Assembly: GCF_000285295.1 (NCBI RefSeq)
Contig: NZ_CADP01000001.1
Coordinates: 59,874 to 123,873, forward strand
Length of the DNA stretch: 64,000 nucleotides
Direction of reading: 5' to 3'
Origin: Komagataeibacter europaeus LMG 18890
GTDB lineage: Bacteria; Pseudomonadota; Alphaproteobacteria; Acetobacterales; Acetobacteraceae
Part shown: piece by piece, positions 1 through 64,000 of the stretch
Position numbering within the stretch: position 1 is the stretch's first letter
Layout: every line of letters begins with the position of its first letter
Program-made: the position numbers and the translations under genes
The notes under the pieces: model-generated
Databases searched by the model: none
Told to the model about the DNA's origin: nothing
The model's input: only the letters and a program-made list of their open reading frames with translations

Positions 1-253
1 CCTCCGCTGCCGGTCCCACGATCCGCGCGCCATAACGCTGGCGCAGGGCGTCAGCCGCCGCGATATGGTCGGCATGGTGATGGGTCAGGAAAATCAGGTC
101 CAACCCGCCCCCCGCCGCGTCGATGGCGGCAGTCAGGGGCGCTTCCTGCGCCGGGTCAACCATGGCGGCCGCCCCCGTTACGCCATCATGCACGAACCAG
201 GCATAATTGTCCGACAGGATGGGAATCGCCTTTATGTCCAACTTCTGCGTCAT
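1..253 (-). CDS. gloB: hydroxyacylglutathione hydrolase (glyoxalase II), N-terminal part
   Basis: Hydrolyses S-lactoylglutathione to lactate and glutathione, the second step of methylglyoxal detoxification in the cytoplasm. Only the first 84 residues are inside the window; the rest runs off the left edge. The ATG is at 253-251. The metallo-beta-lactamase zinc motif THHHADH is at residues 57-63, and the N-terminal IPILSDNYAWFV is typical of GloB. It is divergent from the methyltransferase gene at 340, and the 86-base gap must hold both promoters. The family call is firm; the gene is partial only because the window ends. Confidence 0.9.
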   Translation of the reverse strand, partial: MTQKLDIKAIPILSDNYAWFVHDGVTGAAAMVDPAQEAPLTAAIDAAGGGLDLIFLTHHHADHIAAADALRQRYGARIVGPAAE

Positions 254-339
254 GGCTGTCCTCCAGCACTTTGGTTGCTTGGCCTGAATGCCCGGCATGA
301 CGTGATGGCCCGGGCGGCGGGGTGTGCTAGTGTGTACCA

Positions 340-1104
340 ATGCCAGCGAACATGCACACCGCCGCAAGTTTCTATGCCACCCGCCGGGGTCAGGCGGCCG
401 CCCGCCTGCTGTGCCAGCGCATGGCCGCCTTCTGGCCCGAAGGCACGCAGGGCCACACGCTTGGCCTTGGTTACGCGCTGCCCTTCCTGCCGCTGTGGGA
501 CCGGCCCGACAGGCCGTGCATGTCGGCGCGGCTGGACACGCACGTCACGCGCGATGCGCTGCCATGGCATGGGCGGGACTGTATCGTAACCGGCACGCAT
601 CTGCCATTCGATGACCTGAAATTCGACCGTATCGTGATGATCCATGCGCTGGAGGTCAGCGAGGACAAGAACAGCCTGCTGCGGCAGGTATGGAAAATCC
701 TGAAGGATGACGGGCGACTGCTGCTGATCGTGCCCAACCGGGCGGGGCTGTGGGCGCATACCGACAATTCCCCCTTCGGGCAGGGCACGCCATTTTCACG
801 CCGGCAGATCACGCGCTGGCTGGCCAATGCCTGTTTCCAGGCGCAGCGCCATGAAGACGCGCTGTATGTCCCGCCCGCCGGGCCATGCCCCGCAGGTCCG
901 GTCCGCATGGTTGAATGGACGGGACGCAACCTGTTTCCCCGGCTGGGCGGGGTGTGCATGATCGAAGCGGTCAAGGACATATACGCCGCCGTGCCCGCGC
1001 GCCCCGCGACACTGGTGCCGACGGGGCTGCGCCTGCGGCAGGCACGGGTTTTTTCACGAAATACCACGCCACGGCGGCAACCGCGCGACATGCAGAATAC
1101 TTGA
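340..1104 (+). CDS. class I SAM-dependent methyltransferase, substrate unknown
   Basis: A 254-residue protein with a type-11 methyltransferase layout. A glycine-rich SAM segment (TLGLGYALPFLP) lies near residue 45, an acidic segment near 97-108 (FDRIVMIHALE), and a 'LLRQVWKILKDDGRLLLIVPN' type strand near 115-135. A gene like this commonly sits beside gloB in alphaproteobacteria, but its substrate is not known to me. No strong ribosome binding site precedes the ATG at 340, and ATG 352 is an alternative. The next gene, psd, starts 34 bases downstream. Confidence 0.75.
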   Translation: MPANMHTAASFYATRRGQAAARLLCQRMAAFWPEGTQGHTLGLGYALPFLPLWDRPDRPCMSARLDTHVTRDALPWHGRDCIVTGTHLPFDDLKFDRIVMIHALEVSEDKNSLLRQVWKILKDDGRLLLIVPNRAGLWAHTDNSPFGQGTPFSRRQITRWLANACFQAQRHEDALYVPPAGPCPAGPVRMVEWTGRNLFPRLGGVCMIEAVKDIYAAVPARPATLVPTGLRLRQARVFSRNTTPRRQPRDMQNT

Positions 1105-1138
1105 CCAATTTTACTGAAATCTCCATGAACATTATCCC

Positions 1139-1816
1139 ATGTCGCTGATTCAATCCCTCAAGCTCGTCATCGCCCCGCCGCACCCGGCCGCGCGCCCTTT
1201 TCTCCTCGCGTCGGGGGCCGGGGCCATCATCGGTCGGCTGCTGCCGTTCCGGGTGACCCGGTGGCTTGGCACGGCCAGTGGCCTGTTCTTTGGCTTCTGC
1301 CTGTATTTCTTCCGTGACCCAGAGCGCGTCACGCCGGCTGAACCGAACCTGGCGGTCGCCCCGGCCGACGGGCACATCGTGTCGATCGAAAAAGTGGCCC
1401 CCCCGCCGGAACTGGACATGGGCGACGCCCCGGTGTGGCGGGTTGCGACGTTCCTGTCGGTTCTGGACGTGCATGTGAACCGCATGCCGGTCGCGGGCAC
1501 CGTGACACGGATCGCCTACCATGCCGGGCAGTTCCTGAACGCCAGCCTGGACAAGGCGTCCGAACTGAACGAACGCAACGCGCTGCGCGTGACGCTGAAG
1601 GATGGCAGGCAGGTTGCCGTGGTCCAGATCGCGGGACTGATCGCGCGCCGCATCCTGTGTGATGCCGAGGAAGGCATGCAGTACGAAACCGGTGAACGTT
1701 TCGGCCTGATCCGCTTTGGCTCGCGCACCGACCTGTACCTGCCGCCCGATGTCACACCACTGGTTGAAGTCGGACAGACCATGATTGGTGGCGAAACCGT
1801 GATGGCACGGCTTTAA
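1139..1816 (+). CDS. psd: phosphatidylserine decarboxylase proenzyme, short form
   Basis: Decarboxylates phosphatidylserine to phosphatidylethanolamine at the inner membrane, using a pyruvoyl group made by self-cleavage. The 225-residue length fits the short bacterial class. A hydrophobic stretch lies at about residues 20-58 and is followed by FFRDPER. The conserved [11 protein letters not shown] block is at 105-115. The maturation site is FGSR at 193-196, where Ser195 would become the pyruvoyl group. pssA starts 6 bases after the stop codon, so the two consecutive steps of phosphatidylethanolamine synthesis are co-transcribed. Confidence 0.96.
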
Positions 1817-1822
1817 TCCGGC

Positions 1823-2689
1823 ATGGCCACCCCTCCCACCACACCGGTACGCCGTATACGACGCCTGAAAAAACGCCAGCGCCCCCGCGTCCGGGGCCTG
1901 TCGTTCAACCGGATGATCCCCAACCTGATGACCATGCTGGGCCTGTGCGCGGGCCTGACGGGCATGCGATTCGGGCTGGAGGGACGCTTTGGCAGCGCCG
2001 CCACCGCGCTGCTGATCGCCGCCTGCATTGACGGGCTGGATGGCCGCATTGCGCGCCTGCTGCGCGGCACGAGTCGTTTCGGGGCGGAATTCGACAGCCT
2101 GTCGGATTTCCTGTGCTTTGGCGTGGCCCCTGCTTTCGTGCTGTACCTGTGGGCACTGCATGAAGGTGGCCGTTTTGGCTACATCCCGTGCATCATGTTC
2201 ACGGTCTGCATGGCGCTGCGTCTGGCGCGGTTCAACGCCAGCCTCGATGACGACGCCAACCAGCCCAAATACGCCAGCAACTTCTTTACCGGCGTCCCGG
2301 CCCCCGCGGGCGCGGGGCTGGCGTTGTTCCCGCTCTTCCTGGGGCTGGAGGCGCAGCACCTGCATTGTGACTGGCTGTATGAACTGACGCGCGACCCGCT
2401 CCTGCCCGCGCTGACACTCAGCGGCACGGCCTTCCTGCTGGTCTCGACCCTGCCGGTCTGGTCATTCAAGAACTTCAAGGTCCCGTCCCCCATGATCCTG
2501 CCCACCATGCTGGGCACGGGGGCCTATGCCGCCGTTCTGGTGGCCGAACCGTGGGGCGCGCTTGCAGCCGCCGGGATCATCTACATCCTGCTGCTGCCCA
2601 TGAGCAGGCGGAGCTTCCACCGTCTGCGCCGCGAGGCCGAGGCCCTGCAGGAAAACGACGATCAGCCCCTGGCCTCGCCTTCGGCCTGA
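1823..2689 (+). CDS. pssA: CDP-diacylglycerol--serine O-phosphatidyltransferase
   Basis: Makes phosphatidylserine from CDP-diacylglycerol and L-serine, supplying the substrate of the upstream psd product. The 288-residue integral membrane protein carries the complete CDP-alcohol phosphotransferase signature: D73-G74-x2-A77-R78-x8-G87-x3-D91-x3-D95. A basic N-terminal extension (about residues 10-24, rich in Arg and Lys) precedes the first membrane helix. Several hydrophobic segments follow up to residue 260. The dispersed hairpin element at 2739 follows the gene. Confidence 0.96.
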   Translation: MATPPTTPVRRIRRLKKRQRPRVRGLSFNRMIPNLMTMLGLCAGLTGMRFGLEGRFGSAATALLIAACIDGLDGRIARLLRGTSRFGAEFDSLSDFLCFGVAPAFVLYLWALHEGGRFGYIPCIMFTVCMALRLARFNASLDDDANQPKYASNFFTGVPAPAGAGLALFPLFLGLEAQHLHCDWLYELTRDPLLPALTLSGTAFLLVSTLPVWSFKNFKVPSPMILPTMLGTGAYAAVLVAEPWGALAAAGIIYILLLPMSRRSFHRLRREAEALQENDDQPLASPSA

Positions 2690-2738
2690 TCGCCCGCCCC
2701 CCGTTCCCGGAGCAGCCAGCAGACCGATAAGCGTGTCT

Positions 2739-2808
2739 GGTGAAGCTTTTTAAAAAAGCTTCAGGGAACGCCGCCTTTTTGAAAAAAGAGTCGGCACCCG
2801 AAAACTTT
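2739..2808. repeat. dispersed double-hairpin intergenic element, copy 1
   Basis: About 70 bases that recur at 38241, 45106 and 59391. It contains two successive inverted repeats: AAGCTTTTT/AAAAAGCTT, then a CCGCCTTTTT...AAAAA arm whose right side is altered here (AGAGTCGG). It lies between the converging pssA and the hyfI-like gene and ends 14 bases before the minus-strand stop codon at 2823. The hairpins followed by A/T runs could act as a bidirectional terminator. Confidence 0.8.
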
Positions 2809-2822
2809 CGTCCTCTTTTATT

Positions 2823-3278
2823 TCATGCGGACAGTTCGTCTTCACCCTGCATGCGCCAGCGGATCAGGGCGTCAAGTATTTCCGCGGGCGACGGCGGGCA
2901 TCCCGGCAGCAGCAGGCTGGCCCGCGCACGACCCTCCACCCCGCCCAGCACCGCATAACTGGGCGTGAACACGCCCCCGTCCACCGCGCAATCCCCAACA
3001 GCGGCCAGCAGCCGCGTACCGGGCATGGCCTGCCACGCCAGTTCCACGACCGGGGCCATTTCCACCGTCAGGCTGCCGGTCACCAGCAGCAGGCCGGCCT
3101 GTCGCGGCGTGGACACGAAACGGATATCGGAATGCCCTTCCACCAATGCGCGCGACAGGCTGCGCAGTTCCAGCGCACAGCCGGTGCAGCCACCGGTTTC
3201 CATATGGAAGATGTCCAGCGGCAACATGCGGGGCAGCACCGTGCCTTCGGGCCAGAACAGGTTGAGATACGCCATCAT
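2823..3278 (-). CDS. HyfI/NuoB-like small subunit of an Ehr-type membrane complex
   Basis: A 151-residue homologue of the small subunit of group 4 membrane hydrogenases and of complex I NuoB. It keeps four cysteines for a proximal [4Fe-4S] cluster: C31 and C34 in GGCTGC, C97 in GDCAVDGG, and C127 in PGCPPS. The C-x2-C spacing is hydrogenase-like and differs from the tandem cysteines of NuoB. It would carry electrons next to the large subunit on the cytoplasmic face. It is the last gene of a six-gene run, and its start lies 6 bases past the stop of the large-subunit gene. Electron donor and acceptor are unknown. Confidence 0.88.
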   Translation of the reverse strand: MMAYLNLFWPEGTVLPRMLPLDIFHMETGGCTGCALELRSLSRALVEGHSDIRFVSTPRQAGLLLVTGSLTVEMAPVVELAWQAMPGTRLLAAVGDCAVDGGVFTPSYAVLGGVEGRARASLLLPGCPPSPAEILDALIRWRMQGEDELSA

Positions 3279-3284
3279 TCCTTC

Positions 3285-4760
3285 CTACAGGTCGGCCGAT
3301 GCCGCCGACAGGCCGAGGGAGGCAAGGATCAGTGGCACATCCTCATACATCGCGCCGGATAACACCTGTGGCAGCGCCTGAAACAGCAGCAGGGCCGGAT
3401 CGCCACACCACCACGCGGCCACCCGGCCATTTTCAACACGTAGCCAGTGCCAGACCGGCCCGGCCGGTCCTTCGGCACAGCCAATCCCTTCGCCTGATCC
3501 ATATTCACCCACGGGTGGTGCCGTAAGGGCGACCGCATCCAGCGTGGACAGGATTTCCACCGCCGTTTCGACCTCATGCAGCCGCAGCGCAAGCCGGGCG
3601 GTCACATCGCCCGCCATTGCGCGGGAGCCATCCGGCCATACTGCGGGCGGGCGCGATCCGTAGGGTCCGGGATCGGATTCAACACCACCGGCCCGTCCCA
3701 CGCATCCGGCGATCCCCCAGTGACCAGCCACGTCCGCCCGCAGGATACCCCGCCCCCGCGCCTGCATCGCCATGCCACGCGGCCGCCAGAACAGGCGCCG
3801 CAGCGCCGTGCAGCCCGCGCGCAGTTCCGCCAGCAGTTCAGCGGGAAGGGACATTACCCGTTCATTCCCGCCCGCGGGCGGCAGCACGTCAAACAGCAGG
3901 CGACTGCCGCACATATCCCGACAGGCCTGCCGCACCCGTTCCAGCAGGGTTGCCGCAAGAATGACGAAACGCCGGTCTGCCAGCAGCTCGGCGGCAACGG
4001 CCAGCGTATCCAGATGGGCCATGATGCGCCCGAGTTCCCCCACGAACAGGGCCGCATCGTGCATGCCTCCGGCGCCATTGCCTTCCATCACCGCCAGCGC
4101 GTCGGCAAAGGCCTGCTGGTGGGCAACCGTGGCCGTTGCATCAATCCGGGCCACCAGTCGTGCGGCCTGCGCCACGGTCGCCCCCCGCATGCGCGCGCAC
4201 AGGCCACGATGGGCGTAGCCCATGCGGGAGTGCACCTGCATGATCCGCTCCCCAGGCACGCCTAGACGCAGGTGAAAGGGCGCGTTGAAATCCCCCTCCG
4301 CCGGGCCATGGCCCAGCACGGTGCCACCGGCCTGCACGATGGTTGCATCATCGATGAATTCCACGCCCTCGGGCGGCGCAGGGGCTGGCGGGGGGCGGTC
4401 ACGCAGGGGCCATGTCACCGGCCATCGTCCCTGGTCCAGCCACGGGGCGCTGGCTGTCGCCCCCATGGCCTCGATCCCCCACAGATCCTGCATGATGCGT
4501 TCAGACGCACTGGCCCCGGCCCGCGCCGGGGACAGGGCAAGGTAGCGCCCGTCCGTGACCGCGACACTCGCCATCAGCGGACGCGTTCCCTCCATGAACA
4601 GGGCATGCACCTGCCCCCCGTCCGACCACAGGCCAAGAAGCGGCAGGGCGGAATGGGACAGGGCCGCCGCCATGTCACGCCACCCCTGTTCATCCAGCAC
4701 GAAACGCCCGGGACAGGCGGCAGGCGTGCCGCTGCGGATCAGGTCAGCCACCTGCGTCAT
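3285..4760 (-). CDS. HyfG/NuoCD-like large subunit lacking NiFe ligands
   Basis: A 491-residue relative of the group 4 hydrogenase large subunit and of NuoC-NuoD. Residues 1-130 resemble a degenerate NuoC-like domain and the rest a NuoD/HyfG domain. HRG is at 184-186. Where hydrogenases have RxCGxC this protein reads R205-I-D-A-T-A, and the C-terminus (DVPLILASLGLS, no cysteine) lacks the DPCxxC motif. It cannot bind a NiFe centre in the usual way, which matches the Ehr class. I chose the ATG at 4760, which overlaps the upstream stop codon by one base (TGATG). The frame stays open upstream, but that part overlaps the hyfF-like gene. Confidence 0.87.
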   Translation of the reverse strand: MTQVADLIRSGTPAACPGRFVLDEQGWRDMAAALSHSALPLLGLWSDGGQVHALFMEGTRPLMASVAVTDGRYLALSPARAGASASERIMQDLWGIEAMGATASAPWLDQGRWPVTWPLRDRPPPAPAPPEGVEFIDDATIVQAGGTVLGHGPAEGDFNAPFHLRLGVPGERIMQVHSRMGYAHRGLCARMRGATVAQAARLVARIDATATVAHQQAFADALAVMEGNGAGGMHDAALFVGELGRIMAHLDTLAVAAELLADRRFVILAATLLERVRQACRDMCGSRLLFDVLPPAGGNERVMSLPAELLAELRAGCTALRRLFWRPRGMAMQARGRGILRADVAGHWGIAGCVGRAGGVESDPGPYGSRPPAVWPDGSRAMAGDVTARLALRLHEVETAVEILSTLDAVALTAPPVGEYGSGEGIGCAEGPAGPVWHWLRVENGRVAAWWCGDPALLLFQALPQVLSGAMYEDVPLILASLGLSAASADL

Positions 4761-5833
4761 CACCACCCGTTTCCCATCTGGTAATATGCAGCACAGGCAA
4801 GCACCATGCACCCGATGGCCAGCAACAGCGACGCCTGCCCCCATTCTGACCTGTCATGCCCTGCCCCCATGCGTGCCGCCATGACTGGCCACAGGCTGGC
4901 GCCAGCCAGCAGTGCCACGGGGGGAATTTCCCCCATTTCCCCCACCAGTACCAACACGACCGCCATGCCGGGCAGGGAGGGCGGCCACAACATGGATCCC
5001 GACAGCCGGCCACCCCATGGCGTGATACAGGCCATGACCAGCAGGCAGGCGGCAAGTGGCAGCCCCCCCATGGCACCACCCGGCAGCCCCGCAGCCAGCA
5101 CGGCCCAGCCAGCCCAGTACCCCGCCGGAAAGGATCGTCCCTGCCGCGACAGGACCGCCCATGCCAGGCACACGCACCCCATGAAGGTCAGCGCAGGCAA
5201 CAGGACCGGCCAGGTACGGGCCGCCTGCGCCAGAACCGGCAGGACGGCCAGTATTTCCATGTTCCAGCCCGGCGCAACCAACCCCGCACGACCCGGAACG
5301 CCACAGGCCAGCAGCAGTCCGCCCACCAGCAGGATCGCCCCGGCCTGATCCTGCACGTGCCCCCAACCCGCCTGCAGCATGAACAGGCCACCCTGCGCCA
5401 CAAGCAGGCCACCCAGCCCCATGCGCAGCGCCTGCCACCCGTCCCGCTCCAGCCCGCGCGGCCCGATCGCCAGTCCAAGCCGCGCCACCAGTCCGCAACC
5501 CAGAAAGGCCCCAAGCAGGTCACACCGGCCGAACGCGTTGGCAAGGACGGCAATGCCGGACAGGAAAAAGGGCAGCACCTCCCTTTCACGCGGGGTGACC
5601 CCATCGCCGCGGCGCGGCCCGAAAACCCACACGCACAATGCCAGCGCGGGGCCACATCCCGTCAGGATCCGCGCCATATCGGGGGAGGGGCCGCTGCCCA
5701 TGCCACACAGGACCAGCAGCAGCACAGCCAGCAGGCCACGCAACGCCAGCGCCCCGCCCGTCACCAGCACGGCGGTCAGGGCCAGCACCATCCAGCCGCC
5801 CAGCAGGCTGGCGTAAAGCGACGGCGCCATCAT
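4760..5833 (-). CDS. HyfF-like antiporter-family membrane subunit, short
   Basis: A 357-residue, almost entirely hydrophobic protein in the position where hyf-type operons encode the second MrpA/D-like (NuoL/M/N-like) subunit. I count roughly 10-12 possible membrane segments. It is shorter than the about 480-residue HyfF and I cannot point to the canonical transmembrane lysines. WNMEILAVLPVLAQA and GLVAPGWNMEILAVL are the most recognisable blocks. The start is the first of two adjacent ATGs (5833), which overlaps the hyfE-like stop by four bases (ATGA). Assignment rests mostly on operon position. Confidence 0.7.
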   Translation of the reverse strand: MMAPSLYASLLGGWMVLALTAVLVTGGALALRGLLAVLLLVLCGMGSGPSPDMARILTGCGPALALCVWVFGPRRGDGVTPREREVLPFFLSGIAVLANAFGRCDLLGAFLGCGLVARLGLAIGPRGLERDGWQALRMGLGGLLVAQGGLFMLQAGWGHVQDQAGAILLVGGLLLACGVPGRAGLVAPGWNMEILAVLPVLAQAARTWPVLLPALTFMGCVCLAWAVLSRQGRSFPAGYWAGWAVLAAGLPGGAMGGLPLAACLLVMACITPWGGRLSGSMLWPPSLPGMAVVLVLVGEMGEIPPVALLAGASLWPVMAARMGAGHDRSEWGQASLLLAIGCMVLACAAYYQMGNGW

Positions 5834-6375
5834 GCCGCCCCGCCATGCGACCGGGGATGCGTGGCCAGCAGGATGTTCAGGCCGATCGCCGCCATAATCA
5901 CCTCCGCCATGACCAGCATGCTGTCCGCCCGCGCCGCCAGCAGCATGACGCCATCCAGCCCGCAGGCCAGCCCCGCGCACAATGCGACCGGCCCGCGGGC
6001 GATACACGCCCCCCACACGCCGCACAGGATGGCGGAAAGCCCCGTCATGCCCATAAGGCGCGCCGTCATGTCCACCTGTGGTCCCTGCATGACGGCCTGC
6101 GCCAGCACCGCGATACAGGCCAGCCCGCCTGCAAGGCGCAGGCCGCTGCGTTCCCGCCCCGCCGCGGGGATATGCAGCATCTGCGCGCCCAGCACCCCCA
6201 GTAGTCCCGCCAGCCCCACCGCCATGACACATGCCGGCCCGACCTGCCCCTGGGTCCAGCGCGACAGGCACACGCATGCAGCCATGCACGCGCCATGCCA
6301 GACCGGGCCGCCACCCCGTCCCCCCGACGTTGAAAGCGAAAGAATGACCAGAACGCCAAACAGCAGCACCAGCAT
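5830..6375 (-). CDS. HyfE-like membrane subunit
   Basis: A 181-residue hydrophobic protein in the HyfE position. It resembles the NuoK/HyfE type of small subunit, with about six membrane segments and a charged loop near residue 72 (AAGRERSG). Part of the helix near the C-terminus (ADSMLVMAEVIMAAIGLNIL) looks like NuoK, which has a conserved membrane glutamate; here Glu is in VMAEVI. The ATG at 6375 lies 2 bases after the hyfC-like stop. The longer open frame upstream (to 6570) is not credible because it overlaps hyfC. Confidence 0.72.
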   Translation of the reverse strand: MLVLLFGVLVILSLSTSGGRGGGPVWHGACMAACVCLSRWTQGQVGPACVMAVGLAGLLGVLGAQMLHIPAAGRERSGLRLAGGLACIAVLAQAVMQGPQVDMTARLMGMTGLSAILCGVWGACIARGPVALCAGLACGLDGVMLLAARADSMLVMAEVIMAAIGLNILLATHPRSHGGAA

Positions 6376-6377
6376 GG

Positions 6378-7346
6378 TCAGCCCATCCCCCGTCCGGCAA
6401 ACAGCAGCACCCCGGCCATGACGGCGCACAGCAGCGCCAGCCCCGCCCGCCAGCCCGCATGCCGCTGCCCCGACACCATGAAAACCCGTATCGCCGCGAC
6501 ACATCCGCATGCCAGCAGCATATGCACCGCCCACAGCGCGACCGCAGCCAGCATGGGCACCAGCACCCACGCACGCGGCAGGATATCGGGTTCCACAATG
6601 CCTTCGGGCCAGATCAGGTCACGCGCCAGCATCATCCACACCACCGCCAGCAGGTCACGCGCGTACTGGGCCACGGCACGGTCGGGACCGGCAAGATCCT
6701 CCAGCATGGCCGAGGACAGCCGTGATGTCGTGCCGTCCCCTTCCCCGACCCCCGCGACGACCAGCGCACCGGCCACCAGCGCCAGCGGCACGCGCACAAG
6801 GTTCATGTCCGCCACATGCGCCTGCCGCACCAGTCCCGCCAGCGTGCCATCGGGCAGGCACATGCCCAGCACGGCGCAGGCCAGCAGCATGACCGGCTGG
6901 ATCATGATCCCCCCGGCCACGACCCGCAGCCCCACATGGCCCGGCCGCGCCAGGCCCGGCGCAAGGGCGGCCACCACCAGCGCGAGGAAGGCCATTTCCA
7001 GCAATCCGCCGATAACCAGCACATCCGACAGGTCGCCACCGGGCATGCCAATGGAAAAGGATGGCACCAGCAATACCGCCACCATGCCCGCGGCCAACGC
7101 CAGCCAGGGGGCAACCGCCGTCACCTGCGCGCCAGCCGCCGAACGCACGCCCACCTGCCGCCATGCATGCAGCAGGGTGCGCCAGTGCGCGGTCGGGTCC
7201 GGCAGGCGGCGTTCGCCCTCCATCACCGCGGCCATCCAGCGCAGCAGCCCGATCCATACGGGTACCGTCACCATGACCAGTGCCATGTGACAGCCAGCCA
7301 GCAGAAGCGCCTGCATCCGCGCAGCAATGGAAAATGACGTCATCAT
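6378..7346 (-). CDS. HyfC/NuoH-like membrane subunit
   Basis: A 322-residue membrane protein of the NuoH/HyfC family, the subunit that joins the membrane arm to the large/small subunit pair. About eight hydrophobic segments are visible. The cytoplasmic loop at about residues 214-231 (MLEDLAGPDRAVAQYARD) corresponds to the acidic loop of NuoH/HycD proteins (E-x-E.. G-Y family motif). WPEGIVEPDILPR near 247-259 resembles the C-terminal loop of the family. The stop codon lies 2 bases before the hyfE-like start. It is one of the better recognisable subunits of this operon. Confidence 0.82.
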   Translation of the reverse strand: MMTSFSIAARMQALLLAGCHMALVMVTVPVWIGLLRWMAAVMEGERRLPDPTAHWRTLLHAWRQVGVRSAAGAQVTAVAPWLALAAGMVAVLLVPSFSIGMPGGDLSDVLVIGGLLEMAFLALVVAALAPGLARPGHVGLRVVAGGIMIQPVMLLACAVLGMCLPDGTLAGLVRQAHVADMNLVRVPLALVAGALVVAGVGEGDGTTSRLSSAMLEDLAGPDRAVAQYARDLLAVVWMMLARDLIWPEGIVEPDILPRAWVLVPMLAAVALWAVHMLLACGCVAAIRVFMVSGQRHAGWRAGLALLCAVMAGVLLFAGRGMG

Positions 7347-7352
7347 GCGGCC

Positions 7353-9128
7353 TTACCCATGCCACGCGATGAATATCAGCGCCGCCATGCACGCCATGGC
7401 CATCACCACCGGCGCGGATGCCATGACGCCACCCGGCCGCAGGTCATCCACGTATCGCGCCAGCAGCGGCCATGACCGACCCATCCGCCGCCGCAGGCGC
7501 ACGTAATCACGCAGGCACCGCCGGCGCATCGCGGGCATCACCACCATGTCCAGCAGCATGCGCGCGGGATTGCCCGGCCCCACCTGCGTCAGCGGGTCGC
7601 CAAACACCATCCACGGCGGGACGGGGGGCGCGCCCTGCCGCCAGCCCGCGACCTGACGGGCGGGCGTGGGACAGGCCATGCGCCGCAACACCACGACCAC
7701 GCCCCCCACCAGGGCCACCAGCAGGCACAGCCGCGCAGGATGCAGCAACGCCGCGCCATCGGGCGAGGCCAGTGCGACATTGTCCACCAGCGGCCACGTC
7801 ATGCCACCCGGCCCATGGCCCGCCACCAGCCCGAGCCAGTATCCCGGCCAGATGGAGGCACACAGCACCGGCAGCACCGCCAGCAGCAACGTCGCCATTT
7901 CCCACCCCGACGGATCGGACGCCCCGGCACCGCGCGGGGTGCGCGGCCTGCCACACAGCATGACCGCGACAATGCGCACGAGTGCAAGCATACGCACCGC
8001 CCACCCCACCCCCAACGCCAGAAGCGCCAGCAGCAGCGGCAGGTCCGCCCCCAGCCCACCACCACGCGGCATGGCCGCCAGCAGGTGCAGCAGCATCCAG
8101 ATAATGGAAAAGCCCAGCAGGGGCGGCAGCCCGCTTTCCGCCAGAAGCCCGATGGAAAACAGGGCCGACAGGCGCGGCATCAGCACGCCCAGCCCCCCCA
8201 GGCGACACAGCACGAGGGCACCGGCCTCGCGCTCCATCGCATCCATGGCACGCGCCATGAACATCCATGTCAGCAGCGTGCCCACAACCAGCATGAACGT
8301 GCGGCTGGCGCATGTGGCCATGGCGGGCAGGTCATCGGCGCGGGCCAGCAGGCCCAGCCCGGCCAGCACGATCACCAGCGCACCCGTGCCCCCCAGCAGT
8401 CCCGTCATGACCCTGCGCCCGTCGCCCGCGCACAGCGCCCGCCACGACGCCGTCATGTACAGCAGGCAGCCCGCCACGATCAGCACGCCACCCCAGCGCA
8501 TGTCCGCCACCATGCCACCGGCAGGCAGGCGCCCCCACAGCGCCATGGCGGCGACCATCGCGGCGATATCGGCCATATGGAAGGAACGCAGCCCGCGCGG
8601 CGACACGCGCGGGGAAAAGGAAAGGCCCAGCAGCCCACGCGTGGCCAGCCAGCACAGTCCGGGCAGCAGCCAGCCCGCATGGGCCGGAAACACCAGCACC
8701 GCCACCATGAGCAGCAGGGCAATCAGGTCAGGCGCCTGTCGCACGTCCATGCGTGGCATATCGTCATGCGGGACGCGCGCGATCAGCACCCATCCCGCCC
8801 CGATGCAGGACAGGACCGGCCCACCAATCACCGCAAGGGCCGCGCCGGCACAGGCCGCAAGGTCGCGACCACGGGATGCCGCAAACCCCACGATACCCAG
8901 CGGCACCAGCAGGGCGATATCATGCGTATCATTTGAAAAACCGGCCCATGGCGCCCCCCCGCCGGGCAACGCGACCCCAAGGCAGGACAGGACGGCCATG
9001 ACGCCCATGGCCAGCCACCCGCCGCGCAGGACGGGCACCATTCCCGCAGCCGACCGTGGCCAGCAGACCGGCAGGATCCCTGCCGCCCCCACCAGCAATA
9101 CGGTTACGACAAGGATGACAGGAATGAT
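7353..9128 (-). CDS. HyfB/NuoL-like antiporter-family membrane subunit; start uncertain
   Basis: At least 581 residues with many membrane helices. Numbering from TTG 9098, residues 300-330 (LGGLGVLMP ... GLPPLLGF) match the LGGL..MP...GLPPL.GF block of NuoL/MrpA-type subunits. Where these proteins usually have HxFFK, residues 263-270 read CASRTFML, without the lysine. No ATG or GTG opens the frame at a sensible place. A Shine-Dalgarno GGAGG at 9139-9135 stands 6 bases before an in-frame ATC (9128) and 9 before ATT (9125), and the codons between encode a hydrophobic helix (VIIPVILVVTVLLVGAA). TTG 9098 has no such site. I give 9128 as the likely outer limit. First gene of the Ehr operon, downstream of the aldo/keto reductase. 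Confidence 0.78.
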   Translation of the reverse strand: MIPVILVVTVLLVGAAGILPVCWPRSAAGMVPVLRGGWLAMGVMAVLSCLGVALPGGGAPWAGFSNDTHDIALLVPLGIVGFAASRGRDLAACAGAALAVIGGPVLSCIGAGWVLIARVPHDDMPRMDVRQAPDLIALLLMVAVLVFPAHAGWLLPGLCWLATRGLLGLSFSPRVSPRGLRSFHMADIAAMVAAMALWGRLPAGGMVADMRWGGVLIVAGCLLYMTASWRALCAGDGRRVMTGLLGGTGALVIVLAGLGLLARADDLPAMATCASRTFMLVVGTLLTWMFMARAMDAMEREAGALVLCRLGGLGVLMPRLSALFSIGLLAESGLPPLLGFSIIWMLLHLLAAMPRGGGLGADLPLLLALLALGVGWAVRMLALVRIVAVMLCGRPRTPRGAGASDPSGWEMATLLLAVLPVLCASIWPGYWLGLVAGHGPGGMTWPLVDNVALASPDGAALLHPARLCLLVALVGGVVVVLRRMACPTPARQVAGWRQGAPPVPPWMVFGDPLTQVGPGNPARMLLDMVVMPAMRRRCLRDYVRLRRRMGRSWPLLARYVDDLRPGGVMASAPVVMAMACMAALIFIAWHG

Positions 9129-9165
9129 GACGGCCCTCCGGCATGCGCCCGGCAGGCCGGGCGGG

Positions 9166-10017
9166 TCAGATCATGGCCAGCGGCTCCTTGCGGCGCGGCG
9201 GCGCTATGGCTTCATCAATCTCCGCCAGATCATCGCGCGTCAAGGTGATCTCGGTCGCGGCAAGGTTTTCGTGCTGGTGGCGCGGGCTGCCCGCCTTGGG
9301 AATGGCCAGCACGTTTTCCTGCCGCAGCACCCATGCCAGCGCGATCTGCGCCGTGGAGGCCGGCCCGAGGGACGTCGTATGCCGCTGCGCGATACGTTTC
9401 AGCACAGGCGCGCGCAGCAGGTCGCCCCCCTGCCCCAGCGGGGAATAGGCCATTGTCACGATGCCCGCGTCCCGGTCACGCTGCAGCAGGTCGAATTCCA
9501 CGCCACGGTAATCAAGGCTGTACAGCACCTGATTGGCGGCACAGGGCGTGCTGGCCGGTGTGCTTTCGACTTCACGCATACCATCGGCGTCGAAGTTGGA
9601 CACACCCCAGCTACGGATCATGCCTGCGTCAATCAGGTCATCGAATCCGGCCAGCGTTTCCGCCAGCGGCACGCTGCCGGGCCAGTGCAGCAGGTAGAGG
9701 TCAAGATGGTCGGTGCCCAGACGCTTCAGTGACGCGGCACATGCCTTGCGCACGCCATCGCGCGATGCGTTGGAGGGAACGACCTTGCTGACAAGGAACA
9801 CGTCGTCGCGCCGCCCGCGTATTGCCTCACCCACCAGTTTTTCGGAACGGCCGGAGCCATACATTTCCGCCGTGTCCACCACGCGGATACCCGCGTCGAG
9901 ACCCGCATGGATGCTTTTGATTTCATCCGCGCGGCGGCTGTCGCTGTCCCCCATGTTCCATGTGCCCATGCCCAGCGCGGGCACCGTTGTACCATTGGGG
10001 AAAGTAACCGTCTTCAT
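9166..10017 (-). CDS. aldo/keto reductase
   Basis: NADPH-dependent reductase of the AKR superfamily, 283 residues, cytoplasmic. The catalytic tetrad is visible as D48, Y53, K78 and H111 (VVDTAEMYG, FLVSKVV, YLLHWPG). The start is the ATG at 10017; the frame continues upstream but MKTVTFPNGT is the natural N-terminus. The substrate cannot be read from the sequence; close relatives reduce 2,5-diketo-gluconate or small aldehydes. It lies between holC and the Ehr operon on the same strand with short gaps, so co-transcription is possible. Confidence 0.92.
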   Translation of the reverse strand: MKTVTFPNGTTVPALGMGTWNMGDSDSRRADEIKSIHAGLDAGIRVVDTAEMYGSGRSEKLVGEAIRGRRDDVFLVSKVVPSNASRDGVRKACAASLKRLGTDHLDLYLLHWPGSVPLAETLAGFDDLIDAGMIRSWGVSNFDADGMREVESTPASTPCAANQVLYSLDYRGVEFDLLQRDRDAGIVTMAYSPLGQGGDLLRAPVLKRIAQRHTTSLGPASTAQIALAWVLRQENVLAIPKAGSPRHQHENLAATEITLTRDDLAEIDEAIAPPRRKEPLAMI

Positions 10018-10070
10018 TACGCAACCTGCCTTTCGTCCATGCCATCCCCCTGCCATGGCGGACAGGGGAA

Positions 10071-10517
10071 CTATTTACGACGCGCCCAGCCCTTGGGCTG
10101 CTGTTGCCAATAGCTCAGTTCATGGCTGCCTTCGCGCCATGCCACCCAGCGTTTGCGCGCAGCCGTGACGGCGGCTTCATCATGACCATCAAACAGGTCG
10201 AACACCCGTTCGAAAGGGGAAAGGTCGGGGACTTCCACCCCGTCCAGCAGGAAGGCGAAAGTGGCGCCATTGGGCACGTCCCCGCCTTCCGTCAGCCAGA
10301 TCGGCTGCCACTGCCCATGCCCCATGGCCTGCGTGCCATGGGGAAGCCATAGCGGGTCGGTCGCCCGCCACAGCCCGTCATCCAGTTCCTGCACCCGCTG
10401 CGCTGTCGCGCAGCGGACCACGGCCCGCTTGCCCGCCGCCAGCGTGCGGCCCAGCAGCGCGGGCAGGACCGCCAGCGCCGGTGAACGCGTCAGGTGATAG
10501 AAGCCGATCTGCGCCAT
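10071..10517 (-). CDS. holC: DNA polymerase III chi subunit
   Basis: A 148-residue HolC, the clamp-loader accessory subunit that contacts SSB at the fork. Diagnostic features are the N-terminus MAQIGFYHLTR, the central W-x-P-x-W-L-x-E segment near residue 72 (WQPIWLTEGGDVPNGA), and the C-terminal FDLFDGHDEAAVTAARKRW. A tail of about 12 basic residues (QQQPKGWARRK) follows. It sits 42 bases downstream of pepA, the same pepA-holC order as in many proteobacteria. Confidence 0.92.
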   Translation of the reverse strand: MAQIGFYHLTRSPALAVLPALLGRTLAAGKRAVVRCATAQRVQELDDGLWRATDPLWLPHGTQAMGHGQWQPIWLTEGGDVPNGATFAFLLDGVEVPDLSPFERVFDLFDGHDEAAVTAARKRWVAWREGSHELSYWQQQPKGWARRK

Positions 10518-10559
10518 GGAGTTCCCTGTTCCGATCCGGCCTGCCGCGCGGGGCAGGCA

Positions 10560-12035
10560 TTACCCTTCGTAATACATGCCGACCATGCGATCGAGCAGGC
10601 GCACGCCAAAGCCGGTCGCCCCCCGGGGCGCGTGCGATGTCGGCTTGGATGTAAACGCCGTGCCTGCGATGTCCAGATGCGCCCACGGCACATCGTTCAC
10701 GAAGCATTCAAGGAACTTGGCCGCCGTGATCGACCCGCCGGGACGGCCACCGATGTTCTTGAGGTCGGCGATGTCCGACCGCAGCAGTTCAAGGTAGGCT
10801 GCGTCCATGGGCATGCGCCACAGCTTCTCGCCCGTCTGTTCCCCCGTGGCCGACAGATGGCCCGCCAGTGCGTCATTGTTGGAGAACAGGCCCGCGCGCT
10901 CGATGCCCAGGCTGACAACGATCGCCCCGGTCAGGGTCGCGAGGTTGACCATGAAACGCGGCCTGAAGCGGTCCTGCGTGTACCACAGCACGTCAGCCAG
11001 CACGAGACGGCCTTCGGCATCGGTGTTCAGCACCTCCACCGTCTGGCCTGCAGCCGTGCGCACCACGTCGCCCGGACGCTGCGCATTGCCCGACAGCATG
11101 TTTTCCACCAGCCCCACGACACCGACGGCGTTCACCTTCGCCTTGCGGCCCGCCAGCGCCGCCATGGTGCCGACCACGGCGGCGGCACCGGCCATGTCGG
11201 TCTTCATTTCGTCCATGCCGGCGGCGGGCTTGATCGAGATGCCGCCCGAATCAAAGGTCACGCCCTTGCCAACGAAGGCCACCGGGGCATCGCCCTGCGC
11301 ACCACCATTCCAGCGCATGATGACCGTGCGCGGCGGCGCGTCACTGCCCTGCGCCACACCCAGCAGCGCGCCGAAGCCCAGCTTGTGCATGGCGTCGCGG
11401 TCCAGCACCTCGACCTCCACCCCAAGGTCACGCAGGGCGAGGATGCGCTGTTCGAATTCCGGCGGGCGCAGCATGTTCGCGGGTTCGGATACAAGGTCGC
11501 GGCACAGGCAGACACCGCGCGCCACCGCCGAAAGCGGCTGCCATGCCGTGCGCGCATGTGCGGGATCGGCACAGGCCACGCTCACGTCCGTCAGCGGTCC
11601 TGCATCGCCCTTGCGCGGCTGGGTACGGTACGAATCGAAACGGTAGCTGCCCAGCACGACGCCCAGCGCCACATGGGCGGCCAGGTCGGGGGCCACCGTA
11701 TCCGCCACCACCACGCCGGCCGTTCCCGCATCGGACAGGCCGCGCGCGGCCGCGACACCTGCCTGTTCGGCCACGGTGGCATCCAGCGCATCCACCTTGC
11801 CCAGCCCCACCAGGACCACGCGGTCATAACCAGCGCCGGGGGCAAGCACGACGCAGGTCTTCGCGGCGTCGAAACCGAATTTTGCGGCCTTTGCCGCACG
11901 GGTCAGCGCGCCACCCACCGCCGCGTCCAGCGCAGCGAAGGCCCCCGCGGGCGCGCCGGGGGCGGCAAGGATGGCAATGGTGCCGCTGGTGGGCAGGCTT
12001 GCATCGGAAAAGGCGATATCGAGCATATGGATCAC
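10560..12035 (-). CDS. pepA: leucyl aminopeptidase (M17)
   Basis: Two-metal cytosolic aminopeptidase that releases N-terminal residues; some family members also bind DNA. The 491-residue protein has the M17 motifs VGKGVTFDSGGISIKP, MKTDMAGAAAV and the signature NTDAEGRLVLAD, which hold the metal ligands. GTG 12035 and ATG 12026 are both possible starts. A GGAG lies 4 bases before the GTG, while the ATG gives the more usual N-terminus MLDIAF. holC follows. The gap to cysQ (12036-12178) must carry two divergent promoters. Confidence 0.96.
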   Translation of the reverse strand: MIHMLDIAFSDASLPTSGTIAILAAPGAPAGAFAALDAAVGGALTRAAKAAKFGFDAAKTCVVLAPGAGYDRVVLVGLGKVDALDATVAEQAGVAAARGLSDAGTAGVVVADTVAPDLAAHVALGVVLGSYRFDSYRTQPRKGDAGPLTDVSVACADPAHARTAWQPLSAVARGVCLCRDLVSEPANMLRPPEFEQRILALRDLGVEVEVLDRDAMHKLGFGALLGVAQGSDAPPRTVIMRWNGGAQGDAPVAFVGKGVTFDSGGISIKPAAGMDEMKTDMAGAAAVVGTMAALAGRKAKVNAVGVVGLVENMLSGNAQRPGDVVRTAAGQTVEVLNTDAEGRLVLADVLWYTQDRFRPRFMVNLATLTGAIVVSLGIERAGLFSNNDALAGHLSATGEQTGEKLWRMPMDAAYLELLRSDIADLKNIGGRPGGSITAAKFLECFVNDVPWAHLDIAGTAFTSKPTSHAPRGATGFGVRLLDRMVGMYYEG

Positions 12036-12093
12036 GGTGCTCCGCTACGAAGGTGTTGGGCAGGCAGGATAAATTCCCGTGCCAGCACGCCGC

Positions 12094-12123
12094 GCCCCGG
12101 ACCGATACAACCCTGTCCGGGGC
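12094..12123. promoter_or_regulatory. 9-bp perfect inverted repeat in the pepA-cysQ divergent region
   Basis: GCCCCGGAC at 12094-12102 pairs exactly with GTCCGGGGC at 12115-12123, with a 12-base loop. There is no T-run, so it is unlikely to be a terminator. It lies between two divergent genes and could be an operator or a transcript hairpin; no regulator is evident. Confidence 0.35.
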
Positions 12124-12178
12124 CATCGGCACCGATAAGGGCATGACGGCGCGCCATGAGTAAGCTAATGCGAACAGC

Positions 12179-12964
12179 ATGAATACGCCATCCATGCCAG
12201 CATATGAGGACGGATTCCTTCTGGATCTGTCCCTGCGCCTTGCCGATGAGGCCGCCGAACTGATCCGCGCCATCCGCGCACGCGGGTTTGCGACCAAGGT
12301 CAAGACCGACAGTTCCCCTGTGACCGAGGCCGATCACGCGGCGGAAAAACATATCCTTGCGGGGCTGCGCGCCCATGCCCCCGCCATTCCCGTCGTGGCG
12401 GAGGAAGAAGTCGCCGCTGGCATCATGACCGATACCGGGCGGGAGTTCTGGCTGGTGGACCCGCTGGATGGCACGCGGGAATTCGCCGCCGGGCGCGATG
12501 ACTTCACCGTCAATATCGGCCTTGTGCGCGATGGCCGCCCGGTGCTGGGCGCCGTGGCCCTGCCGGCCTACCACCAGCTATATGGCGCGGGCGCCGGGCG
12601 CGGGGCCTTCCGCATCGACGCCAGTGGCACGCAGGCCATCCATGTCCGCAAGCCACCAGCCGAGGGGCTGACCGTGCTAGCGTCGCGCCATTATGCCGAT
12701 GACCCGCGCCTGAAGGAATTCCTGGGCGGGCATACCATAGCCCATCTGGGCAATATCGGCTCGGCGGCCAAGTTCATCCGCGTGGCCGAAGGGGTGGCCG
12801 ATCTGTATCCCCGCCTCGGCACGACCATGGAATGGGACACCGCCGCCCCGCAGGCCGTTGTCGAGGCCGCCGGCGGTTCCATCACCACGCCCGATGGCAA
12901 GGTGCTGGGCTATGGCAAGGCAGGCTTCCGCAACCCGCATTTCCTGTGTCGCGGCGCGGCCTGA
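12179..12964 (+). CDS. cysQ: 3'(2'),5'-bisphosphate nucleotidase
   Basis: Removes the 3'-phosphate of adenosine 3',5'-bisphosphate (PAP), the by-product of sulfate assimilation and acyl-carrier-protein modification. Member of the inositol monophosphatase fold, 261 residues. Metal-binding residues are in EEEVA (about E75-E77) and WLVDPLDGTREF (D94, D97). A second family block, EWDTAAPQAVVEAAGG, lies near residue 221. The spacing and EF after DGT favour CysQ over SuhB. tsaC starts 9 bases downstream, so both are likely one transcript. Confidence 0.92.
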   Translation: MNTPSMPAYEDGFLLDLSLRLADEAAELIRAIRARGFATKVKTDSSPVTEADHAAEKHILAGLRAHAPAIPVVAEEEVAAGIMTDTGREFWLVDPLDGTREFAAGRDDFTVNIGLVRDGRPVLGAVALPAYHQLYGAGAGRGAFRIDASGTQAIHVRKPPAEGLTVLASRHYADDPRLKEFLGGHTIAHLGNIGSAAKFIRVAEGVADLYPRLGTTMEWDTAAPQAVVEAAGGSITTPDGKVLGYGKAGFRNPHFLCRGAA

Positions 12965-12973
12965 CCCGGGGCC

Positions 12974-13948
12974 ATGCACACACGCCTGCTGCATAACGAC
13001 CCGCAGGGGATCGCCACCGCCGCAGCGATCCTGCGCGCGGGCGGGCTGGTCGCCTTCGGGACGGAAACGGTCTACGGCCTTGGGGCGGATGCGGGCAATA
13101 ATACCGCCGTCGCCGCCATCTATGCCGCCAAGGGACGACCGGGCATCAACCCGCTGATCAGCCATTTCGCCAGTGCGGACGCCGCTTTCGCGCAGGTCGC
13201 GGCCACGCTGCTGGCGCGCAGGCTGGCCGAACGGTTCTGGCCCGGCCCCCTGACGATGGTGCTGCCGCGCGCGGCGCATTGCGGCATTTCCCCCATCGCC
13301 ACCGCGGGGCTGCCCACCGCCGCCGTGCGGGTCCCGGCGGGGGACGCGACGCAGGCGCTGCTGGCGGCATGCGGGTTTCCCGTCGTGGCGCCCTCGGCCA
13401 ACCCGTCGGGGCGGGTCAGCCCGTCCGACGCGCAACATGTGCTGGCGGGACTGGATGGCCGCATTGACGCGGTCCTTGACTGCGGCCCCTGCCGCGTGGG
13501 CGTGGAAAGCACGATCATCGGCCTGGGTGGCGACGCCCCTGTCCTGCTGCGCCCCGGCGGCATCACGCTGGAGGCGCTGGAGGATGCATGCGGCATGACG
13601 CTGGCCCTGCCCGCCCGCGGCAATGATGTCCGTCCCAGCGCCCCCGGCCAGCTTTCATCGCATTACGCGCCCGGCCTGCCGGTGCGGCTGGAGGCGACGG
13701 CGGTGGAACCCGACGAGGCCCTGCTGGCATTCGGCCCCCCCCTGCCCGGCAGCGGGCTGGCATGGAACCTGAGCGCCACGGGTGATTTGCATGAAGCGGC
13801 AGCACGCCTCTTCGCGGGGCTGCGGTTTCTTGATATGGAGGGGCACCGCCGGGGACTGGTCAGGATTGCCGTGCAGCATGTGCCCGAACATGGGCTGGGC
13901 CGTGCGATCCGTGACCGCCTGATCCGTGCGGCCAGCCCGCGAGCATAA
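12974..13948 (+). CDS. tsaC: L-threonylcarbamoyladenylate synthase (Sua5/YwlC type)
   Basis: Makes threonylcarbamoyl-AMP from threonine, bicarbonate and ATP for the t6A37 modification of ANN-decoding tRNAs. At 324 residues it is the long Sua5 form: an N-terminal YrdC domain (FGTETVYGLGADA near 34-46, KGRPGINPLISH near 56-67, APSANPSGRVSP near 140) and a shorter C-terminal Sua5 domain linked through the SPGQLSSHYAPGLP-type segment (here APGQLSSHYAPGLP near 217). Its partner genes tsaB, tsaD and tsaE are not in the window. Confidence 0.95.
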   Translation: MHTRLLHNDPQGIATAAAILRAGGLVAFGTETVYGLGADAGNNTAVAAIYAAKGRPGINPLISHFASADAAFAQVAATLLARRLAERFWPGPLTMVLPRAAHCGISPIATAGLPTAAVRVPAGDATQALLAACGFPVVAPSANPSGRVSPSDAQHVLAGLDGRIDAVLDCGPCRVGVESTIIGLGGDAPVLLRPGGITLEALEDACGMTLALPARGNDVRPSAPGQLSSHYAPGLPVRLEATAVEPDEALLAFGPPLPGSGLAWNLSATGDLHEAAARLFAGLRFLDMEGHRRGLVRIAVQHVPEHGLGRAIRDRLIRAASPRA

Positions 13949-13986
13949 TAGTTTCAACCGCATGATCCGATCCCGGTGCCCCTGAA

Positions 13987-14607
13987 ATGAGCGACACAAT
14001 CGACCCCAAGGAACTGAAAATCCTTTCGGATATCCTTGCACTCGTACTGGAAGAGCATGCTGGCCAGTCGGAAAACGCGCTGGCTGCAATCCGCACGCGG
14101 GCGAAAAAGAACCAGGTGACGGGCGGCGCGCTGAAAAACCTGTTTGCCGCCATCGCCCCCAATCCCCCCAAAAAGGCGCCGCCAAAGCCCCGCGCGCCCC
14201 GCGCCACGAAGGCCAGTGCGGCGGCCGCGAAGGAGATTCAGGAGTCGCACCAGCGCATTTCCCAGCTGACGGAAAGCATCCGTCGGCTGGATACCGAAAT
14301 ACGCGACCTGAAGGTGAATAATGAGGCGCTGCAGTTCGAACTGAACCAGACGCGGCAGGCCCGTGCCGAAACGCAGGCCGCCCTGTCGTCCGCCGTGCAG
14401 TACCGTCCCCCCCCGCGCCGTTCGGGCCTGCTGGTGGCGGCGGCGGTGGGGGCCCTGACCGGCTTCGCCCTGACCGAAACGTGGCACCTGTTCATGTCCG
14501 GCAGCCCCGCGCAGGCCAGCGCCACCTACCCACCCGTCCATCATCATGGGCAGGCCTGGCTCATGCCGTCCGCCCATCCCCTTCTTGCAGGAAACATGCC
14601 GTCATGA
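13987..14607 (+). CDS. hypothetical coiled-coil protein with one membrane helix
   Basis: A 206-residue protein I do not recognise. Residues 1-50 are acidic and helical. Residues 57-80 are rich in Lys, Pro and Ala. Residues 80-135 form a probable coiled coil (heptad-like ISQLTESIRRLDTEIRDLKV). A single hydrophobic helix follows at about 142-162 (GLLVAAAVGALTGFALTETW), and the tail has several His residues. The stop overlaps the next start by ATGA at 14604, which suggests translational coupling with the FAD dehydrogenase, but a functional link is only inference. Confidence 0.7.
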   Translation: MSDTIDPKELKILSDILALVLEEHAGQSENALAAIRTRAKKNQVTGGALKNLFAAIAPNPPKKAPPKPRAPRATKASAAAAKEIQESHQRISQLTESIRRLDTEIRDLKVNNEALQFELNQTRQARAETQAALSSAVQYRPPPRRSGLLVAAAVGALTGFALTETWHLFMSGSPAQASATYPPVHHHGQAWLMPSAHPLLAGNMPS

Positions 14608-16061
14608 CCGTCTCCCCCCCCACCACACCGGCACGGCAGGACCTGATTGCCCGTTTTACCGACATGCTGGGACCCGTGGGCGTGATTACGGGCGAAACCG
14701 ATACCGCATCCTACTGCACCGACTGGCGTAACCTGTACCACGGCCGCGCGCTGGCGGTGCTGCGGCCCGCCAGTACGGAAGAACTGTCACGGCTTGTGCA
14801 GTTCTGTAACGAACATGACGTGCCCATGGTGCCGCAGGGTGGCAACACCAGCATGGTGGGCGGCGCCACCCCCGATGGCAGCGGGCGTGAAGTCGTCATC
14901 TGCCTGTCGCGCATGAACCGTATCCGCAACATCGACCCCAATGACCTGACCATGGAAATCGAGGCGGGCGTCACGCTGAAGGCGGCGCAGGATGCGGCAA
15001 GGGAAGCCGGGTTCATGCTGCCGCTGTCCATCTCGTCCGAAGGATCGGCGCAGATTGGCGGCGTGCTGGCCACCAACGCGGGTGGCAACAACACCCTGCG
15101 TTACGGCAATGCGCGTGAACTGGTGCTGGGGCTGGAAGCAGTCATGCCCGATGGCGGGGTGTTCCATGGCCTGCGCCGCCTGCGCAAGGACAATACGGGC
15201 TATGCCCTGCGCCAGTTGCTGATCGGGTCCGAAGGCACGCTGGGGTTCATCACCACGGCCATCCTGCAGTTGCACCCACAACCACGCGCGATCGAGGCCG
15301 CCCTGTGCGCGGTGGATGACGCGCAGGCGGCGCTGAAACTGCTGGGGCTGCTGCGCGCGCGCGACCCAGCGCTGCTGCAGGCGTTCGAGTTCATGTCCGG
15401 CACCGGCATGGACATGGTGATCGACCTGATCCCCGGCACGACCCTGCCGCTGGGGGAACGGGCCCCTGCCTACGTGCTGCTGGAACTGGCCACCCCCCGT
15501 CCCGACGCCGACCTGCGCGAATATGCCGAGGACGTGCTGGGCGATGCGCTGGAGGAAGGCATCATCACCGACGCCGTCATTGCCGAAAGCGAGGGCCAGC
15601 GCACCGGATTGTGGAAACTGCGTGAGGAACACGCCGAAGCCCAGCGCCGCGCGGGTGCAAGCGTCAAGAACGACGTATCGGTGCCCGTGACCCATGTGCC
15701 CGAACTGATCACGCGCGCGACCGTGGCGTGCGAAAAGCTGATACCTGGCATCCGTCCCGCCCCGTTCGGCCACATGGGCGATGGCAACATCCACTTCAAC
15801 CTGGTCCAGCCCGAAGGCATGGCGCCCGACGCGTTCCTGGCCCGCAGCCATGACATCATGGATACGGTGGCGGCGATCGTTAAGGAACTGGATGGTTCGT
15901 TCTCGGCCGAACACGGGGTGGGGCAGCTCAAGCCCTACATGATGCCGTCATGGCGCGGCGGGGCGGAACTGGCGGCCATGCGCCACATCAAGGCCGCCCT
16001 GGATCCGAAAAACCTCATGAACCCCGGCAAGGTCCTGCCGCCCGTCACGCCGGGGACATGA
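14604..16061 (+). CDS. FAD-linked 2-hydroxyacid dehydrogenase (GlcD/D2HGDH family)
   Basis: A 485-residue VAO-type flavoprotein. The FAD-binding part includes VPMVPQGGNTSMVGGATP near residue 72 and SEGSAQIGGVLATNAGGNN near 145. The C-terminal FAD-oxidase domain carries GHMGDGNIHFNLVQP near 391 and the signature SAEHGVGQLKPYMMP near 433. ALDPKNLMNPGKVLP ends the protein. Relatives oxidise D-lactate, glycolate or D-2-hydroxyglutarate; the sequence does not decide between them. The true start is the ATG at 14604; the frame is open further upstream but that overlaps the previous gene. Confidence 0.9.
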   Translation: MTVSPPTTPARQDLIARFTDMLGPVGVITGETDTASYCTDWRNLYHGRALAVLRPASTEELSRLVQFCNEHDVPMVPQGGNTSMVGGATPDGSGREVVICLSRMNRIRNIDPNDLTMEIEAGVTLKAAQDAAREAGFMLPLSISSEGSAQIGGVLATNAGGNNTLRYGNARELVLGLEAVMPDGGVFHGLRRLRKDNTGYALRQLLIGSEGTLGFITTAILQLHPQPRAIEAALCAVDDAQAALKLLGLLRARDPALLQAFEFMSGTGMDMVIDLIPGTTLPLGERAPAYVLLELATPRPDADLREYAEDVLGDALEEGIITDAVIAESEGQRTGLWKLREEHAEAQRRAGASVKNDVSVPVTHVPELITRATVACEKLIPGIRPAPFGHMGDGNIHFNLVQPEGMAPDAFLARSHDIMDTVAAIVKELDGSFSAEHGVGQLKPYMMPSWRGGAELAAMRHIKAALDPKNLMNPGKVLPPVTPGT

Positions 16062-16161
16062 GGCCGTCACCCTCCGCACGGCAGACTGAAGGCTGGGGCC
16101 AACCCCAATGCATGAAGGGATCACCCCTTTTGCACCGGCGGGAACAGGGTTAGACAGGGGC

Positions 16162-17328
16162 ATGCCTGCCGTCCGCCCCGTTCCCGACCGCCTTGCGCCG
16201 CGCCTGTCGATTCTGGACAGCTACATGCTGCGCCAGCTTCTGCTGGCGCTGGTGGCGACGACGGGCGCGCTTGTGACGCTGATCTGGCTGACCCAGTCCC
16301 TGCACTTCGTGTCGCTGGTGGTGGGGCGCGGGCTGTCGCTGCGCGTCTTTCTGGAACTGACCAGCCTGCTGATCCCGTCTTTCATCGCGGTCATCCTGCC
16401 CATCACCACGTTCGTGGTGGTGCAGTTCATCTACCAGCGCCTTGGCACCGACCGGGAACTGACGGTCATGCAGGCGGCCGGGCTGTCACCTGCCATGATG
16501 GCGCGTCCCGGACTGGCCTGCGCCGCCATCGCGACAGCGACGTGCCTGGTGCTGAATGTCTGGATCGTGCCGGTTTCTTACCATGCCTTCCGCCAGTACG
16601 AATTCCAGATCCGCAACCGCATGGCCGCCTTCCTGGTGCAGGACGGGGTGTTCACGCAGGTATCGGACAACATGACCGTGTATATCCGCGCACGCGACAA
16701 GGACGGCACGCTGCACGGCATCATGGTGGAAGACGACCGCACCCCCGGTGCCGAGGCCACCATACTGGCGGAAGAAGGCAACCTGGTCATCATCAACGAC
16801 CAGCCACGCGTGGTGCTGTTCAACGGATCGCGGCAGGAAATCGACAGCCGTACCGGGCGGCTGAACGTGCTGACCTTCACCCGCAACACGATCGACCTGT
16901 CCAGCCCGCATACCGCGCATACGCGCCTGCCCGACGCCAATGAACTGCCGATCTCGCAACTGCTCCACCCGGACATGCGGCTGTATTCGCGCCGGGATGA
17001 AAGCAAGATGTTCATCGAGGCATGGCGCAGGCTGAGCACCCCCTTCTGCGCCTTTTCCTTTGCCATGATCGGGCTGGTGGGGGCGATGGGCGGCAGCTAT
17101 TCCCGGCAGGCCAGCATCATGCGTCCGGTGCTGGCCATACTGGCCGTGGTTGCGGTGCAGGCGTTGACGCTGCTGGTGCAGAACCTTGCATCGCGCAACC
17201 TGCAGCTCATGCCACTCATGTGGGTGTGCACGATCGGGCCGGGCGTGATCTGCGCGGGCATCCTGTTCTGGCCCGAACTGCGCGCCGACCGTGAAGCCCG
17301 GGCGATCGCGGGCGGCACGCGCCCATGA
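16162..17328 (+). CDS. lptF: LPS export ABC transporter permease LptF
   Basis: Inner-membrane half of the LptB2FG transporter that extracts lipopolysaccharide and passes it to LptC-A-D. 388 residues from ATG 16162, which has AGGGG just upstream; ATG 16108 would add 18 unlikely residues. Two hydrophobic helices near residues 25-90, a periplasmic beta-jellyroll region in the middle and three helices near the C-terminus fit the YjgP/YjgQ family. The neighbour lptG overlaps by four bases (ATGA). Confidence 0.93.
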   Translation: MPAVRPVPDRLAPRLSILDSYMLRQLLLALVATTGALVTLIWLTQSLHFVSLVVGRGLSLRVFLELTSLLIPSFIAVILPITTFVVVQFIYQRLGTDRELTVMQAAGLSPAMMARPGLACAAIATATCLVLNVWIVPVSYHAFRQYEFQIRNRMAAFLVQDGVFTQVSDNMTVYIRARDKDGTLHGIMVEDDRTPGAEATILAEEGNLVIINDQPRVVLFNGSRQEIDSRTGRLNVLTFTRNTIDLSSPHTAHTRLPDANELPISQLLHPDMRLYSRRDESKMFIEAWRRLSTPFCAFSFAMIGLVGAMGGSYSRQASIMRPVLAILAVVAVQALTLLVQNLASRNLQLMPLMWVCTIGPGVICAGILFWPELRADREARAIAGGTRP

Positions 17329-18440
17329 AGCCTGCCTTCACGCTGTCGCTGTACATCGCCCGGCAGTTCACCTATGCCACGGTGTCGGTGATCGCCTTCC
17401 TGACCGGGCTGATCACCATGTTCGACTTCATCGACCTGCTGCGCCGGGTTTCCACCCGTCCCAACGTGCCGACCTCGCTGGTCAGTGAGATCGCCTTCCT
17501 GCACATCCCCTTCGCCTGTCTTGAAATCCTGCCCTTTGGCATCCTGCTGGGCGGGATCATATGTTTCTGGCGGCTGGCGCGTTCATCGGAACTGGTGGTG
17601 GCGCGGGCGGCGGGCATTTCGGCATGGCAGTTCCTGGCGGGGCCGGTCACCTGCGCCGTGCTGATCGGGACGTTGGCCACCACCTGCATCTCCCCGCTTT
17701 CATCGGTCATGTACCGGCGGGCGGAAATGCTGGACCGCCAGTTCCTGCGTGACAACAATGGCAAGTCGCTTAACCTGAGCGGGGGCACGCTGTGGCTGCG
17801 ACAGGGGGATAACGGGCTGGTGGACCATGGGGTGGACATCATTCACGCACGCCATGTCAGGCTGACGGGAAGCGTGCTGCATATCCGCGGCATCACCATT
17901 TTCCGGCTTGGTCCCGATGACAACCTGCTGACCCGCATCGAGGCCGACCGCGGCTATCTGGGCAAGGAGCGTTGGGTGCTGGAAGGGGCGCGGCAGCTGC
18001 GCCCCGATGAACTGCCCGTCGACATGGGTGAAATGACGCTTCATGCCGACCTGACGCTGGCAGGGGTGGAGGAAAGTTTCGCCTCCCCCGATACATTGTC
18101 TGTCTGGGCGCTGCCGGGCTTCATCCAGCAGCTGAAACGCTCGGGCTTTTCCACCATCCGCCACCGGCTGCATTTCCAGACCCTGCTGACGCTGCCGGTG
18201 CTGTCGGGCACCATGGCGCTGGTGGCGGCCGGTTTTTCCATGCGGCCCACGCGGCGTGGCGGGGTCATACGCATGATCAGCTTCGGGGTCGCGGCCGGTT
18301 TCGCGCTGTTCGCGCTGTCCAAGATCGCCGCCCAGTTTGGTGAAACGGGCACATTGCCGCCCCTTCTTGCCGCGTGGGCCCCCACCGGGGCCGGGCTTTG
18401 TCTTGCGGTCACGCTACTTCTTCATCTAGAGGACGGTTAA
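17325..18440 (+). CDS. lptG: LPS export ABC transporter permease LptG
   Basis: Second permease of LptB2FG, 371 residues, YjgP/YjgQ family. The N-terminal FDFIDLLRR near residue 29, the helix pairs near 55-75 and 95-120, and the C-terminal RRGGVIRMISFGVAAGFALF block near 302 are typical LptG landmarks. It starts within the lptF stop, and its own TAA shares an A with the lptD start (TAATG), so lptF-lptG-lptD are translationally linked. The ATPase gene lptB and lptC/lptA are outside the window. Confidence 0.93.
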   Translation: MKPAFTLSLYIARQFTYATVSVIAFLTGLITMFDFIDLLRRVSTRPNVPTSLVSEIAFLHIPFACLEILPFGILLGGIICFWRLARSSELVVARAAGISAWQFLAGPVTCAVLIGTLATTCISPLSSVMYRRAEMLDRQFLRDNNGKSLNLSGGTLWLRQGDNGLVDHGVDIIHARHVRLTGSVLHIRGITIFRLGPDDNLLTRIEADRGYLGKERWVLEGARQLRPDELPVDMGEMTLHADLTLAGVEESFASPDTLSVWALPGFIQQLKRSGFSTIRHRLHFQTLLTLPVLSGTMALVAAGFSMRPTRRGGVIRMISFGVAAGFALFALSKIAAQFGETGTLPPLLAAWAPTGAGLCLAVTLLLHLEDG

Positions 18441-20839
18441 TGGACCGTCCTGCTCCCCTCATGCGCGCGCCGTCATCGCCACGGCTTTCTGCCGTCCTGC
18501 GGCAGTTCCCGCGCGGGTTGCTGCTTTCGGCCACCATGCTGGGGGGGATGATGTGCGCGCTGCTCCCCGGGACAGCCCAGGCGGATACGCCACCCGACGG
18601 CCCCAGGCGCAGCAGGCCCATCCACGCCCCGAAAAGTCAGCCGCAGGCGCCCGTCACCTTTTCAGGCACGGTTTCCAATACCGACCCGATGACGTTCCAG
18701 GCCGACCATGTCGCCTATGACAGCCGCAACGGCATCGCGACATGGACCGGAAACGTGCAGCTGTGGCAGAATGACCAGATCATGCGCGCCGACAAGGTGG
18801 TGTATGACCGCAACACCGGCATAGCCTCCGCCCGGGGCAACGTGGCCATGGTGGAACCAGACGGCACGGTGCTGTTTACCGAATATGCCGAACTGAGCAA
18901 CGGCATGCGTGACGGCATCATGACCCGTCTGTATGTCCGCATGCAGGATAATGCGCGCATGGCCGCGAACGGCATGCGCCGCACCGGCGCCAAGGTCAAC
19001 GACCTGACGCGCGTGGTCTATACGGCGTGCGAGATATGCGCCCGCCACCCCGAACGCGCGCCGTTCTGGCAGTTGCGCGCCTATGACGCCACGCATGACA
19101 TGCAGCACAAGCGGCTGGAATTCCGTGATGCATTCGTGGACTTCTTCGGGGTGCCGATTTTCTACCTGCCCGCCTTCTCCATGACCGACCCGTCGGTCCG
19201 GCGGCAGAGCGGCTTCCTGACCCCCGGTTTCACGCCACATGACCGTTACCTGGGCACGTATGTCACCATTCCCTATTACTGGGTCATCGACCGGCAGTCT
19301 GACGTAACGCTGCAGGGCCTGTTTTCCACCCGTACCGGGCCGGAGCTTACGGCAAACTACCGGCGCTATTTCAGCAATGCGCGGCTGAACCTGACCGGTG
19401 GCATCGCGTACGATACCCATCATGACACCGACTACGTCAACACCTTCGGGCAGGAGGTGGACAGTTCGGGAAACCATGGCGTACAGGGCTATATCTTCGC
19501 CAATGGCCAGATTTCGATAAACAAGACGTGGCGGGCCGGGGCGAACATACGCTGGGCCAGTTCGCCCAATTTCATGCGTGACTACCGTGTCAGCGGATAC
19601 GGGCAGGACACGCTCAATTCCAACGTCTACCTGGAAGGGTTCGGCACGGGATCGTATTCCCGCCTTGATGCCGAAGGCTACCAGGGCATGAACCAGGGCG
19701 TCATCCACAACCAGGACCTGCCGTGGGTGCTGCCGCGCTACACCTACAGCTATTTTGGCCAGCCGGATTCGCTGGGTGGGCGGTTCAGCCTCGATACAAC
19801 GGATTTCTACGTCTATCGTGAAAACGGGACATCGGACCAGCGCGGGCAGCTTTCGCTCAACTGGGATCGGCCGTTCCACAATTCGCTGGGACAAATATGG
19901 GACCTGACCCTGCATGTTGAATCGGCCATCCACCGCGCGACCGAACTGAACCAGCAGCCCAACTACGCCCGCACCACCCGCGCACAGGTGGAAGGACAGG
20001 TGCTGCCCACCGTCGGCCTGAAGATGAACTGGCCCTTCCTGCGCAGCTTCAACCACAATACCGGCACCCAGATCCTCGAACCCATCGTACAGTTCCTGGC
20101 CGCGCCCAACACGGGCAACAGCACGTCGCGCAACATTCCCAACGAAGACAGCCTGTCGTATGAATTCACGGATTCCACGCTGTTCTCGCTCAACCGCTAT
20201 GCCGGCACGGACCGGCTGGATGGCGGCCTGCGCGCCAATGTCGGGCTGCATAACAACTGGACATGGAACGGCCACCAGATCGATGTGCTGATCGGTGAAA
20301 GCTTCCAGGAACATATCGACCACAACCGCCTGCCCTATTCCGGCCTGAACCACCACCTGTCGGACGTGGTGATGGGCACGCATATCGTACCCAACCAGTT
20401 CTTTGATTTTGACGGCAAGATGCGCCTTGACCCCTATGGCGGCAAGGTTGACTTCGCTGATGCGCTGGGCAGCGCGGGCTTCAGCCATTTCCGTGTCACG
20501 GGCGGCTATCTGTTCGAACCGGTCACGCCCTATTATTATTATGCCCAGCGTCCCTACACCACGGCGGCGCCCGACATCTATTACAAGCCCGTCAGCGAAC
20601 TGACGGTGGGGGCGGCGTCCAACTGGGACAACTGGCACATTGCCGCCTATCTGCGCCGCAGCCTGTCACGCAAGGAAAGCGTCGCGGTGGGTGGCGACGC
20701 GGGATACCAGAATGACTGTTTCGGGCTGGATGTCATGTATCTCAAGCAGTACACCACGATTGGTGGCCAACAGAGCAATTCAACCGTAATGTTCTCCCTT
20801 ACGTTCAAAACCATCGGTACATTTGGTATCAATGGCTGA
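18440..20839 (+). CDS. lptD: LPS-assembly protein LptD
   Basis: Outer-membrane beta-barrel that inserts lipopolysaccharide into the outer leaflet. 799 residues. A signal peptide (hydrophobic core RGLLLSATMLGGMMCALLP, then AQA-D near residue 48) precedes an OstA-like periplasmic domain at about 70-200. The rest is an LptD barrel rich in aromatic, alternating segments (FTDSTLFSLNRYAGTDR is a family hallmark). C127-type disulfide cysteines are few: YTACEICARH near residue 194 and NDCFGLD near 757. The start is ATG 18440; the frame is open upstream over the end of lptG. Confidence 0.95.
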   Translation: MDRPAPLMRAPSSPRLSAVLRQFPRGLLLSATMLGGMMCALLPGTAQADTPPDGPRRSRPIHAPKSQPQAPVTFSGTVSNTDPMTFQADHVAYDSRNGIATWTGNVQLWQNDQIMRADKVVYDRNTGIASARGNVAMVEPDGTVLFTEYAELSNGMRDGIMTRLYVRMQDNARMAANGMRRTGAKVNDLTRVVYTACEICARHPERAPFWQLRAYDATHDMQHKRLEFRDAFVDFFGVPIFYLPAFSMTDPSVRRQSGFLTPGFTPHDRYLGTYVTIPYYWVIDRQSDVTLQGLFSTRTGPELTANYRRYFSNARLNLTGGIAYDTHHDTDYVNTFGQEVDSSGNHGVQGYIFANGQISINKTWRAGANIRWASSPNFMRDYRVSGYGQDTLNSNVYLEGFGTGSYSRLDAEGYQGMNQGVIHNQDLPWVLPRYTYSYFGQPDSLGGRFSLDTTDFYVYRENGTSDQRGQLSLNWDRPFHNSLGQIWDLTLHVESAIHRATELNQQPNYARTTRAQVEGQVLPTVGLKMNWPFLRSFNHNTGTQILEPIVQFLAAPNTGNSTSRNIPNEDSLSYEFTDSTLFSLNRYAGTDRLDGGLRANVGLHNNWTWNGHQIDVLIGESFQEHIDHNRLPYSGLNHHLSDVVMGTHIVPNQFFDFDGKMRLDPYGGKVDFADALGSAGFSHFRVTGGYLFEPVTPYYYYAQRPYTTAAPDIYYKPVSELTVGAASNWDNWHIAAYLRRSLSRKESVAVGGDAGYQNDCFGLDVMYLKQYTTIGGQQSNSTVMFSLTFKTIGTFGING

Positions 20840-22244
20840 CCTGATGCGCGAAAGACCGAGCTGGATGTCATTCTTCCCCACCTCCCGTGGCGCTGTCCCC
20901 TCCCCTGCATCGCGGCGGGGCCGCATGGGCGGCCGCACCCTTGCGGCAACCCTGCTGGCGTGCGTGGCGCTGGTGGGTCATGAACAGGCTGCCAGCGCCC
21001 GCACGGCCCGCGCCATTGCCCAGCAGGCGCAGGCGGCGGAAGACCAGGACGCCATCATCGCCACCGTGAACGGTGCGGTCCTGACCAAGCGCGATGTCGA
21101 TACGCGCGGACGGCTGTTTGCCCTGTCATCGGGGCTGGATGTCAGCGACGACGTGATGCAGCGGCTGCGCCCGCAGATCGTGCGGCAGCTGATCGATGAA
21201 AAACTGCGCATGCAGGAAATGCTCGACCGCCATATCAACGTGCCGATCCAGCAGATCGGGGACGCCATTGCCGGCATCGAACAGCGTAACGGCATGCCCC
21301 AGAACGCCCTGCGCAACAAGCTGGCGGAAGATGGCGTCTCGCTGACCACGCTGATTGACCAGATCCGCGTGCAGATCGGCTGGTCGCAGGTGCTGCGCCA
21401 GGAAACGGCCGAACATGGCCGCATTACCGCATCCGAGATCGAGCAGCGCATGGCCGCGCTGAAGCGTGAGGATGGCAAGCCGGAATACATGATCAGCGAG
21501 ATTTTCGTACCGGTGGAAGATCCGCGCCATACGGAAAACGAACTGAAATTCACCGAAACCATCATTCAGGAACTGCGTGCGGGCGCGCCCTTTCCCATTG
21601 TCGCCGCCCAGTTCTCGCAGGGGCAGAGCGCGCTGGATGGCGGCATGATGGGCTGGACACAGGAAGACGGGCTGGACCCGCAGGTGGTGGACGTGGCGCG
21701 CAAGATGCCTGATGGCGCCATTTCCAACCCCATCCGCGTCGCGGGTGGCTATGTCATCGCCACCATTGCCGAACGGCGGACGGTCGGCCACCAGATGGCC
21801 ACCATCCTGACCATCCGGCAGGTTTTCTTCCCCTTCGACGCGCCCCTGGATCCGGAAAACCCGACCGACCAGCAGAAAGCGACGCTGGACACCGCCACGG
21901 CGTTCGCCAACGAAGCCAAGAACTGTGACCAGATGGAAGCCGAGAACAAGAACCTGGGGGAAAAGCACCCCAGCGATCCCGGCGAACTCATGCTGAACCA
22001 CCTCAACCCCCAGATGCGCGAAATCCTTGAGCCACTGGGCCCGGGCAAGACCAGCAAGCCGCTGGTTTCAAGCGAAGGCATCCTGGTGCTGATGGTCTGC
22101 ACCCGTGATGAGCGCAACATCGCCATCCAGACCCCCAGCCAGATTGCCGACCACCTGATGAACGAACGCGTGGAACAGACATCACGGCAGCTGAACCGTG
22201 ACCTGCAGCGCCGCGCGATCATCGACATGCGCTCCAAGACCTGA
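20832..22244 (+). CDS. surA: periplasmic peptidyl-prolyl isomerase / chaperone SurA
   Basis: Chaperone for outer-membrane proteins including LptD. From ATG 20832 it is 470 residues; TTG 20823 or ATG 20844 are alternatives. The ORF overlaps the end of lptD. A signal-like hydrophobic segment (TLAATLLACVALVG) near residues 38-51 is followed by the SurA N-terminal domain (IIATVNGAVLTKRDVDTR). Parvulin domains follow (ISEIFVPVEDPRHTEN and VVAAQFSQGQSALDGGMMGW). The order lptD-surA-rsmA is common, but pdxA, often between surA and rsmA, is missing here. Confidence 0.93.
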   Translation: MADLMRERPSWMSFFPTSRGAVPSPASRRGRMGGRTLAATLLACVALVGHEQAASARTARAIAQQAQAAEDQDAIIATVNGAVLTKRDVDTRGRLFALSSGLDVSDDVMQRLRPQIVRQLIDEKLRMQEMLDRHINVPIQQIGDAIAGIEQRNGMPQNALRNKLAEDGVSLTTLIDQIRVQIGWSQVLRQETAEHGRITASEIEQRMAALKREDGKPEYMISEIFVPVEDPRHTENELKFTETIIQELRAGAPFPIVAAQFSQGQSALDGGMMGWTQEDGLDPQVVDVARKMPDGAISNPIRVAGGYVIATIAERRTVGHQMATILTIRQVFFPFDAPLDPENPTDQQKATLDTATAFANEAKNCDQMEAENKNLGEKHPSDPGELMLNHLNPQMREILEPLGPGKTSKPLVSSEGILVLMVCTRDERNIAIQTPSQIADHLMNERVEQTSRQLNRDLQRRAIIDMRSKT

Positions 22245-22251
22245 TCGGGCC

Positions 22252-23103
22252 ATGACCATGACCGAACGGCCCCGTGGGCTGGAACCCCTGCGCGAGACCA
22301 TTGCGCGGCACGGGCTGGATGCGCGCAAGGCGCTGGGGCAGCACTTCCTGCTGGACCCGGCCATTACGGCGCGTATCGCGGCGCTGGCGGGGGATCTGGC
22401 GGGACAGCACGTGGTGGAAGTCGGCCCCGGTCCTGGCGGCCTGACCCGTGCGCTGCTGGATACCGATGCCACCAGCATTGTCGCGGTGGAGGTGGATACA
22501 CGGGCGGTTGCCGTCATTACGGAACTTGCCGCCCTTGCGCCCGGTCGCCTGCGGATCATCGAAGCCGACGCCATGCGGTGCGACCTGACCACGCTGTGTC
22601 CTGCCCCGCGCCAGATCATTGCCAACCTGCCCTATAACGTTGGCACGCCGCTGCTGGTCGGGTGGCTGCGGCAGGCGGCGGCGTGGTCGCGGCTGACATT
22701 GATGTTCCAGCAGGAAGTGGCCGAACGTATCTGCGCCGCCCCCGGTTCGGCGCATTACGGCAGGCTGGGCGTGCTGGCGCAGTGGACGTGCCGCTGTGGC
22801 GTGCAGATGCATATTCCCCCCGGCGCGTTTTCCCCGCCGCCCAAGGTCCATTCCGCCGTGGTCGGGCTGATCCCCCACGCGCAGCAGCCCGATACGGCCG
22901 TTTTCCGCGCCATGGAACAGGTTACGGCGGCGGCATTCGGCCAGCGGCGCAAGATGCTGCGCGGCGCGCTGAAATCCATCGGGGGGGAAGCCCTGCTGGC
23001 TGAAGCGGGCATTGACGGCAGCCGCCGGGCCGAGACACTGGATATTGCGGAATTCGACCGCCTGGCCCGCCTTCATGCCCGCAGGGCCGCGACGCCGTCC
23101 TGA
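22252..23103 (+). CDS. rsmA: 16S rRNA (adenine1518/1519-N6)-dimethyltransferase
   Basis: Dimethylates the two adjacent adenines in helix 45 of 16S rRNA late in 30S assembly. 283 residues. The family motifs are ALGQHFLLD near 25, the SAM loop VEVGPGPGGLTRALL near 60, the catalytic NLPYNVGTPLL near 126 and GAFSPPPKVHSAVV near 192. Starts ATG 22252 or 22258 are equivalent by sequence. The 3' end overlaps the convergent cfa gene by 31 bases (23073-23103). Confidence 0.96.
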   Translation: MTMTERPRGLEPLRETIARHGLDARKALGQHFLLDPAITARIAALAGDLAGQHVVEVGPGPGGLTRALLDTDATSIVAVEVDTRAVAVITELAALAPGRLRIIEADAMRCDLTTLCPAPRQIIANLPYNVGTPLLVGWLRQAAAWSRLTLMFQQEVAERICAAPGSAHYGRLGVLAQWTCRCGVQMHIPPGAFSPPPKVHSAVVGLIPHAQQPDTAVFRAMEQVTAAAFGQRRKMLRGALKSIGGEALLAEAGIDGSRRAETLDIAEFDRLARLHARRAATPS

Positions 23104-24320
23104 TCCGGCACGGCCATGGGCTGCGGGGCGTACATGTAATCGCGCGACAGGGGCACGGCATCGATTTCGCGCACCAGTTGCAACTGGAAATTCAGGTGCC
23201 CCTGCACGCGAAAGGCCAGTTCGGACACCACAAGGTAGAATTCGAACATGCGGCAGAAGCGTTCGTCATACAGCCGCGCGACCTGCTGGCGCCGTGCCGC
23301 GAAACGGCTGCGCCAGTGGGCAATGGTGCGCGCGTAATGCAGGCGCCAGATCTCGCAATCCGTCAGCCATAGCCCGGCGCGTTCCACGGCGCCGACGGCT
23401 TCACTGACCGCCGGGGAATAGCCACCGGGAAAGATGTAGCGGTCAATCCATGGATTGGTCACGCCCGGCCCTTCCCTTCGGCCAATGGAATGCAGCACCA
23501 TGACCCCGTCGGGGCGCAGGGCCGCGCGCATGGTGGCGAAAAACGCCGGGTAATGGGCCACGCCCACATGTTCGAACATGCCGATGGAAATGATCCGGTC
23601 GTACTGCCGGCTGACGGCGCGGTAATCCAGCAGTTCAAAGCGCACGCGCCCGTCCAGCCCCGCGGCCCGCGCACGCTGGCGGGCAATGTGCAACTGTTCC
23701 ACCGACAGGGTAATGCCCGTCACCTGCGCGTCATAATCACGCGCCAGCGTCAGGGCCATCCCGCCCCAGCCACACCCCACGTCCAGAACGCGCATGCCGG
23801 GGCGCGACAGGTGCAGCTTGGCCGCCAGATGATGTTTCTTGGCCGCCTGCGCCTGTGCCAGCGTTTCATTGCCCGTGGGAAAATAACCGCATGAATACTG
23901 CATGTCCCCATCCAGGAAATGCCGGTACAGCCTGCTGTCCAGATCATAATGATGCGCCACGTTCCGCCGGGCGCGCCGCAGGGTGTTATCCTGCAGCCAT
24001 GTCCGCGCAATATAGCGCAGGGAACCAAAGATCCGTTCCCCCGCGGGGCTGCGCCGCATGACATTGAGCATGAGCACATGCAGCAGGTCATACAGCGTGC
24101 AGCCCACCGGGCGCAGCGTGCCCGCCATGTAGGCTTCCCCCACCTTCAGCGCGGGATCAAGCAGCAGGGCACGCACCGTTTCCCCATCCGCGATCCACAG
24201 GCCCGCCTGTGGCCCGGGGCCACCTACATATACGCGCCTGTCGCCGCCGGGGTAATAGACATCCAGCCGCCCCAGGGTAATGAAATGTGCAAAGGCGCGG
24301 TCCAGCAATACGGATGCCAT
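23073..24320 (-). CDS. cfa: cyclopropane-fatty-acyl-phospholipid synthase
   Basis: Adds a methylene group from SAM to unsaturated acyl chains of membrane phospholipids, which raises acid and ethanol tolerance. 415 residues from ATG 24320 (a GTG lies directly before it). The SAM motif VLDVGCGWGGMALTLA is near residue 155. QYSCGYF near 120 and the FEHVGVAHYPAFF block near 245 match the Cfa family. It is convergent with rsmA and overlaps its end. Adaptation to acid fits an acetic acid bacterium, but the sequence itself does not show the regulation. Confidence 0.95.
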   Translation of the reverse strand: MASVLLDRAFAHFITLGRLDVYYPGGDRRVYVGGPGPQAGLWIADGETVRALLLDPALKVGEAYMAGTLRPVGCTLYDLLHVLMLNVMRRSPAGERIFGSLRYIARTWLQDNTLRRARRNVAHHYDLDSRLYRHFLDGDMQYSCGYFPTGNETLAQAQAAKKHHLAAKLHLSRPGMRVLDVGCGWGGMALTLARDYDAQVTGITLSVEQLHIARQRARAAGLDGRVRFELLDYRAVSRQYDRIISIGMFEHVGVAHYPAFFATMRAALRPDGVMVLHSIGRREGPGVTNPWIDRYIFPGGYSPAVSEAVGAVERAGLWLTDCEIWRLHYARTIAHWRSRFAARRQQVARLYDERFCRMFEFYLVVSELAFRVQGHLNFQLQLVREIDAVPLSRDYMYAPQPMAVPDQDGVAALRA

Positions 24321-24383
24321 CACTCGTCCCCTTCACGCATGCCCGCCCGGCAACAGGCCGATGCACCCGCCCCGGAAACGACA

Positions 24384-24415
24384 AAAGCCCGGAAGAGTTT
24401 CCTCTTCCGGGCTTT
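24384..24415 (-). terminator. intrinsic terminator of the rpsF-rpsR-rplI operon
   Basis: A perfect 14-bp stem AAAGCCCGGAAGAG/CTCTTCCGGGCTTT with a 4-base loop (24398-24401). On the minus strand it is followed by TTTTGT. It lies 45 bases past the rplI stop. The A/T symmetry means it could also stop plus-strand transcription. Confidence 0.85.
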
Positions 24416-24459
24416 CGCAACCGGTCAGGCACCCCGTTGGGGCGACAGGATCAGGTCAG

Positions 24460-25050
24460 TCAGGCAGCCGGGGTTTCCTCGACAGCGGTTTCTTCCGAAA
24501 CCTCGCCTTCGGTTACCGCGCCTTCTTCGGCCAGAACCTGTTCGTCGTCCTGATCGACGCCGATTTCCTCACCACGTGCCTGACGTTCCGCTTCTTCTTC
24601 GGAACGGGCAACGTTGACGGTGACCTGCATGGTCACTTCCGGGTGCAGGGCGACGCTGACTTCATACAGGCCAAGCTGCTTGATCGGCTCGGGCAGGATG
24701 ACCTGGTTGCGGCCGATGGTCAGGCCAGCCTTGGTCGCGGCTTCCGCGATGTCACGGGTCGTGACGGAGCCATACAGGCTGCCGCTGTCGCCAGCCTGAC
24801 GGATCAGGATGACGGACAGGCCGTGCATCCGCTCGGACAGGCGCTCGGCCTCCTCGCGGTTCTTGAGGTTCTGGGCCTCAAGCTGTGCACGTTCACGTTC
24901 GAAACGCTCGCGGTTGTGTGCGTTGGCGCGGATCGCCTTGCCCTGGGGCAGCAGGAAGTTACGGGCATAACCCGGCTTCACCGTGACGATCTCGCCCATC
25001 TGGCCCAGCTTCTCGACGCGCTGGAGCAGGATGAGTTCTACTGCGGACAT
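24460..25050 (-). CDS. rplI: 50S ribosomal protein bL9 with acidic C-terminal tail
   Basis: Binds domain V of 23S rRNA and reaches towards the 30S subunit. The first 150 residues match bL9 ([34 protein letters not shown]). The protein is 196 residues, about 45 longer than E. coli bL9. The extra part, from about residue 150, is dominated by Glu, Asp and Ala ([20 protein letters not shown]), and looks unstructured. Last gene of the rpsF-rpsR-rplI operon, 13 bases after rpsR. Confidence 0.97.
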
Positions 25051-25063
25051 GGTTCTGCCTCCC

Positions 25064-25339
25064 TCAGCTTACAATGTAGGGCAGCAGGGCCAGGAAACGC
25101 GCACGCTTGATGGCCTGGGCCAGTTCACGCTGCTTCTTGGCGGACACTGCCGTGATGCGGCTGGGAACGATCTTGCCACGTTCGGACAGGAAGCGGCTCA
25201 GCAGGCGCACGTCCTTGTAGTCGATCTTCGGCGCATTGGGGCCGGAGAACGGGCAGGACTTGCGACGACGGTAGAACGGACGGCGCGCGCCAACCGCAAC
25301 GCGGCGGGCGGCGGGATTGATCTCGGTTGATTCGGACAT
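25064..25339 (-). CDS. rpsR: 30S ribosomal protein bS18
   Basis: A 91-residue small-subunit protein that forms a heterodimer with bS6 on the platform of the 30S subunit. The core [20 protein letters not shown] and [26 protein letters not shown] is unmistakable. The gap to the rpsF stop is 6 bases, so the two partners are translated from one message. Confidence 0.98.
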
Positions 25340-25345
25340 CAGCTC

Positions 25346-25831
25346 TTACTCCGCTTCGGCGCTGGCAGTGGCGTTGGCGCGCTGCTGTTCTTCACGCTCG
25401 TTACGGGCGCGGAACTCCTCGCGGTCATCGAAATTACGGCGCGTGCCGCGACCGCTTTCAAAACGACCGGAGGGCTTGGGCCCACGGAAGCCACGCTCAC
25501 GCTCGTCACCCTTGCGCGACAGGATGACCGACGGTGCTTCGTCAATCTCATCCACACGCAGGGTCAGCACGCGCAGAACGTCTTCGTTCAGGCTGAGCTG
25601 GCGCTCGATTTCCTTGATGGCGGCGGAAGAACCATCCAGGCCCAGAAGCATGTAATGCCCCTTGCGGTTCTTCTTGATACGGTAAGCCAGCGTACGCAGG
25701 CCCCAGTATTCACGCTTCTTGACGGAACCGGATTCCGCTTCAAGCTGGGCGGCGATGCCATCGGCGATGGCTTCGACCTGCTGCTGCGACACGTCATTAC
25801 GTGCAATCAGCACGGTTTCATACAACGGCAT
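25346..25831 (-). CDS. rpsF: 30S ribosomal protein bS6 with extended C-terminus
   Basis: Partner of bS18. Residues 1-100 form the bS6 fold (MPLYETVLIARNDVSQQQVE; WGLRTLAYRIKKNRKGHYML). From about residue 105 a charged, Arg/Glu-rich tail of some 55 residues follows (RKGDERERGFRGPK, FDDREEFRARNEREEQQ). It is first in the operon, so the promoter should be in the gap 25832-25984, where I see no clear consensus. Confidence 0.97.
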   Translation of the reverse strand: MPLYETVLIARNDVSQQQVEAIADGIAAQLEAESGSVKKREYWGLRTLAYRIKKNRKGHYMLLGLDGSSAAIKEIERQLSLNEDVLRVLTLRVDEIDEAPSVILSRKGDERERGFRGPKPSGRFESGRGTRRNFDDREEFRARNEREEQQRANATASAEAE

Positions 25832-25984
25832 TGGGACTCCCTTCGGATCACTTCAACCCCCGCATGGACGGACACGGTCCGCCATGTTGCCACCAGGGCA
25901 CGGGTATAGCCGGGGACGATGCCACGCACCCGGCAGGGAAGATGCGGTTTGAAACACAAACCCGGCCAACAGACAAGGAAAAAG

Positions 25985-26350
25985 TCAGGTCAGCGACCTT
26001 TTAATCGGCGCCAGCCACGTAAAGACCGGCGTGGGCCTGACATCCTGCGGGCGGTCATGGCGGAATCCGGTCACGGCCCTGACCAGTTCCAGCGGCACAT
26101 CAAGCATGCTGCCCGGGCCACGCGGGTCGACCAGCCTGCCCTCGCGGCATAGGGTCTTGCGGTCATAATCGGAAATCAGGCCACTATCGTTATTGGTGCG
26201 GATGACAAACCAGCCATTGGGAAGGTCCGCAATGGCGTACGGCGCTTCATCATCCGGGTCGGGCTCACCGGTATCGCACAGGCCGAGGGCGTCCAGCAGC
26301 GCCGCGCGATCGACACCGTGGAACTTGTAGTACGACATATCGAAATCCAT
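25985..26350 (-). CDS. hypothetical protein, 121 residues
   Basis: Not recognised. From ATG 26350 (GAGGA 9 bases upstream) the protein is 121 residues; ATG 26359 is an alternative. It is acidic at the N-terminus (about residues 5-35: GEPDPDDEAPYAI). A beta-rich segment follows (LPNGWFVIRTNNDSGLISD). The C-terminal part mixes Pro and Arg (HDRPQDVRPTPVFTWLAPIKR). There is no signal peptide, membrane helix or cysteine motif. The codon use matches the neighbours, so I take it as real. Its job is unknown. Confidence 0.6.
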   Translation of the reverse strand: MDFDMSYYKFHGVDRAALLDALGLCDTGEPDPDDEAPYAIADLPNGWFVIRTNNDSGLISDYDRKTLCREGRLVDPRGPGSMLDVPLELVRAVTGFRHDRPQDVRPTPVFTWLAPIKRSLT

Positions 26351-26396
26351 GCTCTCCATTCCTCGCAGCTCCGGGAGGAGAGATGGTCACGTCATA

Positions 26397-26408
26397 TTGT
26401 TATAACAA
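26397..26408. promoter_or_regulatory. 12-bp palindrome upstream of the hypothetical gene
   Basis: TTGTTATAACAA is a perfect palindrome 47 bases upstream of the start at 26350. On the minus strand the TATAAC inside it could be a -10 element. It may be an operator overlapping the promoter, but the match is short and A/T-rich. Confidence 0.3.
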
Positions 26409-26449
26409 GTATTGAAGTCACGGCTCCGTGCACCATGACCGTCTTTCAT

Positions 26450-27041
26450 TCAGTCCAGACGCAGGTGCGCCGGCACCTTCAGCCCCAGCGTATCGGGAAT
26501 GGTCCAGATTTCATGAATCGTCCGTACCCTGCGAAAACCGGCCCGCCGGTAATTGGGCAGCGCGCGCGGATGGTCAGCCGAACAGGTGTTGACCCGCAGC
26601 ACCGCCGGATTCATCGCCCATGCCCGCGCCACCATCTGGTGCAGGAAAACCTGCCCGACCCCGCGCCCGATCCATGCGGGCAACAGGCCGAAATAGGCGA
26701 TATTGATATCGGGGGCATACCGGCTGTCGAGTTCACAGAATCCCGCGGGCGTGTCGCCATCATACAGCACATGCACGCCAATGCCCGGACTGGACAGCAG
26801 GGCCGCAAGGTCACCGTCGGGCATGACGCGGCGCAGCCACCAGCAGTAATCCGCCCCCACGGCGTCATACAGGCCACGATACCACGCAACACCGGGGCGA
26901 AAGGTCTGCCGGATACTGTAGCCATGTGGCAGGACAGGCGGAATGCCGGGGGGCGCACGGTCCATGCACAGGAACGTCACATCCACCCCGACCCGTGTTC
27001 CATCACCGCCCGGTTCATCACGGGCGGCCGGGCATGGAACC

Positions 27042-27052
<11 letters not shown>
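26450..27052 (-). CDS. GNAT-family N-acetyltransferase
   Basis: A 200-residue acetyltransferase. The acetyl-CoA motif A is at [22 protein letters not shown] (G-R-G-V-G), followed by [22 protein letters not shown]. Substrate unknown. I use ATG 27052, which overlaps the last 11 bases of rpoD; later starts in the first 40 residues are possible because the N-terminus is not conserved-looking. The gene follows rpoD on the same strand and may be read from the same message. Confidence 0.83.
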
Positions 27053-29021
<1,969 letters not shown>

Positions 29022-29239
29022 GCCCGATCAATCCCTACCCAGCAAATCCGTTTACGCAAGCGCGCACACCCTGCCCGCGCACAGTGGCCGTTCCCTTTTC
29101 CGCCCGCCGGTATGTAGCGGGACAGGATACGGCCAATCATACCGTTTTCATCTGCTTTTGTCTGGTGCAGGTGGTCGATAACATGGCCGAAGTCAAGGGT
29201 TGCCCCGGTTCATTTCATGCATTCGGTCAATTTTCCGCC

Positions 29240-31039
29240 TTATTCATCAAGGTCGGTACCACCCCGGCGCAGGGTATCAAGCGCCAGCAGGCGGGTGCGC
29301 AGGCTGGCCCATGCGGCTTCATCCAGATCGCCCGCGCACATCCGTTCGGTATCGGCGCGAATTTCGGCGGCAAAGCGTTCAACATTCAACAAAGCGTAAA
29401 AATGCCACCACTCGTGCCGTGGGTCGGTACCGAACAGGTCGTCATCCCCCTGGCCACCTTCGCGCCGCCCGCGCACGGCCCGCACGCGCAGGCATACGTC
29501 ATCCAGCCCCGCGGTGGACAGGCAGGCCGCCAGTTCATCAGGTGGCGGCAGTTCGCCACGGGCATCATACAGGTCCAGCAGGTCCTCCCGCAGGGCGGCA
29601 AGGTCGGCTGGCAGTTCAAGGCGGCAATAGGCGTCCTGCACTTCATCCAGCACGCCGGGTTGTTCGAGGATGATGGCGCTGAGGATGCACTGGCGCTGCA
29701 GGTCCGCATCCATGATGGCCACGGGCGACGTGGCGACAGCGGCTTTTTTCACGCTGCCGCGCACACCGCTTCGGCGGAAGGTCTGGAAAAAACTGTCCAG
29801 CAGGGTGGAGCGGTATTCTGATGCCAGCGCCTTGTCGGGAATCAGGCCCGCGACCTCCACCAGCCTGCGGCGCAGGGCCGCGCGCTGTTCCGGGCCAGGG
29901 TTGCGCACGCCCTCGCTCAGCAGGCCGAACAGCACGTCCCCCATCGGGCGCGCCCCCGCGATCAGGGCGGCCATGGCGGCGGGACCGTCACGGCGCACCA
30001 GGCTGTCGGGGTCATCATTTTCAGGCAGGGCGCAGAACCGCAGGCTACGGTCCACGTTCAGCAGCGGCAGCGCGGTTTCCGCCGCCTTCACCGCCGCGCG
30101 CTGTCCCGCCGCGTCACCATCGAAACACAGCACCGGGGCCGGGGCGACCTGCCACAGCGCTTCAAGCTGTTCGGATGTCAGCGCCGTGCCCAGCGGGGCG
30201 ACCGCGCCGCGAAAGCCCGCCTGATGCAGGGCGATCACGTCCATGTAGCCTTCCACCACCAGCAGGTCGGACGCGGGCCCCGTGCCGCGCACGGCCTCCC
30301 GCGCGCGATCAAGGCCGAACAGCACCCGGCGCTTGGAAAAAATGGCGGTTTCCGGACCGTTGAGGTATTTGGGCTGGCCATCGCCCAGTATGCGCCCGCC
30401 AAAGGACACCAGCCGCCCGCGCCGGTCACGGATGGGAAAGGTCACGCGGTTGAAGAACAGTTCGCGCGATGGCGTGCCGTCTTCATCCGCGCGCATCACA
30501 CCCGCGTCGCGCAGCATGGCGGGGGTTATATCCAGCGCCGCCATTTCCGCCACCAGGCCGCCACGCCCTTCCCCCGACCAGCCAAGGCCGAAGGCGGCGA
30601 TGGTTTCGTCCGTCAGGCCACGGCCCTGCAGGTAGGCCAGTCCCTCGCGCCCTTCCGGCTGGTACAGCCTGCGCTGCCACGATGCCTGCACCGCATCCAG
30701 CACCTCGCCCAGCGTGCGGGCGCGTTCGGCCTGTTCGCGCTGGTTGCGGTCGGGCTTTGGCATTTCCATGCCGGCGGCGGTGGCCAGTTCCTCCACCGCC
30801 TCGGGGAAGGAACGGCCCTCGCTCTGCATCACGAAGGTGATGACATCGCCATGCGCCTGACAGCCAAAGCAATGGTAATGGTCATCATAGACATAGAATG
30901 ATGGCGTCTTTTCCCCATGGAAGGGGCAGCATGCCTTCCAGTTCTTTCCCGAACGCACCAGCTTCGTCCGCCGCCCGATAATGGGGGCGATGGGCGTGCG
31001 GGCACGCAGTTCGTCAAGGAATGCGGGATCAAGCGCCAT
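29240..31039 (-). CDS. dnaG: DNA primase
   Basis: Makes RNA primers for lagging-strand synthesis. 599 residues. Zinc-ribbon CHC2 residues are in CCPFHGEKTPSFYVYDDHYHCFGC (residues 37-60, first and last cysteines visible). The RNA polymerase core and the TOPRIM acidic motif (VVEGYMDVIALHQ near 265) are intact. The C-terminal helicase-binding region is present. The start is at 31039, 20 bases after the yqeY stop. Confidence 0.96.
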   Translation of the reverse strand: MALDPAFLDELRARTPIAPIIGRRTKLVRSGKNWKACCPFHGEKTPSFYVYDDHYHCFGCQAHGDVITFVMQSEGRSFPEAVEELATAAGMEMPKPDRNQREQAERARTLGEVLDAVQASWQRRLYQPEGREGLAYLQGRGLTDETIAAFGLGWSGEGRGGLVAEMAALDITPAMLRDAGVMRADEDGTPSRELFFNRVTFPIRDRRGRLVSFGGRILGDGQPKYLNGPETAIFSKRRVLFGLDRAREAVRGTGPASDLLVVEGYMDVIALHQAGFRGAVAPLGTALTSEQLEALWQVAPAPVLCFDGDAAGQRAAVKAAETALPLLNVDRSLRFCALPENDDPDSLVRRDGPAAMAALIAGARPMGDVLFGLLSEGVRNPGPEQRAALRRRLVEVAGLIPDKALASEYRSTLLDSFFQTFRRSGVRGSVKKAAVATSPVAIMDADLQRQCILSAIILEQPGVLDEVQDAYCRLELPADLAALREDLLDLYDARGELPPPDELAACLSTAGLDDVCLRVRAVRGRREGGQGDDDLFGTDPRHEWWHFYALLNVERFAAEIRADTERMCAGDLDEAAWASLRTRLLALDTLRRGGTDLDE

Positions 31040-31059
31040 CGTGTCGCATGCCCCCCGCT

Positions 31060-31518
31060 TCAGGCGGCCAGGCGTGCGCGTACCACGGCGGAGGCGCGCG
31101 CGGGATCAAGGGCCGCGCCAAACTGCTGCTTCAGCGCCGCCATGACCTTGCCCATGTCCTTCATGGATGTGGCGTCGGTGCGTTCGATGGCTTCGCGCAC
31201 GGCGGCCTCGATGGTGGCGTCATCCAGATCGGGCGGCAGGTAGGCGCGGATGATCGCGATTTCGGCGTTTTCCTTTTCCGCCAGTTCGGGGCGACCGCCC
31301 TTTTCATACATGGAAGCTGATTCCGTGCGGGACTTGATCATGCCACGCAGCATGGACATCACGGCTTCGTCGCTCACCTGGTCTTCCCCCTTGGCGCGAC
31401 CGGCGATATCGACATCCTTCAGCTTTGCGGTGATCATGCGGATGGTGCCGACCTTTTCACTCTGGCCTGCCTTCATGGCTGCTTTCAGATCATCCATGAA
31501 ACGTGCGCGCAAGGACAT
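31060..31518 (-). CDS. GatB/YqeY domain protein
   Basis: A 152-residue YqeY-family protein. YqeY is similar to the tRNA-binding tail of the GatB subunit of Asp/Glu-tRNA amidotransferase, but its own role is unclear. Features include MISLRARFMDDLKAAMKAG-type start, KTMRMITAKLKDVD-like region (TIRMITAKLKDVDIAG near 28) and IIRAYLPPDLDD near 91. I use ATG 31518, with GGAG 9 bases upstream; a TTG at 31527 would add three residues. It is first in yqeY-dnaG-(rpoD) and divergent from carA. Confidence 0.9.
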   Translation of the reverse strand: MSLRARFMDDLKAAMKAGQSEKVGTIRMITAKLKDVDIAGRAKGEDQVSDEAVMSMLRGMIKSRTESASMYEKGGRPELAEKENAEIAIIRAYLPPDLDDATIEAAVREAIERTDATSMKDMGKVMAALKQQFGAALDPARASAVVRARLAA

Positions 31519-31569
31519 GACTGTCAACTCCTCTGCCCGGCGGGCGGGGCGGGATGCCCCGTTCGTGCC

Positions 31570-31622
31570 GGGAATAATTTTCCCATCATCTCATTTCGCA
31601 GGTACGTGGGAATTTTCTTCCC
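31570..31622. promoter_or_regulatory. two matched GGGAA-N5-TTCCC palindromes between yqeY and carA
   Basis: GGGAA-N5-TTCCC occurs at 31570-31584 (spacer TAATT) and again at 31608-31622 (spacer TTTTC; here flanking T/A extends the arms to six bases). Their centres are 38 bases apart. They sit 50-100 bases before the first carA start in the divergent gap (31519-31671). Two identical half-site pairs in a promoter gap look like operators for one dimeric regulator. Confidence 0.5.
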
Positions 31623-31671
31623 AATTACCAGAGACGCTGTTAGGCAATACTCCCGGAAGGGACATCATCCA

Positions 31672-33069
31672 ATGCCGATGACGATAGAAAGTATTATCGA
31701 ACGCCTCGGCGGCGCCGAACAGGCCGCCCGCCTGACGGGCGTCAGCACCGAGGCCATTCGCAAATGGCGGCAGGCCCGCGCCATTCCGCCCAAGCACTGG
31801 ACAACCGTGCTGCGCGCTACCGGCCTGTCACTGTCCGACCTGCAACCCGATACAGAATCCGACCGACCGGAGCCCATGATGAGCACGTCAAACCCGATCG
31901 CACCGGCCAACAGGCCCAAAGCCGCGACAGCCGCCCTGATCCTGGCGGATGGCACCATTATGTGGGGACGCGGATTCGGCGCGCACAGCACGGAGCGCGC
32001 ACTGGGTGAAATCTGTTTTTCCACCGGCATGACCGGATACCAGGAAACGCTGACCGACCCGTCCTTTGCGGGACAGATCATCACCTTCACCTTCCCCCAT
32101 ATCGGCAATACCGGCACCACGCCGGAGGATGATGAGGCAGCGCGCGTGCATGCCCGCGCGCTGGTGGTCAAGGAAGACCTGACGGCGCCGGCCAACTGGC
32201 GCTCGACCGAATCGCTGGACGCATGGCTCAAGGCGCAGGGCATTCCGGGCATTTGCGGCATCGACACCCGCGCCATCACGCGGCGCATCCGCGAAGGCGG
32301 CCCGCAGACGGCCGTGGTGGCCTATCCCGCCGACGGAAAGTTCGACATCCCCGCCCTGCAGGAACGCGCCCGCGCGTGGCCGGGGCTGGAGGGCATGGAC
32401 CTGGCGGGCGAAGTCACCTGCGCAAAACCCTATACATGGGCCGAAGGCGTGTGGCAGTGGCCGCACGGCACCGTGGCCCTGCCTGAAAAGCGCCGGAAGG
32501 TGGTTGCGGTCGATTACGGGGCCAAGCGCAACATCCTGCGCTGCCTTGCCACCGCGGGCTGCGACGTGACCGTGGTGCCCGCGACCGCGACGGCGCAGGA
32601 CATCCTCGCCCTCGATCCCGCTGGCGTGTTCCTGTCCAACGGGCCGGGCGACCCGGCGGCGACGGCGAAATACGCGGTCCCGGCCATTCGCGGCGTGCTG
32701 GAAGCGGGCAAGCCGGTATTCGGCATCTGCCTTGGGCACCAGTTGCTTGCCCTGGCCCTTGGGGCAAAGACCTACAAGCTGGCGCGCGGGCACCGTGGGG
32801 CGAACCAGCCGGTCAAGGACCTAGCGACGGGCAAGGTGGAAATCACCAGCCAGAACCACGGTTTCGCGGTGGACGACAAATCCCTGCCCAATGACGTGCG
32901 CGCCACCCATACCAGCCTGTTTGACGGATCGAACGAAGGCATTGCCACCAGCCGTTACCCGGCATTTTCGGTGCAGTACCACCCCGAAGCCAGCCCCGGC
33001 CCGTCCGACAGCCATTACCTGTTCCGCCGTTTTGTCGACCTGATCGACACCACAACCAAGACCGCGTGA
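31672..33069 (+). CDS. carA: carbamoyl-phosphate synthase small chain with N-terminal HTH-like domain
   Basis: Glutaminase subunit supplying ammonia to CarB for arginine and pyrimidine synthesis. The CarA part begins near [10 protein letters not shown] (31876) and has the class I glutamine amidotransferase triad: Cys in [15 protein letters not shown] and the His and Glu of [13 protein letters not shown]. Before it, in the same frame, about 60 residues read as a Cro/YdaS-like helix-turn-helix ([20 protein letters not shown]). ATG 31672 has GGAAGGGA upstream, while ATG 31876 has CGGAG, so a 465-residue fusion and a shorter CarA could both be made. The stop is 10 bases before carB. Confidence 0.93.
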
Positions 33070-33079
33070 AAGCCGACCC

Positions 33080-36000
33080 ATGCCAAAACGGACAGACATA
33101 AGCTCCATCCTGATCATCGGCGCCGGCCCGATCGTTATCGGCCAGGCGTGCGAATTCGACTATTCCGGCGCGCAGGCCTGCAAGGCCCTGAAGGAAGAGG
33201 GCTACCGCGTCATTCTGGTCAACTCCAACCCCGCCACGATCATGACCGATCCGGGGCTGGCGGACGCGACCTATATCGAGCCGATCACCCCGGAATTCGT
33301 CGAACGCATCATACTGCGTGAAAAGCCCGACGCCGTGCTGCCCACCATGGGCGGCCAGACCGCGCTGAACACGGCCATGGCGCTGGACAAGTCAGGCTTT
33401 CTGAAAAAGCACGATGTCGAACTGATCGGCGCCAATGCCGAAGTGATCGACCGTGCCGAGGACCGGCAGAAATTCCGCGAGGCGATGGACGAGATCGGGA
33501 TCGAAAGCCCGCGCAGCCTGATCGCCCATACGCTGGAGGAAGCGCGCAGCGCGCTGGCGACCGTCGGCCTGCCCGCGGTCATCCGCCCGTCCTTCACCAT
33601 GGGCGGCTCGGGCGGCGGCATCGCCTACAACAAGGAAGAATTCGACCGCATCGTCTCCTCCGGGCTGGACGCCTCCCCCACCACGGAAGTCCTGATCGAG
33701 GAATCCGTGCTGGGCTGGAAGGAGTACGAGATGGAGGTCGTGCGCGACACGGCTGACAACTGCATCATCATCTGCTCCATCGAAAACATCGACCCGATGG
33801 GCGTGCATACCGGCGATTCCATTACCGTCGCCCCCGCGCTTACGCTGACGGACAAGGAATACCAGCGCCTGCGTGACATGTCGCTGGCGTGCCTGCGCAA
33901 GATCGGGGTGGAAACCGGCGGGTCGAACGTGCAGTTCGGCATCAATCCCGTTGATGGCCGCGTGGTCGTGATCGAGATGAACCCGCGCGTGTCGCGTTCC
34001 TCCGCCCTGGCGTCCAAGGCGACAGGCTTCCCGATTGCCAAGGTCGCGGCCAAGCTGGCGGTCGGCTACACGCTGGATGAACTGACCAACGACATCACCG
34101 GCAGCACGCCGGCATCGTTCGAGCCGACGATTGACTACGTCGTGGTCAAGATCCCGCGCTTCACGTTCGAGAAATTTCCGGGCACCCCCGCCCTGCTGTC
34201 CACCAGCATGAAGTCGGTTGGCGAGGCGATGGCCATTGGCCGTTCCTTCCCCGAGGCGCTGCAGAAGGGCCTGCGCTCGATGGAAATCGGGCTGGCCGGC
34301 CTTGATCCGGTGGAAGCACCGGGCGATGGCGGCCCCGACGCCTTCCGCGCCGCCCTGTCGCAACCGCGCCCCGAGCGTATCCTTATGGCAGCACAGGCCC
34401 TGCGCGCGGGACTGAGTGTCGAGGACATCCACGACGCCTGCCGGTTTGAACCGTGGTTCCTGCGCGAACTGGCGCGGATTGTCGCGGCTGAACACACGGT
34501 AATGCGCGACGGCCTGCCTGAAGACGCCGACAGCCTGCGCACGCTGAAGGCCATGGGCTTTTCCGACATCCAGCTGGCGCGCCTGTCAGGCACCAATGCC
34601 GATGAAATCGCGAAGCTGCGCGAAAGCCGTGGCGTGCTGCCGGTCTACAAGCGCATCGACACCTGCGCCGGTGAATTCGCGTCCCCCACGCCGTATATGT
34701 ATTCGTCCTATGAAGGCGGATATGGCGTGCCGGAATGCGAAAGCCGCCCGACCGACCGCAGGAAGATCGTCATCCTTGGCGGTGGCCCGAACCGGATCGG
34801 CCAGGGGATCGAGTTCGATTACTGCTGCGTCCATGCCGCCTACGCCCTGCGCGAAGCCGGGTTCGAGACGATCATGGTCAACTGCAACCCCGAAACCGTC
34901 TCGACCGACTACGACACGTCCGACCGCCTGTATTTCGAACCGCTGACGGCGGAAGACGTGATCGCCCTGATCCGTCGCGAACAGGCAAACGGCACCGTGC
35001 TGGGCTGCATCGTCCAGTATGGCGGCCAGACGCCGCTGAAGCTGTCGCACGCGCTGGAAGCCGCGGGCATTCCCCTGCTGGGCACGCCGGCCGATGCGAT
35101 CGACCGTGCGGAAGACCGCGAACGCTTCCAGGCCATGCTACACAGGCTGGGCCTGCGCCAGCCCGCCAACGGCATCGCCCGCAGCCCGGCGGAAGCCGAA
35201 GCCGTGGCCGAGAAGATCGGCTACCCGGTCGTGGTCCGCCCGTCCTATGTCCTGGGCGGCCGCGCGATGGAAATCGTGCATGACCGTGCCAGCCTGCAGC
35301 GTTACATGCGCGTGGCCCTGCAGCTTGCCGGTGCGGAAGTCGCCAACGGCCCCGTGCTGATCGACCATTACCTGAATGACGCGATCGAGGCGGATGTGGA
35401 CTGCATCGCCGATGGCAACGAGGTCTATGTCGCGGGCGTCATGGAACATATCGAGGAAGCAGGCATCCATTCCGGTGACAGCGCATGTTCGTTGCCGCCC
35501 TACACCCTGTCGCCCGCCATCGTGACCGAACTGAAAAGCCAGACCGAGGCCATGGCCCGGGAACTGGGCATTGTCGGCCTGATGAACGTTCAGTACGCGA
35601 TCAAGGGGCAGGAAATCTTCGTGTTGGAGGTCAATCCGCGTGCCTCGCGCACCGTGCCGTTCGTGGCCAAGGCCACGGGCGTTCCGGTGGCCAAGATCGG
35701 CGCGCGCGTCATGGCTGGCGCGAAGCTGGGTGAATTCCGCCTTGATGACCGGGCGGTCGCCCCGCATGTGGCGGTAAAGGAAGCGGTTTTCCCCTTCAAC
35801 CGCTTCCCCGACGTGGACACGATCCTCGGCCCGGAAATGCGCTCCACGGGTGAGGTCATGGGCCTTGACGCCTCGTTCGAACGGGCATTCGCCAAGTCGC
35901 AGCTTGCCGCTGGCGTGAAGCTGCCCCTGTCGGGGACGGTGTTCCTGTCGGTGCGCGACAGCGACAAGCCCGCGGTCAAATCCATCGGCCGCCTGCTGTC

Positions 36001-36334
36001 GGAAATGGGCTTCCGCATCGTGGCGACGCGCGGCACGGCCAAGTGCCTGCGCGAAGCGGGCGTGAGCGTGGACGTGGTCAACAAGGTGCTGGAAGGCCGC
36101 CCGAACTGTGTCGACGCCATCCGGTCGGGTGAGATCCAGATGGTCATCAACACCGCGCAGGGGGCGCAGGCCGTCAGCGACAGTTTCGACATCCGCCGTT
36201 CGGCGCTGACCCATGGCATTCCCCACTACACCACCATCGCGGGCGCACGCGCCGCAACGCATGCCATTGCGGCCATGCGCGAGGGGGTTCTTGAAGTCGC
36301 GCCCCTTCAATCCTATTTTAAGGGATCATTCTGA
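33080..36334 (+). CDS. carB: carbamoyl-phosphate synthase large chain
   Basis: Synthesises carbamoyl phosphate from bicarbonate, ammonia and two ATP. 1084 residues with two homologous ATP-grasp halves. The first starts at [20 protein letters not shown], the second at [20 protein letters not shown] near residue 562. [14 protein letters not shown] and [12 protein letters not shown] are the paired family motifs. A C-terminal MGS-like allosteric domain (about 940-1075) includes [17 protein letters not shown]. It follows carA by 10 bases and shares its promoter. Confidence 0.98.
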
Positions 36335-36350
36335 GCGTATCGTATCGAAA

Positions 36351-36387
36351 CGGGTGGCCTGCCAGTCCGAAAACCGGCGGCCACCCG
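36351..36387. promoter_or_regulatory. 9-bp inverted repeat after carB
   Basis: CGGGTGGCC at 36351-36359 pairs perfectly with GGCCACCCG at 36379-36387 across a 19-base loop. It starts 17 bases past the carB stop. There is no T-run on the plus strand, so it may slow or stabilise the transcript end and not be a classical terminator. Confidence 0.4.
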
Positions 36388-36466
36388 CGTTGCATTGATG
36401 CGATAGGCCCGGACACGGCAACCAACAGTCAGTTGTGGAAACTGACCTTCACCTCGGGGACAAACC

Positions 36467-36940
36467 TTGCAGAAATTTCCGATGACGGGCCCCGGCCTGG
36501 AACGGCTTGAAGACGAACTGCGCAAGCTCAAGAGTGAAGAACGCCCCGCGATCATTCGTGCGATCGCCGAAGCGCGGAGCCATGGCGATCTTTCGGAAAA
36601 CGCGGAATACCACGCGGCCCGCGAACGCCAGTCCTTTACCGAAGGCCGCATTCAGGAACTGGAGGAAATCGTCTCCTCCGCCGAAGTCATCGACCCTGCC
36701 TCCCTGTCGGGCGACCAGGTGAAATTCGGCGCGCGCGTCAAGCTGGTGGATGAAGAAACCGACAAGGAAGCCACCTACCAGATCGTTGGCGTGTACGAAG
36801 CCGATATCAAGCAGGGGCTCCTGTCCATTTCCTCGCCGCTTGCCAAATCCCTGATTGGCAAGAGCATTGGTGACAGCGTATCCGTCCCCGCCCCCGGCGG
36901 CGACCGGACGTATGAAATCCTGGAAGTCACCTACGGCTAG
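36467..36940 (+). CDS. greA: transcription elongation factor GreA
   Basis: Rescues backtracked RNA polymerase by stimulating transcript cleavage. 157 residues, full length: N-terminal coiled coil with [21 protein letters not shown] and [17 protein letters not shown], then the C-terminal FKBP-like domain ([17 protein letters not shown]). The start is a TTG at 36467, because the encoded MQKFPMT is the family's conserved N-terminus. The next in-frame ATG (36482) would remove five residues. GGGGAC lies upstream. ilvA begins 11 bases after the stop. Confidence 0.96.
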
Positions 36941-36951
36941 GCATACCAACC

Positions 36952-38148
36952 GTGATCACGCTTGAAGACATCACCGCCGCCGCACAGCGGATAAAGGGGC
37001 GCGTGCTGCACACGCCCACCGTACCCTGCCAGACACTGTCGCGCGCGACCGGCGCGGATATCGTGCTCAAGCTCGATAACCTGCAGGCTGTCGGTTCGTT
37101 CAAGGAACGCGGGGCGGCCAACAAGCTGGCCCTGCTGACCCCGCGCGAACGCGAACGCGGCGTCATTACCGTCTCGGCCGGCAACCATGCGCAGGGCGTC
37201 GCCCGCCATGCCTCCCTGCTGGGTATCGACGCGGTCATCGTCATGCCGCGCTTCACGCCCGCCGCCAAGGTCACGCGCACCGCCGCGTGGGGGGCGACCG
37301 TGGTGCTGGAAGGCGACAACTTCGCCGAAGCCACGGCGCACGCCAACATGCTGTGCCAGCGCGAGGGCCGGGTGTTCGTCCACCCCTATGACGATCCCGA
37401 AGTCATGGCGGGACAGGGCACCTTCGCCCTTGAACTGTTCGAGGATGCGGGACCGCTGGACACCTTCGTCTGTCCCATCGGCGGTGGCGGCCTGCTGGCA
37501 GGCTGCGCGGTAGCGGGGCAGGCCCTGCAGCCGAATATGGACATCATTGGCGTACAGGTGGAGAATTTCTCCTCGCTTGCCGGTTTCCCCGGTGATGAGG
37601 TGCTGCCGCCGGGTGGCCCCACCATTGCCGAAGGCATCGCGGTGCTGCAGATCGGCCGCCAGCCGCTTGAAGTCATCCGCGAACTGGTGTCGCGCGTACT
37701 GGTCGTGCCCGAAAGCGCGATCGAGACCGCTATCACCATGCTGGCGGAAGGGGCCAAGCAGGTCAGCGAGGGCGCGGGCGCCACGGCGCTGGCCGCCGTG
37801 CTGACCTATCCCGAACTGTTCCGGGGCAAGCGGGTGGCGCTGCCGGTGACCGGCGGCAATATCGACAGCCGCATCCTGGCCAACACGCTGCTGCGTTCGC
37901 TGCTGCGTGACGGGCGGCTTCTGTGCCTGAAAATGGAAATCCCCGACCGCCCCGGCGTGCTGGCCGATATTTCGCGCAAGATCAGTGATGAAGGCGGCAA
38001 TATCATCGAGGTCTCGCACCAGCGCCTGTTCACCACGCCCAGCGTGCAGGCCGCCGAACTGGAAGTCATGGTCGAAGCCCGCGACCCCGACCACGCCCGC
38101 GCGCTGGAAGCGGAACTGGCCAAGACCTATATCGTGCGCCGCGCCTGA
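36952..38148 (+). CDS. ilvA: threonine ammonia-lyase with ACT domain
   Basis: PLP enzyme that converts threonine to 2-oxobutanoate, the first step of isoleucine synthesis. 398 residues with GTG start. The Schiff-base lysine is in LQAVGSFKERGAANKL near residue 50. SAGNHAQGVA near 78 and the glycine loop PIGGGGLLAG near 181 bind PLP phosphate. A single C-terminal ACT domain (EIPDRPGVLADISRKISDEG) starts near residue 328. One ACT domain and the length resemble the shorter IlvA/TdcB-ACT form, not the 514-residue E. coli enzyme. A strong terminator follows. Confidence 0.95.
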   Translation: MITLEDITAAAQRIKGRVLHTPTVPCQTLSRATGADIVLKLDNLQAVGSFKERGAANKLALLTPRERERGVITVSAGNHAQGVARHASLLGIDAVIVMPRFTPAAKVTRTAAWGATVVLEGDNFAEATAHANMLCQREGRVFVHPYDDPEVMAGQGTFALELFEDAGPLDTFVCPIGGGGLLAGCAVAGQALQPNMDIIGVQVENFSSLAGFPGDEVLPPGGPTIAEGIAVLQIGRQPLEVIRELVSRVLVVPESAIETAITMLAEGAKQVSEGAGATALAAVLTYPELFRGKRVALPVTGGNIDSRILANTLLRSLLRDGRLLCLKMEIPDRPGVLADISRKISDEGGNIIEVSHQRLFTTPSVQAAELEVMVEARDPDHARALEAELAKTYIVRRA

Positions 38149-38177
38149 ACCTGTGGGTTCAGGCAATACCACGACAT

Positions 38178-38214
38178 AAAAAACCTGCGGGGCATATTTC
38201 CCCGCAGGTTTTTT
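38178..38214 (+). terminator. intrinsic terminator after ilvA
   Basis: A 15-bp perfect stem, AAAAAACCTGCGGGG (38178-38192) with CCCCGCAGGTTTTTT (38200-38214), a 7-base loop and a terminal T-run, 30 bases after the ilvA stop. The leading A-run makes it usable in the other direction too. Confidence 0.93.
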
Positions 38215-38240
38215 TAATTTGAGGAATAATAGAAGGTTTT

Positions 38241-38309
38241 GGTGAGGCTTTTTTCAAAAAGCTTAAGGGAACGCCGCCTTTTTGAAAAAAGGCGGCACCC
38301 GGAAACTTT
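38241..38309. repeat. dispersed double-hairpin intergenic element, copy 2
   Basis: The best preserved copy. The first hairpin is GCTTTTTT/AAAAAGC; the second is CCGCCTTTTT...AAAAAAGGCGG with a short loop. It ends 2 bases before the stop codon of upp (minus strand, TAA at 38314-38312). It also faces the ilvA terminator, so the gap between these convergent genes is almost filled by two terminator-like structures. Confidence 0.88.
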
Positions 38310-38311
38310 CA

Positions 38312-38965
38312 TTACTTGGTCCCGAACAGCCGGTCGCCCGCATCGCCCAGGCCGGGACGGATATAGCCATGTTCATCCAGCCCCCGGTCAATGGCACAGG
38401 TGACAATGCGCACATCCGGATGGGCCTTGCGCAGGCAGGCGATCCCTTCGGGGGATGCCAGCAGGCAGACAAAGACCATGCGCGCGCACCCCGCCTGCTT
38501 CAGCCGGTCAACGGCGGCGACTGCACTGTGCCCCGTCGCCAGCATGGGATCGACCACCAGACAGATCCGGTTGCCGACGTCATCGGGCAGCTTCAGGTAG
38601 TATTCGACCGGTTCCAGCGTTTCGGGATCACGGTACAGCCCGACATGGCCAATCCGCGCCGAGGGCACAAGGTCCAGCAACCCGTCGAGAATCCCGTTCC
38701 CCGCGCGCAGGATGGAAATCAGGCACAGTTTCTTGCCCGCCAGCCGCCATGCCTGCATGCGTTCCATGGGGGTGTCGATTTCTACCGGTTCCAGCGGCAG
38801 ATCCCGCATGGCCTCGTAACCAAGCAGCAGGCTGAGTTCACGCGCCAGGCGGCGGAACTCGCCCGTTGACGTATGACGTTCACGCATGAGTGTCAGCTTG
38901 TGCTGCACCAGCGGGTGGCTGACGACAACGACGCCTTCATCATGCGTGGCGGCAGGCTGGGTCAT
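38312..38965 (-). CDS. upp: uracil phosphoribosyltransferase
   Basis: Salvages uracil to UMP with PRPP. 217 residues from ATG 38965, which has AAGGA six bases upstream; ATG 38971 has the same AAGGA too close. The PRPP loop is [18 protein letters not shown] near residue 127; the usual Gly after ATG is His here (ATGHS), a tolerated variant. [14 protein letters not shown] at the N-terminus and the uracil-binding C-terminus ([20 protein letters not shown]) are standard. Confidence 0.96.
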
Positions 38966-38994
38966 ATCCATTCCTTCAATCGGGTTCGTTCTGA

Positions 38995-39396
38995 TCAGGT
39001 AGCGCCATCACGCGGGACGAAAGTCAATGCCAGTCCGTTCATGCAGTAGCGCAGGCCCGTCGGTGGCGGCCCGTCAGGAAAGACGTGGCCGAGGTGGCCA
39101 TTGCAGTGGGCACAGTGCACTTCCGTGCGGGTCATGCCATGGCTGGTGTCGGTCGTGGTGCCGAGCGCACCCGGAATCGCATCGAAAAATGACGGCCATC
39201 CGCTGCCGCTTTCATATTTCGTGCCGGAACGGAACAGTGGCGTCCCGCAGCCCGCGCAACGATATTCCCCGGCACGCTTTTCATTGTTCAGCGGGCTGGA
39301 ACCGGGGCGTTCCGTCCCATGTTCGCGCAGGATGCGCAGCTGTTCGGGGGTCAGGCAGCCACACTGCGCCCCACTGGTATTCGCGGTATCGGTCAT
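38995..39396 (-). CDS. msrB: peptide-methionine (R)-S-oxide reductase
   Basis: Repairs oxidised methionine (R-sulfoxide) with thioredoxin. 133 residues from ATG 39396. Two zinc CxxC pairs (CAGC near 47 and CAHC near 96) and the nucleophile in [11 protein letters not shown] near residue 119 are present. The segment [12 protein letters not shown]-like N-terminus and [13 protein letters not shown] mark the family. The gene is 30 bases upstream of upp and could be read with it. Confidence 0.95.
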
Positions 39397-39486
39397 GACG
39401 ATTTCCTTCCTCCTGCACACGGGCATTTCGCACCCGCTTCTTTTAGGGCATCATGCCACCCAAAATAAAACAGGGAGACAATACCC

Positions 39487-41040
39487 ATGAACGACCAGGC
39501 TCGCGTAAACAAGACACCCCGTCCCGTCATGCTGGCCATCCTTGATGGCTTTGGCTGGCGCGAGGACCCGGCGGACAATGCCGTGCGGTCCGCCCGTACC
39601 CCGGCATTCGACCGGCTGTGGCAGGCGGGACCGCATGCCTTCCTCAAGACGTGTGGGGAGGATGTGGGTCTGCCGCAAGGGCAGATGGGCAATTCGGAGG
39701 TCGGTCACCTGAATATCGGCGCAGGCCGGGTGGTGATGCAGGAACTGCCGCGTATCTCCACCGGGCTGTCCGACGGGTCGGTGGCGCGCAGCGCGGTCAT
39801 GCGCGATTTCATTGCCGCGCTGAAAAAAAGCGGTGGTACCTGCCATCTCATGGGTCTTGTCTCCCCCGGTGGGGTCCATGCCCATCAGGACCATGCCGTG
39901 GCCCTTGCGCGGATCGTGCGCGAGGCGGGCGTGCCCGTGACCTTCCATATCTTTACCGACGGGCGTGACACGGCCCCCCAGTCCGGCCATGGCTATGTCA
40001 GCCAGCTTCTGTCCGCCCTGCCCGACGGCGTGCGTGTCGGCACCGTATCCGGGCGGTACTACGCCATGGACCGTGACCGCCGCTGGGACCGGGTGGAAAA
40101 GGCCTATAACGCCATTGTCGCGGGCGATGGCCCCCATGCGGGCGATACGCTGGAAGTACTGGACCGCGCGTATGAAGCGGGCACCACGGATGAATTCGTG
40201 CCCCCCACCGTGATCGGGGAATATGGCGGCATGCGCGACGGTGATGGCGTGCTGAGTTTCAATTTCCGCGCCGACCGCATCCGCCAGCTGCTCGATGCCC
40301 TGCTGGAACCGAATTTTGATGGCTTCAGACGGGCACGGCTGGTCAACCTTGCCGCCGTGACCGGCATGACGCGCTACAGCGACCGGCTGGCGGGACTGAT
40401 TACCGTGCTGTTCCCGCCGCAGGAACTGCATGACCTGCTGGGCGATGTGGTGTCGGCGGCGGGGCGTAAGCAGATCCGCATGGCCGAGACCGAGAAATAT
40501 CCCCACGTCACCTATTTCCTCAATGGCGGACGCGAGGGCGAACTGCCGGGCGAGGACCGGGTGATGGTGCCCTCGCCCAAGGTCGCGACCTATGACCTGC
40601 AGCCCGAAATGTCCGCCCCGGAACTGACGGACCGCGCGGTGGAAGCCATCAACAGCGGCAAATACGACCTGATCGTGCTGAACTTCGCCAATGCCGACAT
40701 GGTGGGCCACACGGGCGTGCTGTCGGCCGCGATCCGGGCGGTCGAGGCCGTGGACCAGGGGCTGGGCCGCATTGCGGATGCGATCCACCATGCCGGTGGC
40801 GCGCTGCTGGTCACGGCGGACCATGGCAATGCCGAAACCATGTTCGACCCCGAAACCAATGGCCCGCACACGGCGCATACGCTCAATGTGGTCCCGGTCG
40901 TGCTGGCCGGGGTGAAGGACGCGAAACTGCATGACGGGCGTCTGGCCGATCTGGCCCCCACGCTGCTGCAGCTTATGGGCCTGCCCCAGCCTGCAGCCAT
41001 GACCGGCCATTCCCTGCTGGATGGGGCGACGCCATCCTGA
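39487..41040 (+). CDS. gpmI: 2,3-bisphosphoglycerate-independent phosphoglycerate mutase
   Basis: Interconverts 3- and 2-phosphoglycerate in glycolysis, needing two Mn2+. 517 residues. The metal-binding LAILDGFGW at the start and the catalytic serine in GQMGNSEVGHLNIGAGRVV near residue 62 are conserved, as is VTADHGNAETM near 440. It opens the gpmI-envC-ctpA-rppH run typical of alphaproteobacteria. It is divergent from msrB. Confidence 0.97.
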   Translation: MNDQARVNKTPRPVMLAILDGFGWREDPADNAVRSARTPAFDRLWQAGPHAFLKTCGEDVGLPQGQMGNSEVGHLNIGAGRVVMQELPRISTGLSDGSVARSAVMRDFIAALKKSGGTCHLMGLVSPGGVHAHQDHAVALARIVREAGVPVTFHIFTDGRDTAPQSGHGYVSQLLSALPDGVRVGTVSGRYYAMDRDRRWDRVEKAYNAIVAGDGPHAGDTLEVLDRAYEAGTTDEFVPPTVIGEYGGMRDGDGVLSFNFRADRIRQLLDALLEPNFDGFRRARLVNLAAVTGMTRYSDRLAGLITVLFPPQELHDLLGDVVSAAGRKQIRMAETEKYPHVTYFLNGGREGELPGEDRVMVPSPKVATYDLQPEMSAPELTDRAVEAINSGKYDLIVLNFANADMVGHTGVLSAAIRAVEAVDQGLGRIADAIHHAGGALLVTADHGNAETMFDPETNGPHTAHTLNVVPVVLAGVKDAKLHDGRLADLAPTLLQLMGLPQPAAMTGHSLLDGATPS

Positions 41041-41078
41041 CATCCGGCCTGACCCTGACTGCCCGCTGGCGTGGCTGC

Positions 41079-42398
41079 ATGGCCAGCGGGATCATCCTTG
41101 CCTGCTGCATGGCACCGTCGGCATGGGGCGCGCCCGTCGCCCACCATGCCGCGACCGGGACCGGTACCCATACCGCTACCCATGCGCCCACCGCGCGCGA
41201 ACAGCGCATCCGCCAGCAGCTTGAAGCCGCGCGGAACGCGCGTGAAAACCTTGTCGCGCGCCAGCAGCAGCAGGCGCATGACCTGGAAGAACGCCGCAAG
41301 GTGGAACTCGAAGCCCGCGAACAGGCCCGTCAGGATGCGCAGAAGGCCGCCAGCCTGTCCGCCGCCACGGTCGACGCCACAGCCCGCCTGCAGCGTACCG
41401 AACAGCAGGCCGCCGACCTGGACAGCCGCATTACCGGCCTGCACACCGAACAGACGGCCCTGCGCCAGCAGCTTGCCCGTGAGGTCGCGCGCCTGTCGCC
41501 GCTGCTGCCACTGGCCGAACGTCTGTCGCTTTACCCGGCGGATACGCTTCTGGCCGTGCCCCTGCCGGCCGACCGGGCGGTCACCGGCCTGCTGGTCGTG
41601 CATGGCATGATGGGCGATATCGCCAGCCAGACCCGTGCCATCCATGACCGCCGCACCCAACTGGCCCGGCTGGATGGTGAACTGGCCCAGCAGCAGCAGC
41701 AGATGCGCCAGGTGGTCAGTGAACGCGAAAGCCAGCGCGATACGGTCAATCGCGCCGCCCACGCGGCGCTGGAGGCGCAGCAGCGGTCCAACGCCGCCGC
41801 CGCATCCGCCACGCAGGCCGTAGAAGAGGCCGCCCGTCGCGCATCCAGCGTGCAGGACGCCATTGCCCGGATCGAGGCGACGGAAGAACAGGCGGAAAAG
41901 AACCTGGAAGAAGCCGCCCGCGCCGCCGAACGCGCCCATAACATGCAGGCCGCCGCCGCCGCCCGCAGGCAGGCGCATGAAATGGCCACGGGGGCAGGCC
42001 CCGGCATTACGCCCGCCACCAGCGCCAGCGCCAGCGCGGGCGCGCCCGTGGCGGGCACGGTGCTGACCGCATGGGGCCACCCGACCGAAAGCGGCCCGGC
42101 CACGGGCATCACCTATGCCCCGCCGTCACGCGCGACCGTACGCGCGCCATGCACGGGACGCATTGATTTCGCGGGTGCGTTCCGCACCTATGGGCAGATG
42201 ATGATCGTTGACTGTGGCAAGCATTACCGTTTCGTGCTGGCGGGACTGGGTGAAATTGCGGTGGCGGCGGGGCAGCAGGTCAGCCATGGCGCGGCAGTGG
42301 GACAGATGCCACAATGGAACGGCGGTGGCAGCAGGCCCACCCTGTTCGTGCAGCTGCGCCATGGGGGCGGCACCGTCAATCCGGCCCCCTATCTGTAA
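41079..42398 (+). CDS. EnvC-like murein hydrolase activator (degenerate M23 domain)
   Basis: A 439-residue exported protein. A short signal-like start (about residues 1-20, SGIILACCMAPSAWGA) precedes a long coiled coil (residues 45-305, Gln/Ala/Glu/Arg-rich). The last about 110 residues form an M23/LytM-type fold (YAPPSRATVRAPCTGRIDFA; GQMMIVDCGKHYRFVLAGLG). The zinc ligands of active enzymes (H-x3-D and HxH) are absent; the final strand reads LFVQLRHGGGTVNP. This matches EnvC, which activates amidases at the septum and does not cut peptidoglycan itself. It lies between gpmI and ctpA. Confidence 0.85.
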   Translation: MASGIILACCMAPSAWGAPVAHHAATGTGTHTATHAPTAREQRIRQQLEAARNARENLVARQQQQAHDLEERRKVELEAREQARQDAQKAASLSAATVDATARLQRTEQQAADLDSRITGLHTEQTALRQQLAREVARLSPLLPLAERLSLYPADTLLAVPLPADRAVTGLLVVHGMMGDIASQTRAIHDRRTQLARLDGELAQQQQQMRQVVSERESQRDTVNRAAHAALEAQQRSNAAAASATQAVEEAARRASSVQDAIARIEATEEQAEKNLEEAARAAERAHNMQAAAAARRQAHEMATGAGPGITPATSASASAGAPVAGTVLTAWGHPTESGPATGITYAPPSRATVRAPCTGRIDFAGAFRTYGQMMIVDCGKHYRFVLAGLGEIAVAAGQQVSHGAAVGQMPQWNGGGSRPTLFVQLRHGGGTVNPAPYL

Positions 42399-42546
42399 TA
42401 TGGGCACGAGACGGTTTTATCCGCATGCAGGTTGGGTATATGCTGCGCCCCCGTGACGGATGGGCAAGACCACGTTACAACGCAACGCGAAGAGTACATG
42501 CAGGCCAGCCAGATCATGATGGCAGGCATCCAGGAGACAACGACGC

Positions 42547-44139
42547 ATGAAGTTCCGTAATGGCTTGCTGATCGGTTGCGCCTTTCTTGCAGGGATCGCG
42601 GCAGCACCGCAGATTGCACATTATTCAGCAGGCAGGTGGGGCGATATCGCCCCCATGGCCCATGCGGCGGACACTGTCTCCAAGGATGACAATTCCCCAC
42701 ACGAGATCGAACAGCTCATGTTCCTGTTCGGTTACGTGCTGGAAAAGGTGAAGGCCAATTATGTCGAGCCCGTCTCGACACGCGACCTGATCACCAATTC
42801 GCTGAACGGGATGCTCAGCGGTCTCGACCCGCACAGCTCCTACATGACGGAAAAGCAGTTCTCCGACCTGCAGGTCCAGACCAAGGGATCGTTCGGCGGC
42901 CTGGGGCTGGAAGTCCAGGGGGAAGACGGGCACGTGCGCGTCGTCTCCCCCATTGACGACACGCCTGCGGCCCGCGCGGGCATCAAGCCCGGTGACTTCA
43001 TTGTCGCGATTGATGGCAAGAACATTGACGGGCAGCCGCTGGACCAGGTCGTGACCCAGATGCGCGGCAAGCCCGATACCCGCATCACACTGACGCTGAT
43101 CCGTGAAAAGGCGCCCAAGCCCATCATTGTCACCCTGACCCGCGCCATCATCCCGCTGCAGGTCATCAAGTCCGCGCTGTACGACAATGTCGGCTATATC
43201 CGAATCGCGCAGTTCAACGAGGAAACGCAGTCCGGCCTGCTGGCCGCGTACAAGAAGCTGCAGGCCCAGACCCATAACAAGATGGCGGGCCTGATCATCG
43301 ACCTGCGTTCCGATCCGGGCGGGCTGCTGACACAGGCGATTGACGTGGGGTCCGACTTCATCCGCAGCGGTGAAATCGTCTCCACCCGCGCCCGCCACCC
43401 GCAGGACAGCCAGCGCTGGGATGCCCACAATACCGACATCACCGGCGGCCTGCCGATTGTCGTGCTGATCAATGGCGGTTCGGCCTCGGCCAGTGAAATC
43501 GTGGCCGGTGCGCTGCAGGACCACCAGCGTGCCGTGCTGCTGGGTGAAAAGACTTTTGGCAAGGGATCGGTCCAGACCATCTTGCCCATCCCGGGCGAAG
43601 GCGCGATCCGCCTGACCACGGCGCGGTACTACACGCCGTCGGGCCGTTCCATCCAGGGGCTGGGCATCATGCCCGACATCCCCGTGCGTGAAGCCCATGA
43701 CGATGCGGGCTACAGCATCCATGAAGCGGATCTGGCGCATATCATCAAGAACCGGGGCGGAAACACCGCGCAGGCCCCGTCGCGCACCGACCTGCCCGCA
43801 ATCGCCAAATCCATCCCGGCACAGCCGCCTGCAAACTGGCCCACATTCGACCCGACCAAGCCCACGACCGACTTCCAGCTACAGGAAGGGCTGAGGGTCG
43901 TCCGTTCCATGGCGGGGCTGCCCGTTGCGGCTGAACCGCCAATCCATGATGACAGGGCGAAGGCAACCCCGGTGCCGTCCGCCTCCGTCCCGCCCAAGGC
44001 GGCAGCACCTGCCGCGCCAGCAGGCACGCCCGCGACGCCGACAACACCCGCCACCCCTGCCGCCCCGGCGGAAAAGGAAGGCCCCACGGCGCCATCCACC
44101 CCTCCGGCGACGGCGCCGGCCGTCCCTGCCCACCCCTGA
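42547..44139 (+). CDS. ctpA: C-terminal processing peptidase (S41 family)
   Basis: Periplasmic serine-lysine protease. 530 residues: signal/anchor helix (about 5-25), a PDZ domain (about 100-190, PGDFIVAIDGKNIDG) and the S41 domain. The catalytic dyad is S314 in GGSASASEIV and K339 in LGEKTFGKGSV. From about residue 450 a Pro/Ala/Thr-rich tail follows (TPATPTTPATPAAPAEK). The ribosome site AGGAG lies 8 bases ahead of the start. The gene follows the envC-like gene, which may share targets at the cell wall. Confidence 0.94.
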   Translation: MKFRNGLLIGCAFLAGIAAAPQIAHYSAGRWGDIAPMAHAADTVSKDDNSPHEIEQLMFLFGYVLEKVKANYVEPVSTRDLITNSLNGMLSGLDPHSSYMTEKQFSDLQVQTKGSFGGLGLEVQGEDGHVRVVSPIDDTPAARAGIKPGDFIVAIDGKNIDGQPLDQVVTQMRGKPDTRITLTLIREKAPKPIIVTLTRAIIPLQVIKSALYDNVGYIRIAQFNEETQSGLLAAYKKLQAQTHNKMAGLIIDLRSDPGGLLTQAIDVGSDFIRSGEIVSTRARHPQDSQRWDAHNTDITGGLPIVVLINGGSASASEIVAGALQDHQRAVLLGEKTFGKGSVQTILPIPGEGAIRLTTARYYTPSGRSIQGLGIMPDIPVREAHDDAGYSIHEADLAHIIKNRGGNTAQAPSRTDLPAIAKSIPAQPPANWPTFDPTKPTTDFQLQEGLRVVRSMAGLPVAAEPPIHDDRAKATPVPSASVPPKAAAPAAPAGTPATPTTPATPAAPAEKEGPTAPSTPPATAPAVPAHP

Positions 44140-44159
44140 TCCAGCCGGAAGCCGCCGCC

Positions 44160-44654
44160 ATGACCGACCTGCCCTATCGCCCCAATGTGGGGGCGCTGCT
44201 GTTCAACCGACAGGGCATGGTGCTTGTCGCGCGCCGCACCGACATGGAAGGCGCGGGCGGCCCACCGGACCAGGGTGTATGGCAGTGCCCGCAGGGGGGC
44301 ATTGACGAAGGGGAAGACCCGCAGACCGCCGTCCTGCGCGAACTGCATGAGGAAATCGGCACCAATGCTGCCGAAATCATCGGCACCTACCCGGAATGGC
44401 TCAGCTACGACCTGCCCGCGCACCTGATTGGCAAGGCGCTGGGGGGACGTTACCGGGGCCAGACACAGAAATGGTTTGCCCTGCGCTTTACGGGACAGGA
44501 TTCCGATATCAGGCTGGATACGCACCTGCCTGCCGAATTCGACATGTGGAAATGGGTCAGGCTGGAACAGCTGCCGCAGCTGAATGTCGGCATCAAGAAA
44601 GATATCTACACAAGGCTTGCGGCGTATTTCGCCCGCTACGCCGTGGCTGCCTGA
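44160..44654 (+). CDS. rppH: RNA pyrophosphohydrolase
   Basis: Converts 5'-triphosphate RNA ends to monophosphate, starting mRNA decay; relatives also act on dinucleoside polyphosphates. 164 residues. The Nudix box is GGIDEGEDPQTAVLRELHEE followed by IG, near residues 44-65. The first residues YRPNVGALLFNRQGMVLVARR are typical of RppH. The stop overlaps the convergent Nudix gene by 19 bases. Confidence 0.94.
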   Translation: MTDLPYRPNVGALLFNRQGMVLVARRTDMEGAGGPPDQGVWQCPQGGIDEGEDPQTAVLRELHEEIGTNAAEIIGTYPEWLSYDLPAHLIGKALGGRYRGQTQKWFALRFTGQDSDIRLDTHLPAEFDMWKWVRLEQLPQLNVGIKKDIYTRLAAYFARYAVAA

Positions 44655-45055
44655 GGCATAAGCCCCGCCTGCACCAGCGCGGTCATCGTCCTGCCCCGCA
44701 ACAGGGGTGCCAGATCCAGGCCTGCCATATCCCCTGCCCCGATCCAGCGCAGTTCCGCAATTTCGGCGCTCGCGTCCGGCGCGCCATGCAACTGCCCGGT
44801 CCAGATGCGCGCATGAACGCTAAAGCCGGGCTCATTGGCCGCAACATCGACAAAGTCACCGGGCAGTTCCGCGCCCAGCGTTATGCCACAACCCAGTTCC
44901 TCGTGGATTTCACGCATCAATGCCTGTTCGGGCCGTTCCCCCGCATCGGGCTTGCCGCCGGGCAGCATGAAGGCGGTCGTGCCGCGCTTGCGCACGACCA
45001 GCAGACGTTCGCGCACGATCACCGCCGCACAGACAACCCTGATGATACCCGGCAT
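44636..45055 (-). CDS. Nudix hydrolase, MutT-like
   Basis: A 139-residue Nudix protein with box GGKPDAGERPEQALMREIHE followed by ELG. The protein is small and has the layout of MutT/NUDT1 enzymes that clean up oxidised or dITP-type nucleotides, but the substrate cannot be told. It is tail-to-tail with rppH, a second Nudix gene, and overlaps it by 19 bases. Confidence 0.9.
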   Translation of the reverse strand: MPGIIRVVCAAVIVRERLLVVRKRGTTAFMLPGGKPDAGERPEQALMREIHEELGCGITLGAELPGDFVDVAANEPGFSVHARIWTGQLHGAPDASAEIAELRWIGAGDMAGLDLAPLLRGRTMTALVQAGLMPQAATA

Positions 45056-45105
45056 ATGTCCTGTCTCCTGCTGTCCCGGCAGCCTGTTTCAATACAAAAG
45101 TTCCT

Positions 45106-45175
45106 GGTGAGGCTTTTTTCAAAAAGCCTCAGGGAATGCCGCCTCCCTGAAAAAAGGCGACACCCGAAAACCTTT
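45106..45175. repeat. dispersed double-hairpin intergenic element, copy 3
   Basis: Between emrB and the Nudix gene, ending 1-2 bases before the emrB stop (TAG at 45179-45177). The first hairpin is GGCTTTTTT/AAAAAGCC. The second is degraded: GCCGCCTCCCTGAAAAAAGGCG. Unlike the others this gap is between genes on the same strand, and the element follows the minus-strand stop as in all copies. Confidence 0.82.
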
Positions 45176-45176
45176 G

Positions 45177-46751
45177 CTATTTGTCCCCACCCTTGAGCGG
45201 CGACATGAGAAAACAGAAGGGTACGACAAGCATGCACCCGATGCCAAGGATCATGAAGACCTCATTATAGGCAAGGATGGCCACCTGCCGCTGGAATTCC
45301 TTGTACAACCGTCCCATGGCCACGTTATTCACCACCCCCTGCGCATAACCGCGCGCGACCGCGACCGCACGGCTGTGGGCCAGGTATTCGTTGAATGGCT
45401 GGTGATACGGCGTCATCCAATGGACCATCTGGTTCTGGTGCGCCTGCCGCAGTTCGGTCACCAGTGCCGTGGCCCCCGAAATACTGAGTGACCCCAGCAC
45501 GTTACGCGCCATGCTGAACAGGGCGGACCCGTCGGCGTTCAGTTCGCGTGGCAGGGTGGCGTAGGTAATGGTGGCAATCGGCACGAACAGGAAGGCCATG
45601 GTGCCGGTCTGGCTCATGCGGAACAGGACCAGATGCCGGAAATCCAGATCGGGCACCAGTTGCGCCGACCACAGCATGGACACCCCCATCAGGAAAAAGC
45701 CGAATGCGATGATGTAGCGCAGCTGGATGTATTTCATCCCGATGCCCACCAGCGGGATCAGCACGATCACCACCATGCCGCCAGGCGACAGGATCAGGCC
45801 GGACATGGTGGCGGTATAGCCCATGATCTGCTGTGAAAACTGCGGCACGATAATAGCCGAGGAATAGAGCAGCGCCCCCACCGCACCCATAAGCCCCGTG
45901 CCCACCGCAAAATTGCGGTCCTTGAACACCCGCAGGTCCACAGCTGGGTTCTTCGCCCGCAACAGCCAGACAACCGCCCCCCCGATGCCAAGGAAGGCAA
46001 GGATGGCCATGACGACGATCATGCGCGAACCGAACCAGTCCTCGTCCTCGCCCCGGTCAACCGCCACTTCCAGACAGCCGAAGCCAATGGTGATCAGCCC
46101 GATACCCACGAAATCCAGCGGCGCCTTCTGCTTGCGCGCCCATGGCGGGTCCTCGACCATGATCGACACCGCGATCGTGGCCAGAATGCCCACCGGCACG
46201 TTGATGAAGAATACCCACCGCCATGAATAGTTATCGGTAATCCACCCGCCCAGTGACGGGCCAAGCACCGGGGCGACCACGGTGGCGATGGCGGTCAGGC
46301 CGAACGCCGCGGCCCGTTTGTCGGGCGGGAAGGTATCAAGGATGATCGACTGCTGGTTGGGCTGCAGGCCGCCACCAAAGAAACCCTGCATCAGCCGGAA
46401 CATGATCAGTTCGGGCAGGCTGGTGGAAATGCCGCACAGGAAGGACGACAGCGAAAACATGGAAATGCAGATCAGGAAGTAATGCCTGCGCCCGAACAGC
46501 TTGCCCAGCCAGCCCGAGATCGTCAGCACGATGCCGTTGGCCACAAGGTAGGATGTCAACGTCCATGTCGCGTCATCATACGTGGATGACAGGTTGCCCG
46601 CGATATGCGGCAGCGCCACGTTGACGATGGTGGTATCGAGAATTTCCATGAAGGCGGCCACCGTCACGACCACGGCGATCAGCCATGGATTGTGTTTCGG
46701 TTTCCAGTTCGTGCCATCCGCCGCCCCGGTGGACGCTGCCTGCGCGCTCAT
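45177..46751 (-). CDS. emrB: DHA2-family multidrug efflux MFS transporter EmrB-like
   Basis: A 524-residue inner-membrane proton antiporter with 14 predicted helices. Motif A-like segments (LVANGIVLTISGWLGKLFGRR near residue 72) and the antiporter motif C (APVLGPSLGGWITDNYSWRW near 157) are present. It pairs with EmrA and an outer-membrane channel to export toxins from the cytoplasm. The emrA stop overlaps its ATG by four bases. The tail (after about 495) is cytoplasmic and ends SPLKGGDK. Confidence 0.94.
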   Translation of the reverse strand: MSAQAASTGAADGTNWKPKHNPWLIAVVVTVAAFMEILDTTIVNVALPHIAGNLSSTYDDATWTLTSYLVANGIVLTISGWLGKLFGRRHYFLICISMFSLSSFLCGISTSLPELIMFRLMQGFFGGGLQPNQQSIILDTFPPDKRAAAFGLTAIATVVAPVLGPSLGGWITDNYSWRWVFFINVPVGILATIAVSIMVEDPPWARKQKAPLDFVGIGLITIGFGCLEVAVDRGEDEDWFGSRMIVVMAILAFLGIGGAVVWLLRAKNPAVDLRVFKDRNFAVGTGLMGAVGALLYSSAIIVPQFSQQIMGYTATMSGLILSPGGMVVIVLIPLVGIGMKYIQLRYIIAFGFFLMGVSMLWSAQLVPDLDFRHLVLFRMSQTGTMAFLFVPIATITYATLPRELNADGSALFSMARNVLGSLSISGATALVTELRQAHQNQMVHWMTPYHQPFNEYLAHSRAVAVARGYAQGVVNNVAMGRLYKEFQRQVAILAYNEVFMILGIGCMLVVPFCFLMSPLKGGDK

Positions 46752-47860
46752 TCCGTGTGGACCGTCGGTTCAACCGACAGGCCGATCGACAGCGGCAGGT
46801 CCTGTCGCAGCCCTTCGTCAATCAGGATCTTGACCGGTACGCGCTGCACGATCTTCACATAGTTGCCCGTGGCGTTTTCCGGCGGGAAGGCGCTGAAGGT
46901 CGCACCCGTGCCCAGCTGCAGCGAATCAACATGCCCCTTCAGCTTCAGGAACGGATAGGCATCAATCGCGATGTCCACCTTCTGGCCCGGACGCATGTGG
47001 GTCAGCTGCGTTTCCTTGTAGTTGGCCACCACCCATATTTCAGGTTCGACAATGGACACCACGGTCTGGCCAGCCGTGACATAGGTGCCACGTTCGATGT
47101 TGCGCTGGGAAATCCAGCCATCATGCGGGGCGCGGATCTGGGTCCATTCCACGTTCAGTTCCATCTCGCGCAGCCTGGCTTCCGCCTGCGCAAGCTGGGC
47201 CTGCTGTTCGGTCACGCGGGCCTCGGTGCTGGAAATATTGGGAATGACCGGCAGGGCGGTTTCAAGGTTGCCCTGTGCCTCAAGCACCTGCGCCTTGGCG
47301 GCATTCAGCGCCGCGGTGGCATAGTCGATATTCTGCTGCGATGTCGCCTCGCGCGTTACGCCATGCTGGCGGCGGTAATCGGTTTCCGCCTTGAATTCCT
47401 GCGCCTGCGCCTGTGCAAGCTGGCCCTGCGCCACCATCAGGTGACCGGGGAAGTTCTTTTTCGCGACTTCGGACAGCAGGCTGTAATTGCGCACCTGCGC
47501 ACGCGCGATATCCACGGCCGCCGCCGCCTGGTCACGCTGGGCGCGCCAGTTGCGATCATCAATGCGGGCAATGACATCACCCTGATGGACAAACTGGTTG
47601 TCGTTCACCAGCAGTTCGGTCACGTAGCCGGACACATGCGGGGCGACCGCCACCGCGCGACCGGCGGTAAAGGCGTCATCCGTTTCGACTTCATTGCGGT
47701 GCAGGAACCAGTAAAGCCCACCCAGGACAAGCAGCGCCACCAGGCCACCGATCAGGATCACCTTGCGCCGGGGGGATGCTTCCTTGGCCTTTTCCTGCTC
47801 GTGCCCAGTGTCCTGTGCGGTCTGTCCGTCTTCAGCTGCCTTGCCTTCGTCCGCGGCCAT
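46748..47860 (-). CDS. emrA: EmrA-like HlyD-family membrane fusion protein
   Basis: Periplasmic adaptor of the EmrAB-TolC type efflux pump. 370 residues: cytoplasmic N-terminus (1-35, charged), one membrane helix (about 36-55), a coiled-coil hairpin (about 115-225) and lipoyl halves. HVSGYVTELLVNDNQFVHQGDVIARID near 88-114 is the hallmark of the family. GAGGGA lies just ahead of the ATG. A palindrome at 47913-47935 in the upstream gap is a likely operator. Confidence 0.93.
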   Translation of the reverse strand: MAADEGKAAEDGQTAQDTGHEQEKAKEASPRRKVILIGGLVALLVLGGLYWFLHRNEVETDDAFTAGRAVAVAPHVSGYVTELLVNDNQFVHQGDVIARIDDRNWRAQRDQAAAAVDIARAQVRNYSLLSEVAKKNFPGHLMVAQGQLAQAQAQEFKAETDYRRQHGVTREATSQQNIDYATAALNAAKAQVLEAQGNLETALPVIPNISSTEARVTEQQAQLAQAEARLREMELNVEWTQIRAPHDGWISQRNIERGTYVTAGQTVVSIVEPEIWVVANYKETQLTHMRPGQKVDIAIDAYPFLKLKGHVDSLQLGTGATFSAFPPENATGNYVKIVQRVPVKILIDEGLRQDLPLSIGLSVEPTVHTE

Positions 47861-47912
47861 CTGCTTCCCTCATCATCACTTTTATTGCAGCCCCTGATCC
47901 TGTCATCCACGC

Positions 47913-47935
47913 ATTGACCGAACGGGTCGGTCAAT
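47913..47935. promoter_or_regulatory. 9-bp perfect inverted repeat, likely operator of emrAB
   Basis: ATTGACCGA (47913-47921) and TCGGTCAAT (47927-47935) pair exactly across ACGGG. On the minus strand the TTGACC in the right arm matches a -35 box for emrA. The spacing and style fit a TetR-type operator overlapping the promoter. No regulator gene is next to it. Confidence 0.55.
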
Positions 47936-47999
47936 CCATTGCACGAAGCTTGCAACACTTCAACCGCCATCACCGGCCCGGGCGCACATTCAGCGCAGT

Positions 48000-49784
48000 T
48001 TACAGCGTAAAGGCCTGATTGCGTACCATGCGGGCATACAGCCCGTTTTCATCCATCAGTGCATCATGCGTGCCACATTCCACCGCGCGGCCCTGCGCCA
48101 TGACCACGACCAGATCGGCTGAACGGACGGTGGACAGGCGGTGGGCCACCACGATGGTCGTGCGTCCGTGGCGCAGATGCGTCAGGGCGTTCTGTACAAT
48201 GGCCTCGCTTTCGCTATCCAGCGCGCTTGTCGCCTCATCCAGCAACAGCACGCGCGGGTTGCGCAGCAGGGCGCGCGCCAGCGCCACGCGCTGCCGCTGG
48301 CCACCCGACAGGCGCTGCCCGCCGGGACCAACCACCGTGTCATATCCCCGTGGCAGGGCCTGAATGAATTCATCCGCCGCCGCCGCCCGGGCCGCTGCAC
48401 GCACCTGCCCGTCATCAGCCTGCGGGTTGCCCATGCGGATATTGTCCATGACCGACAGGTCAAACAGCAGCGTGTCCTGACTGACATAGGCGATCGCGTC
48501 ACGCAGTTCCGACAAGATCAGGCGGCGCAGGTCCACGCCATCGAGCGTGATGCGCCCCCCCGATACGTCATGCAGGCGCGGGATCAGCGACAGCGCCGTG
48601 GACTTGCCCGCCCCCGACGGGCCGACAAGGGCCACGGTCAGGCCGGGACTTGCCACGAAATCCAGTCCCTCCAGCCCCATGCGCCCATCGGGATAACGGA
48701 ACGTGACCCGTTCAAAGCGCAGGTCGCCCCCGCCGGGCGGCAGGTCGATCGCATCGGGCGCCTGCGCCACGGCCACGGGTTCGTCAATCACGTCAAACAC
48801 GCGCTGCAGGCCGCCAAGACCTTCCTGCAGGGCGATATTGAGCGTGCCAAGCGCACGCAGCGGCCGCGCGGCCAGCAGCAGGGCCGCGACAAACCCGGAA
48901 AAATCACCCAGCGTGGCCCCGCCCTGCGTCGCGCGCCACCCGGCAAAGCCCAGCACGGCCGCAACCGCGATCCCGCCCAGTATCTCCAGCATCGGGTCCA
49001 CGCGCGCACGCCCGCGGGCAATGCGCAGCAGCCCCGCATGCAGTCCGTCCAGTACATGCCCCGCCCGGCGTTCTTCCGCGTCTTCCAGTCGATAGACGCG
49101 GATGGTGCGCGACTGGCTGAAACTTTCGGTCAGCATCGCGCTCGTCTCGCCCACCTGTTCATGCACGCCACCGGACTCGCGGCGCAGGCGCTTGCCCAGC
49201 CTGCGCACCGGCATGGCCGCGATGGGATACAGCACGGCGGCAATCAGGCTGAGTTCCCAGTCCATGTACAGCATGGAGGCAATCAGCCCCACCACCGTCA
49301 CGGCGTCACCCAGCGCATTGGTGGCGCGGATCATCGCCTCACGAATCGCCACGGCGTCGGTGGTGAAGCGGGCGGCGATCTGGGCCGGGGCCTCGGTTTC
49401 AATGCGCGAGATATCGGCATGGACCAGATGGTGGAACATGCGCTGCTGCAGGCCACGGATCACCAGCAGCACCAGCGACTGCACCGCGATCGACTGCCCG
49501 TACTGCGATATGGCCTTCGCCACCGTGATCACCACCACCAACAGCGGCACCTGATACAGGATACGCGGATCATGGTCGGCAAACATGTCCAGCGCACGCT
49601 GGATCACCAGCGGATACAGCGCACTGAATATGGCCATGAGCGCCGTCAGCACCATGACGGTCAGTATGCGCAGCTTGTGACAGGCCAGTTCATCATGCCA
49701 CAGCCGTCGCATCAGGCTGCGTGACGACACCGTTTGCGTGGGTGCGGCCTGCCTGTCGGGCATGGGCGTTTGAATCGCGTTCAT
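48000..49784 (-). CDS. ABC exporter, fused membrane and ATPase domains (MsbA-like)
   Basis: A 594-residue half-transporter with six helices (about 30-300) and a C-terminal nucleotide-binding domain. Walker A is GPSGAGKSTALS, the signature LSGGQRQRVALARAL, Walker B VLLLDEATSALD and the H-loop VAHRLS. I use ATG 49784; an open frame to 49832 lacks support. It is of the lipid/drug exporter type, so MsbA (lipid A-core flippase) is possible but not proven. It lies upstream of emrAB on the same strand, 139 bases apart. Confidence 0.9.
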   Translation of the reverse strand: MNAIQTPMPDRQAAPTQTVSSRSLMRRLWHDELACHKLRILTVMVLTALMAIFSALYPLVIQRALDMFADHDPRILYQVPLLVVVITVAKAISQYGQSIAVQSLVLLVIRGLQQRMFHHLVHADISRIETEAPAQIAARFTTDAVAIREAMIRATNALGDAVTVVGLIASMLYMDWELSLIAAVLYPIAAMPVRRLGKRLRRESGGVHEQVGETSAMLTESFSQSRTIRVYRLEDAEERRAGHVLDGLHAGLLRIARGRARVDPMLEILGGIAVAAVLGFAGWRATQGGATLGDFSGFVAALLLAARPLRALGTLNIALQEGLGGLQRVFDVIDEPVAVAQAPDAIDLPPGGGDLRFERVTFRYPDGRMGLEGLDFVASPGLTVALVGPSGAGKSTALSLIPRLHDVSGGRITLDGVDLRRLILSELRDAIAYVSQDTLLFDLSVMDNIRMGNPQADDGQVRAAARAAAADEFIQALPRGYDTVVGPGGQRLSGGQRQRVALARALLRNPRVLLLDEATSALDSESEAIVQNALTHLRHGRTTIVVAHRLSTVRSADLVVVMAQGRAVECGTHDALMDENGLYARMVRNQAFTL

Positions 49785-49843
49785 TAACCGGCCTATAGCC
49801 GCATGGCCGCCCAAAACAAAGGCCCGCGACACATGGTTACAAA

Positions 49844-51070
49844 TTATGTCTCGGCAGGGGGACCGTCACGCAATACCCCATCCATGCGCGCCACACAGGC
49901 CGCATGACCTGCGGTGCAGCCATTTTCCAGCCACCATCGCCGCACCCGCGCCAGTACCCGGCCCACCATTGCGCCCGATGCGCGCCCGGTCGCCATGACA
50001 TCGCGGCCCGCCAGCGGGAAGACCGGCTTTTCCATTGCTTCCAGCCCGGCCCGCAGGGCATCCCACGTGGCCGCCCGCTGTCCCGCCATGTCGGCCTGAC
50101 GCAGCCATGTACGCCATGACAGGTCGCGCAACGCATGATCGGCCAGCATGGGCGCAAGCACGTCCGCCCCCATGCCGGGCAGCGGCACGGGTTCGCCGCG
50201 CGTCTGCGCCAGCGCCGTGGTAACGGCGCGCGACAGCTTCAGCCGCCGCGCCACCTCGCGCACATCCCCCGACACCAGGGCGGCAAGGCGCAGCACCGCA
50301 TCCGCCGGTGCGCCACAGGCCAGCAGGCGGCCAAGGCGGCTGATGTCGTAGCCTTCGGGCAGGACATGGCCCAGCACACCGGCATCATGCATCTGGACCA
50401 GCGTGCGCGCCACATGCGGCCCGACAAGGATACGGCGCAGTTCCGACCACACCCGTTCGACCGACAGCCGGTCGATCATGCCCGACAGGGCGGCAATGGC
50501 GGCAATCGCTTCCGGTTCGGGCGCATCCCCGCCGTAACGGGCCTGAAAGCGGAAAAAACGCAGGATGCGCAGCGCATCTTCCGTAATGCGCAGCCGCGCA
50601 TCCCCCACGAAGCGGATCCGTCCCACCGCCAGGTCTGCCCGCCCGTTGAAATAATCATGCACCACGCCCGCGCTGTCGCACGACATGGCGTTTATGGTGA
50701 AATCGCGCCGGGCCGCGTCCTCGCGCCAGTCACGGGTCCAGGCCACGGTGGCGTGGCGGCCATCGGTTTCCTCATCCCGGCGCAGGGTCGTGATCTCGAA
50801 TGGACGCCCCTCCAGCACGGCGGTGACGGTGCCGTGCGACAGGCCCGTGGGCACCACGCGCATCCCCGCCTGTTTCAGCCGTGCCATCACCACATCGGGC
50901 GCAAGCGGGGTGGCAAGGTCGATATCCGACACCCCGCGCCCGCACAGCAGGTCACGCACCGCGCCCCCCACCAGCCGCGCATCGGGCAGGATGGACCATA
51001 TCCGCGCAAGCTGCCCCGACACGTCCGGCATGTCCCGGCGCAGGCCATCAAGCGGGTTGATCCCGGTCAT
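49844..51070 (-). CDS. cca: CCA tRNA nucleotidyltransferase
   Basis: Adds or repairs the 3' CCA end of tRNAs. 408 residues of class II. The head motif is GGAVRDLLCGRGVSDIDLAT near residue 36, with DID for metals. RRDFTINAMSCDSAG near 141 and RITEDALRILRFFRFQARYG near 184 are further motifs. The bacterial CCA and poly(A) polymerase groups are related, so the latter role is not excluded. It lies 2 bases after the DUF1285 gene. Confidence 0.92.
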   Translation of the reverse strand: MTGINPLDGLRRDMPDVSGQLARIWSILPDARLVGGAVRDLLCGRGVSDIDLATPLAPDVVMARLKQAGMRVVPTGLSHGTVTAVLEGRPFEITTLRRDEETDGRHATVAWTRDWREDAARRDFTINAMSCDSAGVVHDYFNGRADLAVGRIRFVGDARLRITEDALRILRFFRFQARYGGDAPEPEAIAAIAALSGMIDRLSVERVWSELRRILVGPHVARTLVQMHDAGVLGHVLPEGYDISRLGRLLACGAPADAVLRLAALVSGDVREVARRLKLSRAVTTALAQTRGEPVPLPGMGADVLAPMLADHALRDLSWRTWLRQADMAGQRAATWDALRAGLEAMEKPVFPLAGRDVMATGRASGAMVGRVLARVRRWWLENGCTAGHAACVARMDGVLRDGPPAET

Positions 51071-51072
51071 GG

Positions 51073-51645
51073 TCAGGTTTCGTCCGGCAGGGTCGACAGC
51101 GGGAAAAACACATGCTGGCTCCAGACCCCCAGGCAGGGCACGCCACGGCAGTTTCCTTCCACCGCCAGCGCGGCCAGTTCGTAATAGACCGGGCGCGCGA
51201 TCCGTGCCTCGATCGGCAGCGCGCCATCCCCGTCACGCACATGCAGGTAGGGCACCGGCCCCGTGCCGCAGCCTTCGCACGGCACGTCCCACGCACAGCG
51301 AATCGGGTGATCCGGCCCCGCGCAGATCACCTGGTCCACATTGGTGCGGAACGACAGCACCTGCCCCCGCCCGCAGCCATGCCATTCCAGGTGGTTTGCG
51401 ACGAAGGGCGCGTCCTCCACCTCAATCGTGCCCTGCTCGACCGGGGTCTGCAGGCGGTAGCCCCCCTGCGCGTCACGCCGCAGGGTGGATGCGAACAGGC
51501 AGACCATCGGCTTGCGACGGATGGGGGAGCCACGGTACAGCCATGTCCCGTCACGCCTGATCAGGAACGGCAGCGCGCCGCATGTGCCCGCCCGCCCCGT
51601 GGAAAGGGGGGGCATGGTCTCACCTGTCTCGAAATCGTCCATCAA
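51073..51645 (-). CDS. DUF1285 domain protein
   Basis: A 190-residue protein of unknown function. The family block is WLYRGSPIRRKPMVCLFAST (about residues 35-54), followed by RLQTPVEQGTIEVEDAPFVA. Members are common next to MoxR operons in alphaproteobacteria. Its start is divergent from moxR with 91 bases between. It is the upstream partner of cca (gap 2 bases). Function unknown. Confidence 0.88.
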   Translation of the reverse strand: MMDDFETGETMPPLSTGRAGTCGALPFLIRRDGTWLYRGSPIRRKPMVCLFASTLRRDAQGGYRLQTPVEQGTIEVEDAPFVANHLEWHGCGRGQVLSFRTNVDQVICAGPDHPIRCAWDVPCEGCGTGPVPYLHVRDGDGALPIEARIARPVYYELAALAVEGNCRGVPCLGVWSQHVFFPLSTLPDET

Positions 51646-51736
51646 TTGCGTTAACCCGACACTATGGAAGCTGCTGGACTTGATATAGGGATCAACACCG
51701 GGTTGATGAAACCCCCGGACCTGTCAGACTGTTGGA

Positions 51737-52789
51737 ATGATGACCATGGATGATACCCCTCCCCTCCATGCGGCGCCGCAGGCGGGCATGACATCTCCCT
51801 CCGCCCCCACGGGCGAACAGATTGCAGCCCAGGCCGAAAGCATGGGCGTGCGCCTGCGTGACGCACGTGCGGAAATCGGCCGCGTCATACTGGGGCAGGA
51901 CCGCGTGATCGACCTTGTGCTGACATCCATCCTGTCGGGGGGGCATGCGCTGCTGGTGGGCGCGCCGGGGCTGGGCAAGACGCTGCTGGTCACAACGCTG
52001 GGTCACGTGCTGGGCATGGATGCGCGGCGCGTGCAGTTCACGCCCGACCTCATGCCGTCCGACATCCTGGGCAGCGAGATACTGGACGAGGACGAAAGCG
52101 GCCGCCGCAGCTTCCGCTTCGTGGCGGGGCCGGTCTTCTGCCAGTTGCTGATGGCCGATGAAATCAACCGCGCCAGCCCCCGCACCCAGTCCGCCCTGCT
52201 GCAGGCCATGCAGGAACACGAGGTCGCGATCGCCGGCACCAACCACCTGCTGCCCCGTCCCTTTCACGTTCTTGCCACCCAGAACCCGATCGAGCAGGAA
52301 GGCACCTATCCCCTGCCCGAGGCGCAGCTTGACCGCTTCCTCATGCAGGTGACGCTGGACTTTCCCGATGCCGGGGCGGAACGCGCCATGCTGCTGGCCA
52401 CGACCGGCACCACAACGGCCACGGCCCGGCCCGTGCTGGCGGCCAGCGACGTGCTGGCGGCACAGGAACTGGTGCGCGCGCTGCCGGTGGGTGAACAGGT
52501 GGTCGATGCGATCGTGCGGCTTGTCCGCGCGGCCCGGCCGGAAACGACCGATGACCCGACCATACGCGAAGCCGTGGCGTGGGGCCCCGGCCCGCGTGCG
52601 GCGCAGGCGCTGATGCTGGCCACCCGCGCGCGCGCGCTGCTTGATGGCCGCCTGTCCCCCACCATCGAGGACGTGGCGGCGCTTGCCCACCCCATCCTTG
52701 CCCACCGCATGGCGCTGTCCTTTACCGCGCGGGCGGAAAATGTCCGCCTGGGCACGCTGATCGACACGCTGGTCGGACGGATCGGCTGA
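51737..52789 (+). CDS. MoxR-family AAA+ ATPase
   Basis: A 350-residue ATPase of the MoxR clade. Walker A is GAPGLGKT at 75-82; Walker B is in LLMADEINRASPRTQSALLQ near 136, and the sensor-type NPIEQEGTYPLPEAQLDRF follows. MoxR proteins act as chaperones that activate or assemble VWA-domain targets. Here it opens an operon with DUF58, DUF4159 and VWA proteins. The gap to DUF58 is 2 bases. Confidence 0.94.
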   Translation: MMTMDDTPPLHAAPQAGMTSPSAPTGEQIAAQAESMGVRLRDARAEIGRVILGQDRVIDLVLTSILSGGHALLVGAPGLGKTLLVTTLGHVLGMDARRVQFTPDLMPSDILGSEILDEDESGRRSFRFVAGPVFCQLLMADEINRASPRTQSALLQAMQEHEVAIAGTNHLLPRPFHVLATQNPIEQEGTYPLPEAQLDRFLMQVTLDFPDAGAERAMLLATTGTTTATARPVLAASDVLAAQELVRALPVGEQVVDAIVRLVRAARPETTDDPTIREAVAWGPGPRAAQALMLATRARALLDGRLSPTIEDVAALAHPILAHRMALSFTARAENVRLGTLIDTLVGRIG

Positions 52790-52791
52790 CA

Positions 52792-53796
52792 TTGCGCGCG
52801 GCCCTGTCCTTTCTCACGCGCCTGTCCGGGCGGACCCCACGGGACGCCGCCCGGACGCCCGCCCCATCGGGCCATGGCGGGGATGATGCCGGCTTCCTGC
52901 CCCGCCACCCGGTTTCAGCCACGGCGCTGGCTGATTCGCTCGCCAGTCGCCTGCCATCCCTGATCGTGGCGGCGCGTCGGATCGCGCAGAATGCGGGTGC
53001 TGGTCCCCACCCACGGCGCAAGGCCGGCACGGGCGAGGAATTCTGGCAGTACCGTCCCGCCATGTCGGGCGAGGCCGCGACCCATATCGACTGGCGGCAG
53101 TCGGCACGCGGGGACCGGGCATTTGTACGCGAACACGAAGCCCAGACCCCGCATACCATATGTATCTGGTGCGATAACAGCGCATCCATGCGCTGGCGGT
53201 CCGATGACAGCCTGCCGCTGAAGGCCGAACGTGCCTTTCTGCTGGCGCTGGCCTGCGCCGCCATGCTGCTGCGACAGGGGGAAGACATCCGCCTGCTGGG
53301 GCCGACCGGGGCGCCCCCGCTGCGCCTGCGCGGGCGGCAGGCGCTGGAACGCATGGCCCACGCGCTGATCGCCGCCCTGCGCGCCACGGCGGACGAACCC
53401 GCCCTGCCGCAGGCCGCCGCCATTCCCGCGCGCAGCCGGGTGCTGCTGTTTGGCGACGGGCTGTATCCCGCGACGCAACTGGCGGCCTTCCTGCGCGCGG
53501 CGACCGCACGGCAGGCGACCTGCACGCTGATCGAAGTGATCGACCCGGCGGAAACCGCCTTTCCGTATGAAGGGCATACCCGCTTTACCGGGCTGGAGGA
53601 TGACACGACCGTGCTGCTCAATGGCAGCGCAGCCCTGCGCCATGACTACGCCGCGATATGGGCCCGCCATCAGGACCGGCTGCGCACCCTGTGCCAGGCG
53701 GCGGGCAGCCCGCCGGTGCCACACCTGACGGACCAGCCACCGGAAAAGGCCCTGCTGGCGCTGCACGCCCTGCCGGGCATGGGGAACAGGCCATGA
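52792..53796 (+). CDS. DUF58 domain protein
   Basis: A 334-residue DUF58 protein, usually partner of MoxR. The core FWQYRPAMSGEAATHIDWRQ is at about 84-103, then SARGDRAFVREHEAQ. No ATG lies near the start; TTG 52792, directly after the moxR stop, is the likely start. A VWA-like tail carries ICIWCDNSASMRWR near 120 (D-x-S-x-S, D126). The stop overlaps the next ATG (53793) by four bases. Confidence 0.88.
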   Translation: MRAALSFLTRLSGRTPRDAARTPAPSGHGGDDAGFLPRHPVSATALADSLASRLPSLIVAARRIAQNAGAGPHPRRKAGTGEEFWQYRPAMSGEAATHIDWRQSARGDRAFVREHEAQTPHTICIWCDNSASMRWRSDDSLPLKAERAFLLALACAAMLLRQGEDIRLLGPTGAPPLRLRGRQALERMAHALIAALRATADEPALPQAAAIPARSRVLLFGDGLYPATQLAAFLRAATARQATCTLIEVIDPAETAFPYEGHTRFTGLEDDTTVLLNGSAALRHDYAAIWARHQDRLRTLCQAAGSPPVPHLTDQPPEKALLALHALPGMGNRP

Positions 53797-56522
53797 TGCT
53801 CCTTGCGCCATGGATGCTGCTGGGGCTGCTGGCGCTGCCCGTCGTGTGGTGGCTGCTGCACGCCCTGCCGCCCGCGCCACGCATACAGTCCTTTCCGCCC
53901 ATGGCCCTGCTGCGCGCGCTCAACGCCCCGCCGCCGGATGCGACCTCCGCCCCGCTGTGGCGACTGCTGCTACGCTGTGCCGCCGTGGGGCTGCTGGTGC
54001 TGGGGCTGGCGCAGCCGATCTTTCCACGCGGGCAGGCGGGATCCGCTGATGCCGACTGCCTGATCGTGGTGGATAATGGCTGGGCTGCCGCGGGCACCTG
54101 GCCCCAGCGCATCCATGCGCTGGATGGCCTGCTGGATCACCTGTCGCGCACCGGGCATGGCGCGCGCCTGCTGCTGACCGCACGCAATGACGCGCTGGAC
54201 CCGATGACGGTCCAGCCCACGCAGCAGGCACAGGTGCTGCGTGGCATGATCGACCCGCTCCTGCCCCGCGCATGGTCAGTGGACCGCGCCGCGGCCACAC
54301 ATGCGCTGGGGCAGCTGATGCAGCAGAACTGGCATGGGCCGGTCATCTACGTTGCTGACGGGCTGGCCACACCGGCGGATGCCGCGTTTGGTGCGGCACT
54401 GGGCAAAATCGGGCCGGTGCGGGGAATGTACCTGCCCGGTTCGGACATTACGCTGCTTGCGCCGCCGGACGGTGGTGAAAATGGCCTGGCCACCCGCCTG
54501 CGCGCCGTACCGCGCCCGCATGCGCGCACATGGCAGCTACGGCTTGAAACCACCACCGGGGGCACGCTGGCCCTTGTCCCCGCGACCCTGCCCGCGGGCA
54601 GCGACCATGTGGACATCACGCCCGACCTGCCGGCCGAACTGCGGAACAAGGTCGATCACCTGTCGCTGGATGGCGTGAACGGGCCCGGCGGCCTGCGCCT
54701 GCTGGATGAACGTGAACGCCAGCGCCCCGTGGGGCTGATTTCCAGCACATCATCCGACACGCCGCTGATGGGCAGCCTGTTCTACCTGCGCCGCGCGCTG
54801 CAGCCCACCGCCGAACTGCGCGAAGGGGATCTGGACACGCTGCTGGCCCGCCCGCTTTCGGTCATCATAGCACCCGACGGCACGCTGGGCAGTCCCGACA
54901 GCCGCAGGAAGGTGGAAGCATGGGTGCGCGGTGGCGGTACCCTGATCCGTTTTGCAGGCCCCCTGCTGGTCAAGGGCAGCGACAGCCCCGCCCCCGACCC
55001 GAAACCCGCCGATACGCTGCTGCCAGTCCCCCTGATGGGGGGCGAGCGGGTGCTGGGCGGCACCATGTCATGGAGCAGGCCCGAACACCTTGCCCCCTTC
55101 CCCGCGTCCTCCCCGTTCCATGACCTTGACATCCCGGGCGACGTCACGGTGTCGCGGCAGGTCCTGGCCCAACCCTCCACCGATCTGGACAGCCATAGCT
55201 GGGCGCGGCTGACCGATGGTACGCCGCTGGTGACCCATGCCGCCCTCGGGGCGGGGCAGGTCGTGCTGTTCCATGTCACCAGCACGGCGGAATGGTCCAA
55301 CCTGCCGCTGTCGGGGCTGTTCGTGGGCATGCTGCAGCACCTGATTGACGAGGCATCGGGGATCGAGACGCCAGCAGGCGCCACCCTGCTGGCCCCATAC
55401 ATGACGCTGGATGGCGATGGCGCGCTGGTGACGCCGCCCGCGGGGGCGCAGGCGCTGCGGGCCGATGCCTTTGGCCACACGGTCCCCACACCGGAACACC
55501 CGCCTGGACTGTATGGCCCGCGCAACAGCCGCCGTGCGCTCAACCCCGGTGATGGCCCGGCCCCGCTTGTGGCGCAGGACACCATCGGCACGGCGTCTGA
55601 CCTGCGCGGTCAGGTGCCTGATCTGGCTATCGGACCGCTGCTCATGGTCCTGGCCGGCCTGCTGCTGGTCGTGGATGGCGCGATAAGCGTGCTGCAGCGC
55701 GGGCGGAAATGGGCCCGCCGCGCGACGGTCGCCGCGCTGGCGCTGGCCTGCATGCCGCACGGCCACGCGCATGCGGCAGACATTCCCGCCGACGTGCCGC
55801 GCGCGGCGCTGGAAACCCGGCTGGCCTACATCATCACCGGGCATGCGGATGTCGATGATGTCTCGAAGGAAGGGCTGCAGGGGCTGTCGGATTACGTCAA
55901 TGCCCGGACCTCCGCCGTGCTGGGCCACCCTGATGGCGTGGTGCCGGAACGCGACGACCTGTCTTACTATCCGCTCATCTACTGGCCGGTGACGGCGGAT
56001 GCCACAACCACGCCCGCCCGCACGGCGGCGCTGAATACCTACATGCGTCATGGCGGCATCCTGATGATCGACACGCAGGGACAGGATCCCGCCACGGCAG
56101 GCGACGGTGCGGGCAGCTATACCGGTTCCGCCCCCGGCACGGCGGCGGCCCTGCGGCGCATGACGGCGGGGCTGGATATCCCGCCCCTTGCACGGATGGA
56201 TAACCACCATGTGCTGTCGCGCACGTTCTACCTGCTGCACGATTTTCCCGGCCGGTATGACGGCATGCCGGTATGGGTGGCGCAGGAAGGCGACAGCACC
56301 AATGACGGCGTCAGTCCCGTCATCATCGGCAGCAATGACTGGGCGCACGCATGGGCGGTGGATGACAGTGGCAATACCCCGTATGCCCCCGTGCCCGACG
56401 GTGCGGAGCAGCGCGTGCTGGCCTACCGTTTCGGGGTCAATGCGGTGATCTATGCGCTGACGGGCAATTACAAGGCGGACCAGGTCCATGTGCCTGCCCT
56501 GCTGAAACGGCTGGGGGAATGA
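53793..56522 (+). CDS. BatA-like membrane protein with DUF4159 domain
   Basis: A 909-residue protein. Two N-terminal helices (about 3-25 and 60-80) match the BatA N-terminal region. Residues about 85-220 resemble a VWA domain whose metal motif is degenerate (CLIVVDNGWAAAG where D-x-S-x-S is expected). A GATase-like region lies in the middle. A helix near 620-640 is followed by a C-terminal DUF4159 domain (about 665-905), YYPLIYWPVTAD and MRHGGILMIDTQGQ. The last four bases overlap the next gene (ATGA). Function is unknown; the MoxR-chaperone context suggests a membrane complex at the envelope. Confidence 0.85.
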   Translation: MMLLAPWMLLGLLALPVVWWLLHALPPAPRIQSFPPMALLRALNAPPPDATSAPLWRLLLRCAAVGLLVLGLAQPIFPRGQAGSADADCLIVVDNGWAAAGTWPQRIHALDGLLDHLSRTGHGARLLLTARNDALDPMTVQPTQQAQVLRGMIDPLLPRAWSVDRAAATHALGQLMQQNWHGPVIYVADGLATPADAAFGAALGKIGPVRGMYLPGSDITLLAPPDGGENGLATRLRAVPRPHARTWQLRLETTTGGTLALVPATLPAGSDHVDITPDLPAELRNKVDHLSLDGVNGPGGLRLLDERERQRPVGLISSTSSDTPLMGSLFYLRRALQPTAELREGDLDTLLARPLSVIIAPDGTLGSPDSRRKVEAWVRGGGTLIRFAGPLLVKGSDSPAPDPKPADTLLPVPLMGGERVLGGTMSWSRPEHLAPFPASSPFHDLDIPGDVTVSRQVLAQPSTDLDSHSWARLTDGTPLVTHAALGAGQVVLFHVTSTAEWSNLPLSGLFVGMLQHLIDEASGIETPAGATLLAPYMTLDGDGALVTPPAGAQALRADAFGHTVPTPEHPPGLYGPRNSRRALNPGDGPAPLVAQDTIGTASDLRGQVPDLAIGPLLMVLAGLLLVVDGAISVLQRGRKWARRATVAALALACMPHGHAHAADIPADVPRAALETRLAYIITGHADVDDVSKEGLQGLSDYVNARTSAVLGHPDGVVPERDDLSYYPLIYWPVTADATTTPARTAALNTYMRHGGILMIDTQGQDPATAGDGAGSYTGSAPGTAAALRRMTAGLDIPPLARMDNHHVLSRTFYLLHDFPGRYDGMPVWVAQEGDSTNDGVSPVIIGSNDWAHAWAVDDSGNTPYAPVPDGAEQRVLAYRFGVNAVIYALTGNYKADQVHVPALLKRLGE

Positions 56523-58663
56523 TGGGCATGCCCGACCTGTCACGCCACATGATGGCATTCAGCCCGCAGGTGCCGCTGTGGTGCATCTACATGTTGCTGG
56601 CCGCCGTGACCGTCATGGCGGTTGCGGGTCTGGCGCGCCGGGTGCGCGGCAGCATGTGGCGGCTTCTGGCTGGCCTGGGCGTGATCGCGTGGCTGTGTGA
56701 CCCGCAGCGCATTACCGAAACATGGCATCCGTTACCTGAAACCGCGCTGATCGTGGTGGACCAGTCGGCGTCCATGTCCGAACGCAACCGGGGCGACATG
56801 GCGCGCAACACCACCGAACGCCTGCAGGCCGAAATGAACCGCGTGCCGGGGCTTGTCCCGCGCATTGTCACGCTGCGCGAGGCCCGGCATGGCGGCACGC
56901 GGCTGTTTGGTGCGTTAAGGCAGGCGGCGGCGGATATCCCGCCTTCCCGCCTTGCGGGTGCTGTGCTGGTGACCGATGGCGAGGACCATGACATCCCCGC
57001 CAGCGTGCCCGACATGCTCAACCCCGATGACGGACACGGCCACCGCACGCTGCTGCCGCTGCATGTGCTGCTGACCGGCAGGGGAGAGGAAACGGACCGC
57101 CACCTGCGCGTGCTGCAGGCCCCGCCATTCGCCATCGTGGGCAAGGATGTCACCATCCGTGTAGAAATCGATGATCAGGGCGCGCACCCGGCCCCGGACG
57201 CCACCACCCAGCTTACCCTGACACAGGGCGATGGCACGACCTTCTCGCGCCCCGTGCGGATCGGGCAGCCACAGGACATCACCCTGCCCGTCACCCATCC
57301 GGGCGAGATGCTGGTCGGCCTGTCGGCCCCGGAACTGCCTGGCGAGGTCTCGACGCGAAACAACCATGATGTCGTGCGCATAAACGGCGTGCGGGACCGG
57401 CTGCGCGTGCTGCTGGTGTCAGGCACGCCCAACCAGGGCGAACGGGTATGGCGGCGGCTGCTGAAGGCCGACCCGTCGGTTGACCTTGTCCACTTCACCA
57501 TCCTGCGCCCGCCCGACCGTGATGACGGCACGCCGCTGTCGGACCTTGCGCTGATTGCCTTCCCGGTGAACGAACTGTTCCAGCAGAAGATCGATCAGTT
57601 CGACCTCATCATCCTCGACGGGTTTGAAAACCGGGGCATCCTGCCCGAAGCCTACCTGCGCAATATCGTCAACCACATCCGCGCGGGCGGCGGGCTGCTG
57701 CTGATCGGGGGGCCGGAATTCCTGACCCCCGGATCGCTGCAGGACACGCCGCTGTCGGATATCCTGCCCGCCCATGTGGCATCCGGCGATGGCATGACCG
57801 TGCGCCGCTTCCGGCCTGACCTTACGGAAACCGGCATGCGCCATCCCGTGACCTCCGGCCTGCCGGGGGCGCCTGACAGGGCGGGCGCGCAACCGGGATG
57901 GGGACCATGGTATCGCGGGCTGCGCACGGATTCCGCCAATGGCGAGGTCTTGATGACCGGCCCGGACCAGCAGCCCCTGCTGGTGCTTGACCATGCAGGC
58001 AAGGGGCGCGTCGCCTTCCTGCTGTCGGATCAGGCATGGCTGTGGTCGCATGGCGAAGGCGGCGGCGGACCGCAGTCGGAACTGCTGCGGCGGATTTCAC
58101 ACTGGCTGATGAAGGAGCCCGATCTGGAGGAAAACCAGCTTGAAGCCGCAATATCGGCAGGGCAGATGACCATCACGCGGCGTTCGGTCACCGCCGGGCC
58201 ACCGCCGGTTGTGCACGTGATCGGCCCCGATGGCGCCACGCAGGACATCACGCTGGAACCCGCGGGCAATACCGGCCTTGCCCGCGCCCGCCTGCCCGCG
58301 CGACAGGAGGGGATATGGACGGTGCGCGATGACGCGGGCCATGAAGCCTTTGCCGCCCCGCGCATGGAAGACCCGGTTGAATTTGCCGACCTGCGGGCAA
58401 CGGCGTCCCTGCTGGCGCCCATGGCGGCGGCAACCGGCGGGGGCGTGCACTGGCTGGGTGATGATCCGCAGGCCCCGTCCCTGCCGCGGGTGGTCATGGA
58501 AAACGGACGTGTCAGTTCGACAGCCGACCGGTTTGCCTTTCCCGCGCGCAACGCCCACAGCGTATCGGGACAGCAGGCCGCGTCCATGCTGCCTGCCTGG
58601 GCGGTGGGACTGTTCGTGCTGGTCATGCTGCTGCTGGCATGGTGGCGGGAAAGCCGTTCCTGA
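56519..58663 (+). CDS. membrane protein with VWA-like and glutamine amidotransferase-like domains
   Basis: A 714-residue protein. N-terminal helices at about 18-37 and 47-60 lead to a VWA domain with intact MIDAS start D81-Q-S83-A-S85 (IVVDQSASM) and VLVTDGEDHD near 148. A GATase-like region (FDLIILDGFENRGILP, GGGLLLIGGPEFL) spans about 360-490. A C-terminal helix (about 690-708) ends the protein. This is the metal-binding VWA partner a MoxR ATPase would serve. It completes moxR-DUF58-DUF4159-VWA. Confidence 0.85.
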   Translation: MMGMPDLSRHMMAFSPQVPLWCIYMLLAAVTVMAVAGLARRVRGSMWRLLAGLGVIAWLCDPQRITETWHPLPETALIVVDQSASMSERNRGDMARNTTERLQAEMNRVPGLVPRIVTLREARHGGTRLFGALRQAAADIPPSRLAGAVLVTDGEDHDIPASVPDMLNPDDGHGHRTLLPLHVLLTGRGEETDRHLRVLQAPPFAIVGKDVTIRVEIDDQGAHPAPDATTQLTLTQGDGTTFSRPVRIGQPQDITLPVTHPGEMLVGLSAPELPGEVSTRNNHDVVRINGVRDRLRVLLVSGTPNQGERVWRRLLKADPSVDLVHFTILRPPDRDDGTPLSDLALIAFPVNELFQQKIDQFDLIILDGFENRGILPEAYLRNIVNHIRAGGGLLLIGGPEFLTPGSLQDTPLSDILPAHVASGDGMTVRRFRPDLTETGMRHPVTSGLPGAPDRAGAQPGWGPWYRGLRTDSANGEVLMTGPDQQPLLVLDHAGKGRVAFLLSDQAWLWSHGEGGGGPQSELLRRISHWLMKEPDLEENQLEAAISAGQMTITRRSVTAGPPPVVHVIGPDGATQDITLEPAGNTGLARARLPARQEGIWTVRDDAGHEAFAAPRMEDPVEFADLRATASLLAPMAAATGGGVHWLGDDPQAPSLPRVVMENGRVSSTADRFAFPARNAHSVSGQQAASMLPAWAVGLFVLVMLLLAWWRESRS

Positions 58664-58781
58664 CAGAAAGATGATTAGGCATCGCATCCGCCGCAATTTT
58701 GCGGTAATCACCAGAACTGTCGGGTGGCATGCGGCCGTTTCGCATGCCTGGTCGAACGCTCGCTCACTCTCGGGACAGGAC

Positions 58782-59378
58782 ATGATTTCCAGATCCGGTA
58801 TTTATCTTCTTGCCGCCGCCCTGTTCGCAGGCGTCCCCTGCCTGTGCATGCCCCTTCACATGGCGTACGCACAGGATGCCGACGAAGCGGAAGCCGAGGG
58901 CGAGGCCGCTGAAGCCGCGAAAAAGGCCGAAGCCCGCCGCGCGGCCAAGGCAGCCGCCCCGCCTGCCGCCCTGCCCGGCGCGGAATCGCGTGAAGAAGAA
59001 CATGGTCACGCCAGCGCGGACATGAACCCGACCGATGCGCTGTTCGACGCCATCAACCGTGGCAGCCTGGGCGCCGCGAAGGAAGCCCTGAACCGGGGCG
59101 CGGACATGACGGGCCATAACGTGCTGGGGCAGACGCCGCTGGACATGGCGATTGACCTGAACCGCAACGACATCACCTTCCTGCTGCTGTCGATGCGTAC
59201 CTTCTCGGATTCGGACCCGCACTTCGCATCGAACAGCCTTGCGGAAGGCGAGGATGACACGCCACCGCTGACCATGCCGCGTCATGCCTCCACCACCGCC
59301 ACCATCGACCACCGTTATGACGCATCCGGCGGACATGCCGACCCGTCCATCGGGTTCCTCGGCTTCGGGGGCAGCTAG
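58782..59378 (+). CDS. small secreted ankyrin-like protein
   Basis: A 198-residue protein with a signal peptide (hydrophobic core GIYLLAAALFAGVPCLCM; cleavage likely after AYA near residue 29). An Ala/Glu/Lys-rich stretch follows (about 30-65, DEAEAEGEAAEAAKKAEARR). Then come ankyrin-like repeats (NPTDALFDAINRGSLGAAKE; NVLGQTPLDMAIDLNRNDI) and a Ser/Thr-rich tail. The start is ATG 58782 with ACAGG upstream; the frame is open from 58230 but that overlaps the VWA gene. It may be read with that operon. Role unknown. Confidence 0.75.
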   Translation: MISRSGIYLLAAALFAGVPCLCMPLHMAYAQDADEAEAEGEAAEAAKKAEARRAAKAAAPPAALPGAESREEEHGHASADMNPTDALFDAINRGSLGAAKEALNRGADMTGHNVLGQTPLDMAIDLNRNDITFLLLSMRTFSDSDPHFASNSLAEGEDDTPPLTMPRHASTTATIDHRYDASGGHADPSIGFLGFGGS

Positions 59379-59390
59379 AAGACGTTTTTT

Positions 59391-59434
59391 GGTGAAGCTT
59401 TTTTGGAAATAACGGCGACACCCGAAAAACTTTT
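59391..59434. repeat. dispersed double-hairpin intergenic element, copy 4 (shortened)
   Basis: GGTGAAGCTTTTTTGGAAA followed by CGGCGACACCCGAAAAACTTT. The middle of the element, with most of both hairpins, is deleted, and the two ends remain. It sits between the ankyrin gene and the D12 methyltransferase (convergent) and ends 23 bases before the methyltransferase stop (59458). Confidence 0.75.
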
Positions 59435-59457
59435 ATTCTTTAATCAACACGTTATTT

Positions 59458-60738
59458 TCAAGCATCGCCTGGCGGGTTCAGTCGCGCTTCCATGGCCATG
59501 ATTTCCTGCACGATCTGATCCGGGGTGCTGGCGCCACGGCCGCGCGTATCGGTCAGCAGGATGAATTCAACGGTCATCGGGCGCGCCGAATAACGCTGGC
59601 GGCTGACGCGATAGCGTTTGTAGCCACGGGTAAAGACCCGCACATCGCCGCGTTCACAATTCGCACGGACCATATCGTGCAATGGAATGAAGCCATCGGT
59701 GCTGTAGCTGGTGGCGATCCAGCGCGTATCCAGCACAGATAACAGGTCGCGATAGGCCGCAAGCGCCTGCCGGCGGTGGTTGTACGGGCTACGCCGCTGC
59801 GTGCGCCAGTCCTGCCGGATCGCGGCCTTGTCGCGTCCCGTGATCTTTGGCGCAAGGTCGGGCTGGTCCCACAGCGTGACCGTATTCAGGACATGGTAAT
59901 TCGCGCCGTACGGGTGCTGGTTGTAGGGCGGGTCCACATAGGCAATGGCCGCCTCCCCCACCTGTCCGGCCAGTTGGGTGGCAAGGGCGTGCGCATCCAT
60001 CCGCACGACCGTATTGTCGCGTCCATTATCGATAAAACACGCGGGCTGCAGATGCAGGTCGGCTGCGATGCGGTACAGCGCCGTGCCGGTACGCCCGCCC
60101 CAGCCGCGGTGAAATCCCTTGAACAGGCCGCTGGTATTGCTGTTGTAGCTGGCGCTGTACAACAAGGGGGCAAGCAGGCAGGCCTTCTGCCCGGCATCCA
60201 GCAGCCCGTCATGATCCCATTGCGCGATCCGTTCGCGGATGGCGTCAATGCGCATGCCATTCTTGCGCATGTAGAACATCCGGTCACGCGCCGTATCATA
60301 CTGCACGTCATCATCGGGGCACAGGTGACGGGTCACCCACCCTTCCCGTGGTGGCAGGGCATTCAGTTCGGCCATGACCTGCGCATAGTCGCGGCCACCG
60401 TGGAAACACGGCGGTGCAGACGTGCCGACATGGCAGCGGTTCAGTACCTCGCTATACGGTTCCCAGTCATTGGTCAGAACACGGAAACCAAGCCATTTGG
60501 CCAGGCGGGAGACAACGCCGGTGCCCGCAAACAGGTCCACGAAATCGGTCCGGGCGGGAATTTCTTCCGTGGCGGCGATGGCCTGCGCGATCAGGCCCAG
60601 CAGTTTACGCTTGTTTCCGATATAGGGAATAAGCTGGCTGTACAGGTAGTCATCGGTCTGCAGGGCGGAATGGCGGGCCGCGTTCCATTCCATCGCGGGC
60701 AGGCCATGCGGGCCGCCATGATCCGGGCGCCGGTTCAC
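59458..60738 (-). CDS. D12-class N6-adenine DNA methyltransferase
   Basis: A 426-residue methyltransferase. Motif X/N-terminal signature QLIPYIGNKRKLL near 34, motif I VDLFAGTGVVSRLAKW near 67 and motif IV AYVDPPYNQHPYG near 270 (D-P-P-Y) define the D12 (Dam/DpnM-like) group. Start GTG 60738, with ATG 60693 a later option. It follows ccrM by 44 bases on the same strand. No restriction endonuclease is beside it, so it may be an orphan or regulatory enzyme. Its target sequence is unknown. Confidence 0.88.
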   Translation of the reverse strand: MNRRPDHGGPHGLPAMEWNAARHSALQTDDYLYSQLIPYIGNKRKLLGLIAQAIAATEEIPARTDFVDLFAGTGVVSRLAKWLGFRVLTNDWEPYSEVLNRCHVGTSAPPCFHGGRDYAQVMAELNALPPREGWVTRHLCPDDDVQYDTARDRMFYMRKNGMRIDAIRERIAQWDHDGLLDAGQKACLLAPLLYSASYNSNTSGLFKGFHRGWGGRTGTALYRIAADLHLQPACFIDNGRDNTVVRMDAHALATQLAGQVGEAAIAYVDPPYNQHPYGANYHVLNTVTLWDQPDLAPKITGRDKAAIRQDWRTQRRSPYNHRRQALAAYRDLLSVLDTRWIATSYSTDGFIPLHDMVRANCERGDVRVFTRGYKRYRVSRQRYSARPMTVEFILLTDTRGRGASTPDQIVQEIMAMEARLNPPGDA

Positions 60739-60782
60739 GCCGCCATGTCCATGAATGTTGCTGTCCGCCCCTGCCCCATTGT

Positions 60783-61886
60783 TCAGGAGGCGACGGCTGC
60801 CTGCTCCGCCCGGATTTCACCGCGCAGCACATCAAGCTGGGTCTGCTCGCCCTCACGCTCGAAATACCAGAAGGTCCAGCCATTGCATGACGGCGCATTG
60901 GTCAGCAGCGCACCCATTTTATGGATCGACCCCCGGTGCCGTCCACTGACCAGCGTACCATCGGGCGATACGGTGGCGCGCACCCGCTTCTGCCGGTCCG
61001 TAAGCACCGTGCCCGCAGGCACCATGCCCCGTTCCACCAGTACGCCAAAGGGCACACGCGGGCTTTCGCGCCGGGCGGGCGTGGTCTGCACGCTGTCCAG
61101 GGGCACGGGCTTTTCACGCCGGGCGCGGCCGATCGCGGCCTCGGCATAATCGGGATGGCGCTCGATCCCGATAAAGCGGCGGCGCAGCCTGCGCGCCATG
61201 GCGGTGGTGGTGCCGGTGCCGGTAAAAGGGTCCAGTACCACGTCATCCACATTGGTTGACGCCACCAGCACGCGATGCAGCAGGCTTTCCGGTTTCTGGG
61301 TGGGGTGCAGTTTCAGGCCATGTTCGTTACGCAGCCGTTCGCCACCGGTACATAGCGGCAGATACCAGTCCGAGCGCATCTGCACATCGTCATTGAGCGC
61401 CTTCATCGCCTGGTAATTGAAGCGGTAACGACTGTCCGGCCCCCGTGCCGCCCAGATCAGCGTTTCATGCGCGTTGGTGAAACGGCGGCCCCGGAAATTG
61501 GGCATGGGATTGGACTTGCGCCAGATCACGTCATTGAGGATCCAGAACCCCAGATCCTGCAGGATCGCGCCAATGCGGAAAATGTTATGGTATGATCCGA
61601 TCACCCATATCGTGCCGTCCTTGCGCAGCACGCGGCGCGCTTCGGTCAGCCATGCACGGGTGAATTCGTCATAGGCCTGAAGGTCGGTGAATTTGTCCCA
61701 GTCATCATCCACCCCATCGACAACGCTGTCATCGGGACGGCGCAGTTCACCCTTCAACTGCAGGTTGTATGGCGGATCCGCGAACACGCAGTCGATCGAC
61801 CCTGCGGGCAGGGTGCGCATCATCTCGACACAGTCCCCCCGCAACACCTGGTCCAGGGGCAATTCCATCATAACCGCACCGCTCAT
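60783..61886 (-). CDS. ccrM: cell-cycle GANTC DNA methyltransferase CcrM
   Basis: Methylates adenine in GANTC after replication and thereby times gene expression in alphaproteobacteria. 367 residues. Beta-class order: motif IV ADPPYNLQL at about 36-44, motif I VLDPFTGTGTTTAMARRL near 220. The C-terminal extension (about 275-360, GVLVERGMVPAGTVLTDR; CNGWTFWYFE) is the CcrM DNA-recognition domain. The start is 7 bases after the rnhB stop. GANTC sites cluster upstream of rnhB (62566-62696), where the operon promoter should be. Confidence 0.96.
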   Translation of the reverse strand: MSGAVMMELPLDQVLRGDCVEMMRTLPAGSIDCVFADPPYNLQLKGELRRPDDSVVDGVDDDWDKFTDLQAYDEFTRAWLTEARRVLRKDGTIWVIGSYHNIFRIGAILQDLGFWILNDVIWRKSNPMPNFRGRRFTNAHETLIWAARGPDSRYRFNYQAMKALNDDVQMRSDWYLPLCTGGERLRNEHGLKLHPTQKPESLLHRVLVASTNVDDVVLDPFTGTGTTTAMARRLRRRFIGIERHPDYAEAAIGRARREKPVPLDSVQTTPARRESPRVPFGVLVERGMVPAGTVLTDRQKRVRATVSPDGTLVSGRHRGSIHKMGALLTNAPSCNGWTFWYFEREGEQTQLDVLRGEIRAEQAAVAS

Positions 61887-61893
61887 GAATTGT

Positions 61894-62547
61894 TCAGCAT
61901 GATGGCTGCTCCGCGCTTTGGGGTGAAGAAGGGGAAACGGAAGCCTGCATGATGCGGCGCACCGTGCCGAACGCCGCGCGATGGTGGGGGCTTACGCCAT
62001 CCGCCATCAGGGCCGCGCGGTGGATCGCGGTACCATAGCCCGCGTTGCGGTCCCAGCCATAGCCGGGCCAGCGCCGGGCCAGCCGTGTCATCAGCCGGTC
62101 GCGCACGACCTTGGCCACCACGGACGCCGCCGAAATGGACAGGCTGATCGCATCACCCCCCACGACGCATTGCGCCGGACACCCGAAATCGGGTGCGGCG
62201 TTTCCATCAACCAGAACCAGTTCAGGGGATTGCGGCAGGCGACCGACCGCACGCTGCATGGCGATCCATGAGGCGCGGAGAATATTGTAATGTTCGATTT
62301 CAGCGACGGATGCGCCCGCCACCCCGATCAGGACACCGGGGGTGACGTGCAGCACGTCATAAAGCTGCTGCCTGACTTTCGGCTTCAGCTTTTTTGAATC
62401 ATCCAGCCTGTCCGCCAGCGCGCCCGGAACGCCCGACAGGAACATGACCGCGGCGGCGATGACAGGTCCGGCCAGCGGGCCACGACCTACCTCATCCACA
62501 CCGGCGACACGTCCCCCATGGGCGTTTTCAAGCGCGTAATCGGGCAT
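61894..62547 (-). CDS. rnhB: ribonuclease HII
   Basis: Cleaves RNA-DNA hybrids and removes single ribonucleotides. 217 residues from ATG 62547 with AGGAAGGA upstream; the open frame extends to 62598 but that region is an inverted repeat. [14 protein letters not shown] near residue 16 holds two catalytic acids; [33 protein letters not shown] and [12 protein letters not shown] complete the motifs. It is first in rnhB-ccrM-D12 methyltransferase. Confidence 0.96.
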
Positions 62548-62565
62548 CCATTCCTTCCTGATCGT

Positions 62566-62598
62566 ATGCGAATCGGACCATGATGGCCCGATTCGCAT
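62566..62598. promoter_or_regulatory. 11-bp inverted repeat with a GANTC site in each arm, upstream of rnhB-ccrM
   Basis: ATGCGAATCGG (62566-62576) pairs perfectly with CCGATTCGCAT (62588-62598) across 11 bases. GAATC (62570-62574) and GATTC (62590-62594) are CcrM targets. It is 19-51 bases before the rnhB start, in the likely promoter or leader of the operon encoding CcrM. Confidence 0.65.
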
Positions 62599-62657
62599 CG
62601 AATTTCCGTTCTGGAAGGATGGAAACCATTTTTATGCAGGGTTGCGCAAGATGCTGT

Positions 62658-62696
62658 GGACTCATCGAGTCCCTTAAAATGAAAAAAAAACGACTC
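62658..62696. promoter_or_regulatory. further GANTC cluster: GGACTC-ATC-GAGTCC and GACTC
   Basis: GGACTC (62658-62663) and GAGTCC (62667-62672) form a 6-bp inverted repeat and contain two GANTC sites. A third, GACTC, is at 62692-62696 next to a nine-base A run. Together with the upstream repeat this gives five sites in 127 bases, where about one per 256 is expected by chance. Confidence 0.55.
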
Positions 62697-62704
62697 GACC
62701 CGGT

Positions 62705-63007
62705 TCAGCCCTTGCGACGGGGCAGGAAAATCAGCCCCATGATAGTGCCCAGCACGGCTGCAATCCCCAGCGAAAACAGCGGGCGTTCGCGCACGAACGT
62801 CACCGCGCGTTCAACCTTGCCTTCGCCTTCCTCATACAGGTCGGCGAATTCCTGGCGCGCCATGCCCGAAAGCTGGTCCATCTTGCCTTCCGCCTGCATG
62901 CCCATGTTGCCCGTCAGGCCACCGGCGGCGTCCTTCAGGCGGCCAACGCCTTCGTCCATGACGCCTTCGGCCTTTGTCTCGATGGTCTTTGCCTTGTCTT
63001 CCGACAT
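62705..63007 (-). CDS. CsbD-like protein with C-terminal membrane helix
   Basis: A 100-residue stress-type protein. Residues 1-60 resemble the CsbD family (KAEGVMDEGVGRLKDAAGGLTG). The C-terminal part (VRERPLFSLGIAAVLGTIMG and the basic end FLPRRKG) resembles the membrane-anchor helix of DUF883/ElaB proteins. ElaB-type proteins can tie to ribosomes or the inner membrane; a hybrid like this has no defined role. GGAGTG precedes the ATG. It is divergent from the last gene. Confidence 0.82.
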   Translation of the reverse strand: MSEDKAKTIETKAEGVMDEGVGRLKDAAGGLTGNMGMQAEGKMDQLSGMARQEFADLYEEGEGKVERAVTFVRERPLFSLGIAAVLGTIMGLIFLPRRKG

Positions 63008-63053
63008 CGTTCACACTCCGTTGTATCGCTTGGTTTGTAGCGTTGGCCTATAA

Positions 63054-63066
63054 CGCCATGATGGCG
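63054..63066. promoter_or_regulatory. 13-bp inverted repeat between the CsbD-like gene and the MFS gene
   Basis: CGCCAT (63054-63059) and ATGGCG (63061-63066) around a single G. It lies in the divergent gap 35 bases before the transporter start. Short, so it could be chance; an operator is possible. Confidence 0.3.
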
Positions 63067-63101
63067 CTTACGGTTCCGTACCGCCTATATCATGCATGAT
63101 C

Positions 63102-64000
63102 ATGTCCCCCTTGACGACCGCCCCCGCCACATTCCCCCCACCTTCGCCCGGCGTGACGCCCCCGTCACGCGCCCGCAAGCGGATCATGGCGCTGATTGTC
63201 GCAAGCCTCATGATGATGGAACAGATCGACGGCACGGCCCTGACCACGGCGCTGCCCGCCATGGCGGGGGATTTCCATGTCGATATTCCACAGACCAGCA
63301 TCGCGCTGACGGTGTACATGCTGGGCCTTGCCGCCCTGATCCCGGCATCGGGCCACGTGGCCGAACGCTTTGGCAGCCGGACCACGCTGCGCTGCGCCAT
63401 CGCGCTGTTCCTGTCGGGTTCGCTCCTGTGCGGCTGGGCGCCCAGCCTGCCGGTGCTGGCGCTGGCGCGGCTGGTGCAGGGGGCGGGTGGCGCGATGATG
63501 GTTCCCGTCGGGCGGCTGGTGATCCTGCAGAACGTGCCCAAGTCGGAACTGCTGTCCGCCATGGCGTGGGTCATGCTGCCCGCCACCATCGGTCCCATGG
63601 CCGGGCCCGTGCTGGGGGGCGTGCTGACATCGTGGCTGTCCTGGCGGTGGATTTTCTACATCAACATCCCGCTGGGGCTGCTTGCCATTGGCCTGACGGG
63701 GCGGTTCATTCCGCAGATCCGCGCGGCCCGGCCGCCACCGTTCGACCTGCGCGGCAACATCGTGTCCGCAACCGGGCTGGCGGGGCTGATCTTCGGCATG
63801 GAAATGCTGACCCATCCGGGTTTCCCGCCCATCATATCGGCGGGGCTGCTGCTGCTTGCCCCGCTCTGCGCCGTGGCCTACCTGCGCCATGCGCGTGGGA
63901 CGGACCACCCGGTGCTGGACCTGTCGCTGCTGCGGGTGGCGACATTCCGCATCTCGGTCATGGCGGGCGGGTTTACGCGCATTGCGACAGCGGGGATCAT
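63102..64000 (+). CDS. DHA2-family MFS transporter, N-terminal part
   Basis: Proton-driven exporter of the EmrB/QacA group, cut by the right edge after about 299 codons. The N-terminus reads ARKRIMALIVASLMMMEQID then TALTTALPAMAGDFHV. Motif A-like GHVAERFGSRTTLR near residue 88 and motif C-like GPMAGPVLGGVLTSW near 167 are visible, followed by SWRWIFYINIPLG. ATG 63096 is an alternative start. It is not the emrB gene above but a second paralogue. Substrate unknown. Confidence 0.9.
   Translation, partial: MSPLTTAPATFPPPSPGVTPPSRARKRIMALIVASLMMMEQIDGTALTTALPAMAGDFHVDIPQTSIALTVYMLGLAALIPASGHVAERFGSRTTLRCAIALFLSGSLLCGWAPSLPVLALARLVQGAGGAMMVPVGRLVILQNVPKSELLSAMAWVMLPATIGPMAGPVLGGVLTSWLSWRWIFYINIPLGLLAIGLTGRFIPQIRAARPPPFDLRGNIVSATGLAGLIFGMEMLTHPGFPPIISAGLLLLAPLCAVAYLRHARGTDHPVLDLSLLRVATFRISVMAGGFTRIATAGI

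Follow-up and report, generated by a model that had tools for sequence, protein, structure and literature searches.

A hydrogenase-4-like operon of Komagataeibacter europaeus lacking nickel ligands and the scored proton-path residues

The window, a stretch of 64,000 nucleotides from Komagataeibacter europaeus LMG 18890, carries a six-gene hyf operon whose product is very probably not a canonical ion pump, judging from its sequence. Most likely, the complex is either a pseudoenzyme or an Fe-S redox module that is anchored in the membrane and does not pump. Comparison with related loci shows the loss of functional residues, the retention of the cluster cysteines in HyfI and of the surrounding HyfG/HyfI network, and purifying selection on the genes.

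Gene arrangement and classification

The initial annotation had described six minus-strand genes in the order hyfB-C-E-F-G-I, and this arrangement was confirmed from 2823 to ~9125. Gaps and overlaps do not exceed 6 bases (I/G gap 6, G/F overlap 1, F/E overlap 4, E/C gap 2, C/B gap 6), and HyfA, D, H, J and R are not encoded in the operon. The identical six genes are present in identical order in other species, so this set is not due to chance. The features of the locus are:

2766..2788, plus strand: conserved 23-mer of a dispersed repeat, between hyfI and a convergent pssA-like gene
2823..3278, minus strand: HyfI small subunit, 151 aa (Pfam PF01058, 1.8e-21, and alignment)
3285..4760, minus strand: HyfG large subunit, 491 aa, with 30 kDa-like and 49 kDa-like regions (Pfam PF00346, 5.7e-10)
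4760..5833, minus strand: HyfF remnant, 357 aa (gene position and chain of profiles)
5830..6375, minus strand: HyfE-like protein, 181 aa (alignment and profile chain)
6378..7346, minus strand: HyfC/NuoH-like membrane anchor, 322 aa (profile of pump-competent HyfC, E 3e-24)
7353..~9125, minus strand: HyfB antiporter-like subunit, ~590 aa (NCBIfam hydrogenase 4 subunit B, 1.4e-12, below cut-off)
9135..9139, minus strand: Shine-Dalgarno site GGAGG of hyfB, 9 nt ahead of the ATT and 6 nt ahead of the preceding ATC
9166..10056, minus strand: aldo/keto reductase (Pfam), directly upstream of hyfB with a 40-nt gap
10071-10517, minus strand: holC, upstream of the aldo/keto reductase gene
10560-12035, minus strand: pepA, upstream of holC

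For hyfB, no ATG, GTG or TTG start with a Shine-Dalgarno site was found, and translation probably begins at the ATT (AUU) at 9125-9123. The end of the operon had been placed at 9139, which is the edge of the Shine-Dalgarno site and was corrected to 9125. It is possible that the operon forms a transcription unit with the aldo/keto reductase gene, holC and pepA. These three genes upstream and pssA/psd downstream are common in many of the 30 loci with compared flanks, only three of which are fully pump-competent (L058-L060); in L059, an ORF of the cluster lies opposite pepA. The neighbours in these 30 loci include no obvious electron donor, and no partner gene is linked to the operon.

As annotated before, a hairpin repeat directly follows hyfI. 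Its 23-mer recurs exactly at 38269-38291, but not in any of 100 shuffles, and a 21-base core matches the genome 103 times with up to two mismatches (50 forward, 53 reverse, some overlapping), compared to 0 matches for the reversed control. Rfam gave no match at gathering thresholds in 2650-9300.

For HyfF and HyfE, relatedness to pump subunits was deduced from gene position and from a profile chain. In this chain, HyfB and HyfC have direct links, and HyfF and HyfE are reached via intermediates. The last link of HyfF to Komagataeibacter ranged from 5e-11 (L044) to 0.6 (L031), with 2e-5 for the window. When the pump-lost and pump-kept HyfF profiles were compared with each other directly, the match was not significant (E 0.074), and neither HyfF nor HyfB found a match in PDB profile searches. 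The predicted structure of HyfF (pLDDT 54, built from 13 sequences) matched complex I antiporter subunits at the top of the Foldseek list (6x89, 4he8, 7p63), beside unrelated proteins and with E values of at least 0.05; these fold matches are weak evidence of homology to antiporter subunits.

A phylogeny of HyfG and HyfI, proposed earlier as a check, placed the pair from the window outside the true Hyf, Hyc and Ech hydrogenases and complex I. The pair groups with other nickel-less six-gene complexes (SH-aLRT 100 in an 88-row tree from a quick search without bootstrap), where the label Ehr was assigned to the reference rows from their missing ligands and not from a curated set. In this tree the branches of the pump-lost clade are long, and L083 and L090 fall outside the main clade of pump-lost rows (38 rows, support 91). 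Their separate placement suggests that the pump residues may have been lost a second time; in a 30-row tree without mixture model both join the pump-lost clade (support 74/31). The homology of the large and small subunits to group 4, the absence of nickel and iron ligands and the placement in the tree all correspond to Ehr, as initially annotated. On these sequence features, the operon is by definition rightly classed as an Ehr-type six-subunit member of the complex I / group 4 hydrogenase superfamily. Charge translocation by antiporter-like subunits is a suspected property of Ehr, outside its strict definition; the homologous subunits are present in the window and their scored residues are lost.

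Residues lost and retained

The large subunit lacks all nickel ligands, as the initial annotation had stated: the respective positions of HyfG are D207, A210, S485 and S488. Likewise, 73 of 74 family rows have no cysteine in the four columns, and the remaining row has one. Neither a NiFe large subunit nor HypD or HycI, the Hyp/Hyc proteins covered by the maturation search, was found in the genome, which is given as 99.99% complete; of the features of a group 4 [NiFe] hydrogenase, the four cysteine ligands and these two maturation proteins are missing. The canopy Asp (HycE D529) and the His/acid of the beta1-beta2 loop are also gone, and therefore neither hydrogenase nor quinone chemistry is visible in HyfG. 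His249, Arg356 and Glu396 are retained, and the positions of HycE His284, Arg395 and Glu437 are kept in 31/35, 33/35 and 32/35 pump-lost rows. The match of HyfG to Pfam PF00329 is weak (0.23). Its PDB profile search matched Mbh, HycE of formate hydrogenlyase (FHL) and Nqo4, and its predicted model (pLDDT 60) matched FHL HycE at 2.3e-14, which the sequence had already indicated.

The four cluster cysteines reported for HyfI were found again in the alignment: C31, C34, C97 and C127 are the predicted ligands of an N2/proximal-type [4Fe-4S] cluster, and HyfI has the four cysteines of the Fe-S small subunit family (NuoB/HyfI/HycG). All covered cluster positions are cysteines in 68 of 69 rows (9 of the 68 are cut at locus ends, and only covered positions were scored). 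In genus g100, HyfI lacks three of the four cysteines in all three genomes, and dN/dS over the last 447 codons of HyfG is 0.10-0.14. Since HyfG is still constrained there, an electron-carrying cluster cannot be essential everywhere.

In the membrane subunits of the window, none of the 13 proton-path residues scored in HyfB, HyfF and HyfC has survived, and the same holds for 10 further Komagataeibacter loci in which hyfB, F and C are complete. By contrast, all 13 are present in 24 rows of the same family. Overall, 35 of the 74 family rows keep 0-2 of the scored positions, 26 keep all or all but one, 7 are intermediate or gapped and 6 cover too few positions. Pump-competent relatives within the family have kept the Glu motif in HyfC and the Lys/Glu/His residues in HyfB and HyfF. 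The pattern known from NuoL/M/N, HyfB/F and MrpA/D (TM5 Glu, TM7/TM8 Lys, TM11 His/Lys, TM12 Lys/Glu) is absent from the window operon: HyfF is devoid of lysine, TM5 Glu, TM7 Lys, TM11 His/Lys and TM12 Glu. With 357 aa, it is also about 125 residues shorter than HyfF of pump-competent family rows (476-489 aa). In HyfC, the glutamate (E-channel) motif is mostly deleted or replaced, except that the position of HycD Glu189 is still Glu (E202) and that of Glu211 is Asp (D217); in HyfE, Asp replaces Glu in the 'ENG' motif. When a subunit was counted as kept with half or more of its positions (plasmid references included, rows lacking a subunit excluded), HyfB, HyfF, HyfC and the large-subunit His were all kept in 32, all lost in 30 and mixed in 3 of 65 rows, so loss and retention are concordant in 62.

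Pfam searches gave the same picture: HyfF and HyfB of the pump-competent control L058 match Proton_antipo_M (2e-42 and 3e-41) and its HyfC matches NADHdh (8e-31), whereas in the window HyfF and HyfC have no match and HyfB only one below cut-off (5e-4). Among pump-lost rows, after thinning out 10 Komagataeibacter rows, no charged column with at least 85% conservation was found in HyfF (21 rows) or HyfC (25 rows); HyfB (23 rows) keeps D70, R203 and R388.

Independently of any alignment, the six proteins contain no lysine in 2,092 residues, compared to 2.20% lysine in background ORFs picked mechanically from the window. At a GC content of 0.64-0.73, the membrane subunits contain 0-9 lysines in pump-lost and 13-23 in pump-kept rows. 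A specific adaptation was considered and rejected, because the soluble subunits are also nearly free of lysine and AT-rich pump-lost rows carry many; the depletion reads as a drift in composition once the need for lysine had ended.

Maintenance and possible function of the complex

Despite these losses, the operon is evidently under purifying selection, as dN/dS by simple Nei-Gojobori counts is well below 1 in every gene (0.11-0.55, compared to 0.02-0.27 for the neighbours). A complex which is kept under selection although its nickel site and pump residues are lost probably has a role other than energy conversion. HyfC and HyfI are under similar constraint within the genus, and HyfC has also retained two acidic positions, so the membrane arm is not just drifting unconstrained.

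Our tentative proposal, with a somewhat less than even chance of being correct, is a membrane-anchored, non-pumping HyfG-HyfI [4Fe-4S] module. It would descend from a pump-competent six-gene complex, in which the ion-pumping machinery was then lost in HyfB, HyfF and HyfC and HyfE was reduced. The surviving part would be membrane-anchored HyfG-HyfI with one [4Fe-4S] cluster, which might pass or sense electrons without storing energy. Its partner (a dehydrogenase, a carrier or a quinone) would be encoded outside the operon, and the membrane subunits would then serve as anchor and assembly platform. The loss of cysteines in g100, the lost canopy and loop residues, E202/D217 and the constraint of HyfC, the missing linked partner gene, the dN/dS values above those of the neighbours and the indirect homology of HyfF and HyfE to pump subunits were counted against this module.

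A broader proposal, which is possible but rather doubtful, sees in the operon of acetic acid bacteria a pseudoenzyme formed by an entire respiratory-type complex. Besides nickel catalysis, it would have given up quinone chemistry and pumping, together with the Fe-S cluster in probably one genus, and would have been retained for a new task outside energy conversion, as membrane redox sensor or assembly scaffold; in Komagataeibacter, its first gene would begin at a conserved AUU.

It is unlikely that the complex is kept solely for binding or regulation (membrane protein assembly or partner docking), with a cluster of only structural use. The selection in g100 on a complex without three of four cluster cysteines would fit such a scaffold, as would the loss of pump and catalytic residues; the 68 of 69 rows with intact cysteines speak against it, because a cluster site without use would be expected to be eroded in more rows.

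Slow decay of a functionless relic is less likely still. The fast divergence of the membrane subunits across the family, the shortened HyfF, the long branches and the elevated dN/dS would agree with decay, but all six frames are open in the complete Komagataeibacter loci, no listed occurrence of HyfG has an internal stop, every gene is under the constraint described above, the locus order is conserved among the compared loci, and genomes of ~2 Mb also carry HyfG and HyfI.

By analogy to MBS of Pyrococcus furiosus, which has lost its Ni site and uses the proximal cluster as the reductase (PMC7684303), the [4Fe-4S] cluster might reduce a small molecule in the former active-site pocket. The larger number of conserved columns in HyfG and HyfI than in the membrane subunits of the pump-lost clade would be in line with this. 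Such catalysis is nevertheless very improbable: pump-competent subunits and the ferredoxin-linked MbsN are present in MBS (PMC7684303), the window operon encodes neither, and HyfI has the CxxC spacing that accompanies full cluster ligation in MBH.

Finally, the initial annotation's reading that the complex moves ions is hardly tenable, even though the gene set equals that of pump-competent Ehr complexes and HyfB and HyfC keep three charged columns and two acidic positions, as 13 of 13 scored Lys/Glu/His residues and most of the E-channel motif are lost, HyfF is truncated and lysine is absent throughout.

If a non-pumping redox module or pseudoenzyme is indeed present, one bacterial family would provide a natural series of this complex: the pump residues are kept in 26 family rows (and in the references from Rhizobiales and Azospirillum), partly lost in L091, L093 and L107, and lost in 35 rows including Komagataeibacter. 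It could then be tested which parts of complex I-type machines serve redox work, assembly or pumping, and of what use a respiratory-type complex is once energy conservation is gone. Such operons in vinegar and cellulose bacteria should then not be annotated as hydrogenase-4 or as energy-converting.

Comparison with known systems

Titles and abstract openings among the literature matches listed contained no description of this operon or of a pump-dead Ehr. Hydrogenase-4 and formate hydrogenlyase of E. coli (Hyf, Hyc) have homologous B, C, E, F, G and I subunits in the same relative order; in contrast to them, the window lacks HyfA, D, H, J and R in the operon, the NiFe ligands and the scored pump residues, as well as HypD and HycI in its genome. 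Respiratory complex I (NuoB, C/D, H, K, L/M/N) belongs to the same superfamily and also has no NiFe ligands. However, of its quinone-site residues in NuoD, the His column is Glu in the window and the Tyr is not conserved; NuoE/F/G/I partners are missing from the operon, and complex I forms a separate clade. The genome additionally encodes two NuoD-type genes.

MBS, as described in PMC7684303, is likewise a complex I relative without a working NiFe site that has kept the proximal cluster. It differs by its two retained pump subunits and by further clusters fed by ferredoxin, which are not encoded in the window operon. PMC6349859 describes Ehr complexes as suspected of charge translocation and, for Riflemargulisbacteria, proposes formate dehydrogenase as their partner. 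Antiporter-like subunits are present by homology in the window too, but their pump residues are lost and formate dehydrogenase is not linked.

The closest systems are six-gene complexes of Rhizobium, Bradyrhizobium, Methylovirgula, Azospirillum and Burkholderiales plasmids, which share the order B-C-E-F-G-I and one clade with the window and, like it, have neither HyfA/HyfH in the operon nor Ni cysteines. In four Rhizobiales relatives, an HTH gene precedes hyfB, and HyfE of Azospirillum thermophilum carries no annotation. Compared to pump-competent relatives, HyfF is shorter in the window, and hyfB probably starts at AUU. The five relatives checked residue by residue (two Rhizobium, Methylovirgula, Bradyrhizobium and Azospirillum) share the HyfI cysteines with the window and, unlike it, have kept 13 of 13 pump residues and the large-subunit His.

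The nickel-less operon in the window

Features of the hyf region in the window
2823 to about 9125, minus strand: six tightly packed genes, hyfB-C-E-F-G-I
9123-9139, minus strand: putative ATT start codon of hyfB with Shine-Dalgarno-like site, position conserved in 11 of 11 Komagataeibacter loci with complete hyfB
9166-12035, minus strand: pepA, holC and an aldo/keto reductase gene (AKR)
2766-2788 and 38269-38291: dispersed repeat, core GAACGCCGCCTTTTTGAAAAA

The initial annotation had described a six-gene operon lacking nickel ligands but keeping the cluster cysteines of the small subunit. This was correct, since the gene layout was confirmed, all four cluster cysteines are present in HyfI, and the positions of the four nickel cysteines of HycE (E. 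coli formate hydrogenlyase) are occupied by D207, A210, S485 and S488 in HyfG. In Pfam searches, HyfI matched PF01058 (1.8e-21) and HyfG PF00346 (5.7e-10); HyfB matched Proton_antipo_M below the cut-off only, and HyfF, HyfE and HyfC gave no match. The genome was searched for PF00374, HypD and HycI without a match to any, and therefore no route to a mature NiFe hydrogenase is visible. Complex I is probably present, because two further NuoD-type genes were found in the genome.

The AKR, holC and pepA genes lie upstream on the same strand, separated by about 40 nt at most, and hyf may therefore be the last part of a longer transcription unit. The arrangement pepA-holC-AKR recurs at other loci of the family Acetobacteraceae. 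With up to 2 mismatches allowed, the repeat core gives 103 genome matches and its reversed control 0.

In all 11 Komagataeibacter loci with a complete hyfB, the window included, ATT occupies the same position, preceded by a Shine-Dalgarno-like site (GGAGG in 9 loci, AAGG in 2). Apart from a GTG well inside the gene of L035, no ATG, GTG or TTG preceded by such a site turned up near the start of these genes; an ATC one codon before the ATT is almost equally well placed in 9 of the 11. AUU starts are rare and are discriminated against by IF3. It is likely from the conservation of ATT that hyfB is translated from AUU, a claim limited to Komagataeibacter because most other loci lack a comparable start signal; single ATT or ATC candidates occur in L047, L048, L050 and L052.

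Loss of the pump residues

For 79 loci (74 of the family, window included, and five plasmid references), HyfB was found in 71, HyfC in 72, HyfF in 73, HyfE in 57, HyfG in 79 and HyfI in 74. Two classes emerge when the loci are compared with E. coli HyfB, HyfF and HyfC. Pump-kept loci carry Glu, Lys, Lys, His, Lys and Glu in HyfB, Glu, Lys, His, Lys and Glu in HyfF and three Glu in HyfC, and 24 loci keep all 13 counted positions. The window and every Komagataeibacter locus with data keep none, and the earlier proposal that the complex moves ions is not supported. Among the 74 family loci, 35 keep 0-2 positions, 26 are complete or one short and 7 are intermediate or gapped; the remaining 6 have fewer than eight scorable positions. 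Part of the pump set is gone in the intermediates L091, L093 and L107. L107 retains the glutamates and has Thr, Asn or His where the lysines stood; it may represent pump loss at an early stage, or an odd sequence.

A second list, taken from a report on the E. coli formate hydrogenlyase structure (PMC9474812), agrees with this scoring. Between 24 and 26 of 26 pump-kept loci conserve its HycC residues Lys239, His332, Lys336 and Glu391, all of which the window lacks; HycD Glu130, Glu138, Glu206 and Arg108, conserved in 23 to 25 of 25 pump-kept loci, correspond to V142, Q150, S212 and F120 in the window's HyfC.

The loss is also seen without alignment: the window's six proteins contain no lysine in 2,092 residues, versus 2.20% in the background (16,897 residues of mechanically chosen other window ORFs), and lysine is likewise missing in L031, L045, L046 and L047. 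The membrane subunits of pump-lost loci have 0-9 lysines (GC 0.64-0.73) versus 13-23 in pump-kept loci (GC 0.64-0.75); in AT-rich genomes, pump-lost loci carry many lysines. HyfF and HyfC of the pump-competent L058 match Pfam models (2e-42 and 8e-31) which miss the window proteins. Among the window-type subunits, HyfB (7e-30) and HyfC (3e-24) show direct homology to the pump-competent ones, whereas HyfF and HyfE are connected to them through intermediates.

Distribution and phylogeny

The named relatives are 13 Komagataeibacter loci with small subunits 70-98% identical to that of the window, and the hyf gene order recurs across Acetobacteraceae loci. HyfG of the window was matched in 268 of 299 family genomes (E <= 0.001) and that of L063 in 288 of 299, both upper bounds including complex I NuoD in many genomes. 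Free-standing copies with the same order lie on plasmids of Rhizobium, Methylovirgula, Bradyrhizobium, Azospirillum (hyfE not annotated) and Burkholderiales. In L100 (genome G011), HyfG and HyfI belong to the pump-kept type, with hyfB, C, E and F not recognisable within its 9-kb stretch. Genome G062 (L145) may hold two such complexes, because its best HyfI match is Methylovirgula-like and is separated by about 1.9 Mb from the gene for the pump-lost HyfG.

In a quick-search tree of HyfG and HyfI (88 loci), the nickel-less complexes form one clade (81 loci) apart from Hyf, Hyc, Ech and Nuo (7 loci; SH-aLRT 100), which supports a placement outside true NiFe hydrogenases. This tree contains none of the scored columns. 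On it, two state changes are counted for HyfB and two for HyfF, the second in each case depending on the unstable placement of L083 and L090; for HyfC and the large-subunit His there are four each.

Possible role and comparison with known systems

As judged from its residues, the complex lacks a nickel site and the canonical pump residues and has one intact cluster site. It would then be a membrane-anchored one-cluster module which exchanges or senses electrons and does not conserve energy. In 68 of 69 family loci, 9 of them cut at the locus end, all covered cysteine positions of HyfI are intact. A HyfI-like match was found in 20 of 20 genomes searched, five of them previously examined; all four cysteines are present in 15 of these loci and a single one in 3, the other 2 having been read in the wrong frame. 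In G001, G008 and G037, this match and HyfG are on separate contigs.

The exception is genus g100 (L147, L148, L149), where three of four cysteines are lost in all three genomes and yet HyfG and HyfI remain under purifying selection (dN/dS 0.10-0.14 for the last 447 codons of HyfG, 0.29-0.44 for HyfI), which argues against a strictly redox role everywhere. Mainly for this reason a non-redox scaffold, although unlikely, is the first-ranked alternative to electron exchange or sensing. A relic ranks second. The six hyf genes have dN/dS values of 0.11-0.55 (window versus seven Komagataeibacter loci, simple counting), lowest in HyfI and HyfC and highest in HyfF; the neighbours psd, pssA-like, pepA and AKR reach 0.02-0.27. 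These values indicate that the operon is still maintained under purifying selection.

Cluster catalysis as in MBS, the sulfane reductase of Pyrococcus, ranks third. Maintenance of the complex is also seen across the pump-lost clade (Komagataeibacter thinned), where columns at least 85% conserved number 55 in HyfG, 29 in HyfI, 23 in HyfB, 12 in HyfF and 9 in HyfC. Of 35 pump-lost loci, 31 retain the equivalent of HycE His284, 33 that of Arg395 and 32 that of Glu437; canopy Asp529 is missing from 33 of these loci, and 11 retain Arg478. In E. coli K-12 HyfG (L064, 10488-12155), about 16 residues of HycE are missing, the Arg395 equivalent among them. A residual pump ranks last: within the list from PMC9474812, HycD Glu189, still Glu in the window (E202) and in 12 of 35 pump-lost loci, and Glu211, Asp in the window, run contrary to the loss.

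Ehr complexes are already known and, in PMC6349859, are described as suspected charge translocators. For a pump-dead form, or for this operon in acetic acid bacteria, no description was seen among the matches listed in the open literature, subscription papers being mostly outside it. Unlike the window's operon, those of Rhodovastum (Acetobacteraceae) and Azospirillum sp. B510 are of the true formate hydrogenlyase type, with nickel cysteines and maturation genes.
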